From positions 1 through 64,000 of the forward strand of contig NZ_JQKD01000006.1 in NCBI RefSeq assembly GCF_000745855.1: a DNA stretch of 64,000 nucleotides. Reading direction: 5' to 3'. Shown here piece by piece: positions 1 to 64,000 of this stretch; the first letter of the stretch is position 1, and every line of letters begins with the position of its first letter. The notes under the pieces were generated by a model, which ran no database searches, was not told the DNA's origin, and saw only the letters and a list, made by a program, of their open reading frames with translations. Source of the stretch: Xenophilus azovorans DSM 13620. GTDB lineage: Bacteria; Pseudomonadota; Gammaproteobacteria; Burkholderiales; Burkholderiaceae_C. The translations under genes were made by a program, and so were the position numbers.

Positions 1-348
1 GAGGGCAAGAAGGTCAAGGCGTACGCGGTGACCACGCTCAAGCCGCTGACGACGCCGGCGCTCAAGGACCTGCCGACGCTGGACGCCTCGGGGCTCAAGG
101 GCTTCCAGGTGACGATCTGGCACGGGCTGTACGCGCCCAAGGGCACGCCGGCGCCGGTGCTCAAGAAGCTCAACGATGCGCTGAAGACGGCGCTGAAGGA
201 CCCGGACTTCATCAAGCGCGAGGAGGCGCTCGGTGCGGTGGTGGCGGCGGACAAGCGCGTGGAGCCGGCCGAGCACAAGAAGTTCGTGCAGTCCGAGGTG
301 GCCCGGTTCGGGCCGGTCATCAAGGCCGCCGGCGTCTACGCAGACTGA
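1..348 (+). CDS. Bug-family tripartite tricarboxylate transporter substrate-binding protein, C-terminal part
   Basis: The reading frame is open from base 1, so the start lies outside the window; 115 residues of the C-terminus are visible. The segment GLYAPKGTPAPVLKKLNDAL followed by a run about residues being added to or removed from a terminal helix is characteristic of the Bug/TctC periplasmic binding proteins, which usually are about 320 residues. These proteins bind carboxylates or other small organic molecules in the periplasm. It resembles the complete Bug protein at 21201-22217 (which has the equivalent [20 protein letters not shown]). The ligand cannot be inferred. A strong hairpin terminator follows within 35 bases. 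Confidence 0.9.
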   Translation, partial: EGKKVKAYAVTTLKPLTTPALKDLPTLDASGLKGFQVTIWHGLYAPKGTPAPVLKKLNDALKTALKDPDFIKREEALGAVVAADKRVEPAEHKKFVQSEVARFGPVIKAAGVYAD

Positions 349-381
349 CGACGCAAGCCAAGCGCTCGCACGTCAACGACA

Positions 382-412
382 AAGCCCGCCGGTGAACCCG
401 GCGGGCTTTTTC
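382..412. terminator. Bidirectional rho-independent terminator
   Basis: The hairpin has arms AAGCCCGCCGG and CCGGCGGGCTT around a short loop, followed by a T-run on the plus strand. It sits between the end of the Bug gene and the end of the convergent alcohol dehydrogenase gene, so it can stop transcription from both sides. Confidence 0.85.
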
Positions 413-419
413 ATGGCGC

Positions 420-2519
420 TCAGTTCTTCGGCCGGATGGCGTCGGCCGTGCCCTGGATGAAGGCCTTGATCGCCTCGACGTCGTCCGCCGACAGCTTGCC
501 GGTGAAGTCCGGCATACCGCGCGCCATGGCCGGCCCCTTGAAGAGGAAGGTGCCCAGGTTCTCGATGAAGGCCGGCTCCATGTAACCCAGGTTGGGGATG
601 TTGCCGCCGCGGTCCACGCCCGGCACGCCGTGGCAGAACACGCAGTTGGCCACGTACAGGCCGGTGCCCGCCTGCACCTTGGCCGGGTCGTACTTCACGC
701 CTTGCAGCAGCTTGCCCATGCGGTACTGCACGAAGTCCGGCATCTTCGCGCTGCCGCCCACGGCGAAGGTGTAGACGGTGCCCGGCCCCTGGCGCTCGGT
801 GGCGCGCTGCGCCAGCCCGTACACGCCGCCCCAGCCGACGGCGACCGAGACGTACTGCTTGCCGCCCACCATGTAGGTGGCCGGCGCCGCCACCACGCCG
901 GTGCCGGTGGGCGTCTCCCACAGCTTGGCGCCGCTCTTCGCGTCGTAGGCCACCAGGCGCCCGTCGGCCGTGCCCTGGAAGACCAGGTTGCCGGCGGTGG
1001 TCAGCGTGCCGCCGTTCCACGGCGAGACATGCTCCACGCCCCACGCTTCCTTCTGCGCCACCGGGTCCCAGGCCACCAGCCGGCCCATCGGCTTGCTCTT
1101 GGGCGGCTCGGCGTTGAGGAACATGGCCGTGTTCCAGCCCTGCGCCGCATGCGGGCGCAGCGGCACGTTCTCGTTGAACTTCCAGTCCTTGTCGTCCATC
1201 AGCGTCAGCGGCACGTGCTGCGCGGGCAGGTAGACCAGCCCCGTCTTCGGGTTGAAGGACATCGGGTGCCAGTTGTGCGCGCCGAAGGGGCCGGGGATCG
1301 CGTCGCCCGGCTTGTCGCCCTGGCGCGCGCTGGCCGTCTCGACCGGCCGGCCCTTGGCGTCGTAGCCCGTGGCCCAGTTCACCTCGACGAAGTTCTTCGC
1401 CGAGATGAACTGCCCGTTGGTGCGGTCGATGACGAAGAAGAAGCCGTTCTTCGGCGCGTGCAGGATCACCTTGCGCGGCTTGCCGTTCACCTTGATGTCG
1501 GCCAGGATCATCGGCTGCGTGGAGGTGTAGTCCCAGTTGTCGCCGGGCGTCTCCTGGTAGTGCCACTTGTACTTGCCCGTGTCGGGGTCGAGCGCGACGA
1601 TCGACGCCAGGTACAGGTTGTCGCCGCCCTTGGGGCTGCGCTTGGAGCGTGCCCAGGGCGAGCCGTTGCCGGTGCCGATGTACATCAGGTTCAGCTCGGG
1701 GTCGAAGGCCATGGTGTCCCACACCGTGCCGCCGCCGCCGGCCTCCCACCACTTGCCGGACGGGTCCCAGGTCTTCGCCGCCTTCTCCATCGAGGCGTCC
1801 TCGAAGGGCCTGGACGGATCGCCCGGCACGGTGAACCAGCGCCACTTCTGCTCGCCCGTCTCGGCGTCGTAGGCGGTGATGTAGCCGCGCACGCCGTACT
1901 CGGCGCCGCCGTTGCCGATGATCACCTTGCCCTTGAACACGCGCGGCGCACCGGTGATGGTGTAGCTGCGCGCGTGGTCGATCAGCGTGTCCTTCTCCCA
2001 CAGCTTCTGCCCGGTGGCGGCGTCCAGCGCGATCAGCCGCCCGTCGTAGGCGCCCACGTAGACCTTGCCCTTCCACAGCGCCACGCCGCGATTGACCACG
2101 TCGCAGCAGCCGCGAAAGCCCCTGGACCGGTCCACCCCGGGATCGAAGGTCCACAGCTTCTGGCCGGTGCGCGCGTCGACGGCATGCACCACGCTCCACG
2201 AGGCGGTGACGTACATGATGCCGTCCACCACCAGCGGCGTGGCCTCCACGCCGCGCGTGCTCTGCAGGTCGTAGGACCACACCAGGCCGAGCTGCCTGAC
2301 GTTGCCGGTGTCGATCTGGTCGAGCCGGGAGTAGCGCGTCTCCGCGTAGTCCAGGCCGACGCTGGGCCAGTCGGGCGTCTTCGCGGCGTTGGCGCGGATG
2401 AACTGGCCGTCCACCTTCTTCACTGCCGCTGCGGCCCGCGCGGCGGCGTCGGCGTTTCCTTGCGCGGACGCGGTGGCCCCGATGCCGAGCGCGAGCACGG
2501 CCATCCCAAGTGCTTTCAT
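420..2519 (-). CDS. PQQ-dependent quinohemoprotein alcohol dehydrogenase with C-terminal cytochrome c domain
   Basis: This 699-residue protein begins with a Sec signal peptide ending near ATASAQ (residue 20). A pyrroloquinoline-quinone eight-blade propeller follows: it has the vicinal disulfide Cys138-Cys139 (RGCCD), the active-site run NWDYTSTQP, and repeated tryptophan-docking segments such as GQKLWTFDP. The C-terminus carries a heme c motif CVFCH at about residues 626-630 and a likely axial Met near 669. This matches type II (soluble, periplasmic) quinohemoprotein alcohol dehydrogenases of about 700 residues, which oxidise primary alcohols and pass electrons to a cytochrome or azurin. No dedicated cytochrome or PQQ biosynthesis genes are in the window. 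A divergent GAF-Fis regulator and a dyad in the 136-bp gap suggest local control. Substrate is unknown. Confidence 0.93.
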   Translation of the reverse strand: MKALGMAVLALGIGATASAQGNADAAARAAAAVKKVDGQFIRANAAKTPDWPSVGLDYAETRYSRLDQIDTGNVRQLGLVWSYDLQSTRGVEATPLVVDGIMYVTASWSVVHAVDARTGQKLWTFDPGVDRSRGFRGCCDVVNRGVALWKGKVYVGAYDGRLIALDAATGQKLWEKDTLIDHARSYTITGAPRVFKGKVIIGNGGAEYGVRGYITAYDAETGEQKWRWFTVPGDPSRPFEDASMEKAAKTWDPSGKWWEAGGGGTVWDTMAFDPELNLMYIGTGNGSPWARSKRSPKGGDNLYLASIVALDPDTGKYKWHYQETPGDNWDYTSTQPMILADIKVNGKPRKVILHAPKNGFFFVIDRTNGQFISAKNFVEVNWATGYDAKGRPVETASARQGDKPGDAIPGPFGAHNWHPMSFNPKTGLVYLPAQHVPLTLMDDKDWKFNENVPLRPHAAQGWNTAMFLNAEPPKSKPMGRLVAWDPVAQKEAWGVEHVSPWNGGTLTTAGNLVFQGTADGRLVAYDAKSGAKLWETPTGTGVVAAPATYMVGGKQYVSVAVGWGGVYGLAQRATERQGPGTVYTFAVGGSAKMPDFVQYRMGKLLQGVKYDPAKVQAGTGLYVANCVFCHGVPGVDRGGNIPNLGYMEPAFIENLGTFLFKGPAMARGMPDFTGKLSADDVEAIKAFIQGTADAIRPKN

Positions 2520-2599
2520 CGTGCGGTCTCCTTGTTGTGTCGCGCAGCATCGGCCGTGCGGCGGCGCGCATCACCTTCGGGATTTCCCCAGTGGGGACC

Positions 2600-2616
2600 T
2601 GTTCCGTTGCGGAACA
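2600..2616. promoter_or_regulatory. Perfect dyad, candidate operator between alcohol dehydrogenase and regulator
   Basis: TGTTCC-GTTGC-GGAACA is a perfect 6-bp-arm inverted repeat in the divergent gap. A second smaller dyad (TCCCCA-G-TGGGGA) lies just left at 2585-2597. Fis-type HTH regulators bind such dyads; assigning it to the neighbouring regulator is inference. Confidence 0.5.
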
Positions 2617-2655
2617 CATTCGCGCGGTTCGCCCTGCGGCGGGCAGGAGACCACG

Positions 2656-3897
2656 ATGACCCAGCCCCTGCGCCGCGCCGACACCGCGCCGCGGCAGTTG
2701 TTCAGCACCACGCCTGCGCAGCGGGTGGCGCTGGCGCGCCGGCAGTTCTTCGAGGAAGGCGTGCGCCCCTCGGGCCTGGTGGGCGAGGCGGTGATCCAGT
2801 CATGGATGCGCTGCCGCCGCAGCCACGAGGACACGCGCCGCGCCGTCGCCTTCGACGCCGTCACACCCAGCCGGCTGCATGCCGCGCTCGGCCGCAACCG
2901 CGAGCTGCTGGAGGCCGCGCGCGCCGAGCTGGCGGCGATGGAGGACGCGCTGGCCGGCACCGACTGCCGCGTGATCCTCACCGACCGCGAGGGCGTGGTG
3001 CTGCACGTCACCCACCACCCGGCCGCGGCCGCGCAGCCGGTGCTGCGGGTGACCGCGCGCGTGGGCGTGAACATCGCCGAGCAGCGCGTGGGCACCACCG
3101 CGCCGGGCATCGTCGCCAGCACCGGCCAGGCCTGCACCGTCATGGGCGGCGAGCACTATTTCGAGCTGCTGCACGAGATGCACTGCGCCGCCGCGCCGAT
3201 CCACGACGTGCACGGCCGGCTGGCCGGCGTGCTGGACCTCTCGGTCGAGGCGCGGCGCTTCGGCTTCGACGCCGCGCAGATGGTGGGCCTGTACGCCACC
3301 ACCATCGAGAACCGGCTGCTCCAGGCGCAGGCCGGCGAGCACCTGATCCTGCGCTTCCAGGCCAGCCCGGCGCTGCTGGGCACGCCGCTGGAGGCGCTGG
3401 CCGGCATCGCCGCCGACGGCACCGTGGCCTGGCTCAACGACGCCGCCGCGCGCCTGATCGGCCGCCTGCCGCAGGCGCCCGGCGAGCGCGGCGTGGCCGG
3501 CCTGCTGGGCCACGACCTGCCCGCGCTGCTGCGCCTGGGCCGGCACGAGGACGCCCAGCCGATGCGGCTGGCCAGCGGGCTGGGCGTGTGGATGCGCGCC
3601 AGCCTGCGCGCGGCCGACGGCGTGGACTTCCGGCATGCGGTGGCGCTGCAGCCGCCGGCCGACGTGCCCGAGGCGCAGGCACGGACCGCGCCGGCAGAGC
3701 ACGGCGAAGCCGCTGCTGCCGGACACGGTGCGGACGGCAGCCCCGACGCCGCCGGCACGCTGCGCGACCACGAGCAGCGGCTGGTCCGGCAGGCGCTGGC
3801 GGCCCACGGCGGCAACGTCTCCGGCGCCGCGCGGGCGCTGGGCGTCTCGCGCGGCACGCTCTACCGCCGGCTGCGCGGCCGAGGCGAAGGCCCCTGA
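2656..3897 (+). CDS. GAF-domain transcriptional regulator with Fis-type HTH, AcoR-like but without AAA+ domain
   Basis: The start at 2656 has the ribosome site GGCAGGAGA 6 bases upstream; the open frame to its left is untranslated. The 413-residue product has an N-terminal AcoR/DhaR-like region (WMRCRRSH), a GAF domain with the typical NIAEQRVGTTAPG run, a weak PAS-like segment, and a C-terminal Fis helix-turn-helix (GNVSGAARALGVSRGTLYRR). AcoR-family activators are usually 600-plus residues because of a central sigma-54 AAA+ module; no Walker A or GAFTGA motif is visible here. It therefore probably acts on sigma-70 promoters or as a DNA-binding sensor only. Its position, divergent from a PQQ alcohol dehydrogenase, suggests alcohol or ketone responsive control of that gene. 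Confidence 0.88.
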   Translation: MTQPLRRADTAPRQLFSTTPAQRVALARRQFFEEGVRPSGLVGEAVIQSWMRCRRSHEDTRRAVAFDAVTPSRLHAALGRNRELLEAARAELAAMEDALAGTDCRVILTDREGVVLHVTHHPAAAAQPVLRVTARVGVNIAEQRVGTTAPGIVASTGQACTVMGGEHYFELLHEMHCAAAPIHDVHGRLAGVLDLSVEARRFGFDAAQMVGLYATTIENRLLQAQAGEHLILRFQASPALLGTPLEALAGIAADGTVAWLNDAAARLIGRLPQAPGERGVAGLLGHDLPALLRLGRHEDAQPMRLASGLGVWMRASLRAADGVDFRHAVALQPPADVPEAQARTAPAEHGEAAAAGHGADGSPDAAGTLRDHEQRLVRQALAAHGGNVSGAARALGVSRGTLYRRLRGRGEGP

Positions 3898-3904
3898 GCC
3901 CGCC

Positions 3905-6211
3905 TCACGCCCCGCGCGGCAGCCCGATGCACAGCGTGCAGCCGCCGCCCGGCGCCGACCAGCCCTCGATCCAGCCGCCGTGGCGGGCGATCACGGTGCG
4001 CGCGAACTCGAAGCCCAGCCCGTGGGAGCGGGTCACGCCGTCGCTGCGCACGGGCCCGGGCTCCGCCTCGCCGCTGCCCGACAGCAGCCGCTGGAGCACG
4101 GCCGGCGCCATGCCGGCGCCGTCGTCCGCGATGGAGACGAACACCCATTGCGCATCGAAGGCGCAGCACAGCCGCACGGCCGAGCCGGACGGACTGTGCG
4201 CGACGGCATTGAGCACCAGGTTCACCAGCGCCCGCACGACCAGCGCGCCGTCCAGCGGCGCCTCGACGTCCTCGGCCTCCTCCTCGTCGAAACGCAGCTC
4301 CACCGACACGCCCGCGCGCCGCGCCGCGGCCCACACCTGGTCGCGCACGTCGAGCATCACCGTCGCCACGTGCGTGGGCGCGACGCGGTAGCTGCCCATC
4401 CAGGCGTGCGAGACGTCGAGGAAATCCTCGGCGAGCGCCAGGGTCCGCTGCACCTCGCGGCGGATCGACGCCGCCATCGGCGCGGCCACCGACCGCCCTT
4501 CGTCCAGGTCGAGCAGGCCGAGGATCGCCACCTGCGGGCTGCGCAGGTCGTGCGAGAGGAAGCGGTTCCACTGCTCGCGCTGGCGCTGCGCCTCGCGCTC
4601 GGAAGTCAGGTCGGCCAGCACGACGATGTAGCCCGGCGGCGCCTGGCCGGCCGGCGCCGCCACGGGCGCGGCGAGCAGTTGCAGGTGCTGCCCGCGCGCC
4701 GTGGCGTACTCGCTCGCCAGCGCCGCCAGCCAGGCGGGGCCCCGCTGCACGTCGGCCACCGCGGCGCCGCGCGCCTGCCGCCGCAGGGGCGCCAGCAGGT
4801 CGGCCAGTTGCCGGCCCCGGAAGGGCTGCGCATCGGCCGCATCGCCGCCCGCTGCCGCGCCGCCCAGCCATCGCACGGCGGCGGCGTTGCAGCCGACCAC
4901 GCGCCCCAGCGGATCGCACAGCAGCACCCCCATCGGCATCGCGCGCAGTGCCGACTCGGTGAGCGCCTGCAGACGCAGGGTGCGCTGGATCGCGCGGTCC
5001 AGCGCCTCCTTCGGCGGCTGCGGCCCCGCACCGGCCGCCGGCGCGGCGACGATCTCGAAGATGCCCGCCGGCACCGCCTGCAGCGCCCTGGCCTTGTTCG
5101 CCAGGAAGCGCAACTGCCCGCGCAGGCGCAGCCAGCTCCAGCCCGCATACAGCAGCGCCAGCCCGGCCAGCGGCGTGGCCGCCGGCAGCCACCAGCCGAA
5201 CCCGTACAGCGCCGCCACGCTCACGGCCACGCAGCCGCCGGCCACCGCGGCCACCATCACCAGCCCGACCCCGGGCTGCCACCGCAGCAGGCCCGCCGCC
5301 AGCGCCAGCACCGCGGCGATCCAGGCCGCCAGGGCCGGCGCCGGCAACTCGTGGATGGCCCTGCCCTGCATCAGCTGATCGATCGCGTTGGCATGCACCT
5401 CCACGCCTGGCAGCAGCCCGGCGCGCGCCGAGGCCGGCGCGAAGACCTGGTCGCCCAGGCCCGGCGCCGTGCCGCCGACGAGCACCGTCCGCCCCCGCAG
5501 CCGCGCCGGCGGCACCTCGCCGTCGAGCACGCGCACGTAGGAGACCCTGTCGTAGCTCCCCGACGCGCCGGCGTAGGCGATGCGCATGCGGTCCGCATAG
5601 CGCCAGCCGGACGCATCCTCGCGCCCGGCCTCGGCCGAGGACGACCGCCCGGCCACCAGCGCCCCGACGTAGGGCTGGAGGTCGCCGGCCGGCCCCATGC
5701 GCAGGAACAGGTTGCGGGCGACGCCGTCGGCGTCGAGCACCAGTTCCGCATGCCCGACGCCGCGGGCCTGCGCCTCGAACAGCGGCAGCGGCCGCTGGAA
5801 CCCCTGCTGCCCGGCCTCCGGCGCCCGCGGGTCGCGCTCCGCCATCATCGGCAGATACACCGGCAGCCGCCCCATGGCCTGCGCAAGCCGCTGGTCCTCC
5901 CGCGCGTCCACGCTGGGCTCGGCGAGGAACAGGTCGAGCAGCACCTTGGCGGCCCCCGCGTCCGCCAGCCGCGAGAGCAGTTGCGCATGCGTGCCGCGCG
6001 GCCAGGGCCAGCGGCCCAGCGCGGCCAGGCTGGGCTCGTCGATGGCCACGATCAGGATGTCGGCGGAGGGCGGCTGCGCGGCCAGCGGCAGCATCCGGTC
6101 GTAGGCCAGCATGTCCAGTTGCGCCAGGCCTGGCTTCTGCGCCAGCCAGGCCAGGGCCGCGGCCAGCAGCACGATCGCGACCAGCGCGCCGGTCAGCCTG
6201 GGCGCCTGCAT
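3905..6211 (-). CDS. CHASE2-domain sensor histidine kinase with PAS domain (adhesin locus 1)
   Basis: This 768-residue membrane kinase starts with one transmembrane helix (about 7-23), then a periplasmic CHASE2 domain whose hallmark ILIVAIDEPSLAALGRWPWP is near residues 52-71. Two or three helices follow at about 300-385, then a cytoplasmic PAS-like domain (about 420-520). The phosphoacceptor box SHDLRSPQ places His554 as the likely site. The ATPase domain shows an N-box (NLVLNAVAHSP), DDGAGM and GLGFEFARTVIARHGG. It is the last gene of a three-gene set: regulator, LysM-FecR protein, kinase, with 16 bases to the gene before. The paralogue at 55581-57557 lacks the PAS domain. Its partner is presumably the regulator at 7496-8224. 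Confidence 0.92.
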   Translation of the reverse strand: MQAPRLTGALVAIVLLAAALAWLAQKPGLAQLDMLAYDRMLPLAAQPPSADILIVAIDEPSLAALGRWPWPRGTHAQLLSRLADAGAAKVLLDLFLAEPSVDAREDQRLAQAMGRLPVYLPMMAERDPRAPEAGQQGFQRPLPLFEAQARGVGHAELVLDADGVARNLFLRMGPAGDLQPYVGALVAGRSSSAEAGREDASGWRYADRMRIAYAGASGSYDRVSYVRVLDGEVPPARLRGRTVLVGGTAPGLGDQVFAPASARAGLLPGVEVHANAIDQLMQGRAIHELPAPALAAWIAAVLALAAGLLRWQPGVGLVMVAAVAGGCVAVSVAALYGFGWWLPAATPLAGLALLYAGWSWLRLRGQLRFLANKARALQAVPAGIFEIVAAPAAGAGPQPPKEALDRAIQRTLRLQALTESALRAMPMGVLLCDPLGRVVGCNAAAVRWLGGAAAGGDAADAQPFRGRQLADLLAPLRRQARGAAVADVQRGPAWLAALASEYATARGQHLQLLAAPVAAPAGQAPPGYIVVLADLTSEREAQRQREQWNRFLSHDLRSPQVAILGLLDLDEGRSVAAPMAASIRREVQRTLALAEDFLDVSHAWMGSYRVAPTHVATVMLDVRDQVWAAARRAGVSVELRFDEEEAEDVEAPLDGALVVRALVNLVLNAVAHSPSGSAVRLCCAFDAQWVFVSIADDGAGMAPAVLQRLLSGSGEAEPGPVRSDGVTRSHGLGFEFARTVIARHGGWIEGWSAPGGGCTLCIGLPRGA

Positions 6212-6227
6212 GCCGGCTCCTGCTGCG

Positions 6228-7499
6228 TCAACGCGCGGACGCGTCGAAGCTGCCTCCCGCGAACGGCCTGCCGTAGTGCTCGCCGTCGGACGTCTCGCTC
6301 ACCCGCCAGTGGTACCGCCCGCCGATGGCGAAGGGCCCCACCACCGCGCCGGTGGCCTGCAGCCCCTTCAGGTCGACCGCTGTCGCGGCAAAGTCCGGTT
6401 CGAGCGACAGCTCGAGCCTGTAGCGGCGCGCCGATGACGCGGCCCACCGGATTTCCACCCGTCCGTCGGCCAGCCGGCGCATCCCGCCCTGGGGCGCCGG
6501 CATGTAGAACAGGCGCTCGCCCGGCATGCCCTCCAGGCGGTCGGCATCCAGCGCCGCGACGCTCAGGTGGTAGAAGCCCGGATCCAGGTCGGCCGGCAGC
6601 GGCAGCGTCGCGTCCTCGCTCGCGAACTCGGCCACCGGCGCGAGGAACAGGTCGTCCTGCGCGACGCGCCAGCGGTAGCCCTGCGCGCCCGGCACCGCGC
6701 CCACCGCCGCCGTCGTCGGCGCGGCCTCGGAGAAGGCCTGCCCGGTGAACCGGGGCGCCGGCAGCAGCGGCCGCGCCTCGGCGCGCCCCGAGGCGCCGGC
6801 CAGCACCGCGCCCTGCCCCGCATCGAGCAGCAGCGGCGCCGCGCCGCCGCCCTGCACCGCGACCTGCCCCTCGATGACCTCGCCGGTCAGGTGCCCGTCG
6901 CGGTCGCGCACGCGAAAGTGCGTGCCGCGCACACCCAGCACCACCGAGCGCGAACGGATCTCGAACTCCTGCCCCGGCTGCTGCCTGCGGACCTGCGACT
7001 CGATCTCGCCGTGCAACAGCCGCAGGCGCACGCCGCCGCGCCCGATCCGCTCCACCTCGACCGCGCTGCCCGACGGGATCACCGACCGGCTGCCGTCCTG
7101 CAGCCCCAGCGTCAGGAAGCCCTTCGCCTCCGTCGCCACCACGTCGCCCGCGCGGACCGCGGCGCCCGGCGCCAGCGGCTCGTCTGCCCTGCCCCCGTGC
7201 CGACGCCATGCCTTGCCGGCGACCGCCAGCACCATCGCCTCGTCCTCGCCGAGCAGCCGGCCGTCGGCGAAGTACAGCACCGTGCCCGGCTGCAGGCGCC
7301 GCGGCTCGGCGATGCCGTTGCGCCGCTGCACGTCGGGCCAGCGGGTCGGCTGGCCGTAGCGCTCGCCCGAGATGCCCCACAGCGTCTCGCCGGGCTGCAC
7401 CACGTGCGCTTGCTGCGCGAAGAGCCCCCCGGCAGGCAGGGCCAGGAACGGGAACAGCAGGGCGGCAGCCAGGCCGTGCGCAGAAGCCAGACGGTTCAT
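6228..7499 (-). CDS. Secreted LysM-FecR domain protein (adhesin locus 1)
   Basis: The start overlaps the stop of the response regulator gene (ATGA at 7496-7499), implying translational coupling. The 423-residue product has a signal peptide ending near GGLFAQ (residue 29). A LysM domain, expected to bind peptidoglycan, spans about residues 31-77 (HVVQPGETLWGIS). A FecR domain spans about 110-218, with the signature SVVLGVRGTHFRVRD. The C-terminal 200 residues hold two fibronectin-like segments with YRWRVAQD and YHWRVSET runs. No TonB box or anti-sigma segment is present, so this is not the classical FecR iron system. FecR-type proteins next to CHASE2 kinases are a recurring pair in proteobacteria; I infer that it senses or relays an envelope state to the kinase. 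Confidence 0.88.
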   Translation of the reverse strand: MNRLASAHGLAAALLFPFLALPAGGLFAQQAHVVQPGETLWGISGERYGQPTRWPDVQRRNGIAEPRRLQPGTVLYFADGRLLGEDEAMVLAVAGKAWRRHGGRADEPLAPGAAVRAGDVVATEAKGFLTLGLQDGSRSVIPSGSAVEVERIGRGGVRLRLLHGEIESQVRRQQPGQEFEIRSRSVVLGVRGTHFRVRDRDGHLTGEVIEGQVAVQGGGAAPLLLDAGQGAVLAGASGRAEARPLLPAPRFTGQAFSEAAPTTAAVGAVPGAQGYRWRVAQDDLFLAPVAEFASEDATLPLPADLDPGFYHLSVAALDADRLEGMPGERLFYMPAPQGGMRRLADGRVEIRWAASSARRYRLELSLEPDFAATAVDLKGLQATGAVVGPFAIGGRYHWRVSETSDGEHYGRPFAGGSFDASAR

Positions 7500-8224
7500 C
7501 GAGCGGCATCCTCCATCGCGTCGAGGCAGTAACCCTGCCCGTAGACGGCGCGCAGGCTCATGCCCCGCTCCGCGTCGAGCCGCAGCTTCCTGCGCAGGCG
7601 GTAGATATGGCTGTCGAGCGTGCGCGACGGCTCGTCCTCGGTCGGATAGCCCGCCGCCTCCAGCAGGTGGGCACGCGAAACCGTCTGCCCCAGCCGGCCG
7701 AACAGCAGCTGCATCAACTGGAACTCCCGGCCAGTCAGCGCATGCTGCTCGGCGGGCGCATCCGGCGCCTCCTGGTAGCCGACCGATTGCGCCACCGGGT
7801 CCAGCGTCCAGTGGCCGAAGGTCTGCCGGCGGTCCGGCGCCAGCGGCTGGACGGGCCGCAGCAGCCTCATGACGCGCGCTTGCAGTTCGAGGGGCCGGAA
7901 CGGCTTCACGACATAGTCGTTCGCCCCCGCGTTCAGCGCATCGGCCACGTCGCGGTCCGCGCCCTTGGAACTGAGCATCAGCACCGGAACGCTGCTGTCC
8001 TTCCAGGTGCGCAGCCACTGCAGCACCTCCATGCCGTCCAGCGAGGGCGCTGCCCAGTCCAGGATCACCAGATCGAAGGACTCGCGCCGCAGCAGGCGCT
8101 GCAGTTCCCGCCCGTCGGAGAAGGCGCGGCAATGCACGCGCTCCTCGCCGCCCAGCTGGCGCACGAGCGTGCGCACCAGCAGGCCCTGCTGGATCGGGTC
8201 GTCCTCAAGGATCGCTATGCGCAT
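7496..8224 (-). CDS. OmpR/PhoB-family response regulator (adhesin locus 1)
   Basis: I chose the start at 8224 because the receiver begins directly (MRIAILEDDP); an upstream in-frame ATG at 8299 would add 25 unconserved residues. The 242-residue protein has a complete receiver domain: acidic pair at Asp8/Asp9, phosphoacceptor Asp56 (LVILDW) and Lys107 (YVVKPF). A winged-helix DNA-binding domain follows, with the LTGREFQLMQLL and TLDSHIYRLRRKL runs and the end loop GQGYCL. The gene is first in the leftward set regulator-LysM/FecR-kinase and is divergent from the trimeric autotransporter gene. Direct repeats in the 274-bp gap are plausible binding sites. Confidence 0.93.
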   Translation of the reverse strand: MRIAILEDDPIQQGLLVRTLVRQLGGEERVHCRAFSDGRELQRLLRRESFDLVILDWAAPSLDGMEVLQWLRTWKDSSVPVLMLSSKGADRDVADALNAGANDYVVKPFRPLELQARVMRLLRPVQPLAPDRRQTFGHWTLDPVAQSVGYQEAPDAPAEQHALTGREFQLMQLLFGRLGQTVSRAHLLEAAGYPTEDEPSRTLDSHIYRLRRKLRLDAERGMSLRAVYGQGYCLDAMEDAAR

Positions 8225-8498
8225 GCAGGAGACAGAAGGAGGCACGTAAGAAAACGTATTCTGACCGAGCAACACCCTGTCGAAATCTGACGAATTCATG
8301 CAAGGGTATATGGGCCAAAGTATTCATTAAATGTCACGAATCAGCTCAGAATGTGACTGTGAATGTCGCGAAATCTCGCGAGCACGGTGTGCCGTGGCGG
8401 CATTTCCCGGAGCATCCCGGCCAAGCCGATGAAGAGGCCGCGAGAAGCTTGCGCGCCACGCCCCATCCTGCCCCCTCCCTTCTTCCGAACAAGACGCC
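8225..8498. promoter_or_regulatory. Divergent control region of adhesin locus 1
   Basis: This gap separates the regulator gene from the autotransporter gene and is clearly richer in A and T than its surroundings. It holds three near-copies of an 11-mer: AATGTCACGAA (8330-8340), AATGTGACTGT (8350-8360) and AATGTCGCGAA (8362-8372). A further dyad TCGCGA-AATC-TCGCGA lies at 8366-8381 and CACGG-TGTG-CCGTG at 8383-8396. OmpR-type regulators bind short direct repeats, so regulation by the adjacent regulator is a reasonable inference. I could not assign convincing -35/-10 boxes. Confidence 0.5.
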
Positions 8499-11400
8499 AT
8501 GAATAAAAGCTACCGCTCCATTTGGAACGATTCCCTCGGCGCGTGGGTCGCCGCGTCCGAGATCGCCAAGGCGCACGGCAAGCCGGCCCGCGCACGCGTC
8601 CGCGCCGTGGGGGCGCCGATCCTGAGCGGCGTGGCCGGCGGCGTGCTGCTGGCGCTGGCCGGGCTGTCTGCGCCGGCACTCGCCGATACGCCGATCACCG
8701 ACGCCGCCACGGGCGCCACCTGCGCCCGCCCCGGCAGCAGCGGCGCCTGGGTCTGCCAGGTGCCCAACGGCAGCGGCGGCTTCGCCACCGTCACCGGCCC
8801 TGCCGGCAGCGCCGCTGCGCCCAACTTCACCGCGCTAAGCACCTGGGTCGGCAGCAACCTCGGGGGTGCGGGGGCCATTGTCCTGGGCAATGCGGACACC
8901 CAGGCCACCGCGGCCAACGCCGTCGCCATCGGCGCCGGCGCCAAGGCCCAAGGCGCCTCCGGCGTTGCCTTGGGCGATGACGTCACCTCGGGGGCGCAGG
9001 GCTACAACGTCGCCATCGGCTCGCAGGGCACCAGCGCCAGCGCCACACCCACCAGCTCGCCGGACATCGGCGCCGTGGCCATCGGTCGCTCGCAGACGGC
9101 CGACGGCGATGGCGCGGTGGCCATCGGCTCTTCCAACACGGCGACGGGCGATGGCTCGGTGGCCTTGGGACGCGCCAGCACCGCAACGGGCGAGGGCTCG
9201 CTGGCGCTCGGCAATGGCGCCTATGCCACCGGTGCACGCTCGGTCGCGTTGGGCACCACGGCCCAATCGACCAACTTTGCCACGGTGGCGCTGGGCGACG
9301 GCGCGAACGCGGGCGGCAGCAGCGCCATCGCCATCGGCCGCATCACCGAAGCGACGGGCTACAACGCCATTGCCATGGGCGACTGGGCCAAGGCAAGCCA
9401 GCGGGACGCCCTTGCCATCGGTGCCAACGTGACCGCATCCGGCGTGGGTACCACCGCCATCGGCGGCAGCCAGGTGTCTGCCAATGCGGCCAAGGCAACT
9501 GCCGACCGTGCCACCGCACTGGGCTATGGCAGCACCGCCAGCGGCACCGACACCATTGCCATCGGCGACAGCACGGCGCAGGACCCCAACGCCATTGCCA
9601 TGGGCCTGGGCGCCCGCGCGGGCAGCGCCTCCTATCCGTCGGACACCAGCCAGATCGCCATCGGCCAGAGCGCCTTGGCCGACGGGCAGGGGAGCATCGC
9701 ACTGGGCATGGGTTCGCGGGCCAGCCGCAATCAGAGCGTCGCGCTGGGGCAGGGCGCCGAATCCTGGAACGAGTCCGTCGCCATCGGTGCCGGTGCCACG
9801 AGCGGCGGAACCATCGGCTCGGGGATGCACCTGGGCGGCATCGCCATCGGCTACGGCGCCGACGCCACGGCCCTGCACGCCACGGCCGTCGGCTACCAGG
9901 CCAGTGCCGCCTACGGCGTGGCCAACCGCGCCGTCGTGCTGGGCTACAGCGCTGACGTCACCGCGGCGGATGCCATTGCCGTAGGCGCCAACGCTCAGGG
10001 CACAGGCGAGAACGCCACCGCCATCGGCGGCGACGACGTTCCGGGCAACGCAGCGCAAGCCACCGGCCCGCGTTCCACGGCGCTGGGCTATGGCAGCAAG
10101 GCCTCGGCCGCGGATGCCATCGCCATCGGCGACAGCACGGCGGCCGGCGTGAACACAACGGCCGTGGGCGCGATGAACAATGCAGGCACCGGCCAGCAAA
10201 GCACGGCCGTGGGCTACAACAACCGGATTACAGGGGCTTTCGGCAACTCAACCGCGGTGGGCAGTGGAAACACCGTGGGCGGCCAGAACACCTCAGTGTT
10301 TGGTTTGGGCAACACCACCAGCGGCACGGGCGCTACGGGGGCGGTGGCTCTGGGCAACCAGAACACCATCGAGGCGCCCACCACGATCGCCGTGGGCGCC
10401 GTCAACAGCATCGGCAGCAACGCTCAGTACGCCATTGCATTGGGCCGATCGAATACGGTGACTGCCACCGTGCCAGGCACGGGCGGCGTGGCCCCGGTCG
10501 CAGTGGGTTCGCAGAACACCTTGAGCAACGATGGTGCACTTGCCGTGGGCGTGGGCAACACCGTCGCCGGCAAATACGCCGTGGCATTGGGCCGGGCCAA
10601 CACAGCATCCGGCGAACAGGCGCTTGCCTTGGGTAACAGAGCAAATGCCTCCCAAACCGATGCCATCGCCATTGGCACGAATGCCAAAGCTGCGGGCGTC
10701 AGCAGCATCAGCATCGGCACGGGCAACGTGGTGACGGGAGCGCGCTCGGGTGCCATCGGCGACCCCACCGTGATCGACGCCGCCGACAGCTACAGCGTGG
10801 GCAACAACAATACCCTGGCCGCCGCCGCCACCAACACCTTCGTCCTGGGCAACAACGTCAACATCGACGTGGCGAACGCCACCGCACTGGGCAACGGCAC
10901 TGACGTGACCGCGGCCGGCGGCGTGGCGCTGGGCGCGGGCAGCGTGGCGAACACCACGGCTGGCGTTGCCGGCTTTGTGCCAGCCGGCGCGGATGCTGCG
11001 CAGCAGGCATCAATCGCGGCCACCACCGGCACGCTGGGCGCGGTGAGCGTAGGCGACGCAGCCAATGGCCAATACCGCCAGATCACCGGCGTGGCGGCGG
11101 GCGCAGTGGACACCGATGCCGTGAACGTGGCCCAACTCAAGGCTGTCTCCAGCGCAGCGGCGGCGGGCGCGGTGCACTACTACAGCGTCAACGACAACGG
11201 CACGCCAGGCGGCAACTACGACAACGACGGCGCCACAGGTCCCAACAGCCTGGCTGCAGGCGTTAGCGCCAAGGCGGCGGGCATCGGCAGCATTGCCATG
11301 GGCTACGAGGCCAATGCATACGCCGGCGGCGTGTCCATCGGCTATGGCGCGGGCAAGAACTCCACCCCCACGGCTACGAATCAACAGGCCAACGTCTGGA

Positions 11401-14400
11401 TCGGCGACAACGCCGGGGCGAACAGCAGCGGGTCCAACAATCTCGCCATAGGCACCGCCAACTCGGGCACCGTGGTCCTCGGAAACTCCAACACCGCTGT
11501 CGGCCAGACCGCCGGTACCCGTGTCACTGGCGACTCGAATACAGCATTGGGCGGAAGCGCGGGCGGCAATGTCTATGGCTTCTCGAATACTGCACTCGGT
11601 AGCATGGCCGGCCAGTTCGTGGGCTCGGCCGCGATCAACAGTTCTCGCAACACGGCCGTGGGCCTGCAGTCCGGCGCCTATGTGAACGGCGACTCGAACG
11701 TGGCCATGGGCGATACGTCGGGATGGGGCACCAAGGGCAGCCGGAACGTGGCCATCGGCCGCTGGGCAGGCAACGGCGCGGTCTACGAAGGCGGTTTCCC
11801 CGACGAAACCAAGGGCACGGTGACCAACCGCACTATCGCGATCGGCGACTCGGCCTGGACGTACGCAAGCCAAGCCGTGGCGATCGGCTACGGCGCCAAA
11901 TCGAAGGCGGTCAACGCCATCGCCATCGGCACGGGCGCGCAGGCCACGGGTGTCGGCAGCATCAGCATCGGCACGGGCAACGTGGTGACGGGCGCGCGTT
12001 CGGGTGCCATCGGCGATCCCAGCTTCATCGACGGCGACGACAGCTATGCGATCGGCAACAACAACAAGATTGCGGCAGGCACGAACGAAGCCTTCATCCT
12101 GGGCAACAACGTTCAGCTTGGGGCGGGCGTGAATCGTGCCGTCGCGTTGGGCGCCAGTGCCAGTGTCACAGTGGCCGATGGTGTCGCGCTCGGTGCGGGC
12201 AGCGTCGCGAATACGGCGGCGGGCATTGCGGGTTACGTGCCCGGCGGCGCGGGCGGCGCGCAGACCGATGCCATCAATGCCACGCAGAGCACACTGGCTG
12301 CAGTGAGCGTGGGCTCGGCGGGCAATACACGCCAGATCACCAACGTGGCGGCCGGCAGCGTGGACACCGATGCCGTGAACGTGGCGCAGCTCAGGGCCGT
12401 CTCCAGTGCGGCGGCGGCGGGCGCAGTGCATTACTACAGCATCAAGTCCGCCGTTACGGGCGCAGGCAGCAACTACGACAACGACGGCGCGACGGGCGCG
12501 AACGCACTGGCCGCTGGCGTGAATACCTCGGCCAGCGGTGACCGCAGTACGGCTGCCGGATACGAAAACAACGTGTCGAGCAAGGACAGCACGGCCGTCG
12601 GCAGTGGCAACACGATCAGCGGCAACTACCTTGGCCTCGCGGCCCTGACGACCAGCAACACGGCAGTTGGCGTGGACAACACGATCGACAAGAGCAGCCG
12701 CGTTGCGGTCTTCGGAGGCGGCAACGAGGTGTCATCGTCCCTGTCGGCCATGACGATCGGCTCGGGCAACACTGTTGGCAGCAGCATCGGCGTGGGTGTC
12801 TATGGCATCGATAACGAGATTAGCGACGCGTTCGGCATCAGCATCACTGGCGGTCAGAACGTAGTGCAGAACTCAAATAACACTTTCATCGTGGGTGGCG
12901 GCAACGCGGTGACCGGCAGTGCGGGCACGGTGGGCGTCTTCGGTGCAGAAAACACCCTTAATAACGCCACCATCGTTTCTGCGATCGGCGACAGGAACGA
13001 GATCACCGATGTAAGCGAGAGCGGGGTGCATGGCTCGGGCAACAGCCTGAGCGGCGGAATCACCGGTGTGCGCGTGCTCGGCAACAACAACACCGTGACC
13101 GCCAATAGCGCCATGGTGCTGGGCAACGGCGCCACCGTCAGCGCGGCCGATGGCGTAGCCCTTGGCAACGGTACCATCGTGAGTCATGCCAGCAACGTGG
13201 CGTTGGGCGCGGGCAGCACGGACAAGGCGGCGGTGCAGGTCAACGACGCCACCATTCCCGGAGTGATCGCCACGCTGAATCCGGACGGCACGGTCACCTA
13301 CTCGGCCGGCCCGACCATCACCTACGGCGGCTTCGCCGGCACCGCCACGGGCGTGGTCAGCGTGGGCGCAGCGGGCGCGGAGCGCCAGATCGTCAACGTG
13401 GCGCCGGGCGCGATCACGGCCACCAGCACCGACGCCGTCAACGGCAGCCAGCTGTATTCGGTGGCCAGCCAGGTCAACGCCATCGGCGGCAGCATCACCA
13501 CCATCGTCAACAACGCCAGCTCGCACTACTACAGCGTCAACGACGGCGGCACCCAGCAGGCCAACTACGACAACAGCGGCGCCAGCGGCGCCAACAGCAT
13601 CGCCTCCGGCCCGGGCGCGACGGCCAGCGCCGCCAACGCAGTGGCCATGGGCGCCAACGCCAGCGCTACCACCGCCAACAGCGTCGCACTGGGCGCGGGC
13701 AGCACCACCACCGCTGCCACACCGACCTCCGGCACCACCATCCGCGGGCAGGACTACACCTTCGCGGGCGCCAACCCCGCCGGCGTGGTCAGCGTCGGCT
13801 CGGCCGGCCAGGAACGCCAGATCCAGAACGTGGCGGCCGGCCAGCTCAGCGCCACCAGCACGGACGCGGTCAACGGCAGCCAGCTGTATGCCACCAACCA
13901 GGCGCTTGAGACGCTGAGCGTGACGGCCAACGCGGGCATCAACGTGACCACGGCGGCCACGGGCACGGGGGTGGCGGTGGGCACCAGCGTGGCCAACGTG
14001 GGGCCGGGCGGCGTGGCCACCTACACGGCGGGCAACAACATGGTGCTCACGCAGAACGGGGCGAACGTGGCCTTCGCGGTGAACGACAACCCCACCTTCA
14101 ACAGCCTGACCGTGGGCAACACCAGCATCACGAACAACGGGGTGAGCATCCAGGGCGGGCCGAGCATGACCACCAGCGGCATCAACGCCGGCGGCACCGC
14201 CATCACCAACGTGGCGCCGGGCGTCAACGGCACCGATGCGGTCAACGTCAACCAGCTCAACGCCAACACCGCCGCCACCAGCCTGCGGCTGAACCAGTTG
14301 GGCGACCAGATCAACACCATCGGGCAGAAGGCCTATGCGGGCGTGGCCTCGGCCATGGCGGTGCAGGCGCCGGCGCTGTCGATTCCCGGCAAGACGACGA

Positions 14401-14555
14401 TGCGCGTCGGCTACGGCTACTACCAGGGCCAGTCGGCCATGGGCGTGAGCTTCCGGCGCACCTCGGAGAACAACGCCTGGAGCCTGACGGGCGGCGCCTC
14501 GGCCAGCCGCGGCGGGGTGGCGGCCACGGTGGGCGCCGAGTGGGTGTTCGATTGA
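8499..14555 (+). CDS. Giant trimeric autotransporter adhesin (YadA/Hia family), locus 1
   Basis: The 2018-residue protein opens with an extended signal peptide region (NKSYRSIWNDSLGAWVAASE) and a hydrophobic core ending near ALA at about residue 62. The passenger is made of very many YadA-like head repeats of the form AxAIGxxAxA or SVALGxGA (about residues 120-850, 920-1250, 1330-1600). They are interrupted by neck motifs such as NVAAGAVDTDAVNVAQLKAV. HYYSVN segments mark the passages from neck to stalk. The C-terminus is the four-strand YadA anchor (MRVGYGYYQGQSAMGVSF). These proteins form trimeric surface fibres that mediate adhesion and biofilm formation. The ribosome site is weak. The last residue is Asp after Phe rather than a terminal aromatic. 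A block of about 500 bases is duplicated inside the passenger. The TpgA-like partner gene follows after 17 bases. Confidence 0.97.
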   Translation: MNKSYRSIWNDSLGAWVAASEIAKAHGKPARARVRAVGAPILSGVAGGVLLALAGLSAPALADTPITDAATGATCARPGSSGAWVCQVPNGSGGFATVTGPAGSAAAPNFTALSTWVGSNLGGAGAIVLGNADTQATAANAVAIGAGAKAQGASGVALGDDVTSGAQGYNVAIGSQGTSASATPTSSPDIGAVAIGRSQTADGDGAVAIGSSNTATGDGSVALGRASTATGEGSLALGNGAYATGARSVALGTTAQSTNFATVALGDGANAGGSSAIAIGRITEATGYNAIAMGDWAKASQRDALAIGANVTASGVGTTAIGGSQVSANAAKATADRATALGYGSTASGTDTIAIGDSTAQDPNAIAMGLGARAGSASYPSDTSQIAIGQSALADGQGSIALGMGSRASRNQSVALGQGAESWNESVAIGAGATSGGTIGSGMHLGGIAIGYGADATALHATAVGYQASAAYGVANRAVVLGYSADVTAADAIAVGANAQGTGENATAIGGDDVPGNAAQATGPRSTALGYGSKASAADAIAIGDSTAAGVNTTAVGAMNNAGTGQQSTAVGYNNRITGAFGNSTAVGSGNTVGGQNTSVFGLGNTTSGTGATGAVALGNQNTIEAPTTIAVGAVNSIGSNAQYAIALGRSNTVTATVPGTGGVAPVAVGSQNTLSNDGALAVGVGNTVAGKYAVALGRANTASGEQALALGNRANASQTDAIAIGTNAKAAGVSSISIGTGNVVTGARSGAIGDPTVIDAADSYSVGNNNTLAAAATNTFVLGNNVNIDVANATALGNGTDVTAAGGVALGAGSVANTTAGVAGFVPAGADAAQQASIAATTGTLGAVSVGDAANGQYRQITGVAAGAVDTDAVNVAQLKAVSSAAAAGAVHYYSVNDNGTPGGNYDNDGATGPNSLAAGVSAKAAGIGSIAMGYEANAYAGGVSIGYGAGKNSTPTATNQQANVWIGDNAGANSSGSNNLAIGTANSGTVVLGNSNTAVGQTAGTRVTGDSNTALGGSAGGNVYGFSNTALGSMAGQFVGSAAINSSRNTAVGLQSGAYVNGDSNVAMGDTSGWGTKGSRNVAIGRWAGNGAVYEGGFPDETKGTVTNRTIAIGDSAWTYASQAVAIGYGAKSKAVNAIAIGTGAQATGVGSISIGTGNVVTGARSGAIGDPSFIDGDDSYAIGNNNKIAAGTNEAFILGNNVQLGAGVNRAVALGASASVTVADGVALGAGSVANTAAGIAGYVPGGAGGAQTDAINATQSTLAAVSVGSAGNTRQITNVAAGSVDTDAVNVAQLRAVSSAAAAGAVHYYSIKSAVTGAGSNYDNDGATGANALAAGVNTSASGDRSTAAGYENNVSSKDSTAVGSGNTISGNYLGLAALTTSNTAVGVDNTIDKSSRVAVFGGGNEVSSSLSAMTIGSGNTVGSSIGVGVYGIDNEISDAFGISITGGQNVVQNSNNTFIVGGGNAVTGSAGTVGVFGAENTLNNATIVSAIGDRNEITDVSESGVHGSGNSLSGGITGVRVLGNNNTVTANSAMVLGNGATVSAADGVALGNGTIVSHASNVALGAGSTDKAAVQVNDATIPGVIATLNPDGTVTYSAGPTITYGGFAGTATGVVSVGAAGAERQIVNVAPGAITATSTDAVNGSQLYSVASQVNAIGGSITTIVNNASSHYYSVNDGGTQQANYDNSGASGANSIASGPGATASAANAVAMGANASATTANSVALGAGSTTTAATPTSGTTIRGQDYTFAGANPAGVVSVGSAGQERQIQNVAAGQLSATSTDAVNGSQLYATNQALETLSVTANAGINVTTAATGTGVAVGTSVANVGPGGVATYTAGNNMVLTQNGANVAFAVNDNPTFNSLTVGNTSITNNGVSIQGGPSMTTSGINAGGTAITNVAPGVNGTDAVNVNQLNANTAATSLRLNQLGDQINTIGQKAYAGVASAMAVQAPALSIPGKTTMRVGYGYYQGQSAMGVSFRRTSENNAWSLTGGASASRGGVAATVGAEWVFD

Positions 14556-14572
14556 TCTGGGAGGAACGACAC

Positions 14573-15442
14573 ATGAAGACGAAGATGCTGCTCTGGACGC
14601 CGGTGCTCGCCGGCCTGACCGCAATGCTGGCGGGATGCGCCGCGCCCGGCCGCGCCATCGACAAGGAGGCCGAGGCGCGCGCGATCGCCGCCCGGCCGGC
14701 GGAACCGACCGCGCAGGAATGGCCCGATCCGGCGTCCGCGAAGTGGAAGGAGGGCGCCTTCCCCAACCTGGAGAACGTGCGCAAGATGGCGCCCGGCATG
14801 GGCAAGGACCAGGTGCGCGAGCTGCTGGGCTGGCCGCATTTCAGCGAAGGGCTGTGGGGCGTGCGCGAATGGAACTACCTGTTCCACCTGCGCACGGGCA
14901 AGACGCCCAGCGACTACGTGACCTGCCAGTACATGGTGCGCTACGACGGCGCGGAACTGGCCACCGGTGCATGGTGGAAGACGGCGGACTGCGCCGCCCT
15001 GGCGAACCCGCCGGCGGTGACGCCCATCCCGGCGGCGCCGACGCTGATGCCGCCGCAGAAGGTGAGCCTGTCCGCGGACGGCCTGTTCCGCTTCGACGGC
15101 GCCGGCCCCGCGGACCTGCTGCCCGAGGGGCGCGAGCGCATCTCGCAGTTGGCCGCCGACATCCGCGCCAACTTCAAGGTACTGCACTACATCACCGTCA
15201 CCGGCCACACGGACCGGCTGGGCACGGACACCTACAACCAGGCGCTGTCGCAGGCGCGCGCCGACACCGTGCGCGACCTGCTGGTGCAGGGCGGCATCGA
15301 CCGCGCCAAGGTGCGCGCCGTCGGCATGGGCAAGCGCCAGCCGGTGGTGAGCGACTGCGCCGGCTCGCGCGCCACGCCGGAACTGGTGAAGTGCCTGCAG
15401 CCCAACCGCCGGGTCGAAGTCGAGGTGCAGGGCGGCAACTGA
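14573..15442 (+). CDS. TpgA-like outer-membrane lipoprotein with SmpA/OmlA and OmpA domains (locus 1)
   Basis: The start at 14573 is preceded by a good ribosome site (GGGAGGAA). The 289-residue product has a lipoprotein signal with lipobox LAGC (lipidated Cys22). An SmpA/OmlA (BamE-like) segment lies at about 75-120 (MAPGMGKDQVRELLGWPHF), and an OmpA-type peptidoglycan-binding domain at about 175-285 (TVTGHTDRLGTDTYNQALS). Acinetobacter TpgA has this same architecture; it forms a complex with its trimeric autotransporter AtaA and with peptidoglycan. The placement 17 bases after the autotransporter stop fits that role: stabilising the fibre and fixing it to the cell wall. The paralogue is at 60413-61273. 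Confidence 0.9.
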   Translation: MKTKMLLWTPVLAGLTAMLAGCAAPGRAIDKEAEARAIAARPAEPTAQEWPDPASAKWKEGAFPNLENVRKMAPGMGKDQVRELLGWPHFSEGLWGVREWNYLFHLRTGKTPSDYVTCQYMVRYDGAELATGAWWKTADCAALANPPAVTPIPAAPTLMPPQKVSLSADGLFRFDGAGPADLLPEGRERISQLAADIRANFKVLHYITVTGHTDRLGTDTYNQALSQARADTVRDLLVQGGIDRAKVRAVGMGKRQPVVSDCAGSRATPELVKCLQPNRRVEVEVQGGN

Positions 15443-15528
15443 GCCGTCGCCGGACTCGGCGCGCGGATTCGACGGCTGATGTCGCGCCGTTCCTCCGCGC
15501 CGGGATCGAACGGCTGCGGACGCCGCGG

Positions 15529-15547
15529 CCGATGTCGCTGACATCGG
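15529..15547. promoter_or_regulatory. Perfect dyad upstream of the receiver-like winged-helix gene
   Basis: CCGATGTC-GCT-GACATCGG, an 8-bp-arm perfect inverted repeat, is 45 bases before the start at 15592 in the 149-bp gap after the lipoprotein gene. A partial match (CTGATGTCG) occurs about 50 bases earlier. It could be an operator, perhaps for the downstream regulator itself; this is inference. Confidence 0.4.
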
Positions 15548-15591
15548 GACGGACGAAATAGAAGAAAGATCAGGATGCTCAGGGAGAAGAC

Positions 15592-16353
15592 ATGCTCAGG
15601 GTGGCGTTGCTGACGGCACATCCGGCACTGTGGTCCGGCGTGTCGGCCATCGTCCATGAACGGCAGGGCTGGATCATCGACCTGCGCATGCTCCGGCGCG
15701 CCTCGCCGAAGACCTGGTCCAAGGTGAAGTGCGATGCGGTGGTGCTCGATGCCCGCATGGGCGAGGGTGAGGCGGTGTGGCATCCACTGCGCGCGCGCTG
15801 GAATGTTCCGACCATCGCGCTGATCGAGCATGGGCAGGCGTCGCTGCTGCCCACCTTCCTCGGCCAATCGCCGCGCCACGAGCTGGCGATGCTGTCGGGC
15901 GGCCTGCCCGCGGTGCTGCAGAACGTGCGCAGCTTCCTCGCGCGCCAGGAGGTCTCGGCGAAGTGGGTTCCGCGGTGGGGCAGCTACCGCTTCGACCCGG
16001 AAGCGAACAGCGTGGACGTCGCCGAGCTGGGCACGCTGCGGCTGTCGCCGCACAAGTTCCGCTTCGTACTGAGCCTGTTCCTGCACCGCGACGTGGAGAT
16101 CGCCTGGGCCGACCTGCATCGCCTGGCATGGGGCGGCGAAGGCAGGATGCGCGCCGCCGCGGTCGCCGCGCACGCGGCCTGGGCGCTGGAGGTGCTCGAG
16201 CTCGACGGCCGGCACGGCTACGTGCTGCAGGCCACGGGCACCCACTACCAGCTCCGCGCGGTGGCCGCGGCGGCGCGGCCTGCGCCCGAGCCGCCCGGCG
16301 AACGCGACACCGGCCGGCGCGACTTCGCCGACAGCACGCCCGGCGGCCTGTAG
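15592..16353 (+). CDS. Receiver-like winged-helix regulator (locus 1)
   Basis: The ribosome site AGGGAGAAG precedes the start. The 253-residue protein has an N-terminal Rossmann-like segment that reads like a degenerate receiver (LRVALLTAHPAL, then AVVLDARMG): the Asp after VVL is kept, but the usual acidic pair and the conserved Lys are not seen. Residues about 130-225 resemble an OmpR-type winged helix (LRLSPHKFRFVLSLFL, then HAAWALEVLEL and HGYVLQATGTHYQL). It is the third gene of the rightward adhesin set. Locus 2 has a shorter counterpart (59854-60339) that keeps only the receiver-like half. Function is unknown; I suggest an accessory regulator not controlled by phosphorylation. Confidence 0.7.
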   Translation: MLRVALLTAHPALWSGVSAIVHERQGWIIDLRMLRRASPKTWSKVKCDAVVLDARMGEGEAVWHPLRARWNVPTIALIEHGQASLLPTFLGQSPRHELAMLSGGLPAVLQNVRSFLARQEVSAKWVPRWGSYRFDPEANSVDVAELGTLRLSPHKFRFVLSLFLHRDVEIAWADLHRLAWGGEGRMRAAAVAAHAAWALEVLELDGRHGYVLQATGTHYQLRAVAAAARPAPEPPGERDTGRRDFADSTPGGL

Positions 16354-16454
16354 GCGGCGCCGCGTCCACAGGGAGGAAAGCCCCGGCTGTGGCCCGTCGC
16401 CCCGGCTGTTACGATTTTGCGCAGCGCGCGCCACACGGGTGCGCTGGAGACAAG

Positions 16455-17474
16455 ATGCATTCCCCCCTTCCCCCCGCGGCGGCGCTGGCGCTGTACCGCA
16501 CCATGGTGCGTATCCGCGCCTTCGAAAACGCGGCCGAGGTGGCCAGCCAGGGCGGTGTCAGCGCCTACGGGCAGCAGGCCGCCGGCGCCGCCAAGGTGCG
16601 CGGCCCGCTGCACCTGTCGACCGGGCAGGAAGCCGTGCCCGCCGGCGTGTGCGCGCACCTGGCGGCGGCCGACTACCTCACCTCCACCCACCGCGGCCAC
16701 GGCCACACGCTGGCCAAGGGCGCCGACATGGGCCGCATGATGGCCGAGCTGTTCGGCAAGGCCACCGGCTTCAACGGCGGCAAGGGCGGCTCGATGCACA
16801 TCGCCGACTTCTCGGTGGGCATGCTGGGCGCCAACGGCGTGGTGGCGGCGGGGCTGCCGATCGCGGTGGGCGCGGCGCATGCGCAGAAACTCCAGCAGCG
16901 CGAAGCGATCACGGCCTGCTTCTTCGGCGACGGCGCGATCAACCGCGGGCCTTTCCTCGAATCGCTGAACTGGGCGAAGGTGTACGGCCTGCCGGTGCTG
17001 TTCGTGTGCGAGGACAACCGCTGGAGCGCCACCACCGCCAGCGGCCCGATGACGGCCGGCGAAGGCGCCTCGGCGCGCGCGGTGGCGCTGGGCATCCCGG
17101 CCACGCCGGTGGACGGCAACGACGTGTTCGCGGTGCACGAGGCCGCGGCGCGGCTGGTGGCCGAGGTGCGCGACGGCCAGGGGCCGCGCCTGCTGCACGC
17201 GGTGACGTACCGCGTGAAGGGCCACGTCTCGGTGGACCCGGCCGCGTACCGCGACCCGGCCGAGCTGGCCGCCGCACTGGAGACGGACCCGATCGCCCGC
17301 GCCCGCGAGCGCCTGCTGGCCGGCGGCATCGACGCCGCGGCGCTGGACGCCGTCGAGAACGAGGCGCAGGACGAGGTGCAGGCCGCGCTGGCCTCGGCCG
17401 ACGCCGCGCCCTGGCCCGCCCCCGAGGCCGCCTACACCGACGTGCAGACCACGGGAGCCGGCCAATGGCGATGA
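16455..17474 (+). CDS. Thiamine-pyrophosphate dehydrogenase E1 component, alpha subunit (acetoin/pyruvate type)
   Basis: The start at 16455 has GGAGA about 6 bases upstream. The 339-residue protein has the E1 alpha layout: substrate channel run HLSTGQEAVPAGVCAHL, THRGHGHTLAKGAD, and the TPP motif GDGAINRGPFLESLN ending about 30 residues later in CEDNRW. The length and sequence fit acetoin dehydrogenase or branched-chain/pyruvate E1 alpha subunits that decarboxylate a 2-oxo acid or cleave acetoin. The beta subunit gene overlaps by 10 bases, so the two are made together. No E2 acyltransferase or E3 lipoamide dehydrogenase follows, so the complex must borrow these from elsewhere or use another acceptor. 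The substrate is uncertain. Confidence 0.9.
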   Translation: MHSPLPPAAALALYRTMVRIRAFENAAEVASQGGVSAYGQQAAGAAKVRGPLHLSTGQEAVPAGVCAHLAAADYLTSTHRGHGHTLAKGADMGRMMAELFGKATGFNGGKGGSMHIADFSVGMLGANGVVAAGLPIAVGAAHAQKLQQREAITACFFGDGAINRGPFLESLNWAKVYGLPVLFVCEDNRWSATTASGPMTAGEGASARAVALGIPATPVDGNDVFAVHEAAARLVAEVRDGQGPRLLHAVTYRVKGHVSVDPAAYRDPAELAAALETDPIARARERLLAGGIDAAALDAVENEAQDEVQAALASADAAPWPAPEAAYTDVQTTGAGQWR

Positions 17475-18436
17475 ACGACGCGCAAGAACGCAGCTACGCC
17501 GAGGCCGCCGCGCTCGCGCTGGCGCACGAGATGCAGGCCGACGAGCGGGTCGTGGTGCTGGGCGAGGACGTGGGCCGCGGCGGCATCTTCGGCCAGTACA
17601 GGGGGCTGCAGGAGCGCTTCGGCAGCAGCCGGGTGATCGACACGCCGATCAGCGAGGCCGCCATCATGGGCGCCGGCGTGGGCATGGCGCTGGCCGGCCT
17701 GAAGCCGGTGGTCGAGATGCGCGTGGTGGATTTCGCGCTGTGCGGCATGGACGAGCTGGTGAACCAGGCCGCCAAGAACCGCTACATGTTCGGCGGCCAG
17801 GGCCGCGTGCCGCTGGTGGCGCGCATGCCGGGCGGCATCTGGGACGCCTCGGCCGCGCAGCATTCGCAGAGCCTGGAGGCGTGGTTCGCGCACCTGCCGG
17901 GCGTGGCGGTGGTGTGCCCGGCGACGCCGCAGGACAACTTCTCGCTGCTGCGCGCCGCGCTGGCATGCGGCGATCCGGTGGTCTACATCGAGCACAAGAC
18001 GCTGTGGGGCATGCGCGGCGCGGTCGATGAATCGCTGGCCGTGCCGCTGGGCCGCGCCGCGCGCGTGCGCCGCGGCGATGCGCTCACGCTGGTGAGCTGG
18101 AGCCGGCAGTTGCGCGTGTGCCAGGAGGCCTGCGAGCAGCTCGCGGCCGAGGGCATCGGCGTCGACCTGATCGACCTGCGCACGCTCTGGCCCTGGGACC
18201 GCGAGACGGTGCTCGAATCGTGCGCCCGCACCGGCCGGCTGCTGGTGGTGCACGAGGCGATCCAGGCGGCGGGCTTCGGCGCCGAGATCGCCGCGACGGC
18301 GGCCGAGGCCACCGGCTGCCGCGTGGCACGCCTGGGCGCGCCGCGCATCCCGGTGGGCTACGCGCCGGTGCTGGAGGCCGCGTCGCGCATTGACGCGGCG
18401 GCGGTGGCGGCGGCCGCGCGGCGGCTGGTGGGCTGA
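17465..18436 (+). CDS. Thiamine-pyrophosphate dehydrogenase E1 component, beta subunit
   Basis: The start codon lies inside the last codons of the alpha gene; a second ATG two codons later (17471) is possible. The 323-residue product has the E1 beta features: VVVLGEDVGRGGIFGQYRGL, DTPISEAAIMGAGVGMALAG, and a C-terminal transketolase domain (VDLIDLRTLWPWDRETVLES) that would bind E2. Together with the alpha subunit it forms an alpha2-beta2 tetramer with TPP at the interface. The 3' end overlaps the convergent AraC regulator gene by 79 bases, an unusually long antisense overlap. There is no E2/E3 partner gene. Confidence 0.9.
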   Translation: MAMNDAQERSYAEAAALALAHEMQADERVVVLGEDVGRGGIFGQYRGLQERFGSSRVIDTPISEAAIMGAGVGMALAGLKPVVEMRVVDFALCGMDELVNQAAKNRYMFGGQGRVPLVARMPGGIWDASAAQHSQSLEAWFAHLPGVAVVCPATPQDNFSLLRAALACGDPVVYIEHKTLWGMRGAVDESLAVPLGRAARVRRGDALTLVSWSRQLRVCQEACEQLAAEGIGVDLIDLRTLWPWDRETVLESCARTGRLLVVHEAIQAAGFGAEIAATAAEATGCRVARLGAPRIPVGYAPVLEAASRIDAAAVAAAARRLVG

Positions 18437-19425
18437 GCGCCCGCTTCTTCTTCCGCGTCCGCCCCGCCGAAATCCATCAGCGCCTGCCGGCGCGCGCGCT
18501 CGCGCCGCAGCCAGGCGGTGGGCGGCAGCCCGGCCCAGCGGCGGAAGGCGCGCGAGAACACTTTCTCCGACTCGTAGCCCGCCGCCTCGGCGATGCGCGC
18601 CAGCGGCTGACGGCCGGCCTCGATCTGCTCGGCCGCCAGCGCCATGCGGTGCGCCGTCAGGTAGCCGATGGGCGTGGCGCCGACCACCGCGCGGAAGCGC
18701 TCGGCGAAGCGCGAGCGCGACATGGCGGCCTCGCGCGCCAGGGTCTCCAGGCGCCAGTCGCGCTGCGGCGCGCGGTGCAGCGCGGCCAGCGCGCGGCCGA
18801 TGGCCGGGTCGCCCAGGCCGCGCAGCCAGCCCTCGCCGTGCGCCGGGGTGCGGGCCAGGTGCTCGCGCAGCAGGTTGACCGCCAGCAGCTCGCCCATGCG
18901 TGCCGCCGAGACGCGCCAGCCGGGCCGGCGCGCGAGGCTGTCCTCGGTCAGCGCCTCCATCGCCGCAGCCAGGCGCGGCAGCCAGGGCACCTCGGCCGCG
19001 CGCAGGTGGATCAGCGGCGGCAGCTGTTGCAGCACGGCGTGGCGGCTCCAGGCCGAGAACCACAGCAGCACGGAGTCCACCTGCGTCGCCTCGCCCGCGC
19101 CGCCGTGGCGGAAGACCAGCGGGTTCTCGTCGCGCGGGCCCTCCGCATGGCGCGCGATCAGCTCGGCGAAGGGCGTGGCCGGCAGGCCAGGCGCCGACGC
19201 GAGCTGATGGGCGCTGCCCAGCGGCAGCATGAGCAGGTCGCCGGCCTGCACCTGCACCGGGGCGGCGCCGTCCAGCAGCAGCCACCACGGTGCGCCGCGC
19301 GCGAGGCGCAGCATCACGCCGGGCAGCCCGTCGGAGCGCAGCGCCCAGGGCGCGTGCAGCGAGAAGCGCGCCGTCACCGCGCGCTCGACGCGGCAGGCGG
19401 CCAGCACCTCGCTCAGCGCGTCCAT
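18358..19425 (-). CDS. AraC-family transcriptional regulator with cupin-type ligand domain
   Basis: I chose the start at 19425 (MDALSEVL), the usual beginning of this cupin-AraC subfamily; a longer form from 19467 is possible. The 355-residue product has an N-terminal cupin-like domain (WALRSDGLPGVML, LLMLPLGSAHQL) and two C-terminal helix-turn-helices (LETLAREAAMSRSRFAERFR and IAEAAGYESEKVFSRAFRRW). The last 40 residues are Ala/Arg-rich and are read opposite the end of the E1 beta gene. It is divergent from the flavin monooxygenase gene with a 181-bp gap, so control of that operon is the natural inference. The inducer is unknown. Confidence 0.88.
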   Translation of the reverse strand: MDALSEVLAACRVERAVTARFSLHAPWALRSDGLPGVMLRLARGAPWWLLLDGAAPVQVQAGDLLMLPLGSAHQLASAPGLPATPFAELIARHAEGPRDENPLVFRHGGAGEATQVDSVLLWFSAWSRHAVLQQLPPLIHLRAAEVPWLPRLAAAMEALTEDSLARRPGWRVSAARMGELLAVNLLREHLARTPAHGEGWLRGLGDPAIGRALAALHRAPQRDWRLETLAREAAMSRSRFAERFRAVVGATPIGYLTAHRMALAAEQIEAGRQPLARIAEAAGYESEKVFSRAFRRWAGLPPTAWLRRERARRQALMDFGGADAEEEAGAQPTSRRAAAATAAASMRDAASSTGA

Positions 19426-19606
19426 GCAGCCCAGGGCGGGACGAATCGTGCCTTCTTGCGGACGCACGGCGGTTGAGGCGGCACGGCCGCCTGCGAAGAA
19501 TCAAGGCATCGCTTCGGCGCACGCGGGATGGACGGCATGCCGTCGATCTTGGCACAGCGCGGCGCCGCCCCGTTCCCCCTTTTTTCACAGCACTGGAGAC
19601 TTCCCC

Positions 19607-20764
19607 ATGACGAACCCCCTGAAGATCGGCATCGCCGGCGGCGGCATCGGCGGCCTGGCCGCCGCCTGCGCGCTGCAGCGCCAGGGCCACGACGTGACCG
19701 TGTTCGAGCAGAGCCGCGAATACCTGCGCGTCGGCGCCGACATCAACCTCACGCCCAACGCCGTGCGTGCGCTGGACGGCCTGGGCGCCGGCATCGCCGC
19801 GGCGGCGCGCGCCTCGGCGGCGCGGCCCACGCACCGCATCAGCCGCACCTGGGACACCGGCGAGGAGACCTCGCGCCTGCCGATGAGCGACGCGGCCGAG
19901 CGCCAGTACGGCGCGCCGCAGCTCACCATCCACCGCGCCGACCTGCTGGCCGCGCTGGCCGAGGCCTTCCCGCGCGAGCGCGTGCGCTTCGCCAGCCGCT
20001 GCGAACGCATCGAGGAGACGGAGGACGGCGTGGCTGTGCGCTTCGCCGATGGCGGCGAGGCGCGCGGGCTGGACGTGCTGGTGGGCGCCGACGGCATCCA
20101 TTCCGCCGTGCGCGCGGCGATGTTCGGCGCCGACGCGCCGCGCTTCACCGGCGTGGTGGCCTTCCGCGCCGTGGTGCCGACCGAGCGGGTGAAGGACGTG
20201 CCGGACATCGGCGCCTTCACCAAGTGGTGGGGCCCCGCGCCGGAAAGCCAGATCGTCACCTTCCCGCTCAACCAGGGGCGCGACACCTTCGTCTTCGCCA
20301 CCACGGCGCAGGACGCCTGGCACGAGGAGTCGTGGACCACCGAGGGCAGCGTGGAGGAGCTGCGCGGCTTCTACGCGGACTTCCATCCGCATGCGCGCGC
20401 CCTGCTCGACGCCTGCGACAGCGTGCTCAAGACCGCGCTGTACGAGCGCGACCCGCTGCCGCGCTGGAGCCAGGGCCGCCTGACGCTGCTGGGCGACGCC
20501 TGCCACCCGATGATGCCCTTCATGGCGCAGGGCGCCGGCATGGCGATCGAGGACGCGGTGGTGCTGGCCCGCGCGCTGGAGGGCGTCGCAGCGGACGCCG
20601 TGCCCCACGCGCTGCGCCGCTACGAGCAGGCCCGCCTGGAGCGCACGGCGCGCATCCAGGTCGGCTCGCGCGGCAACAACTGGCTGCGCGCGGGCGGCAA
20701 TGCGGACTGGGTCTACGGCTACGACGCCTGGCAGGTGCCGCTGGCCGAGCCGGCCGCGGCCTGA
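19607..20764 (+). CDS. FAD-dependent aromatic-ring monooxygenase (salicylate/6-hydroxynicotinate hydroxylase type)
   Basis: The start at 19607 follows the weak site CTGGAGA. The 385-residue protein is a group A flavin hydroxylase: dinucleotide-binding [20 protein letters not shown] at the N-terminus, the middle [13 protein letters not shown] motif, and the FAD site [22 protein letters not shown] near residue 300. The closest resemblance I recognise is to NicC and salicylate hydroxylase (matching runs ITIHRADL and [10 protein letters not shown]). It likely adds a hydroxyl group to an aromatic or N-heteroaromatic acid with NAD(P)H and oxygen in the cytoplasm. It is first in a rightward set with an unknown small protein and a Bug binding protein, which suggests uptake and attack of one aromatic compound. 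Confidence 0.9.
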
Positions 20765-20817
20765 AGGACGGGTTTCCACCCTCGGACGCGCAGGCGCCGG
20801 CCGCTACAAACGGGCGC

Positions 20818-21204
20818 ATGCCGCTGCGCCTGCGCGTCGTCGACTCGATCACCGAACTGCATGCGGGCGACGCCGGCTGCGTGGCGGTGAGCGGCTCGCA
20901 CGGCGGGATCAGCTCGGCACGCTATGCGCTGGCGGCGCGGCCGCTGCTGTCGGTGTTCAACGACGCCGGCGTCGGCCGCGACGCAGCCGGCATCGCGGCG
21001 CTGGGCTTCCTGCAGGCGCACGCGCTGGCGGCCTGCACGGTGGCGCACGGCAGCGCGCGCATCGGCGAGGCCCGCAGCACGCTGGACGACGGCGTGCTCA
21101 GCCACGTCAACGCCGGCGCCGCGGCGCTGGGCCTGGCGCCCGGCCAGACGCTGCGCCAGGCGCTGGCGGCCCTTCCAACCCCCTTCGAGGAGACCCCTGC
21201 ATGA
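20818..21204 (+). CDS. Small conserved protein of unknown function
   Basis: The 128-residue product starts at the ATG 54 bases after the monooxygenase stop and ends in an ATGA overlap with the Bug gene, so it belongs to that operon. It has no signal peptide or membrane helix. The sequence shows Gly-rich loops ([14 protein letters not shown]) and an alternating strand/helix pattern ([20 protein letters not shown]), which could be a small alpha/beta domain. The invariant-looking residues SHGG, ND and HVNAG might form an active site. I do not recognise the family. The operon suggests a role in metabolising the compound taken up by the Bug protein, but that is only inference. Confidence 0.75.
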
Positions 21205-22217
21205 TGCGTCGTCATTGCCAACCGAACCGCCGCGCCGCACTGGCCCTGGCGGCCACCGCCGCCCTGGCCCTGGCTGCCCCGGCCGCCTGGGCCGACACCT
21301 GGCCAACCAAGCCGGTGAAGATCGTCGTGCCCTTCGCGCCCGGCGGCACCACCGACATCCTGGCGCGCGCCGTGGCGCCGGAGCTGAGCAAGGCCTTCGG
21401 CCAGCAGTTCATCGTCGACAACCGGGCCGGCGCCGGCGGCAACATCGGCGCCGAGATCGTCGCCAAGTCGCCGAACGACGGCTACACCTTCCTGATGGGC
21501 ACGGTGGGCACGCACGGCATCAACCGCGCGCTCTACAAGAACCTGCCCTACGACCCGATCAAGGACTTCGTGCCCGTCACCCTGGTGGCCGCCGTGCCCA
21601 ACGTGCTGGAGATGAACGCCGAGAAGGCCAGGCAGTACGGCATCCGCAACGTGCCGGACCTGATCAAGTACCTGAAGGCCAACCCCAACAAGCTGAACAT
21701 GGCCTCCAGCGGCAGCGGCACCTCGATCCATCTGGCCGGCGAGCTGTTCAAGAGCATGACGGGCACGCAGATGACGCACGTGCCCTACAAGGGCTCCGGC
21801 CCGGCGCTGCTGGACATGGTGGCGGGCAACGCCGACGTGATGTTCGACAACCTGCCCTCGTCGATGCAGCAGATCAAGGGCGGCAAGCTCACCGCGCTGG
21901 CGGTCACCAGCAGCCAGCGCTCGTCGGCGCTGCCCGACGTGCCGACGGTGGAGGAAGCCGGCGGCCCCGCGCTCAAGGGCTACGAGGCCAGTTCCTGGTT
22001 CGGCCTGCTGGCGCCGGCCGGCACCTCGCCCGACGTCGTCAACCGCGTGCAGCAGGCGGTGGCCAAGGCGCTGGGCACGCCCGAGGTGAAGGAGAAGATG
22101 CAGGCCCAGGGCGCGATCCCCAGCGGCAACACGCCGGCGCAGTTCACCAAGCACATCGCCGACGAGCACGTGAAGTGGGCCAAGGTGGTGAAGGACTCGG
22201 GCGCGACGGTGGACTGA
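21201..22217 (+). CDS. Bug-family tripartite tricarboxylate transporter substrate-binding protein
   Basis: The start overlaps the stop of the preceding gene (ATGA). The 338-residue product has a signal peptide with a Tat-like double Arg (NRRAAL) and cleavage after AAWA near residue 31. The mature part is a complete TctC/Bug protein: [34 protein letters not shown], and [19 protein letters not shown]. It would capture a carboxylate or aromatic acid in the periplasm; no TctA/TctB membrane subunits are present, as is common for the many orphan Bug proteins in this family of bacteria. The gene is followed by a strong terminator. Confidence 0.95.
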
Positions 22218-22236
22218 GCAGGCCGGCGCCGCAAAG

Positions 22237-22275
22237 ACAAAGGCCGCGTCCGATGGGCGCGGCCTTTGTTTTTTC
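22237..22275. terminator. Rho-independent terminator
   Basis: A perfect 12-bp stem (ACAAAGGCCGCG with CGCGGCCTTTGT) with a 9-base loop is followed by a T-run on the plus strand. It ends the monooxygenase-Bug operon and may also serve the convergent DUF1840 gene. Confidence 0.9.
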
Positions 22276-22292
22276 TGGACCGGGGAAGCGGG

Positions 22293-22619
22293 TTACGCGC
22301 CCCAGACGATGTCCTTTTTCTCCGCGAGCGATTCCTTCAGCATGTTCAGCAGCGGCGTGGCGCGCTGGTGCAGGCCGACGTGCTGCGCTTCGGACTCGGC
22401 GTCGTGGTCTTCCACGGCGTTGGGGTCGCGGTTGTGCTTGCCGTCGCGCGCCTCGCGCGCCACCGCGGCCTCCAGCGAGGCGATGGCGCCCGGCATCTGG
22501 TCCACGACGATGACGCCGGCCGGCGCCGCCGCCTTGCCGATGATGTCCAGCAACTGGCGCGCGTTGGCCTCCAGCATCACGACGTCGGCACTGGCCTGGG
22601 ACTTGAAGCGGTAGAGCAT
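22293..22619 (-). CDS. DUF1840 family protein
   Basis: The 108-residue cytoplasmic protein has the typical DUF1840 beginning (MLYRFKSQASADVVMLEANA) and a C-terminal helix with LHQRATPLLNMLKESLA. The middle is charged (DGKHNRDPNAVEDHDAESEA). No catalytic motif is visible and no function is established for the family that I know of. It lies 17 bases after the cyclopropane synthase gene on the same strand, so both are probably on one transcript that ends at the terminator at 22237-22275. Confidence 0.88.
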   Translation of the reverse strand: MLYRFKSQASADVVMLEANARQLLDIIGKAAAPAGVIVVDQMPGAIASLEAAVAREARDGKHNRDPNAVEDHDAESEAQHVGLHQRATPLLNMLKESLAEKKDIVWGA

Positions 22620-22636
22620 GGCGGAATCCCCTTTCT

Positions 22637-23899
22637 TCACTCGTACATGTAGTTGCGTGTGAAAGGGTATACCGATTGCGCGCCGCGCAACACGTGGGAT
22701 GCCACCTGCCCGTCGCGTCGGGCAGACAGCATCTGGTGCAACGCGATCCAGCCCTGCTCGAAGCTCATGGCGCAGCCGGCCAGGTAGAGGCGGTAGGCGC
22801 GCAGGATGCGCCCGCCGCGCTCCGGGCCGGCCGTGCGCTCCAGCACGGCGCGCGCCTCGTCCAGCCGCGCCTCCAGCGCATCGGACCAGGCCCACAGCGT
22901 GCGGGCGTAGTGGGGGCGCAGGTTCTCCGTGTCCACCATCTCCAGCCCGGCCTCGGCCGTCTCGCTCAGGATGTGCGTGACGTGCAGCAGCTCCCCGCCC
23001 GGGAAGATGTACTTTTCGATGAAGTCGCCCATGCCGGCGCCGAGCTGCTTGTAGTCCAGCTGGCCGGCCGTGATGCCGTGCTGCAGCGTGAGGCCGCCGG
23101 GCGCGAGCAGGTCGTGCACGTCGCGCAGGTACAGGCCCATGTTGGCGCGGCCGACGTGCTCCAGCATGCCGATGGAGGCGATCTTGTCGAAGGGCCGGTC
23201 GGTCTTGAGCTCGCGGTAGTCCATCAGCCGCACGCGCACGCGCTCGCCCAGCCCGCGCTCGGCGATCAGCCGCTCCACGTGGGCGTGCTGGTTCTTCGAC
23301 AGGGTGATGCCGGTGGCGTCCACGCCGTAGTGCTCGGCCGCCCACAGCAGCAGCGCGCCCCAGCCGCAGCCGATGTCGAGGAAGCGCTCGCCCGGCTGCA
23401 GCATCAGCTTGCGGCAGATGTGGTCGAGCTTGGCTTCCTGAGCGCCGGCGATGTCCAGATCCGGCGTGCGGTAGTAGGCGCAGGAGTACACGCGCCGCGG
23501 GTCCAGCCAGAGCGCGTAGAAGTCGTCCGAGACGTCGTAGTGGAACTGGATCTGCTCGGCGTCCTTGCCCTGCGTGTGCGAGCCGCGCGACTTGGCGTTG
23601 CGCAGCAGGCGGGTCCACCAGCCGCTGTTGCTCTCGGCGGGGCTGGACGGCATCAGCGCCGCCGCGGTGGCCATCAGGTCGCGCATGCTGCCCTCGATGC
23701 CCACCCGGCCCTCGACGTAGTCCTCTCCCACGCTGCCGACCTGGCTGGCCGCCAGCTTGGCCAGGGCGCCCCAGGTCGAGAAGCTCAGGACGAGCCTCGC
23801 GTCGCCGGCGCCGATGCGCTGGCCGTCAGGCAGTTGGAGGGAAACGGGAACGGGAAGGGGCGCCAGAATGGCTTCGATCTTGCTGACCAGGCTCTGCAT
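22637..23899 (-). CDS. cfa: Cyclopropane-fatty-acyl-phospholipid synthase
   Basis: The 420-residue protein has the SAM-binding motif [20 protein letters not shown] near residue 180, the family run [24 protein letters not shown] just before it, and the C-terminal block [17 protein letters not shown]. It transfers a methylene from S-adenosylmethionine to unsaturated acyl chains of membrane phospholipids, on the inner face of the membrane. The length is slightly above E. coli Cfa (382). It is probably co-transcribed with the DUF1840 gene. Closely related SAM-dependent methyltransferases of the same family could do another acyl modification, but the classical motif set is complete. Confidence 0.92.
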
Positions 23900-24006
23900 G
23901 TCGACGGATTGTGCAAAACACGGAAGACAGGAAGCGCCGATGGTGGCACAACACGCCGCAGTTTGCAGACACCGCCGTTTGCCTGGGGCTGACGCGGCCG
24001 GCCAAA

Positions 24007-24034
24007 GAAAAAGGCCCTCGAACGAGGGCCTTTT
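24007..24034 (-). terminator. Terminator of the initiator tRNA gene
   Basis: Stem AAAAGGCCCTCG / CGAGGGCCTTTT with a tiny loop, followed on the minus strand by more T residues. It lies 6 bases beyond the CCA end of the tRNA. Confidence 0.9.
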
Positions 24035-24039
24035 GAAAG

Positions 24040-24116
<77 letters not shown>

Positions 24117-24127
24117 GCAAGAAAGAA

Positions 24128-24133
24128 ATTATA
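24128..24133 (-). promoter_or_regulatory. Candidate -10 box (TATAAT) for tRNA-fMet
   Basis: A perfect TATAAT reads leftward immediately after the rplQ stop codon, 11 bases before the tRNA. No good -35 is visible inside the 3' end of rplQ, so an extended or activated promoter, or read-through from the ribosomal operon, remains possible. Confidence 0.5.
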
Positions 24134-24135
24134 GC

Positions 24136-24537
24136 TTATTCGGCGGCGCCTTGCTCGCCTTCGGCCGCTTCCGTCGGCTCGGGGCGGTCCACCAGCTCGA
24201 CCAGGGCCATGGGGGCGTTGTCGCCCACGCGGAAGCCCATCTTCAGGATGCGCGTGTAGCCGCCCGGACGGGTCTGATAGCGCGGGCCGAGTTCGTTGAA
24301 CAGCTTGACGACGCTGTCGCGGTCGCGCAGGCGGTCGAAGGCCAGGCGCTTGTTGGCGACCGTCGGCTTCTTGGCCAGGGTGATCAGCGGCTCGACGACG
24401 CGGCGCAGTTCCTTGGCCTTCGGCACGGTGGTCTTGATCGCTTCGTGCGCGATCAGCGAGTTGGTCATGTTGCGCAGCATCGCGAGGCGGTGCGAGCTGG
24501 TGCGGTTGAGTTTGCGCAGGCCGAGTCCGTGACGCAT
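24136..24537 (-). CDS. rplQ: 50S ribosomal protein L17
   Basis: The 133-residue protein begins with the invariant [20 protein letters not shown] and contains [21 protein letters not shown]17 is a large-subunit protein near the exit tunnel. It is the last protein gene of the rpsM-rpsK-rpsD-rpoA-rplQ alpha operon, as in E. coli. The C-terminal tail is acidic and Ala-rich ([14 protein letters not shown]), usual for betaproteobacteria. The tRNA-fMet gene follows on the same strand. Confidence 0.98.
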
Positions 24538-24630
24538 GGTGATATTCCTTTCGTTATTTAAGAGCAGGCCGTATCAGGTACCCGCAATACACACAGGAGG
24601 GCAAGGTTTGCCGCGAGCGGCGAACCTGGT

Positions 24631-25623
24631 TTACCTCTTGTCCAGGCCGGCCGGCGGCCAGCTTTCGAGCTTCATGCCCAGCGTGAGGCCACGCGAGGCC
24701 AGCACTTCCTTGATCTCGTTGAGCGACTTGCGGCCCAGGTTCGGGGTCTTGAGCAGTTCGTTCTCGGTGCGCTGGATCAGGTCGCCGATGTAGTAGATGT
24801 TCTCGGCCTTCAGGCAGTTGGCCGAGCGCACCGTCAGCTCCAGTTCGTCCACGGGGCGCAGCAGGATCGGGTCGAACTGCTGGGCGCTGCGCTGCTGGGG
24901 CTGCTCGAACATGCCGTCGATGGCGCCGCCTTCCAGCTGCGCGAACACGGCCAGCTGCTCGACCAGGATCTTGGCCGAGGCGCGCACGGCGTCTTCGGCG
25001 CTGATCGCACCGTTGGTCTCGATCTCGACCAGCAGCTTGTCCAGGTCGGTTCGCTGCTCGACGCGGGCGCTCTCGACGGTGTAGCTCACGCGCTTGACCG
25101 GCGAGAACGAGGCGTCCAGCACGATCCGGCCGATCGACTTGGTCGGCTCGTCGGCGTAGCGGCGCATCGTGCCGGGCACGTAGCCGCGGCCCTTCTCGAC
25201 CTTGATCTGCATGTCCAGCTTGCCGCCTTGCGACAGGTTGGCGATCACGTGGTCGGGGTTGATGATCTCGACGTCGTGCGGCGTCTGGATGTCGGAGGCC
25301 TTGACCGGGCCTTCGCCGTCCTTGCGCAGCGACAGGGTCACCTCGTCGCGGTTGTGCAGCTTGAACACCACGCCCTTGAGGTTGAGCAGGATGTTGACGA
25401 CGTCTTCCTGGACGCCGTCGATCGACGAGTACTCGTGCAGCACGCCGGCGATCGTCACTTCAGTGGCTGCGTAACCCACCATCGAAGAGAGCAGCACGCG
25501 GCGCAGCGCGTTGCCGAGCGTGTGGCCGTAGCCGCGCTCGAAGGGCTCGAGCGTGACCTTCGCCTTGTTGGCGGCCAGTTGCTCGACCTGGATGGTCTTG
25601 GGTTTCAGCAGGGTCGTTTGCAT
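24631..25623 (-). CDS. rpoA: RNA polymerase alpha subunit
   Basis: The 330-residue protein has the N-terminal dimerisation domain ([20 protein letters not shown]) and the C-terminal DNA- and activator-binding domain ([40 protein letters not shown]). The length matches the family (about 329). It assembles first and nucleates beta and beta-prime. It lies between rpsD and rplQ; the 127-base gap before it contains two hairpins (arms CCGGTAAG/CTTACCGG and ACGAGGCTGC/GCAGCCTCGT) that may affect its expression relative to rpsD. Confidence 0.99.
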
Positions 25624-25750
25624 GCGGACTTCCTCTCAATACCCCCGGCTCGTTACACCGGTAAGGCTGGTGAAGTGCCCTTACCGGATGCCTCCGATAA
25701 GGGAACAAAAACATTCAAGGACGAGGCTGCGCAGCAGCCTCGTTATCGTC

Positions 25751-26374
25751 TTACCTCGAATACAGTTCCACGATCAGCGATTCGTTGATGTCGGCGCCGA
25801 ATTCGTCGCGGTCCGGCACCTTCTTGAACGTGCCTTCCGCCTTGTCGGCGTTGACTTCCACCCAGCCGGGCATGCCGACCTGCTGCGCCAGTTGCAGCGC
25901 CTCGATCACGCGGGCCTGCTTCTTCGACTGCTCGCGCACGGCAACCACATCGCCCGGCTTCACCAGGTACGAGGGAATGTTCACCGGCTGGCCGTTGACC
26001 GTGATGGCCTTGTGCGACACGAGCTGGCGCGCCTCGGCGCGGGTCGAGCCGAAGCCCATGCGGTAGACGACGTTGTCCAGGCGCGATTCCAGCAGGAACA
26101 GCAGGTTGGCGCCGGTGTTGCCGCGGCGGCGGTCGGCTTCCTCGAAGTAGCGGCGAAACTGCTTTTCCAGCACGCCGTACATGCGCTTGACCTTCTGCTT
26201 CTCGCGCAGCTGCAGGCCGAAGTCGGAGGTGCGCTGACCCGAGGTGCGGCCGTGCTGGCCGGGCTTGGAGTCGAACTTGGCCTTGTCCGCGATCGAGCGG
26301 CGGGCGCTCTTGAGGAACAGGTCGGTGCCTTCACGGCGGGAGAGCTTGGCCTTGGGGCCGAGGTAGCGTGCCAC
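25751..26374 (-). CDS. rpsD: 30S ribosomal protein S4
   Basis: The 207-residue protein begins [20 protein letters not shown] and carries the S4 RNA-binding domain ([40 protein letters not shown]). It is a primary 16S rRNA-binding protein and, in E. coli, the translational repressor of the alpha operon. It lacks the zinc-binding cysteines found in C+ versions of S4. It lies between rpsK (137-base gap) and rpoA. Confidence 0.98.
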
Positions 26375-26511
26375 GGTATTTTCCTTTGAGTCTTCTGCCG
26401 CAGTCGCCTGCGGGAGCCATCAGTCGCGTCGGTCGATGGCGGTGGGCTTGGGGTGGTGAAAAAGCAAAACGCGCAGACCGCCTCGCGGCGGGCTGCGCCT
26501 GGCGCCAGCGC

Positions 26512-26916
26512 TCAGATGCGGCGGCGCTTCTGGGGGCGGCAGCCGTTGTGCGGCACCGGCGTCACGTCGGAGATCGAGGTGATGCGGATGCCCAGCGCGG
26601 CCAGCGCGCGCACCGACGATTCGCGACCCGGGCCGGGGCCCTTGATCTCGACGTCCAGGTTCTTGATGCCCTGCTCGACCGCGGCGCGGCCGGCCACTTC
26701 GGAGGCCACCTGGGCCGCGAAGGGGGTCGACTTGCGCGAGCCCTTGAAGCCCTGGCCGCCCGACGAGGCCCACGACAGTGCGTTGCCCTGGCGGTCGGTG
26801 ATCGTGATGATGGTGTTGTTGAACGACGCGTGCACGTGCGCGATGCCGTCCGCAACGTTCTTGCGGACCTTCTTGCGCACGCGCTGGGCGGCGTTGTTGG
26901 CGGGAGACTTTGCCAT
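26512..26916 (-). CDS. rpsK: 30S ribosomal protein S11
   Basis: The 134-residue protein contains the S11 hallmarks [19 protein letters not shown] and [17 protein letters not shown] at its C-terminus. It forms part of the platform of the small subunit. It is spaced 10 bases from rpsM and followed by a 137-base gap before rpsD. No unusual feature is seen. Confidence 0.98.
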
Positions 26917-26926
26917 GCTCTATTCC

Positions 26927-27292
26927 TTACTTCTTCAGGGCCTGGGCAGCCTTGCGCGGACCCTTGCGGGTGCGGGCATTGGTGCGCGTGCGCTGGCCGC
27001 GCATGGGCAGGCCGCGACGATGGCGGAAGCCGCGGTAGCAGCCGATGTCCATCAGTCGCTTGATGTTCATCGTCGTCTCGCGGCGCAGGTCGCCCTCGAT
27101 CGTGAACTGGGCAATCTGGTCGCGGATCTTCTCGAGGTCCGCGTCGGTCAGGTCCTTGACCTTCTTCGCGTAGTCGATGCCGCAGGCTTCGCAGATCTTG
27201 CGAGCGCGCGTGCGACCGATGCCAAAGATCGCCGTCAGGCCGATTTCGGCGTGCTTGTGCGGCGGGATGTTGATGCCAGCGATACGTGCCAT
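26927..27292 (-). CDS. rpsM: 30S ribosomal protein S13
   Basis: The 121-residue protein begins [20 protein letters not shown] and ends with the basic tail [20 protein letters not shown]13 sits in the head of the small subunit and contacts the P-site tRNA and the large subunit. It follows rpmJ and starts the alpha-operon part of the block. No independent promoter was identified. Confidence 0.98.
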
Positions 27293-27315
27293 GTGCGTCC
27301 TCTAGAACTCTCGAA

Positions 27316-27429
27316 TCAACCCTGGCGCTGCTTGTGGCGCGGGTCGGTGCAGATCACGCGCACGACGCCCTTGCGGCGGATGATCTTGCAATTGCGGCAG
27401 ATGGTCTTGACCGAAGCCGAAACTCTCAT
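27316..27429 (-). CDS. rpmJ: 50S ribosomal protein L36
   Basis: The 37-residue reading frame ([17 protein letters not shown], ending in DPRHKQRQG) is found between infA and rpsM. Its zinc ligands Cys11, Cys14, Cys27 and His32 are all present, so this is the zinc-binding (C+) form. L36 binds 23S rRNA near the peptidyl-transferase entrance. The start has a good upstream purine run (TTTCAGGAGAAATG context). Confidence 0.97.
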
Positions 27430-27463
27430 TTCATTTCTCCTGAAACTCTCTCGTGGGCGCGAT

Positions 27464-27682
27464 TCACTTCGCCCGAAACACAATGCGCGCCCGGCTCAAG
27501 TCGTAGGGCGTCAGTTCCACCGTCACCTTGTCTCCGGGAAGGATGCGGATGTAATGCATGCGCATCTTTCCCGAAATGTGGCCGAGGACGATGTGACCGT
27601 TTTCCAGCTTGACCCGGAAAGTTGCATTGGGAAGGTTCTCAAGGACCTCCCCCTGCATCTGGATCGCATCGTCCTTGGACAT
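27464..27682 (-). CDS. infA: Translation initiation factor IF-1
   Basis: The 72-residue protein is a single OB-fold ([40 protein letters not shown]). IF-1 blocks the ribosomal A site during initiation. Its position between secY and rpmJ in the ribosomal block is the usual betaproteobacterial arrangement, different from E. coli where infA stands alone. Many Burkholderiales carry a second infA elsewhere, so it may be one of two copies. Confidence 0.97.
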
Positions 27683-27695
27683 GTCGTCACCGTCA

Positions 27696-29027
27696 TCAGC
27701 CGCCCAGCGAGGTCTTGAAGTTCGCTTTCTTGAGCAGCGATTCGTACTGCTGCGACATCAGGTAGTTCTGCACCTGGGCCATGAAGTCCATGGTGACGAC
27801 CACGATGATCAGCAGCGAGGTGCCGCCGAAATAGAACGGCACGTTGTATCTGAGGATCAGGAACTCCGGCAGCAGGCACACGAAGGTGATGTAGATGGCA
27901 CCGGCCAGCGTGAGGCGTCCCAGGATCTTGTCGATGTAGCGGGCCGTCTGATCGCCGGGACGGATCCCGGGGATGAAGGCGCCGCTCTTCTTCAGGTTGT
28001 CGGCGGTCTCGCGGCTGTTGAACACGAGCGCCGTGTAGAAGAAGCAGAAGAACACGATGGCGCCGGCGTACAGCGCCGTGTAGACCGGCTGCCCCGGCGC
28101 CAGCATCGCGGCGATGTCCTTGAGCCATCGCATGCTGTCGCCCGAGCTGAACCAGCCCACGATGGTGGCCGGCAGCAGGATGATCGACGACGCGAAGATC
28201 GGCGGAATCACCCCGGCCATGTTCAGCTTGAGCGGCAGGTGCGAGGCCTGGCCGCCGTAGATCTTGTTGCCCACCTGACGGCGCGCATAGTTCACCAGGA
28301 TCTTGCGCTGGCCGCGCTCGACGAACACCACGAACCAGGTCACCAGCGCCACCAGGACGACGATGAACAGTGCCACGATCACGCTCATCGCACCCGTGCG
28401 CACCAGCTCCAGCAGGCCGCCGATCGCGCTCGGCAGGCCGGCGGCGATGCCGGCGAAGATGAGGATCGAGATGCCGTTGCCCAGGCCGCGCTCGGTGATC
28501 TGCTCGCCCAGCCACATCAGGAACATGGAACCGGCCGTCAGGCTCACCATCGCCGTGATGCGGAAGCCGAAGCCCGGCGCGATCACCAGGCCGGGCGACG
28601 ACTCGAGCGCCACCGCGATGCTCATCGACTGGAACAGCGCCAGGCCCAGCGTGCCGTAGCGCGTGTACTGGGTGATCTTGCGCCGGCCGGCCTCGCCTTC
28701 CTTCTTGAGCTGCTCGAACTGCGGCATCACGTAGGTCATCAGCTGCATGATGATCGACGCCGAGATGTACGGCATGATCCCCAGCGCGAAGACCGTGAAG
28801 CGCGACAGCGCGCCGCCCGAGAACATGTTGAACAGGCTCAGGATGCCGCCCTGCTGCCCCTGGAAGAGCTGCGCCAGCTGGTCCGGATTGATGCCCGGCA
28901 CCGGGATGTGCGCCCCGATGCGGTAGACCACGAGCGCAAGCAGCAAGAAGACGAGCCGGCGACGCAGGTCGCCGAACTTGCCGGTCTTGGCGAGCCCCTG
29001 CTGCCTGGTCATCGCGTTGGTTGCCAC
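27696..29027 (-). CDS. secY: Preprotein translocase channel subunit SecY
   Basis: The 443-residue protein has ten transmembrane helices, starting around residues 23-42 ([20 protein letters not shown]). It has the plug region [20 protein letters not shown] and the C-terminal cytoplasmic loop used by SecA and the ribosome. It forms the protein-conducting pore with SecE and SecG in the inner membrane. It lies between rplO and infA, in the standard spc order. Confidence 0.99.
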
Positions 29028-29053
29028 GTTCGGTCTGCTTTCCGCCCTGGGCT

Positions 29054-29485
29054 TCAGGCCACGCTGCCGCCGGCCGCCTCGATGGCAGCCTTGGCGCCGG
29101 CGGTCGCGCCGATGCCCGTCAGCTTGACGGCCTTCGTCAGTTCACCCGACTTGATGATCTTCACCACCTTGGCGAGCTGGCCGACCAGGCCGGCCTGCTT
29201 GAGGGCCAGCATGTCGACCTCGGCCGCGCCCAGCTTGTCGAGCTGGGCCAGCGTGACCTCGGCGTTGAACTTCAGCGAAGCCGACTTGAAGCCGCGCTTG
29301 GGCAGGCGGCGCTGCAGCGGCATCTGGCCGCCTTCGAAGCCGACCTTGTGGAAGCCGCCGGCGCGGGACTTCTGGCCCTTGTGGCCGCGGCCCGCGGTCT
29401 TGCCCAGGCCGGAGCCGATGCCGCGGCCGACGCGGCGCTTGGCATGCTTGGCGCCCGCTGCGGGCTGGATGCTGTTGAGTTCCAT
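29054..29485 (-). CDS. rplO: 50S ribosomal protein L15
   Basis: The 143-residue protein begins [20 protein letters not shown] and has the Gly-rich [20 protein letters not shown] stretch that threads into 23S rRNA. The C-terminal globular half contains [20 protein letters not shown]. It lies one base from rpmD and 26 bases before secY. Confidence 0.98.
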
Positions 29486-29486
29486 G

Positions 29487-29672
29487 TCAGAGCACCTTCA
29501 CCAGGTAGGCGATCTTGTTGATCATGCCGCGCACGGCGGGCGTGTCCTGCAGCTCGCTCACACTGTTGAGCTTGCGCAGGCCCAGGCCGCGCACCGTGGC
29601 ACGGTGCGATTCCTTCGTGCCGATGGGGCTGCGGACCAGCTGGACCTTCACGGTCTGTTGTTGCGTCGTCAT
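29487..29672 (-). CDS. rpmD: 50S ribosomal protein L30
   Basis: The 61-residue protein contains the L30 core [20 protein letters not shown] and [20 protein letters not shown]. It is a small globular protein of the large subunit. It is packed between rpsE (14 bases) and rplO (1 base), in the usual order. Confidence 0.97.
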
Positions 29673-29686
29673 CGCGTTCTCTCCGA

Positions 29687-30208
29687 TCAGGCGCTGAAGA
29701 CTTCTTCCACCGTCAGCCCGCGCTTGGCAGCGACTTCGGCCGGGGTGGTGGAGTTCTTGAGCGCGTCCAGGGTCGCGCGGACCATGTTGTACGGATTGGA
29801 CGAGCCGTGGCTCTTGGCCACGACGTCGGTGATGCCCATCACCTCGAACACGGCACGCATCGGGCCGCCGGCGATGATGCCGGTCCCCTTGGGGGCCGGT
29901 GACATCATCACCTTGGAGGCGCCGTGGTGGCCGGTCACTTCATGGTGCAGGGTGCCGTTCTTGATCGACACCTTCAGCATGTTGCGGCGGGCTTCTTCCA
30001 TCGCCTTCTGCACGGCGGAGGGCACTTCCTTGGACTTGCCCTTGCCCATGCCGACGCGGCCGTCGCCGTCGCCGACCACCGTCAGCGCCGCGAAGCCCAG
30101 GATCCGACCACCCTTCACCACCTTGGTGACGCGGTTGATCGAGATCATCTTCTCGCGCAGACCGTCCTCGGGACCCTCGGCGCTCGTTCTTGCCTGAATC
30201 TTTGCCAT
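29687..30208 (-). CDS. rpsE: 30S ribosomal protein S5
   Basis: The 173-residue protein has the S5 N-terminal RNA-binding domain ([20 protein letters not shown]) and the C-terminal domain with [20 protein letters not shown]. It helps maintain decoding fidelity and is involved in mRNA unwinding. It is in the normal order between rplR and rpmD. Confidence 0.98.
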
Positions 30209-30236
30209 CTTGAATTCCTGATTCGTGCGCGTTCGC

Positions 30237-30602
30237 TTAGAACTGCAGCCCGGCTTCGCGGGCGGCTTCGGCCAGCGCCTTCACGCGACCGTGGTAGGCG
30301 AAGCCCGCACGGTCGAAGGCCACCTTCTCAACGCCGGCGGCCTTGGCGCGCTCGGCGATGCGCTTGCCGATGATCGTGGCGGCAGCGGCGTTGCCGCCCT
30401 TGCCGGCACCACCGAGCGAGCTGCGCACTTCGGCTTCGGCGGTGGAGGCCGTGGCCAGCACCTTGGAGCCGTCGCCGGAGATCACGGTGGCGTAGATGTG
30501 CAGGTTGGTGCGGTTCACCGTCAGACGCGCGACGCCTTGCGTGGCAATGCGGATGCGGGTCTGGCGGGCGCGGCGCAGGCGCTGTTCCTTTTTGGTCAAC
30601 AT
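30237..30602 (-). CDS. rplR: 50S ribosomal protein L18
   Basis: I placed the start at 30602 ([14 protein letters not shown]), giving 121 residues; the ATG one codon upstream (30605) is equally in frame. The protein contains the 5S rRNA-binding basic N-terminus and the family runs [15 protein letters not shown] and [21 protein letters not shown]18 with L5 and L25-like protein anchors 5S rRNA. It is between rplF and rpsE. Confidence 0.97.
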
Positions 30603-30613
30603 CATGCGGCCTC

Positions 30614-31147
30614 TTACTTCTTCTTGGTTTCCTTGATCACGATCCGCTCATCGGCATAGCGGATGCCCTTGCCCTTGTAGGGCTCGGGCGGACGGATCGC
30701 GCGGATCTCGGCAGCCACCTGGCCGACGCGCTGGCGGTCGGCACCCTTGATGACGATTTCCGTCGGGGCGGGGGTGGCCACGGTGATGCCCGCAGGCATC
30801 TCCTTGTTGACGGGGTGCGAGAAGCCGACCGACAGGTTCAGCTTGCTGCCCTGGGCCTGGGCCTTGTAGCCCACGCCGACCAGCGTCAGCTTCTTCTCGA
30901 AGCCCTTGCTCACGCCCACGACCATGTTGTTGACCAGCTGGCGCACGGTGCCGCTCATCGCGTTGGCTTCGCGCGACTCGTTCGCCGGCTCGAAGCTGAG
31001 CTGGCCGTCCTTGCTGGTCACCTTCACCAGCGCGTTGGCGGCGATGGACAGCTGGCCGCCCGCGCCCTTCACGCTGATCTGGTCTTCCTTGATCGACACG
31101 TCCACGCCTTGCGGGACGGCGACCGGCATTTTTCCGACTCGGGACAT
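30614..31147 (-). CDS. rplF: 50S ribosomal protein L6
   Basis: The 177-residue protein begins [20 protein letters not shown] and contains both L6 repeats, with the C-terminal signature [20 protein letters not shown] followed by KGKGIRY. L6 lies near the sarcin-ricin loop and factor-binding site. It is 11 bases from rplR and 17 from rpsH. Confidence 0.98.
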
Positions 31148-31164
31148 TGTTCAGTTCCTCCGCA

Positions 31165-31560
31165 TCAGGCGACGTAGCACAGCACTTCGCCGCCCACGCC
31201 GGTGGCGCGCGCCTTGCGGTCGGTCATCACGCCCTTGGGGGTGGTGACGATGGCCACGCCCAGGCCGTTCTGGACCTTGGGGATCGCGGTCGCGCCCTTG
31301 TACACGCGCAGGCCGGGGCGGCTCACGCGCTCGATGCGCTCGATCACCGGGCGGCCGGCGTAATACTTCAGCGAGATTTCGAGTTCGCTCTTGCCGGCTT
31401 CGGTCTTGACCTGGAAGCCGTCGATGTAGCCCTCGTCCTTCAGCACCTGGGCGATCGCGACCTTCACCTTGGAAGACGGGACCGACACGGTGGGCTTCGC
31501 GACCATCTGCGCATTGCGGATGCGCGTCAGCAGGTCGGCGATGGGATCACTCATGCTCAT
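31165..31560 (-). CDS. rpsH: 30S ribosomal protein S8
   Basis: The 131-residue protein begins [20 protein letters not shown] and ends with the conserved [11 protein letters not shown] after [13 protein letters not shown]8 binds the central domain of 16S rRNA; in E. coli it also represses the spc operon by binding the rplE mRNA. I did not identify an equivalent mRNA site by eye. Confidence 0.98.
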
Positions 31561-31584
31561 GTTTCTTGCTCCTGCCTGCGCGTC

Positions 31585-31890
31585 TTACCAGCTGGCCTTG
31601 GTCACGCCGGGGATGTCGCCGGCGAAGGCCAGTTCGCGGACCTTGGCGCGGCCCAGGCCGAACTGGCGGAAGGTGCCGCGCGGACGGCCGGTGATTTCGC
31701 AGCGGTTGCGCTGGCGCGTCGGGTTGGCGTTGCGCGGCAGCTTCTGCAGCGCCAGGCGCGCGGCAGCGCGCTCCTCGTCGCTCTTCTTGGCGTCGCCGGC
31801 GATCGCCTTCAGTTCTTCATGCTTCTTCGCGTACTTGGCGACCAGCTTGTCGCGCTTGAGTTCGCGCTGGATCAAAGCAACTTTTGCCAC
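31585..31890 (-). CDS. rpsN: 30S ribosomal protein S14
   Basis: The 101-residue protein is the long, zinc-free (C-) form, with [20 protein letters not shown] and the C-terminal [11 protein letters not shown]. The short zinc form would be about 61 residues with four cysteines. It assembles late into the head of the small subunit. It is between rplE and rpsH. Confidence 0.98.
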
Positions 31891-31900
31891 AGGGTCACCT

Positions 31901-32440
31901 TTAGTTCTTGAAGGGGAAACGGAAGCCCTGCAGCAGCGCCTTGGCTTCTTCGTCGGACTTGGCGGTCGTCGTGATGCTGATGTTCAGGCCACGCAGCGCA
32001 TCCACCTTGTCGTACTCGATCTCGGGGAAGATGATCTGTTCCTTGACGCCGATGTTGTAGTTGCCGCGGCCGTCGAATGCGCGGCCGCTGATGCCGCGGA
32101 AGTCGCGCACGCGGGGCAGCGCCACGGTGACGAAGCGGTCCAGGAACTCGTACATCTTCACGCCGCGCAGGGTGACCATGCAGCCGATGGCCTGGCCTTC
32201 GCGGATCTTGAAGCCGGCGATGGCCTTGCGGGCCTTCGTCACCACCGGCTTCTGGCCGGCGATCTTGGTCAGGTCGGCGACGGCGTTGTCCATCACCTTC
32301 TTGTCGGCCACGGCCTCGCTCACGCCCATGTTCAGCGTGATCTTGGTCAGGCGCGGGACCTGCATCGGCGACTTGTAGCCGAACTTCTCGGTCAGTTCTT
32401 TCGCGATCTTCTCGCGGTAGTGTTGTTGCAGTCGGGCCAT
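31901..32440 (-). CDS. rplE: 50S ribosomal protein L5
   Basis: The 179-residue protein contains the L5 motifs [20 protein letters not shown] and [20 protein letters not shown]. It binds 5S rRNA and contacts the P-site tRNA. It follows rplX and precedes rpsN, the conserved spc order. A typical length for the family. Confidence 0.98.
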
Positions 32441-32460
32441 GATGTCCTCTTCCTCGCGGC

Positions 32461-32778
32461 TTAGGCAGCCTTGATCTGTTCGCCGCTGGACTTGAACACG
32501 CGCACGCGCTTGCCGTCCACGAGCTTGATGCCCACGCGATCGGCCTTGCCGGTCGCGGCGTTGAAGATCGCCACGTTGGATTGGTGGATCGGCATGGCCT
32601 TCTCGACGATGCCGCCGGTCGTGCCCTTCATCGGGTTCGGCTTGGCATGCTTCTTGACGAGGTTGACGCCCTCGATCACGACATGGCTCTCGCCGGCGCG
32701 CAGCGACACGGTGCCGCGCTTGCCCTTGTCGCGACCCGCGATCACGATGACCTGGTCGCCCTTGCGAATCTTGTTCAT
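32461..32778 (-). CDS. rplX: 50S ribosomal protein L24
   Basis: The 105-residue protein begins [20 protein letters not shown], a KOW domain, and continues to [21 protein letters not shown]24 is an early assembly initiator on 23S rRNA at the tunnel exit. It lies 13 bases after rplN. Confidence 0.98.
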
Positions 32779-32791
32779 GGCGCGTGTGTCC

Positions 32792-33160
32792 TTACAGAAC
32801 TTCGGGAGCCAGCGAGACGATCTTCATGAACTTCTCGGTGCGCAGCTCGCGCGTGACCGGTCCGAAGATGCGGGTGCCGATCGGCTCCAGCTTGGCGTTG
32901 AGCAGCACGGCGGCGTTGCCGTCGAACTTGACGAGCGAGCCGTCGCCGCGGCGGATGCCCTTGGCGGTGCGCACCACCACGGCGTTGTAGATCTCGCCCT
33001 TCTTGACGCGGCCGCGCGGGGCCGCTTCCTTGACGCTGACCTTGATGATGTCGCCGACGCTGGCGTAACGACGCTTGGAGCCGCCGAGCACCTTGATGCA
33101 CAGGACGGACTTCGCACCCGTGTTGTCGGCCACGTCGAGCCGGGATTCAGTCTGGATCAT
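32792..33160 (-). CDS. rplN: 50S ribosomal protein L14
   Basis: The 122-residue protein begins [20 protein letters not shown] and contains [21 protein letters not shown]14 contacts the small subunit across the interface. It is the first gene of the leftward ribosomal block here: no rpsQ (S17) or other S10-operon gene lies upstream, where an unrelated divergent gene begins 249 bases away. A clear sigma-70 promoter sits about 145 bases before the start. Confidence 0.98.
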
Positions 33161-33305
33161 TGTGAGTAGTTCCCAACTTGTACCGACACGGCCACCAAAA
33201 GGCCTTGCCGGTCAGTCTTGGGCCCGTCGTCGGCGCGCCGGTCCGAAGGACCTGGGCACACCTTCGCATGGGCGAAAGTTTCCGCTTTTGAAAGCGAAGC
33301 CCGCG

Positions 33306-33334
33306 ATTGTGGCACGCACCGAAAGGGCTGTCAA
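33306..33334 (-). promoter_or_regulatory. Sigma-70 promoter of the spc/alpha ribosomal block
   Basis: Reading leftward: -35 TTGACA (33329-33334), a 17-base spacer, and -10 CACAAT (33306-33311). The transcript would have a leader of about 140 bases before rplN, which contains a small hairpin (arms CGCTTT / AAAGCG near 33274-33290). The rest of the 33161-33408 gap holds nothing else I recognise. Confidence 0.8.
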
Positions 33335-33408
33335 CGCCCTGCCTACGGCCCGCCCGCCGGGCGGCCACGGGGGCGGCGTCACGGCGGCTGTTTAGACTGC
33401 CCGCCGCC

Positions 33409-34599
33409 ATGACGCGCCCCTCCGCCGCCCCGGCTCCCGCGGCCGACCGCCCGATCTCCCGCCGGACCCTGCTGCGCCGGACCGCGGCGCTGGCCGCCGC
33501 GCCCTGGGTCGCCGCCTGCGACAGCCCGGCGCAGGCGCCCGCCGCGGCAGGCCCCGCCCGGCTGGCGCTGCTGGGCGAGGCCCGCTGGCCCCACGCCCTG
33601 CCCTTCGGCGGCACGGCGCTCGGCGGGCTCTCGGGCGCCGACTTCGACGCCCGCACCGGCGAATACCTGCTGCTGAGCGACGACCGCGCCGATCGCGGCC
33701 CGGTGCGCTTCTACACGGCCGAGTGGCCCGCCCAAGAGCCCGCGCCGCGCCTGACAGGCGTGGTGCCGCTGCAACAGGCCGGCGGCACGCCGTGGCCGAA
33801 CCGCCGCCAGGCACCGCCCGGCGTGCCGGTGGCGGACCCGGAGGCGCTGCGGCTGCGCCCCGGCACCGGCACGCTGCTGTGGAGCACCGAGGGCGACGTC
33901 GACCGCGGCTTCGGCCCGGCGCTCTACGAATCGGCGCGCGACGGCCGGCTGCTGCGTGAATTCGCGCTGCCGGCGATGTTCCGGCCCGACCCGTCCGGCG
34001 GGCGCGGCCCGCGCGACAACGAGGGCTTCGAGGGCCTGGCGACCACGCCCGACGGCCGTTTCGCCTGGCTGGCGATGGAAGGCGCGCTGGTGCAGGACGG
34101 CCCGCTGCCCACCGTGGACGACGCCGGCGGCCCCTGCCGCTTCACCCAGGTCGACCTGGCCGGCGGCCGGGCGGTGCGCCAGATCGCCTACGTGCCGGAC
34201 GCCGTCCCGCTGCGCCCCGCCGTGCCCGACACCTATGCGGACAACGGCGTGAGCGAGGCGCTGATGATCGACGCGCGCCGCATGCTGGTGCTGGAGCGCG
34301 CCTGGGCCCTGGGCCGCGGCAACTCGCTGCGCCTGTACGAGATCGACACCCGCGCGGGCAGCGACACGCTGGCGCTGGACACGCTGCGCCCCGGCAACCA
34401 CCGCCCCGCGCCCAAGCGGATGCTGGCCGACTTCGCCCGGCTCGGCCTGGCGCGCCTGGACAACACCGAGGCCCTGTGCTGGGGCCCGCCCCTGCCCGAC
34501 GGCCGCCGGCGCCTGCTGGCGGTCAGCGACGACAATTTCAACCCGACGCAGATCACCCAGTTCGCCGTCTTCGCCTTCACGGACCCGCCCTCGCCATGA
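33409..34599 (+). CDS. Esterase-like phytase-family protein, Tat-exported lipoprotein
   Basis: The start at 33409 gives a 396-residue protein. Its N-terminus has a twin-arginine signal (SRRTLLRRTAALAAA) that runs into WVAACDS, a plausible lipobox, so the product is probably a folded protein moved by Tat and lipidated. The body reads like the esterase-like activity of phytase family: GGTALGGLSGADFDARTGEY, DPEALRLRPGTGTLLWSTEG, RDNEGFEGLATTPDGRFAW, VLERAWALGRGNSLRLYEID. Such proteins have a beta-propeller fold and probably hydrolyse phosphoesters, but few are characterised. The stop overlaps the proC start (ATGA), so the two are on one transcript. Confidence 0.88.
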   Translation: MTRPSAAPAPAADRPISRRTLLRRTAALAAAPWVAACDSPAQAPAAAGPARLALLGEARWPHALPFGGTALGGLSGADFDARTGEYLLLSDDRADRGPVRFYTAEWPAQEPAPRLTGVVPLQQAGGTPWPNRRQAPPGVPVADPEALRLRPGTGTLLWSTEGDVDRGFGPALYESARDGRLLREFALPAMFRPDPSGGRGPRDNEGFEGLATTPDGRFAWLAMEGALVQDGPLPTVDDAGGPCRFTQVDLAGGRAVRQIAYVPDAVPLRPAVPDTYADNGVSEALMIDARRMLVLERAWALGRGNSLRLYEIDTRAGSDTLALDTLRPGNHRPAPKRMLADFARLGLARLDNTEALCWGPPLPDGRRRLLAVSDDNFNPTQITQFAVFAFTDPPSP

Positions 34600-35432
34600 C
34601 CACTTCCCCCACCCTGCCCCCGGTCGCCTTCATCGGCGGCGGCAACATGGCCAGTGCCATCCTCGGCGGCCTGCTGCGCGCCGGGCTGCCGGCCGCCTCG
34701 TTCGAGATCGTCGAGCCCTGGGACGAGGCGCGCGAGCGCCTGCAGCGCGACTTCGGCGTCGCCGCCCGGCCGGCACCCACCGAGGCGCTGGCGCGCTGCG
34801 GCGTGTTCGTGTGGGCGGTCAAGCCGCAGGTCTTCGGCGAGGCGGCGCGCGCCGCGCAGCCCTTCGCCGGCCATGCGCTGCACCTGAGCGTGGCGGCGGG
34901 CATCCCCTCGCAGAGCATCGCCGGCTGGCTGGGCACCGAGCGCATCGTGCGCGCCATGCCCAACACGCCTGCCCTGGTGGGCCAGGGCATGACCGGGCTG
35001 TTCGCCCGCGCCGCGGCCGGCGAGTCCGACCGCGCCGCCGTCGAGCAACTGCTCGCCCCCACCGGCCAGCGCCTGTGGGTGCAGGACGAGGCGCTGCTCG
35101 ACGCCGTGACGGCGATGTCCGGCTCCGGGCCCGCCTACGTGTTCTTCTTCATCGAGGCGATGGCCGAGGCCGGCGCCGAGATGGGCCTGCCGCCCGAAGA
35201 CGCGCTGCGCCTGGCGGTGGGCACCTTCACCGGCGCCTCGGCGCTGGCGGCGGCGTCGAGCGAGCCGCCGGCCGTGCTGCGCGAGCGCGTCACCTCCAAG
35301 GGCGGGACGACGCACGCCGCCATCACCTCGATGCAGGCAGCGGACGTGAAGGAGAAGTTCAAGGCCGCGATCCGCGCCGCGCAGCAGCGGGCCGGCGAAC
35401 TGGCGGCGGAGTTCGGTCAGCCCAGCGCGTAG
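34596..35432 (+). CDS. proC: Pyrroline-5-carboxylate reductase
   Basis: The start overlaps the previous stop. The 278-residue protein has the NADP-binding N-terminus ([18 protein letters not shown]) and the C-terminal dimerisation domain with the family signature [20 protein letters not shown] and [17 protein letters not shown]. It catalyses the last step of proline synthesis in the cytoplasm. Its 3' end overlaps the convergent ubiA gene by 16 bases. Confidence 0.97.
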
Positions 35433-36304
35433 GCTGCGGCCACGCCGGCGAAGATGGCGAAGCCCACCCAGTGGTTGAGCCGGAAGGCCTTGAAGCAGCC
35501 TTCGCGCGTGCGCTGCCGGATCAGCATCCAGTGCCACGCCGCCTGCGCCGCGGCAGCGGCCAAGCCGACGTAGTAGAGCGCACCCAGTCCGAGCCGCGCG
35601 CCGGCCCAGGCCCACATGGCGATGAACAGGGCGTAGCTCGCCATCACCGCCGCCACGTCGAAGCGGCCGAAGGTGATGGCCGAGGTCTTCATGCCGATGC
35701 GCAGGTCGTCGTCGCGGTCGACCATCGCGTATTCGGTGTCGTAGGCCAGCACCCAGAACAGGTTGCCGGCCAGCAGCCACCAGGCCAGCCACGGCACCTC
35801 GCCGGCGACGGCCGAGAAGGCCATCGGGATGCCGAAGCTGAAGGCCACGCCCAGCACCGCCTGCGGCACCGAGACGATGCGCTTGGCGAAGGGATAGGCC
35901 AGCGCCACCGCCAGCGCCGCGAAGGACCAGAGGACGGTCGGCCCGTTGGTGGTGAGCACCAGCGCGAAGGCCGCCAGCGCCAGCGCGGCGCCCAGGGCCA
36001 GCGCTTCCTTCACCGACACCTCGCCGGTGGTGACGGGCCGCCGGGCGGTGCGCTTGACGTGGCGGTCGAAGTCGCGGTCGGCCACGTCGTTGACGCAGCA
36101 GCCGGCGCTGCGCATGAGGATGGTGCCGAGCACGAAGACGATCACCAGGTGCCAGCCCGGGAAGCCGCCGGCCGCGAACCACAGCGCGCTGAGCGAGGGC
36201 CACAGCAGCAGCAGCCAGCCGGCGGGCCGGTCCCAGCGGATCAGGTCCAGGTAGACGGCAAGCCGCCCGCGCGGGGCGGGCGGCTGGAGGGCACCGGTAC
36301 TCAT
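35417..36304 (-). CDS. ubiA: 4-hydroxybenzoate polyprenyltransferase
   Basis: I chose the start at 36304 (MSTGALQPP), giving 295 residues; the frame is open upstream but not conserved. The protein has 7-9 transmembrane helices and both Asp-rich prenyl-diphosphate motifs: [15 protein letters not shown] near residue 70 and [20 protein letters not shown] near 190. It joins the octaprenyl tail to 4-hydroxybenzoate in ubiquinone synthesis, in the inner membrane. A family repeat lies in the gap between it and dps. Confidence 0.96.
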
Positions 36305-36376
36305 CGCAATCTCTCCATCGTCCGATTGTCTTCGGAAGGCCGCGGAGCAGGCCATGCCAGCGACCGCCGCGGAACC

Positions 36377-36453
36377 GGCTTTGCCGGGCCGCTGACGGTG
36401 CCCCCTTGCAGGGGGTTGCCGAAGCGGAACGAAGTCCGCGCAGGCTGGGGGTT
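36377..36453. repeat. GC-rich intergenic repeat, copy 1 (abuts dps stop)
   Basis: The run begins GGCTTTGCCGGGCCGC, contains GCCCCCTTGCAGGGGG and CCGCGCAGG, and ends CTGGGGGTTA. The same start, C-run/G-run hairpin and TGGGGG end are seen in the copy inside recG (40562-40648), and the second half at 41070-41125. The last two bases overlap the dps stop codon, so the element may have supplied the current end of dps. Confidence 0.65.
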
Positions 36454-37063
36454 ATTCCTCAAGTAACGAACGCAGCATCCATGCGGTCTGGTCGTGCACC
36501 GAGCAGCGTGCGGTCAGCATGTCGGCGGTCGGGTCGTCGCCGGCCTCCTCGGCCACCGGGATGAACTCGCGCGCGATGCGCGACACCGTCTCGTGGCCCT
36601 TGACCAGGATGCGCACCATCTCCATCGCCTTGGGCGGCGTGGCCGGCACGTCGGGCACGGTGGCGATCTTGCTGAACTCGGCGTACGAGCCGGGCGCGTA
36701 GTGGCCCAGGGCGCGGATGCGCTCGGCGATCACGTCGGTGGAGTTCCACAGCTCGGTGTACTGCTCCATGAACATGGCATGCAGCGAGTTGAAGTGCGGG
36801 CCCGTCACGTTCCAGTGGAAGTTGTGCGTGGTCAGGTACAGCGTGTAGGTGTCGGCCAGCACGCGCGACAGGCCTTCGGCGATGGCGGCGCGGTCCTTGC
36901 GGTCGATGCCGATGTTGATGATCGGCGCGGCGCGGCTGCCGCCCGACTCGGGCGCCACCCGCTCGCCGCCCTTGGCGGGCACGGTGCCCTTGGCGGCCGC
37001 CGGCGCGGCGGCCACGGCGGAAAGGCTCTTGCTGTTCTTGCTGGGCTTGGAGGACTTGGCCAT
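36452..37063 (-). CDS. dps: Dps-family DNA-binding ferritin-like protein
   Basis: The 203-residue protein has a Lys/Ala-rich N-terminal extension (about 45 residues, SSKPSKNSKSL) likely to bind DNA, then the Dps four-helix bundle with the ferroxidase motif YLTTHNFHWNVTGPHFNSLH and EQYTELWNSTDVIAERIRAL. It makes a 12-mer shell that oxidises iron and protects DNA from peroxide. Family members are usually 160-190 residues; the tail explains the extra length. The oxyR gene lies directly upstream on the same strand, and peroxide-linked control is likely. The promoter reads TTGCGA-N17-TAGATT. Confidence 0.95.
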   Translation of the reverse strand: MAKSSKPSKNSKSLSAVAAAPAAAKGTVPAKGGERVAPESGGSRAAPIINIGIDRKDRAAIAEGLSRVLADTYTLYLTTHNFHWNVTGPHFNSLHAMFMEQYTELWNSTDVIAERIRALGHYAPGSYAEFSKIATVPDVPATPPKAMEMVRILVKGHETVSRIAREFIPVAEEAGDDPTADMLTARCSVHDQTAWMLRSLLEE

Positions 37064-37111
37064 GTCGGTGTTCCTTGGTTGCTGTCGGGAAAGAGAGAGG
37101 TCTCGCTGCCG

Positions 37112-37140
37112 AATCTAGGCGCCGCGAAGCGGCTTCGCAA
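37112..37140 (-). promoter_or_regulatory. Candidate dps promoter
   Basis: Leftward -35 TTGCGA (37135-37140) and -10 TAGATT (37112-37117) with a 17-base spacer. A partial OxyR-type half site ATAG lies just upstream (37152-37155), but a full four-block OxyR site is not clear. Confidence 0.5.
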
Positions 37141-37214
37141 GGCACGACACTCTATCGCGTCGATGCAGCTTCATCATCGCCCGCCGCGTAGGCCGCCGCC
37201 GCAAGACGCCCGCC

Positions 37215-38174
37215 TCAGGACAGCCGCTTGACCCCGGGCAACTCGCACGCGTAGATCGCGTTGCGCAGCGCGGCGATCGCCTCGTAGCGCGTGAAGCTGC
37301 GCCGCCACGCCAGCACCACGCGGCGCGAGGGCGGCTCGCCGCCGGTGTCGCGCACCGGCAGGTAGCGCACGATGGGCGCCGCGTCCTTGGCGCGGCTGCG
37401 GGGCTTGAGCGCCTCGGCCGGCACCGACAGGCGAGGCACCAGCGTCACGCCCATGCCGGCTGCCACCATGTGCTTGATGGTCTCCAGCGAGGAGCCCTCG
37501 AAGCTCTTGCGGATGCCCTCGGCGTTGCTGGAGAAGCGCGCGAACTCGGGGCACACCTCCAGCACGTGGTCGCGGAAGCAGTGGCCGGTGCCCAGCAGCA
37601 GCATGGTCTCGTTCTTCAGCTCGTCGGAGCTGACCGACTCGCGCGCGGCCAGCGGGTGCGAGACGGGCACGGCGGCCATGAAGGGCTCGTCGTACAGCGG
37701 CGCGATGGCCAGGCCGGTGTCGGGGAAGGGCTCGGCGATGATGGCGCAGTCGATGTCGCCCGAGCGCAGTTGCTCCAGCAGCTTGACGGTGAAGTTCTCC
37801 TGCAGCACCAGCGGCATCTGCGGCGTGCGGGCGATGTTCTGGCGCACCAGGTCGGGCAGCAGGTAGGGGCCGATGGTGTAGATCACGCCCAGGTTCAGCG
37901 GGCCGGCCAGTGGGTCCTTGCCGCGCTTGGCGATCTCCTTGATGGTGGCGGCCTGGTCGAGCACGGTCTGCGCCTGCTGCACGATCTGCTCGCCCAGCGG
38001 GGTGACGGTCACCTCGCCGGCGCTGCGCTCGAAGAGCTTGACCTCCAGTTCCTCTTCCAGCTTCTTGATCGCCACCGAGAGCGTGGGCTGCGAGACGAAG
38101 CACGCCTCCGCCGCCTTGCCGAAATGGCGCTCGCGGGCGACCGCGACGATGTATTTCAGTTCGGTCAGGGTCAT
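37215..38174 (-). CDS. oxyR: Hydrogen-peroxide-sensing LysR regulator OxyR
   Basis: The start at 38174 (MTLTELKYIV) is the family-typical one; a TTG 12 bases upstream also is open. The 319-residue protein has the LysR helix-turn-helix (HFGKAAEACFVSQPTLSVAI) and the effector domain. The two redox cysteines fall exactly at Cys199 (GTGHCF) and Cys208 (LEVCPE), the positions of E. coli OxyR. Oxidation to a disulfide activates peroxide-defence genes, and dps next door is a classical target. The gene is read leftward, away from a small unknown gene. Confidence 0.95.
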   Translation of the reverse strand: MTLTELKYIVAVARERHFGKAAEACFVSQPTLSVAIKKLEEELEVKLFERSAGEVTVTPLGEQIVQQAQTVLDQAATIKEIAKRGKDPLAGPLNLGVIYTIGPYLLPDLVRQNIARTPQMPLVLQENFTVKLLEQLRSGDIDCAIIAEPFPDTGLAIAPLYDEPFMAAVPVSHPLAARESVSSDELKNETMLLLGTGHCFRDHVLEVCPEFARFSSNAEGIRKSFEGSSLETIKHMVAAGMGVTLVPRLSVPAEALKPRSRAKDAAPIVRYLPVRDTGGEPPSRRVVLAWRRSFTRYEAIAALRNAIYACELPGVKRLS

Positions 38175-38257
38175 AGCTTGCTTCAATTATGCGCGGCGGG
38201 CGTGGACGGCGGCGGCGCCGCTGGCCACGGATGTCTCCGGCGGCCGCATCGACGACT

Positions 38258-38285
38258 TTCGTGTTACGGCGTTACGTAACACGAA
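38258..38285. promoter_or_regulatory. Long perfect dyad upstream of oxyR, unassigned operator
   Basis: TTCGTGTTACG - 6 bases - CGTAACACGAA: two 11-bp perfect arms. Further GTTACG/CGTAAC fragments occur inside the spacer and at 38299. It lies in the 262-bp gap between oxyR and the divergent small gene. It could be a regulator site or an RNA hairpin; no T-run follows, so it is not a terminator. Confidence 0.55.
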
Positions 38286-38436
38286 GGGCCTCATGGTCCG
38301 TAACGAGCGGTCCCTGCCGGCATCGGCCAGGACCGGCACGGCTGAAAAAGACCAATGGCCACAAGCCCTTGACGCATGCGGCCGGCGCGCGTGCGATGGC
38401 CGCGGCGCCCGGCATGCATGTTGCCCCTGAGCAGCC

Positions 38437-38817
38437 ATGAAGCACGCCGCACCTCCGCCCTCCTCCCCGAGCATCCCGGCCGCCGCCTGGGCCCCGCCCG
38501 ACTTCGAAGGCGCCTGGCCCGAGGTCGAGGAGATCAGCAGCGACTCGATGCCGTTGCAGGGCGAATCGGACTTCGAGCGCTGGAACCGCCTGACGGACAG
38601 CTACGCGCGCATGTGCGCCCGGGCCATGGCCTACCGCCGCGTGCCCGCGGCGCGCATGAACCGGGTGGCTGCCGAGCTGGAAGTGCTGGCGGCCCGCTTC
38701 CAGATCAACGCGCCGCTGCCCTGGCCGAAACTGTCGGCGGCGGCGGAGCCTCCGCGGAGGCCGAAGCCCCCTGCCGCCCTGCACTGGTGGGCCGGGCTGC
38801 GACGCCTGGCCGGCTGA
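38437..38817 (+). CDS. Small protein of unknown function
   Basis: This 126-residue protein has a Pro/Ala-rich N-terminus and a helical middle (SDFERWNRLTDSYARMCARA, RVAAELEVLAARFQINAP). There is no signal peptide or membrane helix. The C-terminus PRRPKPPAALHWWAGLRRL is basic. I do not recognise the family. It is convergent with recG (19 bases apart) and may be a lineage-specific gene; the GC and codon use look like its neighbours. Confidence 0.6.
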   Translation: MKHAAPPPSSPSIPAAAWAPPDFEGAWPEVEEISSDSMPLQGESDFERWNRLTDSYARMCARAMAYRRVPAARMNRVAAELEVLAARFQINAPLPWPKLSAAAEPPRRPKPPAALHWWAGLRRLAG

Positions 38818-38836
38818 GTCGGCCGGCCGCGCCCTC

Positions 38837-41026
38837 TCAGGCCTTGAGGTATTCAGCCCGGGTGCCGAGCCAGCGGTCCACGTGGCGCCGCGCCAGCTCG
38901 GGGTGGCCATCGAGCAGCCGCGGCGCCAGCTCGCGCGCCCAGTCCAGCAGCCGGCCGTCGGTGGCCAGGTCGGCGAAGCGCAGCAGCGGCGCGCCGGACT
39001 GGCGGGCGCCGAGGAACTCGCCGGGGCCGCGGATCTCCAGGTCGCGCCGCGCGATCTCGAAGCCGTCGGCGGTCTCCACCATCGCCTTCAGCCGCGCCCG
39101 CGCCGCCTCGCCGACGCGGCCGCTGTCGCCGGTGGCGTAGAGCAGCACGCAGGCCGAGGCCGCCGCGCCGCGACCCACCCGGCCGCGCAACTGGTGGAGC
39201 TGCGACAGGCCGAAGCGCTCGGCGTGCTCGATCACCATCAGGGAGGCGTTGGGCACGTCCACGCCGACCTCGATGACGGTGGTGCTGACCAGCACGTGCA
39301 GCGTGCCGGCAGTGAACTCGGCCATCACCGCCTGCTTCTCGGCAGTGGGCATGCGCGAGTGCAGCAGGCCGACTTGAACGCGCTCGCCCAGCGCCTCGGC
39401 CAGCTCGTCGCGCGTGGCGGTGGCGTTGCGCAGGTCGACGGCCTCGCTCTCCTCGATCAGCGGGCAGACCCAGTAGACCTGCCGGCCCTGGGCGAGCTGT
39501 CCCTGGATGCGCTCGATCACCTCGTCGCGGCGGTGCTCGGCCACCAGCCTGGTGATGACGGGCGTGCGGCCGGGCGGCAGTTCGTCGAGGGTGGAGACGT
39601 CCAGGTCGGCGTAGTAGCTCATCGCCAGCGTGCGCGGGATGGGGGTGGCGCTCATCATCAGCAGGTGCGGCTCCAGCGCGCCTTCGGCCTTGCCGCGCAA
39701 CGCGAGCCGCTGCGCCACGCCGAAGCGGTGCTGCTCGTCGACGATGGCCAGCGCCAGCCGGGCGAAGCGCACCTTCTCCGAGATGACGGCGTGCGTGCCG
39801 ACCACCAGCGCCGCCTCGCCGCTCTCCACGGCGGCGGCCATCGCGTCGCGCTCGCGCTTCTTCTGGCTGCCGGTGAGCCAGGCCACGCGCAGGCCGCGCT
39901 CGGCCAGCAGCGGGTCGAGCCAGCCCACCAGCTTGCCGAAGTGCTGCGAGGCGAGGATCTCGGTCGGCGCCATCAGCGCGCACTGGAAGCCCGCGTCGAT
40001 GCAGCGCGCCGCGGCCAGCGCGGCCACCAGCGTCTTGCCGGAGCCGACGTCGCCCTGCAGCAGCCGGTGCATGGGCTGCGCGCGCGCCAGGTCGCCGGCG
40101 ACCTCGCCGTCGGCGCGGCGCTGGGCGCCGGTGGGCGTGAAGGGCAGCACACCGAGCAGTTGTGCATGCAGCGAGCCGGCGCCGTCCGGCGCACGCAGGA
40201 TGGGCGCACGCTGCGCCGCGCGCTCTCGCCGCGCCTGGAGCTGCGAGAGCTGCTGCGCCAGCAGTTCCTCGGCCTTCAGGCGCTGCCAGGCGGGATGGCT
40301 GTGGTCCTCCAGCGTGGCGAGCGCCACGTCGGGCGCCGGGTAGTGCAGGAAGGACAGCGCCTCGCGCAGCCCCCAGGCGCGCGGCGGCATCAGGTGCGCC
40401 GGCACGATGTCGTCCAGCGGCGCGCGCGCCAGCCCGGCCTGCACGGCGCGGCGCAGCACGGGCTGGGCCAGGCCTGCCGTGGTGCCGTACACGGGCGTGA
40501 GCGCCAGCGGCAGCGGTGTGCCGGCAGCCTTCACGGTCGGGTGCATCATCGTCCGCCCGAACAAGTAGCCCCCACGCTCCCCCGCTGCGCGTGGTCCGCT
40601 GCCCCCCAAGGGGGCGCTTTGGCCCTTGGGGCGGCCCGGCGGGCCAAAGCCGCCCTTGACCTCGCCCCGCACGCGCACCCGGCTGCCCGGCGCGAGCTGC
40701 TTCTGCTGCGAGGGATAGAAGTTGAAGAAGCGCAGCTGCACCGTGTCGCTGCCGTCCTCCAGCGTGGCCAGCAGCTGGCGGCGCGGGCGATACACCACCT
40801 CGCACTCGGTGATCACGCCCTCCACCTGCGCCGTGTCGCCCTCGCGGGTGCTGGCCAGGGGCACGATGCGCGTCTCGTCCTCGTAGCGCAGCGGCAGGTA
40901 CAGCGCGAAGTCGATGTCGCGGACCAGGCCCAGCTTCTTCAGCGCGCGCTGCACGGCGCTTTCGCCACTGCCGGGGGCGCGCTGCGGGGGCGCATCGGCA
41001 GGGGCGGGGGGCTTCGAAACGGGCAT
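38837..41026 (-). CDS. recG: ATP-dependent DNA helicase RecG with in-frame repeat insertion
   Basis: The start at 41026 gives a 729-residue protein. After a wedge/OB domain comes the superfamily 2 helicase core: Walker [27 protein letters not shown] (DEQH box), [11 protein letters not shown], and the C-terminal QLRGRVGRG. It remodels stalled replication forks. At residues about 127-155, in the OB part, the expected run [10 protein letters not shown] is interrupted by 29 extra residues ([20 protein letters not shown] and more) encoded by a repeat element. The frame is kept and all helicase motifs are present, so the protein is probably still active. A repeat copy also lies upstream. Confidence 0.96.
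40562..40648 (-). repeat. GC-rich repeat copy 2, inserted in frame in recG
   Basis: The 87-nucleotide segment (leftward: CTTTGGCCCGCCGGGCCGCC, then GCCCCCTTGGGGGG, CGCGCAGCG, GTGGGGGCTA) matches the intergenic element at 36377-36453 in its start, hairpin and end. It carries the dyad GCTTTGGCCC / GGGCCAAAGC (40616-40650). It encodes 29 residues without a stop. Confidence 0.75.
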
Positions 41027-41069
41027 GGGAGAATTCTGCCCTTCAAGAAAGCGCCGGGCCGTTCCCAAG

Positions 41070-41125
41070 CTTTCTTGCTCCCCCTCGGGGGGCGGGCTGG
41101 GCGCAGCCCGGACCTGGGGGCCTGC
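41070..41125. repeat. GC-rich intergenic repeat, partial copy 3
   Basis: Contains GCTCCCCCTCGGGGGGCGGG, GGGCGCAGCCCGG and CTGGGGGCCT, matching the second half of copies 1 and 2. It lies in the divergent recG-queA gap (41027-41159), which otherwise holds no clear promoter. Confidence 0.55.
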
Positions 41126-41159
41126 AACTTCTTGGCACGGGCTCGTCCAGCCCTCAAGC

Positions 41160-42206
41160 ATGCGTTCCTTCACCCTCTCCGACTTCGATTTCGCGCTGCC
41201 GCCCGAGCTGGTGGCACAGCATCCCGCCGCCGAACGCTCCGCCTCGCGCCTGCTCGACGGCACCATCTCACCGCCCACCGACCGCATCTTCCGCGACCTG
41301 CCCAGCTTGCTGCGCGCAGGCGACCTGCTGGTCTTCAACGACACGCAGGTGGTCAAGGCGCGCCTGTTCGGCGAGAAGCCAACCGGCGGCAGGCTGGAGC
41401 TGCTGGTCGAACGCGTGCTGACGGACGGCGAGGTCGTCTGCCACATGAAGGTGAGCAAGAAGCCGCCCGTGGGCACGGTGCTGCGCATGGTGGGCGGTTT
41501 CCGCGCCACGCTGCTCGGCCGCTGGCCGGAGAAGGACGGCGCCCTGTTCCGCCTCGCCTTCGCAAGCGACGACGGCGCCGACCCCTACGCCCTGATGGCG
41601 CGCCACGGCCACGTGCCGCTGCCGCCGTACATCGCGCATGCCGATTCCGAGGACGACGTGCGCCGCTACCAGACCGTGTTCGCCCGCGTGCCCGGCGCCG
41701 TGGCCGCGCCGACGGCGGCGCTGCACTTCGACGAAGCGCTGCTCGCGCAACTGGACGCCGCCGGCGTGCAGCGCGCCAGCGTGACGCTGCACGTGGGCGC
41801 CGGCACCTTCCAGCCCGTCAAGACCGAGAACATCGCCGAGCACGTGATGCACGCCGAGCGCTACGAGGTGCCGCCGGCGACGCAGCAGGCCATCGCCGAC
41901 TGCCATGCGCGCGGCGGCCGCGTGGTGGCGGTGGGCACGACCACCGTGCGCACGCTCGAATCCTGGGCCGCGAGCGGCGAGGCGTCGGGCGACACGCGCA
42001 TCTTCATCACGCCGGGTTTCCGCTTCCGGCACGTCGACCTGCTCGTCACCAACTTCCATCTGCCCAAGAGCACGCTGATGATGCTGGTGAGCGCCTTCGC
42101 CGGGTACGAGCGGATCATGGCGCTGTACGCGCATGCCGTGCGCGAGCGCTACCGCTTCTTCAGCTACGGCGACGCGATGCTGCTGGCGCGCGCCGGCGAC
42201 GCCTGA
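41160..42206 (+). CDS. queA: S-adenosylmethionine:tRNA ribosyltransferase-isomerase
   Basis: The 348-residue protein begins [20 protein letters not shown] and contains [51 protein letters not shown] and [20 protein letters not shown]. It transfers and isomerises the ribosyl part of SAM onto 7-aminomethyl-deazaguanine in tRNA, the penultimate step of queuosine formation. It is upstream of a tgt gene with two unrelated genes between, on the same strand. It is divergent from recG. Confidence 0.97.
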
Positions 42207-42230
42207 ATCACACCAAGGAGGGAAAACAAC

Positions 42231-46510
<4,280 letters not shown>

Positions 46511-46523
46511 CCTGCCGATGAAG

Positions 46524-46562
46524 AAAAAAGGCCCGGCAGCGGAATGCTGCCGGGCCTTTGCT
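46524..46562. terminator. Bidirectional rho-independent terminator
   Basis: A perfect 14-bp stem (AAAGGCCCGGCAGC / GCTGCCGGGCCTTT) around a five-base loop. It has A-run and T-run flanks and lies between the convergent tgt and DUF3597 genes. Confidence 0.92.
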
Positions 46563-46580
46563 CTTGCGGGCGACGCCGGA

Positions 46581-46964
46581 TCAGTCGCGCAGTTCAGGCG
46601 GCAGCGTGCCGCCGTTGGCCGCGATGCGGCTCATCACCTGCTTGTGCAGCCAGATGTTCCACTCGGCCGAGCCGGGCTCGGCGTTGCCGGTGTAGATCAG
46701 TTCATTGGCCAGTTCCTTGCGCGCCGCCAGGCTGCTGTCCAGTCCCAGCAGCTTGAGCAGGTCGACGATGGAGGTGCGCCAGTTCAGCGCGCTGGCGCCG
46801 GGCATCGCGTCGAGGATGGGCGCCACCTCGCCCAGCGGGATGGCCGGAGGCGGTGCCGGCACGGCCGGAGCGCCGGCGGGCGCGGCCGCGGGCGGCGCAG
46901 CCACCACCTCGGAGGCGTTGGCCGACGGGAAAATCTTGGAAAAAATCTTTCCGAAAAAGCTCAT
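46581..46964 (-). CDS. DUF3597 family protein
   Basis: The 127-residue protein begins MSFFGKIFSKIFPSANAS, an amphipathic start, then has a Pro/Ala-rich linker (residues about 20-45) and a helical domain (LNWRTSIVDLLKLLGLDSSL, WNIWLHKQVMSRIAANGG). These match DUF3597, whose NMR structure is helical and whose role is not established. No signal peptide. It is alone between the tgt terminator and the next leftward gene (161-bp gap, which holds nothing I recognise). Confidence 0.85.
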   Translation of the reverse strand: MSFFGKIFSKIFPSANASEVVAAPPAAAPAGAPAVPAPPPAIPLGEVAPILDAMPGASALNWRTSIVDLLKLLGLDSSLAARKELANELIYTGNAEPGSAEWNIWLHKQVMSRIAANGGTLPPELRD

Positions 46965-47125
46965 GGATGCGGTCCTCGTCGTTCGTGTTGCGGGCTGGCG
47001 GCAAGGGAGCCCTGCCGCCGGCTGCGCGCGGGATGCGGCGCAGGGCGCAGTTCTAACACTTTGCGGCGACGGCCCTGGTAAAGATTGGCGTCGATCGTGC
47101 GGAAAGCCCGAACACCGCGACACGA

Positions 47126-48223
47126 TCAGCCGGGCGACGCTGCCACGGCCGGCTGCGCGCCGCCCGGGTGCGCGGACGCGCCGCAGTCCGGGCAGAAGCG
47201 CGAGAAGGCACTCTTGCGCGCCTGGCAGTGCCCGCAATGGTCGAACAGGCCGATGCCGCAGTGCGGGCAGAAATTCAGCGCCCCGCCCGTGGGCTGCCCC
47301 GCCGCGGCCGCCTTCAGGTCCACCGGGCGCTCGCAGCCCGGGCACACGCCCTTGGCCAGACGCGCCAGCGCGGTGTCGTAGCCGAGTGCCTCGCGCCGCT
47401 GCTCGGCCGAATGGGCCTCGGCCTCCCTCTGCCGCGCCAGGTAGCGCTGCAGCCCGACGATGACATAGCGTCCCACCAGCACCGTGATGATGAGGCCCAC
47501 GACGTAGCGGACGTAGCCGCCATAGCTGGGCAGGTAGGGCACCAGCTCGACGAAGAAAGCGAACAGGGCGAAGAGGATGAAGCCCCAGACGAAGGGCCAC
47601 CACGTGCCCTGGCGCTTCTTCGCGAACAGCCAGCCCGCCACCAGCAGCAGAGGCAGCGTGAGCGCCAGGCGGTAGAGGAACACGCGCAGCTCGACGCGGC
47701 GCTGCTCGGCCTCCAGCTTCTCGTACGCCTCGGCCTCCAGCGCATGAAGCTCCGCCTGCCGCGCCTCCTGTTGCTGGCGGGCATCCAGGCGCTGCTGGCG
47801 CTGGGCGGCCGCCTGGCGCTGCGCGTCGTCCTCGGCGGCCTTGAGCGCATCGAGCTGGCGCGTGCGGGCGATGAGTTCGGCGTCCTGCTGCGGCAGTTGC
47901 GTGGCGCGGCGCGTGGCCAGCCAGTTGTCGAAGGTCTCGCGGGCGTTGCGGCTGGCCTGGCCGGTGGCCTGCACCTGCAGTTGCGCCTGGTCGAGCGCGC
48001 GCTGCGCGGCCTGCGCCTTCTCCTCGGCCTGGCGCACCGACTCGCGCAGCGCGTCGGCACGCCCGGGCGGCATGAAGTCCTCCAGTTGCAGCGTGCGCTC
48101 GACGCGCGGCAGATCGCCCACCACCGTGCCGCCCAGGCCGATCAGGAAACCGGCGAAGACCAGCGCCACCAGCCACAGGCCGCGGCGGAACCACTTCTCC
48201 GACAGACGCAGCGATTTGCTCAT
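47126..48223 (-). CDS. Coiled-coil membrane protein with C-terminal zinc ribbons
   Basis: The 365-residue protein has a transmembrane helix at about 14-36, a long coiled coil (about 60-190, very rich in Gln, Glu, Arg and Ala), three further helices (about 195-275) and a cytoplasmic C-terminal tail. The tail holds four CxxC knuckles (CPGC, CPHC, CGHC, CPDC), a double zinc ribbon of the DZANK type. The long coiled coil suggests a role in linking or bridging in the envelope. I know no function for it. It is part of a leftward run of envelope genes. Confidence 0.75.
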   Translation of the reverse strand: MSKSLRLSEKWFRRGLWLVALVFAGFLIGLGGTVVGDLPRVERTLQLEDFMPPGRADALRESVRQAEEKAQAAQRALDQAQLQVQATGQASRNARETFDNWLATRRATQLPQQDAELIARTRQLDALKAAEDDAQRQAAAQRQQRLDARQQQEARQAELHALEAEAYEKLEAEQRRVELRVFLYRLALTLPLLLVAGWLFAKKRQGTWWPFVWGFILFALFAFFVELVPYLPSYGGYVRYVVGLIITVLVGRYVIVGLQRYLARQREAEAHSAEQRREALGYDTALARLAKGVCPGCERPVDLKAAAAGQPTGGALNFCPHCGIGLFDHCGHCQARKSAFSRFCPDCGASAHPGGAQPAVAASPG

Positions 48224-48258
48224 TGACAGTTCCTTCCTTGGAGACACCGAACAGGCTC

Positions 48259-49101
48259 TCAGATTTTCAGGCGCACCGGCGGCGCACCCAGGCCGGCGCG
48301 CGGCAGCCACTCGAAGACCGAGTCCACCGTCACCGTCTCGATGCGGTCCGAGAAGCGCTTCTCGTTCGGATGATCGTCGAAGGCCACGTTCGCGGCGCCG
48401 ATGCGCCCGCCCAGCCGGGTGAACGGTCCGAGCCGCAGCGTGGTCGGCTCGTAGCCCTTGAAGCGAAGCCAGGCCTGCGCCTGCGTGCGCTGGCGCACCG
48501 TGCCGGGCTCCATCGCCAGGGCCAGGGTCTCGATGGCCCACTGGTTGGACTGCTGGTACTTCTGCCCCCAGGCGTAGCTGACGAGGCTGTAGGACCGCGT
48601 CGAAACCACCGACAGCGCCCGCGAGAGCTGCGGCGCCGGCTGCGAAAGCAGCGCCCACAACTGCTGCTGCACCTGCAGCGAGGGCACCTCCCATGCCGCC
48701 TCGTAGCGCCAGGGATCGTCGAGGAAGAACTCGCCCAGGCCCTGGCGCTGCACGATCGCCTCGGCGGTACCGCAGCGGTTGAGCTTGTGGACCACGCGCC
48801 AGGGGCCCTCGGCGCTCTTGTAGGCCCAGCCCATGTGCGACCAGCTCAGGCCGTAGCGGCTCAGGTCCTGGCCGGCCCGGGCCAACACCACCACCCGGGC
48901 GCCGCTGGCGTCCAGCGCCTGCGAGGTGCGCTGCGCCAGCTCCAGGCCGCGGGAGAGCGCGGCAGCCGTGGGCTGCCGTTCCTCGCACGAACGGCCGGCA
49001 TGGGCCGACACCGGAAACAGGACCAGCCCCGCGAACGCCACCAGCGCGATCAGCAGCGCTGTGTGCAGCAGCCGGCGCAGCCAGCGGCGGCTTCGCGGCA
49101 T
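48259..49101 (-). CDS. DUF2145 family exported protein
   Basis: I chose the start at 49101 (MPRSRRWLRRLLHTALLIAL), which gives a signal peptide ending at AHAG near residue 36 and a 280-residue protein. The mature part starts with SCEERQPTAAALSRGLELAQ and contains VLARAGQDLSRYGLSWSHMG, WRVVHKLNRCGTAEAIVQRQ and ESVFEW-like runs typical of DUF2145. Conserved His and Cys residues near SHMG and NRCG look like a papain-type catalytic pair, so a periplasmic cysteine hydrolase is possible, but that is inference. It is 35 bases before the zinc-ribbon gene. Confidence 0.82.
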   Translation of the reverse strand: MPRSRRWLRRLLHTALLIALVAFAGLVLFPVSAHAGRSCEERQPTAAALSRGLELAQRTSQALDASGARVVVLARAGQDLSRYGLSWSHMGWAYKSAEGPWRVVHKLNRCGTAEAIVQRQGLGEFFLDDPWRYEAAWEVPSLQVQQQLWALLSQPAPQLSRALSVVSTRSYSLVSYAWGQKYQQSNQWAIETLALAMEPGTVRQRTQAQAWLRFKGYEPTTLRLGPFTRLGGRIGAANVAFDDHPNEKRFSDRIETVTVDSVFEWLPRAGLGAPPVRLKI

Positions 49102-49148
49102 CCGGGTCTCCTCCAGCTCGTAGGGGCCGAAGTTGGTGCGCGGCGGCC

Positions 49149-49628
49149 TCACAGCAGCCTCTCGTCGTGCAGCAGCGCCCGGCCGATGGCGTTGGGGATG
49201 AAGGCCAGCACCTCCCCAGCGGCCGAGAGCAGCACGCCGGTGCCGATCACGCTGACCTCCACCGACGCGCCCGTCGCCACCGACACCGCGCGGGCGCCGC
49301 GGTCCATCAGCCGCACGCTGGCCTGCGCGCCGTCGGAAGCACGCTCCAGCAGGTAGACGGTGCCGTCGGCCGAGGCTTCGACCGCCTTCACCGTGAGCAC
49401 CGCGCCGCCCACCGACAGCGCGGCCGGCAGCGCCAGCGCCGTCGCGCCGACGGCGCCCGCCGCCGATGCGGCGCCCACGACGGAAGCCACCGGCAGCAGC
49501 GACAGGGCGGCAGAGGCTTCGCTCTGCGCTCGTGCGGGCGAAGCGGCCCCCAGGGCGAGGGCGACGGCCAGGCCCACTGCGGCGAAGACCGAACGGATGG
49601 AAGACGAACACGTGGCTTGCATGGTCAT
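49149..49628 (-). CDS. Small exported protein of unknown function
   Basis: The 159-residue product (start at 49628; an ATG two codons later is possible) has a signal peptide ending at ARAQ near residue 35. The mature protein is mostly Ala, Val, Ser and Gly with two hydrophobic stretches, and a short ordered part (VYLLERASDGAQASVRLMDR). The low complexity makes family assignment impossible by eye. It lies 47 bases upstream of the DUF2145 gene on the same strand, which often pair, so they probably are co-expressed and act together in the periplasm. Confidence 0.6.
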   Translation of the reverse strand: MTMQATCSSSIRSVFAAVGLAVALALGAASPARAQSEASAALSLLPVASVVGAASAAGAVGATALALPAALSVGGAVLTVKAVEASADGTVYLLERASDGAQASVRLMDRGARAVSVATGASVEVSVIGTGVLLSAAGEVLAFIPNAIGRALLHDERLL

Positions 49629-49681
49629 GACGGACTCCTGCGTAAGGTGGATTCGTGAGGAAGAAGAAGGCGCGCCAGGCT

Positions 49682-50167
49682 TCACTCGCCCCGCGCGGCG
49701 TCGCGTGCCTCGAGGGCTTCGCGGCGGCCGGCCAGGCGGGCGTCGGCCAGGTCGGCTTCATGGCGGTCGCGCAGCATCTTGGCCAGCGTGAAGGCCGAGC
49801 TGACCAGGAACAGCCAGCTCACGCCGAGGTACGCCTTGTAGGCCTCGTTGATCGGCATGCGCAGCAGGCCCCAGGCCGTCAGGCCCATGGCGGTGACAAA
49901 GCCGCCCCACACCACCAGCTTCCACATCGGCGTGTCGCCGGCTGCACCCGGATGCTGGTTGTCGCGCACGAACTTGGCCAGCATGAACACCGCCGAAAGG
50001 CAGAACACGTAGCCCATCACCATGAAGGCGCGCTCCAGGTTCTCGCCCGGCAGCCAGGCCAGGCCGGTGGCGCACAGGAAGACGGCGATGCCGAAGGAGG
50101 CCCAGGTCTGGAACTGCCAGGCGCGGGTGTCGCGCTGGATGCGGACGAGGGGAGCGGAGGTGTGCAT
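49682..50167 (-). CDS. YiaA/YiaB-type inner-membrane protein
   Basis: The 161-residue protein has four transmembrane helices in two pairs: ASFGIAVFLCATGLAWL, FMVMGYVFCLSAVFMLAKFV, VVWGGFVTAMGLTAWGLLRM and YLGVSWLFLVSSAFTLAKML. The repeated two-helix unit with the KxxRDN/KMLRD ends is the yiaA/yiaB domain. The function of the family is not established beyond membrane location. An operator matching those of the XRE regulator lies 102 bases upstream (50269-50289), so it is probably part of that regulon. Confidence 0.85.
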   Translation of the reverse strand: MHTSAPLVRIQRDTRAWQFQTWASFGIAVFLCATGLAWLPGENLERAFMVMGYVFCLSAVFMLAKFVRDNQHPGAAGDTPMWKLVVWGGFVTAMGLTAWGLLRMPINEAYKAYLGVSWLFLVSSAFTLAKMLRDRHEADLADARLAGRREALEARDAARGE

Positions 50168-50268
50168 GTGCTTGGTGCCTTGCGGCGGAGTTGAGGTGAG
50201 GCGGATGGTGCGGGCCATGCCGCGCAGGCGCATCGAATGAATGCACCCGTCTCCTTCAAGAACCTCAT

Positions 50269-50289
50269 GGGTATCGTATTTCGATACCC
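50269..50289. promoter_or_regulatory. Operator site 1 of the GTATCG regulon
   Basis: GGGTATCG-TATTT-CGATACCC, an 8-bp perfect dyad with an AT-rich 5-base spacer. It is upstream of the YiaA-type gene and just beyond the PAP2 stop. The core GTATCG-N5-CGATAC matches two sites next to the XRE regulator gene at 53869 and 53909. Confidence 0.7.
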
Positions 50290-50297
50290 TTCCTGCT

Positions 50298-50939
50298 TCA
50301 CCAGCGGCGCGGCGCGGGGCGGGTCCCCTGGTGCAGGTCGGCCCGGGTGTAGGGCCGGTCGTGGCCGGCCAGTTCCACGGCCAGCCAGGCGACGAAGTCA
50401 TGGGTGGGGGCGCGCCACCCCGGCTCCACCACCAGCAGCGGGGCCAGCAGCGCCGCGAACACCCAGTGGGCGCGGACGCGCAGGTGCGGCCAGCGGCGCT
50501 GCCGCAGCAGAAAGACCAGGCTGGCCGACGCGCCCAGCGCAAAGCCGGCGCCGACCTCCGTGGCCGAATGCGCGTCGAGCGCCGTGCGCGACACGCCGAT
50601 CAGCGCGCCCAGCAGCCAGCCGGCAGCCGCCAGCGCCACGCGCAGCCGGTGCGTGCCGCGCGAACCCATGAGCCACAGTGCGACCGGCCAGAAGCAGGTC
50701 GAGAGCGCCGTGTGCCCGCTGATGCCGGTGAAGTCGAGCGCAGCGCTGCCCACCCCCCAGCCGAGGAAGAGCAGCTTCGTCAGGGCCACCAGCGCCCCGG
50801 TGGCGCCGAAGCACAGCACCCAGGTCCAGCCCTGCGGCCGCGTCGCCCGCGGGATCAGCAGCCACAGGGCGACCAGCGCCGCGCAAGGAAGCAGCAGCGC
50901 GCTGTCGCCCAGCCAGGTGAAGAGCTGCCAGCCGCTCAC
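50298..50939 (-). CDS. PAP2-family membrane phosphatase
   Basis: The 213-residue protein has five or six transmembrane helices and the PAP2 catalytic motifs GISGHTALST (conserved SGH near residue 74) and SRTALDAHSATEV (His nucleophile). The first motif is seen in reduced form (KLLFLGWG). It removes phosphate from a lipid phosphate such as phosphatidic acid or undecaprenyl diphosphate, on the periplasmic side. It is the third leftward gene after the ceramidase-like and LplT-PlsC genes and likely belongs to that operon. Confidence 0.88.
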   Translation of the reverse strand: MSGWQLFTWLGDSALLLPCAALVALWLLIPRATRPQGWTWVLCFGATGALVALTKLLFLGWGVGSAALDFTGISGHTALSTCFWPVALWLMGSRGTHRLRVALAAAGWLLGALIGVSRTALDAHSATEVGAGFALGASASLVFLLRQRRWPHLRVRAHWVFAALLAPLLVVEPGWRAPTHDFVAWLAVELAGHDRPYTRADLHQGTRPAPRRW

Positions 50940-50997
50940 CGGATGCGCCCGGCGGGCATGGCGCCGTGGTGTGCGATGGAAGGGCGCGGCGGCAGGC

Positions 50998-52944
50998 TCA
51001 CGAGGCCAGCAGTCCGTCCACGTGGCTGCGCATGGCCTCGGGCGCCAGCTCGGCCGGCGGCATGGCCGGCCCGACGTTCAGGCCCACGCGGCTGAGCAGG
51101 CCGCGGCGGAAGGGCCGCACCATCGCCACGTTCTCGCCGTTTCGCACCTCGATGCGGCTGAAGAAGGAACCCCACAGGTTGGTCAGTGCCATCGGAATCA
51201 CCGGCGCTTCGATGCCTTCGGCGCGCGCGAGTTCGAGGATCTTCATCACGCCGCCCTTGAAAGGCTGCAACTGCCCGTCGCGAGTGATGCCGCCCTCGGG
51301 GAAGATGCCCAGCAGGTCGCCCTCGCGCAGCACCGCCACGGCCTCGGCGAAGGCGCGTTCGTAGGCGGCGGCATCCTCCTTCTGTGGCGCGATGGGGATG
51401 GCCTTGGCCAGCCGGAACAGCCAGCCCAGCACCGGCACCTTGAAGATGCGGTGGTCCATGATGAATCGCACCGGCCGCGGGCTGGCCGCCATCAGCAGCA
51501 CCGCATCGACGAAGCTGACGTGGTTGCACACCAGCACTGCGGGCCCTTCGGCGGGGATGTGCTCGTCGCCGCGCACCTTGAAGCGGTAGACGCAGCGCGA
51601 GGCCACCCAGGCGACAAAGCGCAACAGGTACTCGGGCACCAGCATGAAGATGTAGAAGGCCACCACCGCGTTGGCGATGCCGGTGAAGAGGAAGATCTGC
51701 GGGATGGTGAAGCCCGCCGCCAGCAGCGCGCCGGCGATGACGGCGCTGCCGATCATGAACAGCGCGTTGAGGATGTTGTTGGCGGCGATGACGCGCGCCC
51801 GGTGAGTGGGCTGGCTGCGCAGCTGGATCAGCGCATACATCGGCACGCTGTACAGGCCCGCGCACAGGCTCAGCAGCGCCAGGTCGGCCATCACGCGCCA
51901 GTGCGAGGCGTGGCCGACGAAGGCGGCGGCGCCCATCTCGGCCGCCGGCGGCAGCCCGCGCGAGGCGAAGTACAGGTCGATGGCGAACACGCTCATGCCG
52001 ATGGCGCCCAGCGGCACCAGGCCGATCTCGACCTGCCGGTGCGACAGCGTCTCGCACAGCAGGGAGCCGATGCCGATGCCCACCGAGAACACCACCAGCA
52101 GCAGCGAGGCCACCTGCTCGTTGCCGTGCAGCACCTCCTTGGCGAAGGCCGGGAAGTTGCTCAGGAACACCGCGCCGAAGAACCACATCCACGAGATGCC
52201 CAGCAGCGAGCGGAACACCACCACGTTGCCGTGCGCGAGCTTCAGGTTGCGCCAGGTCTCGCTCACCGGGTTCCAGTTGATGCGCAGGCCCGGGTCGGTG
52301 GCCGCCGTGCGCGGGATCGCCTGCGCCGCCACACGGCCCGCCAGCGCCAGCAGCACGCAGCCGGCCGCCACCGTCGTGTGGCCGATGCCGGGCAGCGCCA
52401 CCAGCAGGCCGCCGGCCACCTGACCGAGCAGGATGGCGACGAAGGTCCCCATCTCCACCATGCCGTTGCCGCCGGTGAGCTCGCGCGCGTCGAGCACCTG
52501 CGGCAGGTACGCGTACTTGACCGGCCCGAACAGCGTGGAGTGCAGCCCCATGAGGAACACGCAGGCCAGCAGCACCGGCACGTGGGCCGTCACGAAGCCC
52601 CAGGCCGCGAGCAGCATGATCGCGATCTCGAGGTTCTTGACCAGGCGGATGATGACCGTCTTGTCGTACTTGTCGGTGAGCTGACCGGCGGTGGCCGAGA
52701 ACAGCAGGAAGGGCAGGATGAACAGCGCGCCGATCACCAGCCCGGCCATGGCCGGCTTCATCCAGGCGACCTGGAGCTGGTAGGTCACCATCACGGTGAA
52801 GGCGAACTTGAACAGGTTGTCGTTCGCGGCGCCGGCGAACTGCGTCCAGAAGAACGGGGCGAAGCGGCGCTGCCCCAGCAGCGCGAACTGGTTGGCCTGC
52901 GCGTTGGCGCCGGGCTGGGTGGGGTTGGAAGCGCTCGTGCTCAT
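50998..52944 (-). CDS. Fused lysophospholipid transporter (LplT/MFS) and PlsC acyltransferase
   Basis: The start at 52944 gives a 648-residue protein in two parts. Residues about 20-420 are a 12-helix major facilitator of the LplT type (FWTQFAGAANDNLFKFAFTV, YDKTVIIRLVKNLEI). Residues about 440-640 are a PlsC-type acyltransferase with the motifs NHVSFVDAVLL (His-x4-Asp) and FPEGGITRDG. Such fusions of lysophospholipid import with re-acylation occur in other proteobacteria as one protein or as LplT with Aas. It would bring lyso-lipids to the inner leaflet and re-acylate them. It lies 38 bases after the ceramidase-like gene, in one operon. Confidence 0.92.
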   Translation of the reverse strand: MSTSASNPTQPGANAQANQFALLGQRRFAPFFWTQFAGAANDNLFKFAFTVMVTYQLQVAWMKPAMAGLVIGALFILPFLLFSATAGQLTDKYDKTVIIRLVKNLEIAIMLLAAWGFVTAHVPVLLACVFLMGLHSTLFGPVKYAYLPQVLDARELTGGNGMVEMGTFVAILLGQVAGGLLVALPGIGHTTVAAGCVLLALAGRVAAQAIPRTAATDPGLRINWNPVSETWRNLKLAHGNVVVFRSLLGISWMWFFGAVFLSNFPAFAKEVLHGNEQVASLLLVVFSVGIGIGSLLCETLSHRQVEIGLVPLGAIGMSVFAIDLYFASRGLPPAAEMGAAAFVGHASHWRVMADLALLSLCAGLYSVPMYALIQLRSQPTHRARVIAANNILNALFMIGSAVIAGALLAAGFTIPQIFLFTGIANAVVAFYIFMLVPEYLLRFVAWVASRCVYRFKVRGDEHIPAEGPAVLVCNHVSFVDAVLLMAASPRPVRFIMDHRIFKVPVLGWLFRLAKAIPIAPQKEDAAAYERAFAEAVAVLREGDLLGIFPEGGITRDGQLQPFKGGVMKILELARAEGIEAPVIPMALTNLWGSFFSRIEVRNGENVAMVRPFRRGLLSRVGLNVGPAMPPAELAPEAMRSHVDGLLAS

Positions 52945-52982
52945 CGGCTGGATCCCTCGCTCTCGGCCTTGTCGTTCTTGCG

Positions 52983-53813
52983 TCACGCCGTGGCGGCGGC
53001 CGGCGCCGGATTGTGCCGCAGCCCCCCGCGCCCGGCGGCCCGCACCATGGCCAGCACCGGCAGGGCCGCCAGCGCCGCCACGAGATGCTTGAGCGTATGG
53101 CCCGACACCAGGTGAGCCGTGGCCTCGTAGATCGCGTGGTCGCCCACCTCCAGCAGCTTGGCCACGGCGTAGCAGGCGATCACCGCGCCCAGGTTCAGCC
53201 CCAGGGCGCCGCGCACGCGGGGCACGAGGGCCATCGCCAGCACCAGCGCCATGCCGCCGAACTGCACCAGCGCCCAGGGCAGCACGTTGCCCGTCTCAGC
53301 CGCGACGGCCGCCGCCAGCAGGCCGCCGGTCAGTGTGCACCAGGCCGTGGCCCAGCCGGCACGGGGCGACACGCGCTCGCACGCCGCCAGCCCGACCAGC
53401 CCGGCGAAGGCCACCGCCATGCCGGCGCGGTCCGCCGCCAGGCGATGGGCGTCGGGCTGCAGGTGGAAGAAGGCGGAGCCGGCAGCCGTCACCAGCAGGC
53501 CGGCAAAGAACAGCCAGGCGCAGTCCAGCGCGTTCGCGGCGCGCTCGTCGGCGCCCGGCTCCGGGTGCGCCCAGCGGTCGACGCGGTGCAGCCGCCACAG
53601 CCCCGCCAGCCCGAGCAGCGCGAAAGGCAGGTTGCTCAGCACGTCCAGCGCATTGGGCAGGCCGTGCCAGCCGCGGCCGTCGGCGAAGCCGGCTGCCAGC
53701 GCCGCCGGCATCGGCAGGGCCGGTGCGGCAACAGCCAGCACCCAGAGGAGAAGGAGGAAACCGGCCAGCAGGCGTTCGCGGCGGCTCAGGGACGGGAGGA
53801 CGGGGAAAGTCAT
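52983..53813 (-). CDS. CREST-superfamily ceramidase-like membrane hydrolase
   Basis: The 276-residue protein has seven transmembrane helices. The CREST metal-site residues are seen: Ser and His in the run GSAFFHLQPDAHRLAADR (with Asp), and the C-terminal His pair in HTLKHLVAALA. Alkaline ceramidases and PAQR proteins share this zinc site. Bacterial members probably cleave amide or ester bonds of membrane lipids; the substrate is unknown. It is first in a leftward operon with LplT-PlsC and PAP2 genes and is divergent from an XRE regulator, with two operator-like dyads 56 and 96 bases before the start. Confidence 0.82.
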   Translation of the reverse strand: MTFPVLPSLSRRERLLAGFLLLLWVLAVAAPALPMPAALAAGFADGRGWHGLPNALDVLSNLPFALLGLAGLWRLHRVDRWAHPEPGADERAANALDCAWLFFAGLLVTAAGSAFFHLQPDAHRLAADRAGMAVAFAGLVGLAACERVSPRAGWATAWCTLTGGLLAAAVAAETGNVLPWALVQFGGMALVLAMALVPRVRGALGLNLGAVIACYAVAKLLEVGDHAIYEATAHLVSGHTLKHLVAALAALPVLAMVRAAGRGGLRHNPAPAAATA

Positions 53814-53868
53814 GGGCGGCGGTCCGTGAAAAAGTTCCGGTGCACTGTAGGCAAAGCCGCCGGGGAAA

Positions 53869-53885
53869 GAATCGAAAATCGATAC
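53869..53885. promoter_or_regulatory. Operator site 2 of the GTATCG regulon
   Basis: GAATCG-AAAAT-CGATAC, one mismatch to the GTATCG-N5-CGATAC dyad, in the ceramidase/XRE divergent gap. A perfect palindrome ATGATGCATCAT (53895-53906) lies between it and site 3. Confidence 0.6.
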
Positions 53886-53908
53886 GGATGAAGAATGATG
53901 CATCATAG

Positions 53909-53925
53909 GTATCGGATTTCTATAC
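53909..53925. promoter_or_regulatory. Operator site 3 and -10 region of the XRE gene
   Basis: GTATCG-GATTT-CTATAC, one mismatch to the consensus dyad. It overlaps TATACT (53921-53926), a good -10 box seven bases before the ATG at 53933. Transcription would then start at or next to the start codon, giving a leaderless or nearly leaderless message; no ribosome site is present. Confidence 0.55.
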
Positions 53926-53932
53926 TTCAACC

Positions 53933-54715
53933 ATGAGCACCACCATCGACCTGGTCCAGGCCATCAAGAACGAACTCAAGCACGCCCGCATGACCTACGC
54001 GGACCTGGCGGTCGCGCTGGGCATGGCCGAGTCCAGCGTCAAGCGCATGCTGGCCAAGGGCGACATGCCGCTGTCGCGGGTGGACGCGATCTGCCGCGCG
54101 CTGCGGCTGGACTTCGCCGACCTGGCGCGGCGGGTGGCCGACGCGCAGCCGCTGCTCAAGGAGCTGACGCAGGACCAGGAGAAGGCGGTGGTCAGGGACA
54201 AGAAGCTGCTGCTGGTCGCCATCAGCGTGCTGAGCCAGTGGACGCTGGAGCAGATCGTGGCCGCCTACCGCATCAGCGAGGCGGAATGCATCGGCTACCT
54301 GGCGCAGCTGGACCGCATCGGCATCATCGAACTGCGGCCGCTGAACCGCTACCGGCTCAAGCTGGCCAAGACCTTCCGCTGGCGACCGCACGGCCCAGTG
54401 ATGCAGTTCTTCCGCGACCACGTGGTGCTGGACTACTACCGCGGCGGCTTCGACGGCCCCGCCGAGGGGCTGCTGCTGGTGCACGGCAGCATCAGCCGCG
54501 CGCTGGCGCCGGCCTTCCTGGAGCGGCTGCAGCGCGTGGCGCAGGACTTCGCGCAGCAGCACCAGACCGACCAGAAACTCTCGCCCGACGACCGCGAGGG
54601 CTTCACCCTGCTGCTGGGCATGCGCAACTGGGAGTTCGAGCAGTTCACGCAGCTCCGGCGCGGCGAACTGCCCACGGCCAAGCGTGGCGCCACGGTGCGG
54701 CACGTCGTGAAGTGA
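53933..54715 (+). CDS. XRE-type helix-turn-helix regulator of the membrane-lipid operon
   Basis: The 260-residue protein has a Cro/CI-type helix-turn-helix at residues 15-65 (RMTYADLAVALGMAESSVKR, LSRVDAICRALRLDFADLAR), and a second winged-helix-like segment at about 95-135 (ISEAECIGYLAQLDRIGIIE). The rest has no known ligand-binding domain. Two dyads in its promoter imply self-control, and a third dyad of the same sequence lies before the YiaA-type gene. It is divergent from the ceramidase-like gene. I infer that it controls lipid-remodelling genes, perhaps in response to membrane lipid state. Confidence 0.85.
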   Translation: MSTTIDLVQAIKNELKHARMTYADLAVALGMAESSVKRMLAKGDMPLSRVDAICRALRLDFADLARRVADAQPLLKELTQDQEKAVVRDKKLLLVAISVLSQWTLEQIVAAYRISEAECIGYLAQLDRIGIIELRPLNRYRLKLAKTFRWRPHGPVMQFFRDHVVLDYYRGGFDGPAEGLLLVHGSISRALAPAFLERLQRVAQDFAQQHQTDQKLSPDDREGFTLLLGMRNWEFEQFTQLRRGELPTAKRGATVRHVVK

Positions 54716-54882
54716 ACGCAGCGGCTGGCGGCACAGGCCGGTGCGCGGGTGCTCGCTGATGCCGGCTACCGGGGTGGGTCGTCGGTCTTCCCACTGAGCC
54801 AAGGCAGCTGTGAGGCGATGGCGCCTCGCTATCAACACCCTTTTGTGTAATACTAGGTGTGATAAAAATCCGGGGAGGCGGG

Positions 54883-55272
54883 ATGAGGGTTTTCAAGAAC
54901 GCCTGGTTCGGGCGATTTGCCCGCAAGCAGTGCATATCGGACGAGGCGCTTCTTGATGCCGTTGGCCGCATCGAACGGGGCCTGATCGATGCCGACCTGG
55001 GTGGCGGCGTCATCAAACAGCGGGTGGCCCGGCCGGGGCATGGCAAGTCCGGCGGGTTCCGCACCATCGTCCTGTACCGGGCGGCGGAGCGCGCGTTCTT
55101 CGTCTACGGGTTCGCCAAGAGCGGCCGCGACAACATCGACGACGACGAAGAAGCCGCATTCAGGAAGGCTGCAGCCTTCGTACTTGGTCTGTCGGATGCG
55201 GATCTGTCCGAACTGATCGGTAGGAAGCAATTTTCAGAGGTACATGGTCATGGCGAAGAAATACCGAAGTGA
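54883..55272 (+). CDS. RelE/ParE-family toxin of a type II toxin-antitoxin pair
   Basis: I chose the start at 54883 (MRVFKNAWFGRF) because of the ribosome site GGGGAGGCGG; the frame is open a little upstream from a GTG. The 129-residue protein matches the RelE/HigB-like family (PF06296 type) with GLIDADLGGGVIKQRVARPG, HGKSGGFRTIVLYR and AFFVYGFAKSGRDNIDDDEE. The basic and aromatic residues in these runs would form the mRNA-cleaving site. The antitoxin gene overlaps its 3' end. The upstream 167 bases are AT-rich near the gene (TTTTGTGTAATACTAGGTGT), unlike the surroundings, suggesting a mobile origin. Confidence 0.88.
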   Translation: MRVFKNAWFGRFARKQCISDEALLDAVGRIERGLIDADLGGGVIKQRVARPGHGKSGGFRTIVLYRAAERAFFVYGFAKSGRDNIDDDEEAAFRKAAAFVLGLSDADLSELIGRKQFSEVHGHGEEIPK

Positions 55273-55567
55273 GGCGTACGCGGCCATCCACGAAACGATG
55301 GAGGCTCTGCATGACATCGGCGCCATCGACAAGCAGACCATGCGCGAGTTCGACCAAAGCTGCCTGACACCCACGCAGCCCATGTCGCCGGAACGCATTC
55401 GTGCGCTGCGCGAGCGCGAACATCTGTCACAGCCCGTCTTTGCGCTCTACCTGAACGTGAGCAAGAACCTTGTTTCCGATTGGGAACGGGGCGTCAAGAA
55501 GCCGGGTGGCCCGGCCTTGCGCCTGCTGACGGTAGTGGAAAAGAACGGCATTCAGTCCATCGCCTGA
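55250..55567 (+). CDS. XRE-family antitoxin of the toxin-antitoxin pair
   Basis: The start at 55250 (MAKKYRSEAYAAIH) has AGAGG nine bases upstream; an in-frame ATG at 55244 is also possible. The 105-residue protein has the antitoxin signature IHETMEALHDIGAIDKQTMR, a short N-terminal helix that would cover the toxin, and a C-terminal helix-turn-helix (LSQPVFALYLNVSKNLVSDW, then ERGVKKPGGPALRL). The toxin-first gene order is that of HigBA-type pairs. It lies 13 bases before the end of the convergent CHASE2 kinase gene. Confidence 0.9.
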   Translation: MAKKYRSEAYAAIHETMEALHDIGAIDKQTMREFDQSCLTPTQPMSPERIRALREREHLSQPVFALYLNVSKNLVSDWERGVKKPGGPALRLLTVVEKNGIQSIA

Positions 55568-55580
55568 CGCCGGATGAGGC

Positions 55581-57557
55581 TCAGACGCCAACTTCGGGCA
55601 CCGCCCGCCGCCCCGGCACCGCCAGCGTGAACACGCTGCCCTCCCCCGGCGTGCTGGCGCACTGCACATGGCCGCCATGGCGCTCGGCCACGGTCTTCAC
55701 CAGGCTCAGCCCCAGCCCGTGGCCGGTCGTGGCGCCGGTGTCGCCGACACGGCCGTAGCGCTCGAACAGGCGCGGCAGGTCGGCCGGTGCGATGCCCACG
55801 CCCTGGTCGCGCACGGTGAACACGGCGTCCTCGCCCTGCTGCCAGGCCAGGGCCAGATCCACGCCGGTGTGCGGCGGGCTGTACTTGATGGCGTTCTCGA
55901 CCAGGTTGAACAGCGCGCGGCCGAGCATGCGCGGGTCGACGTTCATCCAGCAGCTCTCGGCGACACCGGCATCCTCTTCGCGCGGCAGTTGCAGCGCCAG
56001 CGCGATGTCCTTGGCCTTCGCCAGCGGCCAGGCCCGGTCGTGCACATCGATGGCCAGCTGCGCGAGATCCACCTCCTGCCAGTCGTAGGCGTCGCCTTCG
56101 GCGCGGAGCTGCATCACGAAGTCGTCGGCGAGGTCCAGCGTGGCGCGCACCTGCTGCTCGATGCGGCCGTGCAGCTCGGCCGCCTGGGCGCTCGGCGCTT
56201 GCCCCGCGCCATGGAGCAGCGCCAGGATGGCCGACTGCGGCGCGCGCAGGTCGTGCGACAGCAGTTGCAGCGCCTCGTTGCGCTGGCGCTGTACCTGCTG
56301 CTCCGCGGCCAGGCCGCGGTCCAGCGCGTCCACCACGTGCTGCCAGCCGCCCGGCCCCGCGGCTTCGGCAGCGGCGCCGGGGCGCAGCGTCTCCGCGCGC
56401 CGGTACAGGTCGGCCAGCAGGGCCGCGAGCCGCCGCCAGCTCCACAGCAGGTAGCCCAGCAGCGCCGCGATCCACCACGAGGCCACCGGCAGCCACCAGC
56501 GCAGCAGCCCCTGCATGCTGGCCGACACGCCCAGCGCCAGCAGCGCGAAGGCGAACAGCCCCCCCACCCCGCCGCGCGGCCCCAGCCGCCAGAGGCAAGC
56601 CATCCACGCGATCAGCGCCAGCACCGCAGCAAGCATCTGCATTCCAGCGCCGACCGGACGCAGCATGCGGCCGGTCAGCAGGCCGTCCACCGCGGCGGCA
56701 TTGATCTCCACGCCCGGCGTGAGCGCCGAGGCGCCCGACAGCGGCGTCGGGTAGCGGTCGCCCACGCCGGTGGCCGTCAGGCCCACCAGCACGACCTTGT
56801 CGCGCAGCGCAGCGGCCGGCACCTCGCCGCGCAGCACGCTGACGTAGGGCACCGTGCGGTAGGCGCCAGGCCCGCCGACGAAGGGCACCAGCAGGCGCGA
56901 TTCGCGAAGCCAGCCCGTGCCGTCGGGCGGCGCATCGGGGCCGCGCGGGGGTGTGCCGGCACCGGCCGCCTGCGCCAGCCGCAGCGACAGCGCACCCCAC
57001 CGCCGGCCCGCCGTGCCTTCGTACAGGTACAGGCTGCGCGCCACGCTGTCGCTGTCCAGCTCGACGTGGATGTGCCCCAGCCCGCTCGCCGCGCGCTCGA
57101 AGGCCGGCAGCGGCAGCAGGGGCTGCGGCGCGCGCCCCCGCGCCAGTGGCTCGCCGAGCGTCAGCGGCAGGAAGACGGGGGCCGCCTCGCGCAGCGCCGC
57201 CAGCGCGCCCGCCAGCGCATCGTCGGCGGCGGGGCGCTCGGCCGGCTCGGTGAAGAGCAGGTCCAGCGCGACCGCGCGCGGCTGCGCGGTGGCCAGGATG
57301 CGCAGCAGCTGCGCATGGTGCTCGCGCGGCCAGGGCCAGCGCCCGAGGGCCGAGAGGCTCGCCTCGTCCACCGCCACGATCAGGATGTCCGGGTGCGGCT
57401 GCGCGCCGTCCAGCCGCAGCGCCGCGTCGTACACGGCCAGGTCGACCCGCTCCATCGCGCCGCTGCGCAGCAGGAGCAAGGCGCAGGCGAGCACCGCTGC
57501 CAGGCACAGCAGCCACTCGCGCCGCAGGCGGCTGGGGGTCGACGGCGCGGCGTTCAT
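55581..57557 (-). CDS. CHASE2-domain sensor histidine kinase (adhesin locus 2)
   Basis: The start at 57557 (MNAAPSTPSRLRREW) gives 658 residues. The order is: one helix (about 15-33), a periplasmic CHASE2 domain with ILIVAVDEASLSALGRWPWP near residue 59, two or three helices (about 300-385), and a kinase core. The core has SHDLRAPQ (His435), NLVENAIKYSPP, DQGVGIAP and GHGLGLSLVKTVAERHGG. Unlike the locus 1 kinase it has no PAS domain between the last helix and the H-box. It is downstream of the LysM-FecR gene by 124 bases that hold a palindromic repeat. Its partner is presumably the regulator at 59022-59774. Confidence 0.92.
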   Translation of the reverse strand: MNAAPSTPSRLRREWLLCLAAVLACALLLLRSGAMERVDLAVYDAALRLDGAQPHPDILIVAVDEASLSALGRWPWPREHHAQLLRILATAQPRAVALDLLFTEPAERPAADDALAGALAALREAAPVFLPLTLGEPLARGRAPQPLLPLPAFERAASGLGHIHVELDSDSVARSLYLYEGTAGRRWGALSLRLAQAAGAGTPPRGPDAPPDGTGWLRESRLLVPFVGGPGAYRTVPYVSVLRGEVPAAALRDKVVLVGLTATGVGDRYPTPLSGASALTPGVEINAAAVDGLLTGRMLRPVGAGMQMLAAVLALIAWMACLWRLGPRGGVGGLFAFALLALGVSASMQGLLRWWLPVASWWIAALLGYLLWSWRRLAALLADLYRRAETLRPGAAAEAAGPGGWQHVVDALDRGLAAEQQVQRQRNEALQLLSHDLRAPQSAILALLHGAGQAPSAQAAELHGRIEQQVRATLDLADDFVMQLRAEGDAYDWQEVDLAQLAIDVHDRAWPLAKAKDIALALQLPREEDAGVAESCWMNVDPRMLGRALFNLVENAIKYSPPHTGVDLALAWQQGEDAVFTVRDQGVGIAPADLPRLFERYGRVGDTGATTGHGLGLSLVKTVAERHGGHVQCASTPGEGSVFTLAVPGRRAVPEVGV

Positions 57558-57583
57558 ATGGATTCGCGTTCGATCGACACACA

Positions 57584-57650
57584 CCGTTCGGGCTGAGCTT
57601 GTCGAAGCCGGGCACGGCGCTTCGACCCTTCGACAGGCTCAGGACGGGCC
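57584..57650. repeat. Palindromic REP-type element
   Basis: CCGTTCGGGCTGAGCTTGTC and the later CCCTTCGACAGGCTCAGGAC form an inverted pair (GAGCTTGTCGAAG / CTTCGACAGGCTC). This hairpin family is scattered between genes in many proteobacteria. It separates the LysM-FecR gene from the kinase in locus 2; locus 1 has only 16 bases there. Confidence 0.85.
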
Positions 57651-57681
57651 AAGCTCGGCGTGAGCGGTGGATGTTGTCGAA

Positions 57682-59025
57682 TCAGCGCACACCCTCCACC
57701 AGCAGCGGCCGGGCCGGGCCGACCAGCTCGCTGCGCTGGCCCTGGTCCACCACCTCGGCGCGCACGCGCCACCAGTACTGGCCGGGCGGCAACGCCTGCA
57801 CGCGGGCTTCCTCGCCCTGCAGCCCGCCGACCTGCACGGCCAGGCGATGGAACTGCTCGTCGTCCGCCACCTCCAGCGTGTAGGTGGCGCCGGGCACCGC
57901 GCTCCACGAGAAGGCCAGTTCGCCCCGGTCCGCCAGCCAGCGCGCCGTGCCGTCCAGCGACGCCTGGGCGCGCGAGAAGCCGGCCATCGACAGCAGCCCT
58001 TCCACCCCTTCGGGCGTGACCGCCGCCACGCGGGCGAAGTAGCTGCCCGGCGCGATGCCGTCGAACAGGGCCAGCTCGCGCCCGCCGCCGGCGGGCAGGC
58101 GCTGCTCGGCCGCCAGGTCGATGAACTCCGCGTCGCGCGCCAGTTGCACGTGGTAGCTGCCGGCGCCGGCCACGCCGTTCCAGGCCAGCAGCACGCCCGG
58201 CTGGTTCTGCGGTCGGCCGGGCTCCACCCAATCCGGGGCGGGCAGCAGATCCTGTACCTGCCCGGCCAGCGGGCTGTCGCCGGCCAGCAGGCCCTTGGCC
58301 TCGGGCACCCGCACGGGCGCGCGCGCCGGCGCCTGCACCGCCACCGCGCTCTCCAGCACGCTGACCGCGGCATTGGCCGGATCGGGCAGGCTCACTCGGA
58401 AGTGCGTGCCGCGCACGCCGATCGTCGCCATCCGGGTGCGCACCCGCCATGCATCGGCCGCCGGGGCGTGGCCGCGCGGCGGCACCCGCGACTCGAGGTC
58501 GCCGGACTCCAGCTCCACCAGCACCGACGGGCGGCCCGATGCATCGAAGTAGCGCACCAGCCGCGCCTGCGACCGGGAAGGCAGCGTGGTCCTCGAACCG
58601 TCGGGCAGGCGCAGGGTGACGAAGCTGTCGGCACCGGTGCGCAACCGGCTGCCTTCGGGCAGGCGCGAGCCCGCCGCCAGCAGCGCGCCCGCCGGAGGGC
58701 CGCCCGCCACCGCCAGGCCGTCCACCATCCGCACGTCGCCGGTGGCCGCCAGCACCACCGCCTGCCGCTCGCTGTCGTCGAAATGCAGCACCCGGCCGAT
58801 CTGCAGCAGCCGCGGCTCGCCCACGCGGTTGCGCTGCTGCACGCCGGGCCACAGCAGTGGCCGGCCCAGGTGCTGGCGCGTGATGTCCCACAGCGTCTCG
58901 CCCGGGCGCACGATGTGCGTGCGGCCCGGCGGCGGTGACGGCTGCTGCGCCGAGGCCGGACCGGCCAGCCCTTCGAACAGGGCCAGCGCACAGAGGCCGA
59001 TGCGGCTCGAACGGCGCCGGGTCAT
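57682..59025 (-). CDS. Secreted LysM-FecR domain protein (adhesin locus 2)
   Basis: The start overlaps the regulator stop by ATGA (59022-59025), exactly as in locus 1. The 447-residue product has a signal peptide ending near GPASAQ (residue 27), a LysM domain at about 36-83 (HIVRPGETLWDITRQHLGRP), and a FecR domain at about 115-225 with the run ATIGVRGTHFRVSLPD. Two fibronectin-like segments follow (SYHVQLARDAEFIDL, TYTLEVADDEQFHRL). It is clearly the paralogue of the protein at 6228-7499. I infer a peptidoglycan-bound envelope sensor for the CHASE2 kinase. Confidence 0.88.
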   Translation of the reverse strand: MTRRRSSRIGLCALALFEGLAGPASAQQPSPPPGRTHIVRPGETLWDITRQHLGRPLLWPGVQQRNRVGEPRLLQIGRVLHFDDSERQAVVLAATGDVRMVDGLAVAGGPPAGALLAAGSRLPEGSRLRTGADSFVTLRLPDGSRTTLPSRSQARLVRYFDASGRPSVLVELESGDLESRVPPRGHAPAADAWRVRTRMATIGVRGTHFRVSLPDPANAAVSVLESAVAVQAPARAPVRVPEAKGLLAGDSPLAGQVQDLLPAPDWVEPGRPQNQPGVLLAWNGVAGAGSYHVQLARDAEFIDLAAEQRLPAGGGRELALFDGIAPGSYFARVAAVTPEGVEGLLSMAGFSRAQASLDGTARWLADRGELAFSWSAVPGATYTLEVADDEQFHRLAVQVGGLQGEEARVQALPPGQYWWRVRAEVVDQGQRSELVGPARPLLVEGVR

Positions 59026-59774
59026 GGCGCGCCGGGCGCCACCCGGTCCAGCCGGTAGCCGAAGCCGTAGATCGATTGAAGCTGGAAACCGTTGGCGGCC
59101 GTCAGGCCCAGACGGACGCGCACCCGAGACACGTGCGTGTCCACCGTGCGGCTGGGCGCGTCGCCGCCCCACACCGTCTGCGTGATGTGCTCGCGCGACA
59201 CCGAACGCCCCAGGTGCCGGAACAAGAGCCGCGCGACCTCGAACTCCTTGCCGGCCAGCCGGATCGCCACCTCGCCGTGGCTGACCTGCCGCTGTGCCGC
59301 ATCGAAGCACCAGCCCTCGATCACTTCCTGGTAGGGCGCCCTTTGCGCCGAGACCGGCCCGCGCATCAGCACTTTCAGGCGCGCCAGCAGCTCGAAGGGG
59401 CGCCACGGCTTGATGACATAGTCGCTCGCGCCGCCGCTGAGGGCCTGCACGATCTCGAACTCGCCGCTGCGCGCCGTCAGCATCAGCACCGGAATGCTCA
59501 AGCCCAGGTCGTCGCGTACCTTGCGCAGCACCTCGTAGCCCGTCGCGTCGGGCAGGTTCCAGTCGAGGATCAGCACGTCGAAGCTGTCACGCCGCAGCAT
59601 GTTCAGGAAGGTTTCGGCCCGCGTCTGGTGCCGCACTTCCACGCCGTTGGCGCCGAGCAGTTCCTTCAGCGCCTGCGCCTCCTCCGGCGAATCCTCCAGC
59701 AGGGCCACGCGCCTGAGCGTCTCGTCGGAATGCCCTGCACGAAAGCTGACCGGCAGGTTGTTCAACGTCGCCAT
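59022..59774 (-). CDS. OmpR/PhoB-family response regulator (adhesin locus 2)
   Basis: The start at 59774 (MATLNNLPVSFRAGHSDETL) adds about 22 residues before the receiver. The 250-residue protein has receiver residues Glu27/Asp28, Asp71 (LILDWNLP) and Lys122 (YVIKPW), all intact, and a winged helix (LAGKEFEVARLLFRHLGRSV, VDTHVSRVRVRLGL, IYGFGYRL). It is the counterpart of 7496-8224. In this locus it follows the receiver-like gene by 79 bases instead of being divergent from the adhesin gene. Confidence 0.93.
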   Translation of the reverse strand: MATLNNLPVSFRAGHSDETLRRVALLEDSPEEAQALKELLGANGVEVRHQTRAETFLNMLRRDSFDVLILDWNLPDATGYEVLRKVRDDLGLSIPVLMLTARSGEFEIVQALSGGASDYVIKPWRPFELLARLKVLMRGPVSAQRAPYQEVIEGWCFDAAQRQVSHGEVAIRLAGKEFEVARLLFRHLGRSVSREHITQTVWGGDAPSRTVDTHVSRVRVRLGLTAANGFQLQSIYGFGYRLDRVAPGAP

Positions 59775-59853
59775 GCCTGTGTCTCCTGGCGCTCCTCCAC
59801 GCCGTCGCTGCGGCTCGAGCCGCGTACGGGAAAAGTGTACGCCCGCATGCGGC

Positions 59854-60339
59854 TCACAGGGCCAAAGGCCGACTGTCTTCGTTAGGTGGAAGCTGCGGCG
59901 GCATCGTGTCCATCGGCATGTCGTCGTCCGCCGCGGCAGGCGGCACGAACACCTCGATGCGGCACAGATGCAGCATCCGCAGGCGCTCGCGCAGTTCGTC
60001 CTCGGTGAAGGGAGCGAGCAGGAAGTCGGCATGCGGGCTGGACATGACGCACGTCGCGAGCTCCACATGCAGCGGCGACATCAGCAGCATGAGCGGCATG
60101 CCCGGTCCGGCATGGGCCTTCACGTGCTCCAGTTCCGCCCGCGCGACGATCAGGCTGCCCTCGAAGGACAGCACCAGCATGGAGAAGCGCCGGCCGGCCG
60201 CCAGGGCCGCGCCCAGGTCGGCGGCGCGTTCGAAGACCGTCGCCGGCAGGCCCAGTTCAGCCAGCAGGCGCCGCGTGCGTGCCTGGCTGTAGCGCACCGG
60301 GTCCAGCACGGCGACGAAATGGGACGGCTGTCCGTTCAT
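59854..60339 (-). CDS. Degenerate receiver-like protein without DNA-binding domain (locus 2)
   Basis: The 161-residue protein reads like a receiver domain (FVAVLDPVRYSQARTRRLLA, MLVLSFEG, MPLMLLMSP, ADFLLAPFTEDELRERL) but the phosphoacceptor Asp is replaced by Ser (VLSFEG) and the conserved Lys by Ala (LLAPFT). It ends in a disordered Pro/Asp/Met-rich tail (ADDDMPMDTMPPQLPPNEDS). It cannot accept phosphate in the usual way. It occupies the same place in the gene order as the winged-helix protein at 15592-16353 of locus 1, which has a DNA-binding half. I suggest a protein-interaction role, for example an anti-regulator; this is inference. Confidence 0.65.
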   Translation of the reverse strand: MNGQPSHFVAVLDPVRYSQARTRRLLAELGLPATVFERAADLGAALAAGRRFSMLVLSFEGSLIVARAELEHVKAHAGPGMPLMLLMSPLHVELATCVMSSPHADFLLAPFTEDELRERLRMLHLCRIEVFVPPAAADDDMPMDTMPPQLPPNEDSRPLAL

Positions 60340-60412
60340 GCGCTCCCCCTGTCATGCCCGCGCCCTGCTCTGCTCTTGTGCTCTCGACCCGTACGGCGAC
60401 TGCCGGCGGCTT

Positions 60413-61273
60413 CTAGCGCTCGCCGCGCACCTCCAGCTCGACCCGGCGGTTCGGTTGCAGGCAGGCGATCAGTGCCGCGCGCGGCAGGCTGTCCGCGCAC
60501 TGCGCTACCGGTTGTGCCTCGCCCACGCCGTGGGCGCGCAGCGCGCCCTGCGGCAGCCCGCGCGCCGCCAGGTAGTCGCGCACCGTCGCGGCGCGCGCCA
60601 TCGACAGGCGCTGGTTGTAGGCCTCGCTGCCCAGCCGGTCGGTGTGGCCGACGATGGTGATGCTGTCCAGCCGCTTGTAGGCACCCTTGAGCTTCGCGGC
60701 CAGCTCGTCGAGCTGGCGGCGCCCCTCGGGCAGGATGTCGCCCGGCCCCGACTTGTCGAAGGCGAACAGCGCATCGGCGCCGAGCTGGAAGCGCTCCGGC
60801 GTCGCCGCCGGGACGCGCACCACCTCTGCGACCTTGGGCTTGAGATAGTCCGCACAGGCCGGCTCGCGCCAGTAGAACTGGTCGGACACCCCCTCCTTGA
60901 ACACCACTTTGTACTGGCAGGTCACGAACTCGTCGCCCTTGCCCGTGCGGAAGTTGAACAGGTAGTCCCATTCGGTGGGCCCGAACAGCCCTTCGCCGAA
61001 ATGCGGGTGGCTGATCAGCCCGCGCACCTGGTTCTTCGTCATGCCGCGGCCGATGCGGCGCAACTGCTCCACGTCGACGAAGGCGCCGCCCTTGAGCCAG
61101 GCGCTGCCCGGCTCGGGGAAGCGCACCTCCACCTTCTCTGCCGGAGCGCCATGCGCCACGTTGGTGGCCTCCACCTTGGACCCTGTGCTGCCGCAGGCAG
61201 CGAGCACGGCAGCCGCGGCCACCGCCGACGCCACACGCGCCGCACGGACGAACTTCATTTGCTTGCTTTTCAT
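60413..61273 (-). CDS. TpgA-like outer-membrane lipoprotein with SmpA/OmlA and OmpA domains (locus 2)
   Basis: I chose the start at 61273 (MKSKQMKFVR), 23 bases after the adhesin stop; a start at 61297 overlapping that stop (TGATG) is also possible. The 286-residue product has a lipobox LAAC (Cys27), an SmpA/OmlA part (IGRGMTKNQVRGLISHPHFG) and an OmpA domain (TIVGHTDRLGSEAYNQRLSM, CLQPNRRVELEV). It is the paralogue of 14573-15442 and has the layout of Acinetobacter TpgA. Its expected work is to tie the trimeric autotransporter to the peptidoglycan. Confidence 0.9.
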   Translation of the reverse strand: MKSKQMKFVRAARVASAVAAAAVLAACGSTGSKVEATNVAHGAPAEKVEVRFPEPGSAWLKGGAFVDVEQLRRIGRGMTKNQVRGLISHPHFGEGLFGPTEWDYLFNFRTGKGDEFVTCQYKVVFKEGVSDQFYWREPACADYLKPKVAEVVRVPAATPERFQLGADALFAFDKSGPGDILPEGRRQLDELAAKLKGAYKRLDSITIVGHTDRLGSEAYNQRLSMARAATVRDYLAARGLPQGALRAHGVGEAQPVAQCADSLPRAALIACLQPNRRVELEVRGER

Positions 61274-61296
61274 GATGTTGTGATCTCCGACCCGCA

Positions 61297-64000
61297 TCAG
61301 TCGAACGAGAAACCGAATCCCACGCGCGCGATCGGCTTGCTGCCGCCCGAGCCCCAGCCCACGCCGGCGTGCAACGTGGTCTGGCCGTTGTCGGAACGCT
61401 TGAGCAGGTTGAAGCCGATGCCCACCTGCCCGTTGTAGGCAGCCACGGCCCCCGTGAGGTGGTAGCGGCCCGGCTCCACCGGCGTGACCACCGCCATCGC
61501 CGCCGAGGCCGCGATGCCGCCCGACAGCTCCTTGCCCATCTTCGTCACCCGGTTGTCCAGGCCGTTGATCTGGTTCTGCAGGTTGCCGGTGGCCGCGTTG
61601 AGCTGGTTGACGTTCACCGCATCCGTGCCCGCCACGCCGGGTGCCACGTTGTGGATCGACGTCGGGCCGCTGCCGCCCGGGTTGAGCGTGACGCTGTTGT
61701 AGTTGGTGGTGCCGTCCACATGCGTGTCGTACTGGACGCCGCCGGCCTGGACCTGCTGCAGCTGGCTCAGGTTCACCGCGTCGGTCGGGTTGACGCCCAC
61801 CGCCACGTTGGTGATGGTGTTGCCGCCCATGTTGAGCGTGTTGCCCGCCTGCATGGTGATGCCGGTCTGGTTGATCGTCGGGCCGCCGTTGTTGATGGTC
61901 ACGCTGTCGGCCGTCAGGTCCGGCGAGGTGCCGATCGTCAGGTTGGTGCCGCTTTGCGTGACGACCATGTTGGTACCGGCATTCACCTGCACCGTGCCGC
62001 CCGGCCCCACGTTGGTGGCGGGGCCGCCGTTCACGCCCAGGTTCCAGCCGGCATTGGCCACGCTGGACACCGCCTCCAGCTGGCTCACGTTCACCGCGTC
62101 CGTCTGGTTGACGCCGGCCGCGACGTTCGTGATCACGTTGCCGCCGTTGTTCAGGCCGGTGTTGGTGAGGCTCACCGTGCCGTTGGGACCGCCGGCGATG
62201 CTCACGCCGTCGGTGTTCATCGTGGTGTTGCCGGTGGTCACGCTGTCGAACGACACGTTCGGATTCGTGGCGATGGTCAGCGTGCTGCCGTTCTGCGTCA
62301 GCGAGATGTTGTCGCCCGCCACGTAGGTGGCCGTCCCGCTCGGCGCCACGTTGGCCACGGAGGTGCCGCTGACCGTGCCGGTGCCGGTCTGCCCGGTGGT
62401 CATGTTCCAGCCGGCGCTGGCCGTGCTGCTGACCTGCTGCAGCGCGTCCTGCACCGTGTTGTAGGTGTTGCCCCCCACCGTCAGCACCGTGTTCAGCACG
62501 TTCGTGGCCGGGTTGTACGTCGTACCGCCGCCGATGGAATTGGCAATGGTCGTGCCGAGGCCATACAACTGGCTGCCGTTCACCGCATCGGTGCTGGTGC
62601 TGCCGATGGTGCCCGGCGCGACGTTGGTGATCACCAGATTGCCGGCGTCGATGCCCGCGGTGGTCATGCTGGGTCCGCCGGCGATGGTCACCCCGTCGGT
62701 GTTCATCACCGTATCGCCGGTGGTCACGCTGTCGAAGCTGACGTCCTTCTTGGTCGCCACGGTCACGTCGCTGCCGTTGCGGGTGATCTCGATGTTGTCG
62801 CCATCGAGAAACTGCACCGTGTCGCCCGGTGCGACGTTGCTCGCGGCGTCGCCGTTGGCCTGGAGGTTCCAGCCCGCGCCTGCGACCTTGGTGACGGCCT
62901 CGATCGCCTGGTTGGTGGCGTACAACTGGCTTCCGTTGATCGCATCGGTGCTGGTCTGGCTGATGCGGCCGGCGGCCACGTTGGTGATCTGGCGCTCCGA
63001 ATCCGCGGCGCCGACGCTCACCACGCTGGTCGGGTTGATGCCCTGGAAGTTGTAGGTCGTGCCATTGATGGTGACGCTCGCGGTGGGGTTGGCCGCGGCG
63101 GTCGTGCTGCCGGAGCCCAACGCCACGTCGTCGACGTTGTTCGCCGCGGCGCCCGCCCCGACGGCCACCGTGTTGCTGGCGCCCAGCACGGCGCCATGGC
63201 CGATCCCGACCACGCTGTCCGCCGCGGCGGCAACGCTCAGGTTGTTACCGAGGAGCTGCGAGTTGACGACCCCTGCACCGACGTTCTGGGTGTTGTTGCC
63301 GATGAGCTGGCTGTTGGTCAGGCCGGTCAGCACGCTGGTGTTGCCCAGCGCGTTCATGCCGGTGATGACGCTGCCCGTAGCATTGGCCACGTTGAGGTTG
63401 GCACCCGTGATCGCGCTGACGTTCGAGTTGCTGACCTTGTTCAGCGCCCCGCTGACCATGACCCCCTGGCCGCCGGTCAGCTCGTTGTTGGAGCCGAAGA
63501 CCATGGAACTGGTGGCGCCGGTCACGTTGTTGAAGCCGCCGATGACGCCCGCCTGCGTGGAGTCCGTCGTGTTGTTGGTCTGGCCCAGCGTCCAGGAATT
63601 CGTGCTGTTGTCGATGACGGAGGCGTCGCCGATCACGATCGACTTCTCGCTGCCGCCGCCGAGCACCTTGGCTTCCGGGCCGATGGCGATGGACCTGACC
63701 GACTCCGTCGCCGCCTCGTAGCCGACGGCGATCGACCTGCCCTTGTCACCCGCCGGATTGGGCGACGTGGGCAGGCGCTGGCCGTTCGCCGAGGCGCCCG
63801 CCCCGATCGCGACGTCTTCGTCGAGCTGCGCGGACGCACGGGTGCCCGCAGCCAGCGAATTCGTGCCCGCCGCGCCGTCGTTGTCGTAGTTGCCCTGCGT
63901 CGTGGTGCCGTCGTTGACGCTGTAGTAGTGGGTCTGGTTGCTGCTGAGCTGGCTCACGTTGACGGCATCGGTCGGATTGGTCCCCGCCGCGACGTTCGTG
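61297..64000 (-). CDS. Trimeric autotransporter adhesin, C-terminal 900 residues (locus 2)
   Basis: The frame is open to the end of the window, so the N-terminus and signal are missing. The visible part has YadA-like head repeats (for example SIAVGYEAATESVRSIAIGP), neck motifs (NVAAGVNQTDAVNVSQLEAV), at least three Trp-ring/GIN-like stalk domains with AGWNLQANG, AGWNMTTGQ and AGWNLGVNG, and the YadA membrane anchor (YNGQVGIGFNLLKRSDNGQT). The last residues are FSFD. Unlike locus 1 the passenger has more stalk domains. It is followed by its TpgA-like partner. It makes trimeric surface fibres. Confidence 0.95.
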   Translation of the reverse strand, partial: TNVAAGTNPTDAVNVSQLSSNQTHYYSVNDGTTTQGNYDNDGAAGTNSLAAGTRASAQLDEDVAIGAGASANGQRLPTSPNPAGDKGRSIAVGYEAATESVRSIAIGPEAKVLGGGSEKSIVIGDASVIDNSTNSWTLGQTNNTTDSTQAGVIGGFNNVTGATSSMVFGSNNELTGGQGVMVSGALNKVSNSNVSAITGANLNVANATGSVITGMNALGNTSVLTGLTNSQLIGNNTQNVGAGVVNSQLLGNNLSVAAAADSVVGIGHGAVLGASNTVAVGAGAAANNVDDVALGSGSTTAAANPTASVTINGTTYNFQGINPTSVVSVGAADSERQITNVAAGRISQTSTDAINGSQLYATNQAIEAVTKVAGAGWNLQANGDAASNVAPGDTVQFLDGDNIEITRNGSDVTVATKKDVSFDSVTTGDTVMNTDGVTIAGGPSMTTAGIDAGNLVITNVAPGTIGSTSTDAVNGSQLYGLGTTIANSIGGGTTYNPATNVLNTVLTVGGNTYNTVQDALQQVSSTASAGWNMTTGQTGTGTVSGTSVANVAPSGTATYVAGDNISLTQNGSTLTIATNPNVSFDSVTTGNTTMNTDGVSIAGGPNGTVSLTNTGLNNGGNVITNVAAGVNQTDAVNVSQLEAVSSVANAGWNLGVNGGPATNVGPGGTVQVNAGTNMVVTQSGTNLTIGTSPDLTADSVTINNGGPTINQTGITMQAGNTLNMGGNTITNVAVGVNPTDAVNLSQLQQVQAGGVQYDTHVDGTTNYNSVTLNPGGSGPTSIHNVAPGVAGTDAVNVNQLNAATGNLQNQINGLDNRVTKMGKELSGGIAASAAMAVVTPVEPGRYHLTGAVAAYNGQVGIGFNLLKRSDNGQTTLHAGVGWGSGGSKPIARVGFGFSFD

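Follow-up and report, generated by a model that had tools for sequence, protein, structure and literature searches.

The repeat known as BRE is 75-91 bp long in Bordetella, occurs in Betaproteobacteria including Comamonadaceae and is usually found between genes and in tandem arrays (PMC3110155, in its accessible part); the same account had reported by 2011 that some copies lie 'entirely within coding sequences' (PMC3110155). As described in the accessible parts of PMC10969869 and PMC3733652, the Rickettsia palindromic elements (RPE) are short repeats that stand in-frame in many unrelated protein genes and are apparently tolerated there. Many of the intragenic GTAG/CGTC REPs lie in replication and repair genes, and uvrA is hit twice in some genomes (PMC3733652, accessible text). 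Sequences like the Wolbachia palindromic elements (WPE) are placed in-frame in three recombination genes, addA, addB and priA, and, according to the accessible part of PMC4224334, are non-inactivating except for addA in six strains. The accessible text of PMC5217627 held nothing bearing on the repeat considered here, and a literature search, thin on subscription papers, found no report of an in-frame census of such a repeat in Comamonadaceae or of replaced stems.

We analysed a repeat located within recG of Xenophilus azovorans DSM 13620, in a window comprising the first 64,000 nucleotides of contig NZ_JQKD01000006.1 (71% G+C). Very probably, recG contains one copy of family A, a dispersed and presumably mobile repeat with three hairpins, of which only in-frame, stop-free gene copies persist, the segment being read as a linker in a RecG that most likely works. 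The encoded protein carries the wedge, OB, helicase and C-terminal RecG domains by Pfam, and the wedge and OB matches stop at residues 122 and 120 (723-aa query beginning at residue 7), which is the position of the insert. The reading frame has no internal stop (Table 1). An earlier sequence-only reading had placed a repeat in-frame within the wedge/OB region of RecG, and it was confirmed on this point and in part overall. The same reading had described an 87-nt segment at 40562-40648 that adds 29 residues. A repeat is indeed found there, but 40562-40567 fall outside the conserved core, leaving an element of 81 nt; likewise, 29 residues do stand between F127 and G157, but relatives have one residue in their place, so that RecG is longer by 28 residues net (84 nt). 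The relative at locus L062 spans residues 13-723 in 2049 nt, as against 2133 nt here, a difference of 84 nt. No Rfam family was matched at the insert site at gathering thresholds. Elsewhere in the window, Rfam gave a match to the Bcj11 sRNA at 52129-52250 on the minus strand (106.8 bits).

Table 1. Coordinates, within the window, of recG, its repeat and the neighbouring repeats of other families.
Feature	Position	Strand	Remarks
recG coding sequence, including stop codon	38837..41026	-	729 aa, no internal stop
Family A repeat element, in-frame in recG	40568..40648	-	81 nt, 80% G+C; RecG longer by 28 residues net
Stem H1, outer arm X TTTGGCCC, element end	40641..40648	-	pairing drops to about one half beyond position 8
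H1 constant 15-nt loop GCCGGGCCGCCCCAA	40626..40640	-	
Stem H1, inner arm X' GGGCCAAA	40618..40625	-	reverse complement of X
Hairpin H2, C-run/G-run CCCCCTTGGGGGG	40602..40614	-	zero variation in alignment A2, so silent on covariation
Hairpin H3, small stem, three-base loop	40581..40594	-	covaries among copies
Family B repeat, gap between two genes	36363..36453	+	three-hairpin layout; left boundary approximate
Family D repeat, just upstream of recG start	41044..41121	+	91% to the family D copy inside valS

Comparison with related genomes shows the recG segment to be an insertion. The insert was absent from all 14 other genomes of the genus, being present in 1 of 15 with its own included: in each of the 14 the match ends at query residue 121 and restarts at 145-150, and the two pieces adjoin exactly in 12 genomes and overlap by 6 nt in G004 and by 12 nt in G002. 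An alignment of RecG from relatives, which the sequence-only reading had suggested as a check, found the insert residues in none of these 14 genomes and in none of the 78 readable relatives (80 loci named, L138 and L141 left out; sequences compared by eye). Across the same 14 genomes and 78 relatives we looked for distant RecG proteins carrying the residues where no matching repeat exists elsewhere, and found none. Empty sites were also compared for three other host genes and one other species. The uvrA site measures 157 nt against 70 in relatives (+87), and its copy is also present in G005 and G006; for three relatives 72 is printed because their stretch starts two bases further upstream. In valS, the site of the family A copy measures 155 nt against 74 in one group of relatives and 83 in another (+81 or +72), and that of the family D copy 150 nt against 72 (+78). 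The glnE site, which holds a tandem pair, measures 246 nt against 78 (+168), G002 having 111 nt of partly different sequence, and the family A copy in L122, from another species, brings a net gain of 87 nt. Net lengths are multiples of three at the sites checked. No consistent target-site duplication was seen at the sites compared (recG repeats, uvrA, valS, glnE and L122).

BLAST with the 87-nt query located the repeat at 41 places or more in the 6.54 Mb genome, recG among them, all with E <= 1.2e-8, a lower bound as 40 of 145 candidates were scored; among the copies listed, the best other one shares 91% identity with the recG copy over 74 nt. With the empty sites of all 14 same-genus genomes, this upholds the claim of an inserted family repeat. 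A stricter pattern detects family A copies in 14 of the 15 genus genomes, own included, and misses them in G012 alone. Of 200 genomes sampled from the order, the own genome among them, 22 were matched by a covariance model made from 34 copies (E <= 1e-4; eight family labels), and the other 178 gave no match under strict filters. Tandem family A copies are found at L014, L346, L347 and L352. Arrays with a period of 80-83 nt were noted in other genera, at L347 (1402-1640, plus strand) and, on the minus strand, at L346, L349 and L352; in the L347 array, adjacent copies differ by paired changes across the two arms. A single 94-base query matched one plasmid record (a Variovorax replicon of 1.3 Mb) and none from phages, and spread by plasmid or phage is not supported by these counts.

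The genome-wide repeat search included a count of copies inside genes. Forty-four family A copies of this genome were examined by codon-position G+C on both flanks, and 25 of them read through in one frame without a stop; one family D copy does likewise, which brings the total to 26 insertions in 23 genes, split 16 to 10 between the two orientations. The remaining 19 family A copies comprise 8 between opposite strands, 8 with one side lacking a clear coding signal and 3 with flanks on the same strand in a different phase; among the last, L029 resembles a stop/start junction, and L019 or L204 may include an out-of-frame copy within a gene. The 22 hosts other than RecG were searched against NCBIfam (20) or Pfam (10; eight in both), and each matches at least one library, many of them below the curated cut-off because open-frame fragments served as queries. 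For most host proteins, the family model either is interrupted at the insert or extends over it. By best name the hosts are UvrA (two genes), RecJ, ValS (one A and one D copy), MurD (two copies), GlnE (tandem pair), AccC, a second biotin carboxylase-type enzyme, TrpE, CcsB (insert upstream of the matched stretch), glucose-6-phosphate isomerase, AceE/2-oxoacid dehydrogenase, PrmB, RimI, CobO, GlcD, NrtR, malate/lactate dehydrogenase, an ABC permease, a FemAB-like protein, DUF2126 and a molybdenum hydroxylase. Several of the 23 host genes are usually essential. These in-gene calls rest on codon-position G+C and on family matches to open-frame fragments, with empty-site comparison for recG, uvrA, valS and glnE. 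The recG insert thus exemplifies a wider habit and is nothing peculiar to RecG. The sequence-only reading had known of no such case in this group, a statement that no longer holds in view of the 26 in-frame copies in the same genome, further repeats in other recG genes and, in its accessible part, the 2011 account of BRE (PMC3110155).

Among recG genes, L064 carries a family A repeat in-frame (9200-9297) that is independent of the window insert, and L105 (Variovorax) has an A-like copy (9214-9300) in the same RecG loop as that of L064. In L122, recG contains an in-frame family C repeat, and the adjacent gene, presumably queA, a family A copy (9487-9594 and 7646-7753). A loop between helicase motifs of RecG (approximately residues 446-451) was seen to have received repeated in-frame insertions in relatives; further insertions at that loop, in L066, L132, L134, L136, L138 and L139, are hairpin repeats (L134, L136 and L139) or unrelated sequence.

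A repeat at 36377, in the gap between what we take to be ubiA and dps, had been assigned by the sequence-only reading to the same family as the recG copy. The layout is alike, with a variable stem, a C/G-run hairpin, a small hairpin and a GGGGG end, but the family is different: the repeat is not among the 41 places, and direct BLAST against the recG copy returned nothing at 11-base words and matches of 7-16 nt only at 7-base words. We therefore rejected its membership of family A and typed it as family B; families A, B, C and D share layout only. The family B pattern gave 77 matches, of which 30 are loci (22 typed B, 8 other), and by the same codon-position G+C test none of these 30 copies reads through in a gene, although 7 have one frame on both sides with an intervening stop. 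Viewed by eye, the family B copies L032-L061 seem to lie within a few bases of a stop codon and to have a stem with covarying arms. Two further regions of the window, 8899-14264 and 60421-64000, which from their appearance we take to be two trimeric autotransporter-type adhesin genes, each contain long imperfect direct repeats, with inverted relatives between the regions.

The element consists of the 8-bp stem H1 around a near-constant 15-nt loop, followed by H2 (CCCCC/GGGGG), H3 and then GCGTGGGGGC. Terminal inverted repeats and target-site duplication are features of MITEs; in the recG copy the two ends of the element are not inverted repeats of each other. The pairing of H1 was examined in 93 family A rows of 97 (two non-repeat or other-family matches, one family B and one family D row being dropped), which comprise 66 distinct arm pairs. 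The arms pair at a mean of 7.56 of 9 positions, as against 4.85 with arms reshuffled (5000 shuffles, largest 5.42), and pairing falls from 54/66 at position 8 to 33/66 at position 9. In alignment A2 (34 sequences), all five counted H1 pairs have changes on both sides, with 42 double-sided cells against 9.8 in shuffles and a covariation score of 0.380 against 0.101, neither reached in any of 500 shuffles, and the signal is lost on sliding the partners. Two weaker measures (pairs with a double change; further pair types) were attained in 21/500 and 26/500 shuffles. Thus, the H1 stems covary. H3 also covaries, 27 copies having CC/GG around CGC/GCG and others AT/AT, GG/CC or GC/GC around CAC/GTG. 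The covariance model R1 covers 5 of 8 H1 pairs and 4 H2 pairs, some pairs being omitted because arm length varies in the alignment.

The 8-bp end stem is the unusual feature of this repeat, in that copies otherwise nearly identical may have two entirely different arms, which mostly still pair. Of 87 distinct copies, 53 pair fully (8/8), and these show 32 different outer arms; the remaining copies pair incompletely. When fully paired copies were compared two by two, 143 pairs had no more than 2 differences in the 45 nt of H2+H3; the arms differ at 5 or more of 8 positions in 44 of these pairs and at 0 or 1 in 36; L153 and L242, from two genomes, have 0 differences over H2+H3 and differ at 5 of 8 arm positions. 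Where copies occupy the same site in two species, the uvrA pair L011/L304 has one compensated change and, with flanks judged by eye, L004/L176 has one compensated change, L004/L224 and L208/L196 none, and L024/L235 two uncompensated changes. Judged from sequence comparison, this looks like whole-stem replacement, via re-templating or conversion between copies.

How the repeat moves can be outlined in conditional terms. Family A, as an element of 81 nt, would insert at many places in the genome and, within genes, the survivors would be those insertions that keep the frame and add no stop. The recG copy and a family A consensus are open in all six frames, and since the repeat is also very G+C-rich it is readable as a linker; the product would be a disordered stretch, rich in Gly, Pro, Ala and Ser, within a surface loop. 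In RecG, 28 residues would be added after a strand of the wedge OB fold, and the enzyme would most likely still work. It is possible, though we put it forward only tentatively, that family A is a mobile element recognised by its structure, with an 8-bp end stem that is rewritten at insertion; movement would then proceed via a folded single strand, in which the other arm or the target serves as template for one arm, and such movement, if real, would seed essential genes with disordered linkers. A general rule by which the inner arm mirrors flanking host DNA was rejected: pairing ends sharply after 8 positions, and the outer arm is not host sequence at the empty sites of uvrA, valS copy D and L064. 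The outer arm is close to host sequence (7/8 by eye) only in the non-recG copy of L122 and in valS copy A, two sites to which the rejection does not extend, and that of L122 is not an exact match to the window host sequence CTCACCGCC. Mobilisation by a RAYT was likewise unsupported, no RAYT lying near the repeats; the genome has one Y1_Tnp match (32 bits, cut-off 23), and the 3.3 kb around it contain no recognisable repeat core and one loose pattern match.

For RecG itself, an AlphaFold model built from 31 sequences was of moderate quality only (mean pLDDT 74, pTM 0.55), with 1gm5 as its best PDB match. Residues 127-156 have pLDDT below 50 and lie between strands 116-124 and 158-161, and the insert is accordingly predicted to form a disordered loop between two strands. 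The sequence-only reading had proposed that, by its place in the part that touches the fork, the insert could alter DNA binding. That the insertion was selected in RecG for changed fork binding by the wedge domain is a notion to which its location lends some appeal, as it lies in the wedge/OB region some 25 residues (counted on the alignment) after the positions aligning with F204 and Y208 of T. maritima RecG, aromatic residues that we take to be fork contacts. We consider it highly unlikely, however, given that the insert is confined to one same-genus genome of 15 and predicted to be disordered, that the same family occurs in some 20 unrelated proteins and that repeats occupy different places in other recG genes. 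The presence of the same family in many unrelated enzymes argues for tolerance and not for a function in RecG, and a floppy loop with little effect on the enzyme would be the expected outcome.

A role at the level of nucleic acid, as terminator, RNA stability element or folded-DNA signal, with protein insertion as a side effect, would account for the covarying stems and for the many intergenic A and B copies that lie within a few bases of a stop codon (by eye, uncounted), and in copies whose inner arm is GATGAAAA the opposite strand reads as a G+C hairpin with a T run behind it. We regard such a role as rather unlikely to be what maintains the repeat, since genes contain over half of the family A copies examined, with both orientations represented, the T run is missing from most arms and the compared sites are empty in most relatives. 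Mitochondrial byp elements are a precedent for bypassed segments, and a hairpin-rich insert in housekeeping genes brings to mind translational bypass or RNA removal, by which the segment would be absent from the protein. A skipped element needs neither frame nor freedom from stops, however, whereas 26 of 26 in-gene copies have both (the set itself being chosen for these properties) and only 3 copies are candidates for another phase, which makes this reading exceedingly improbable. The genome is a draft in 132 contigs, yet an assembly or contamination artefact has a practically negligible chance, as the segment lies within a 289 kb contig, the in-gene copies have their own arms and flanks, and the family is present in 14 of 15 genus genomes. 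We thus favour the reading of the recG segment as a dispersed, probably mobile repeat tolerated as a linker.

Set beside the described systems, family A resembles BRE in size (81 nt) and in dispersal (22/200 order genomes), a likeness in description, and both have tandem arrays and in-gene copies (family A, 25/44 in genes); the accessible part of the BRE account, in contrast, gives no in-frame census, no stem covariation and no proposed function (PMC3110155). With the REPs it shares the hitting of repair genes, here two uvrA genes, recJ and recG. REPs are, however, described in the accessible text as palindromes of 20-40 bp with GTAG or CGTC at one end, whereas family A has 81 nt and three hairpins, and neither motif occurs in the recG copy on either strand. 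GTAG REPs also go with a RAYT (Y1_Tnp) gene, and family A has no such association in this genome. WPE, again likened by description, belong to a different host group, and recG is unnamed among the WPE-bearing genes in the accessible account. In-frame insertion in many unrelated genes, a trait of RPE, is seen here as well (26 in 23 genes), a likeness in the manner of insertion; RPE are approximately 150 bp long in the accessible accounts, as against 81 nt and 80% G+C for a repeat whose recG copy is open in six frames. Rickettsia is an intracellular, A+T-rich host. The present findings suggest that Rickettsia-type palindromic repeats in protein genes are not confined to A+T-rich intracellular bacteria, and the 26 inserts in 23 genes amount to replicated natural experiments on the tolerance of proteins to 25-30 extra residues, while the changing, mostly paired end stem offers a handle on the movement of enzyme-less repeats such as BRE, RPE and CGTC REPs.
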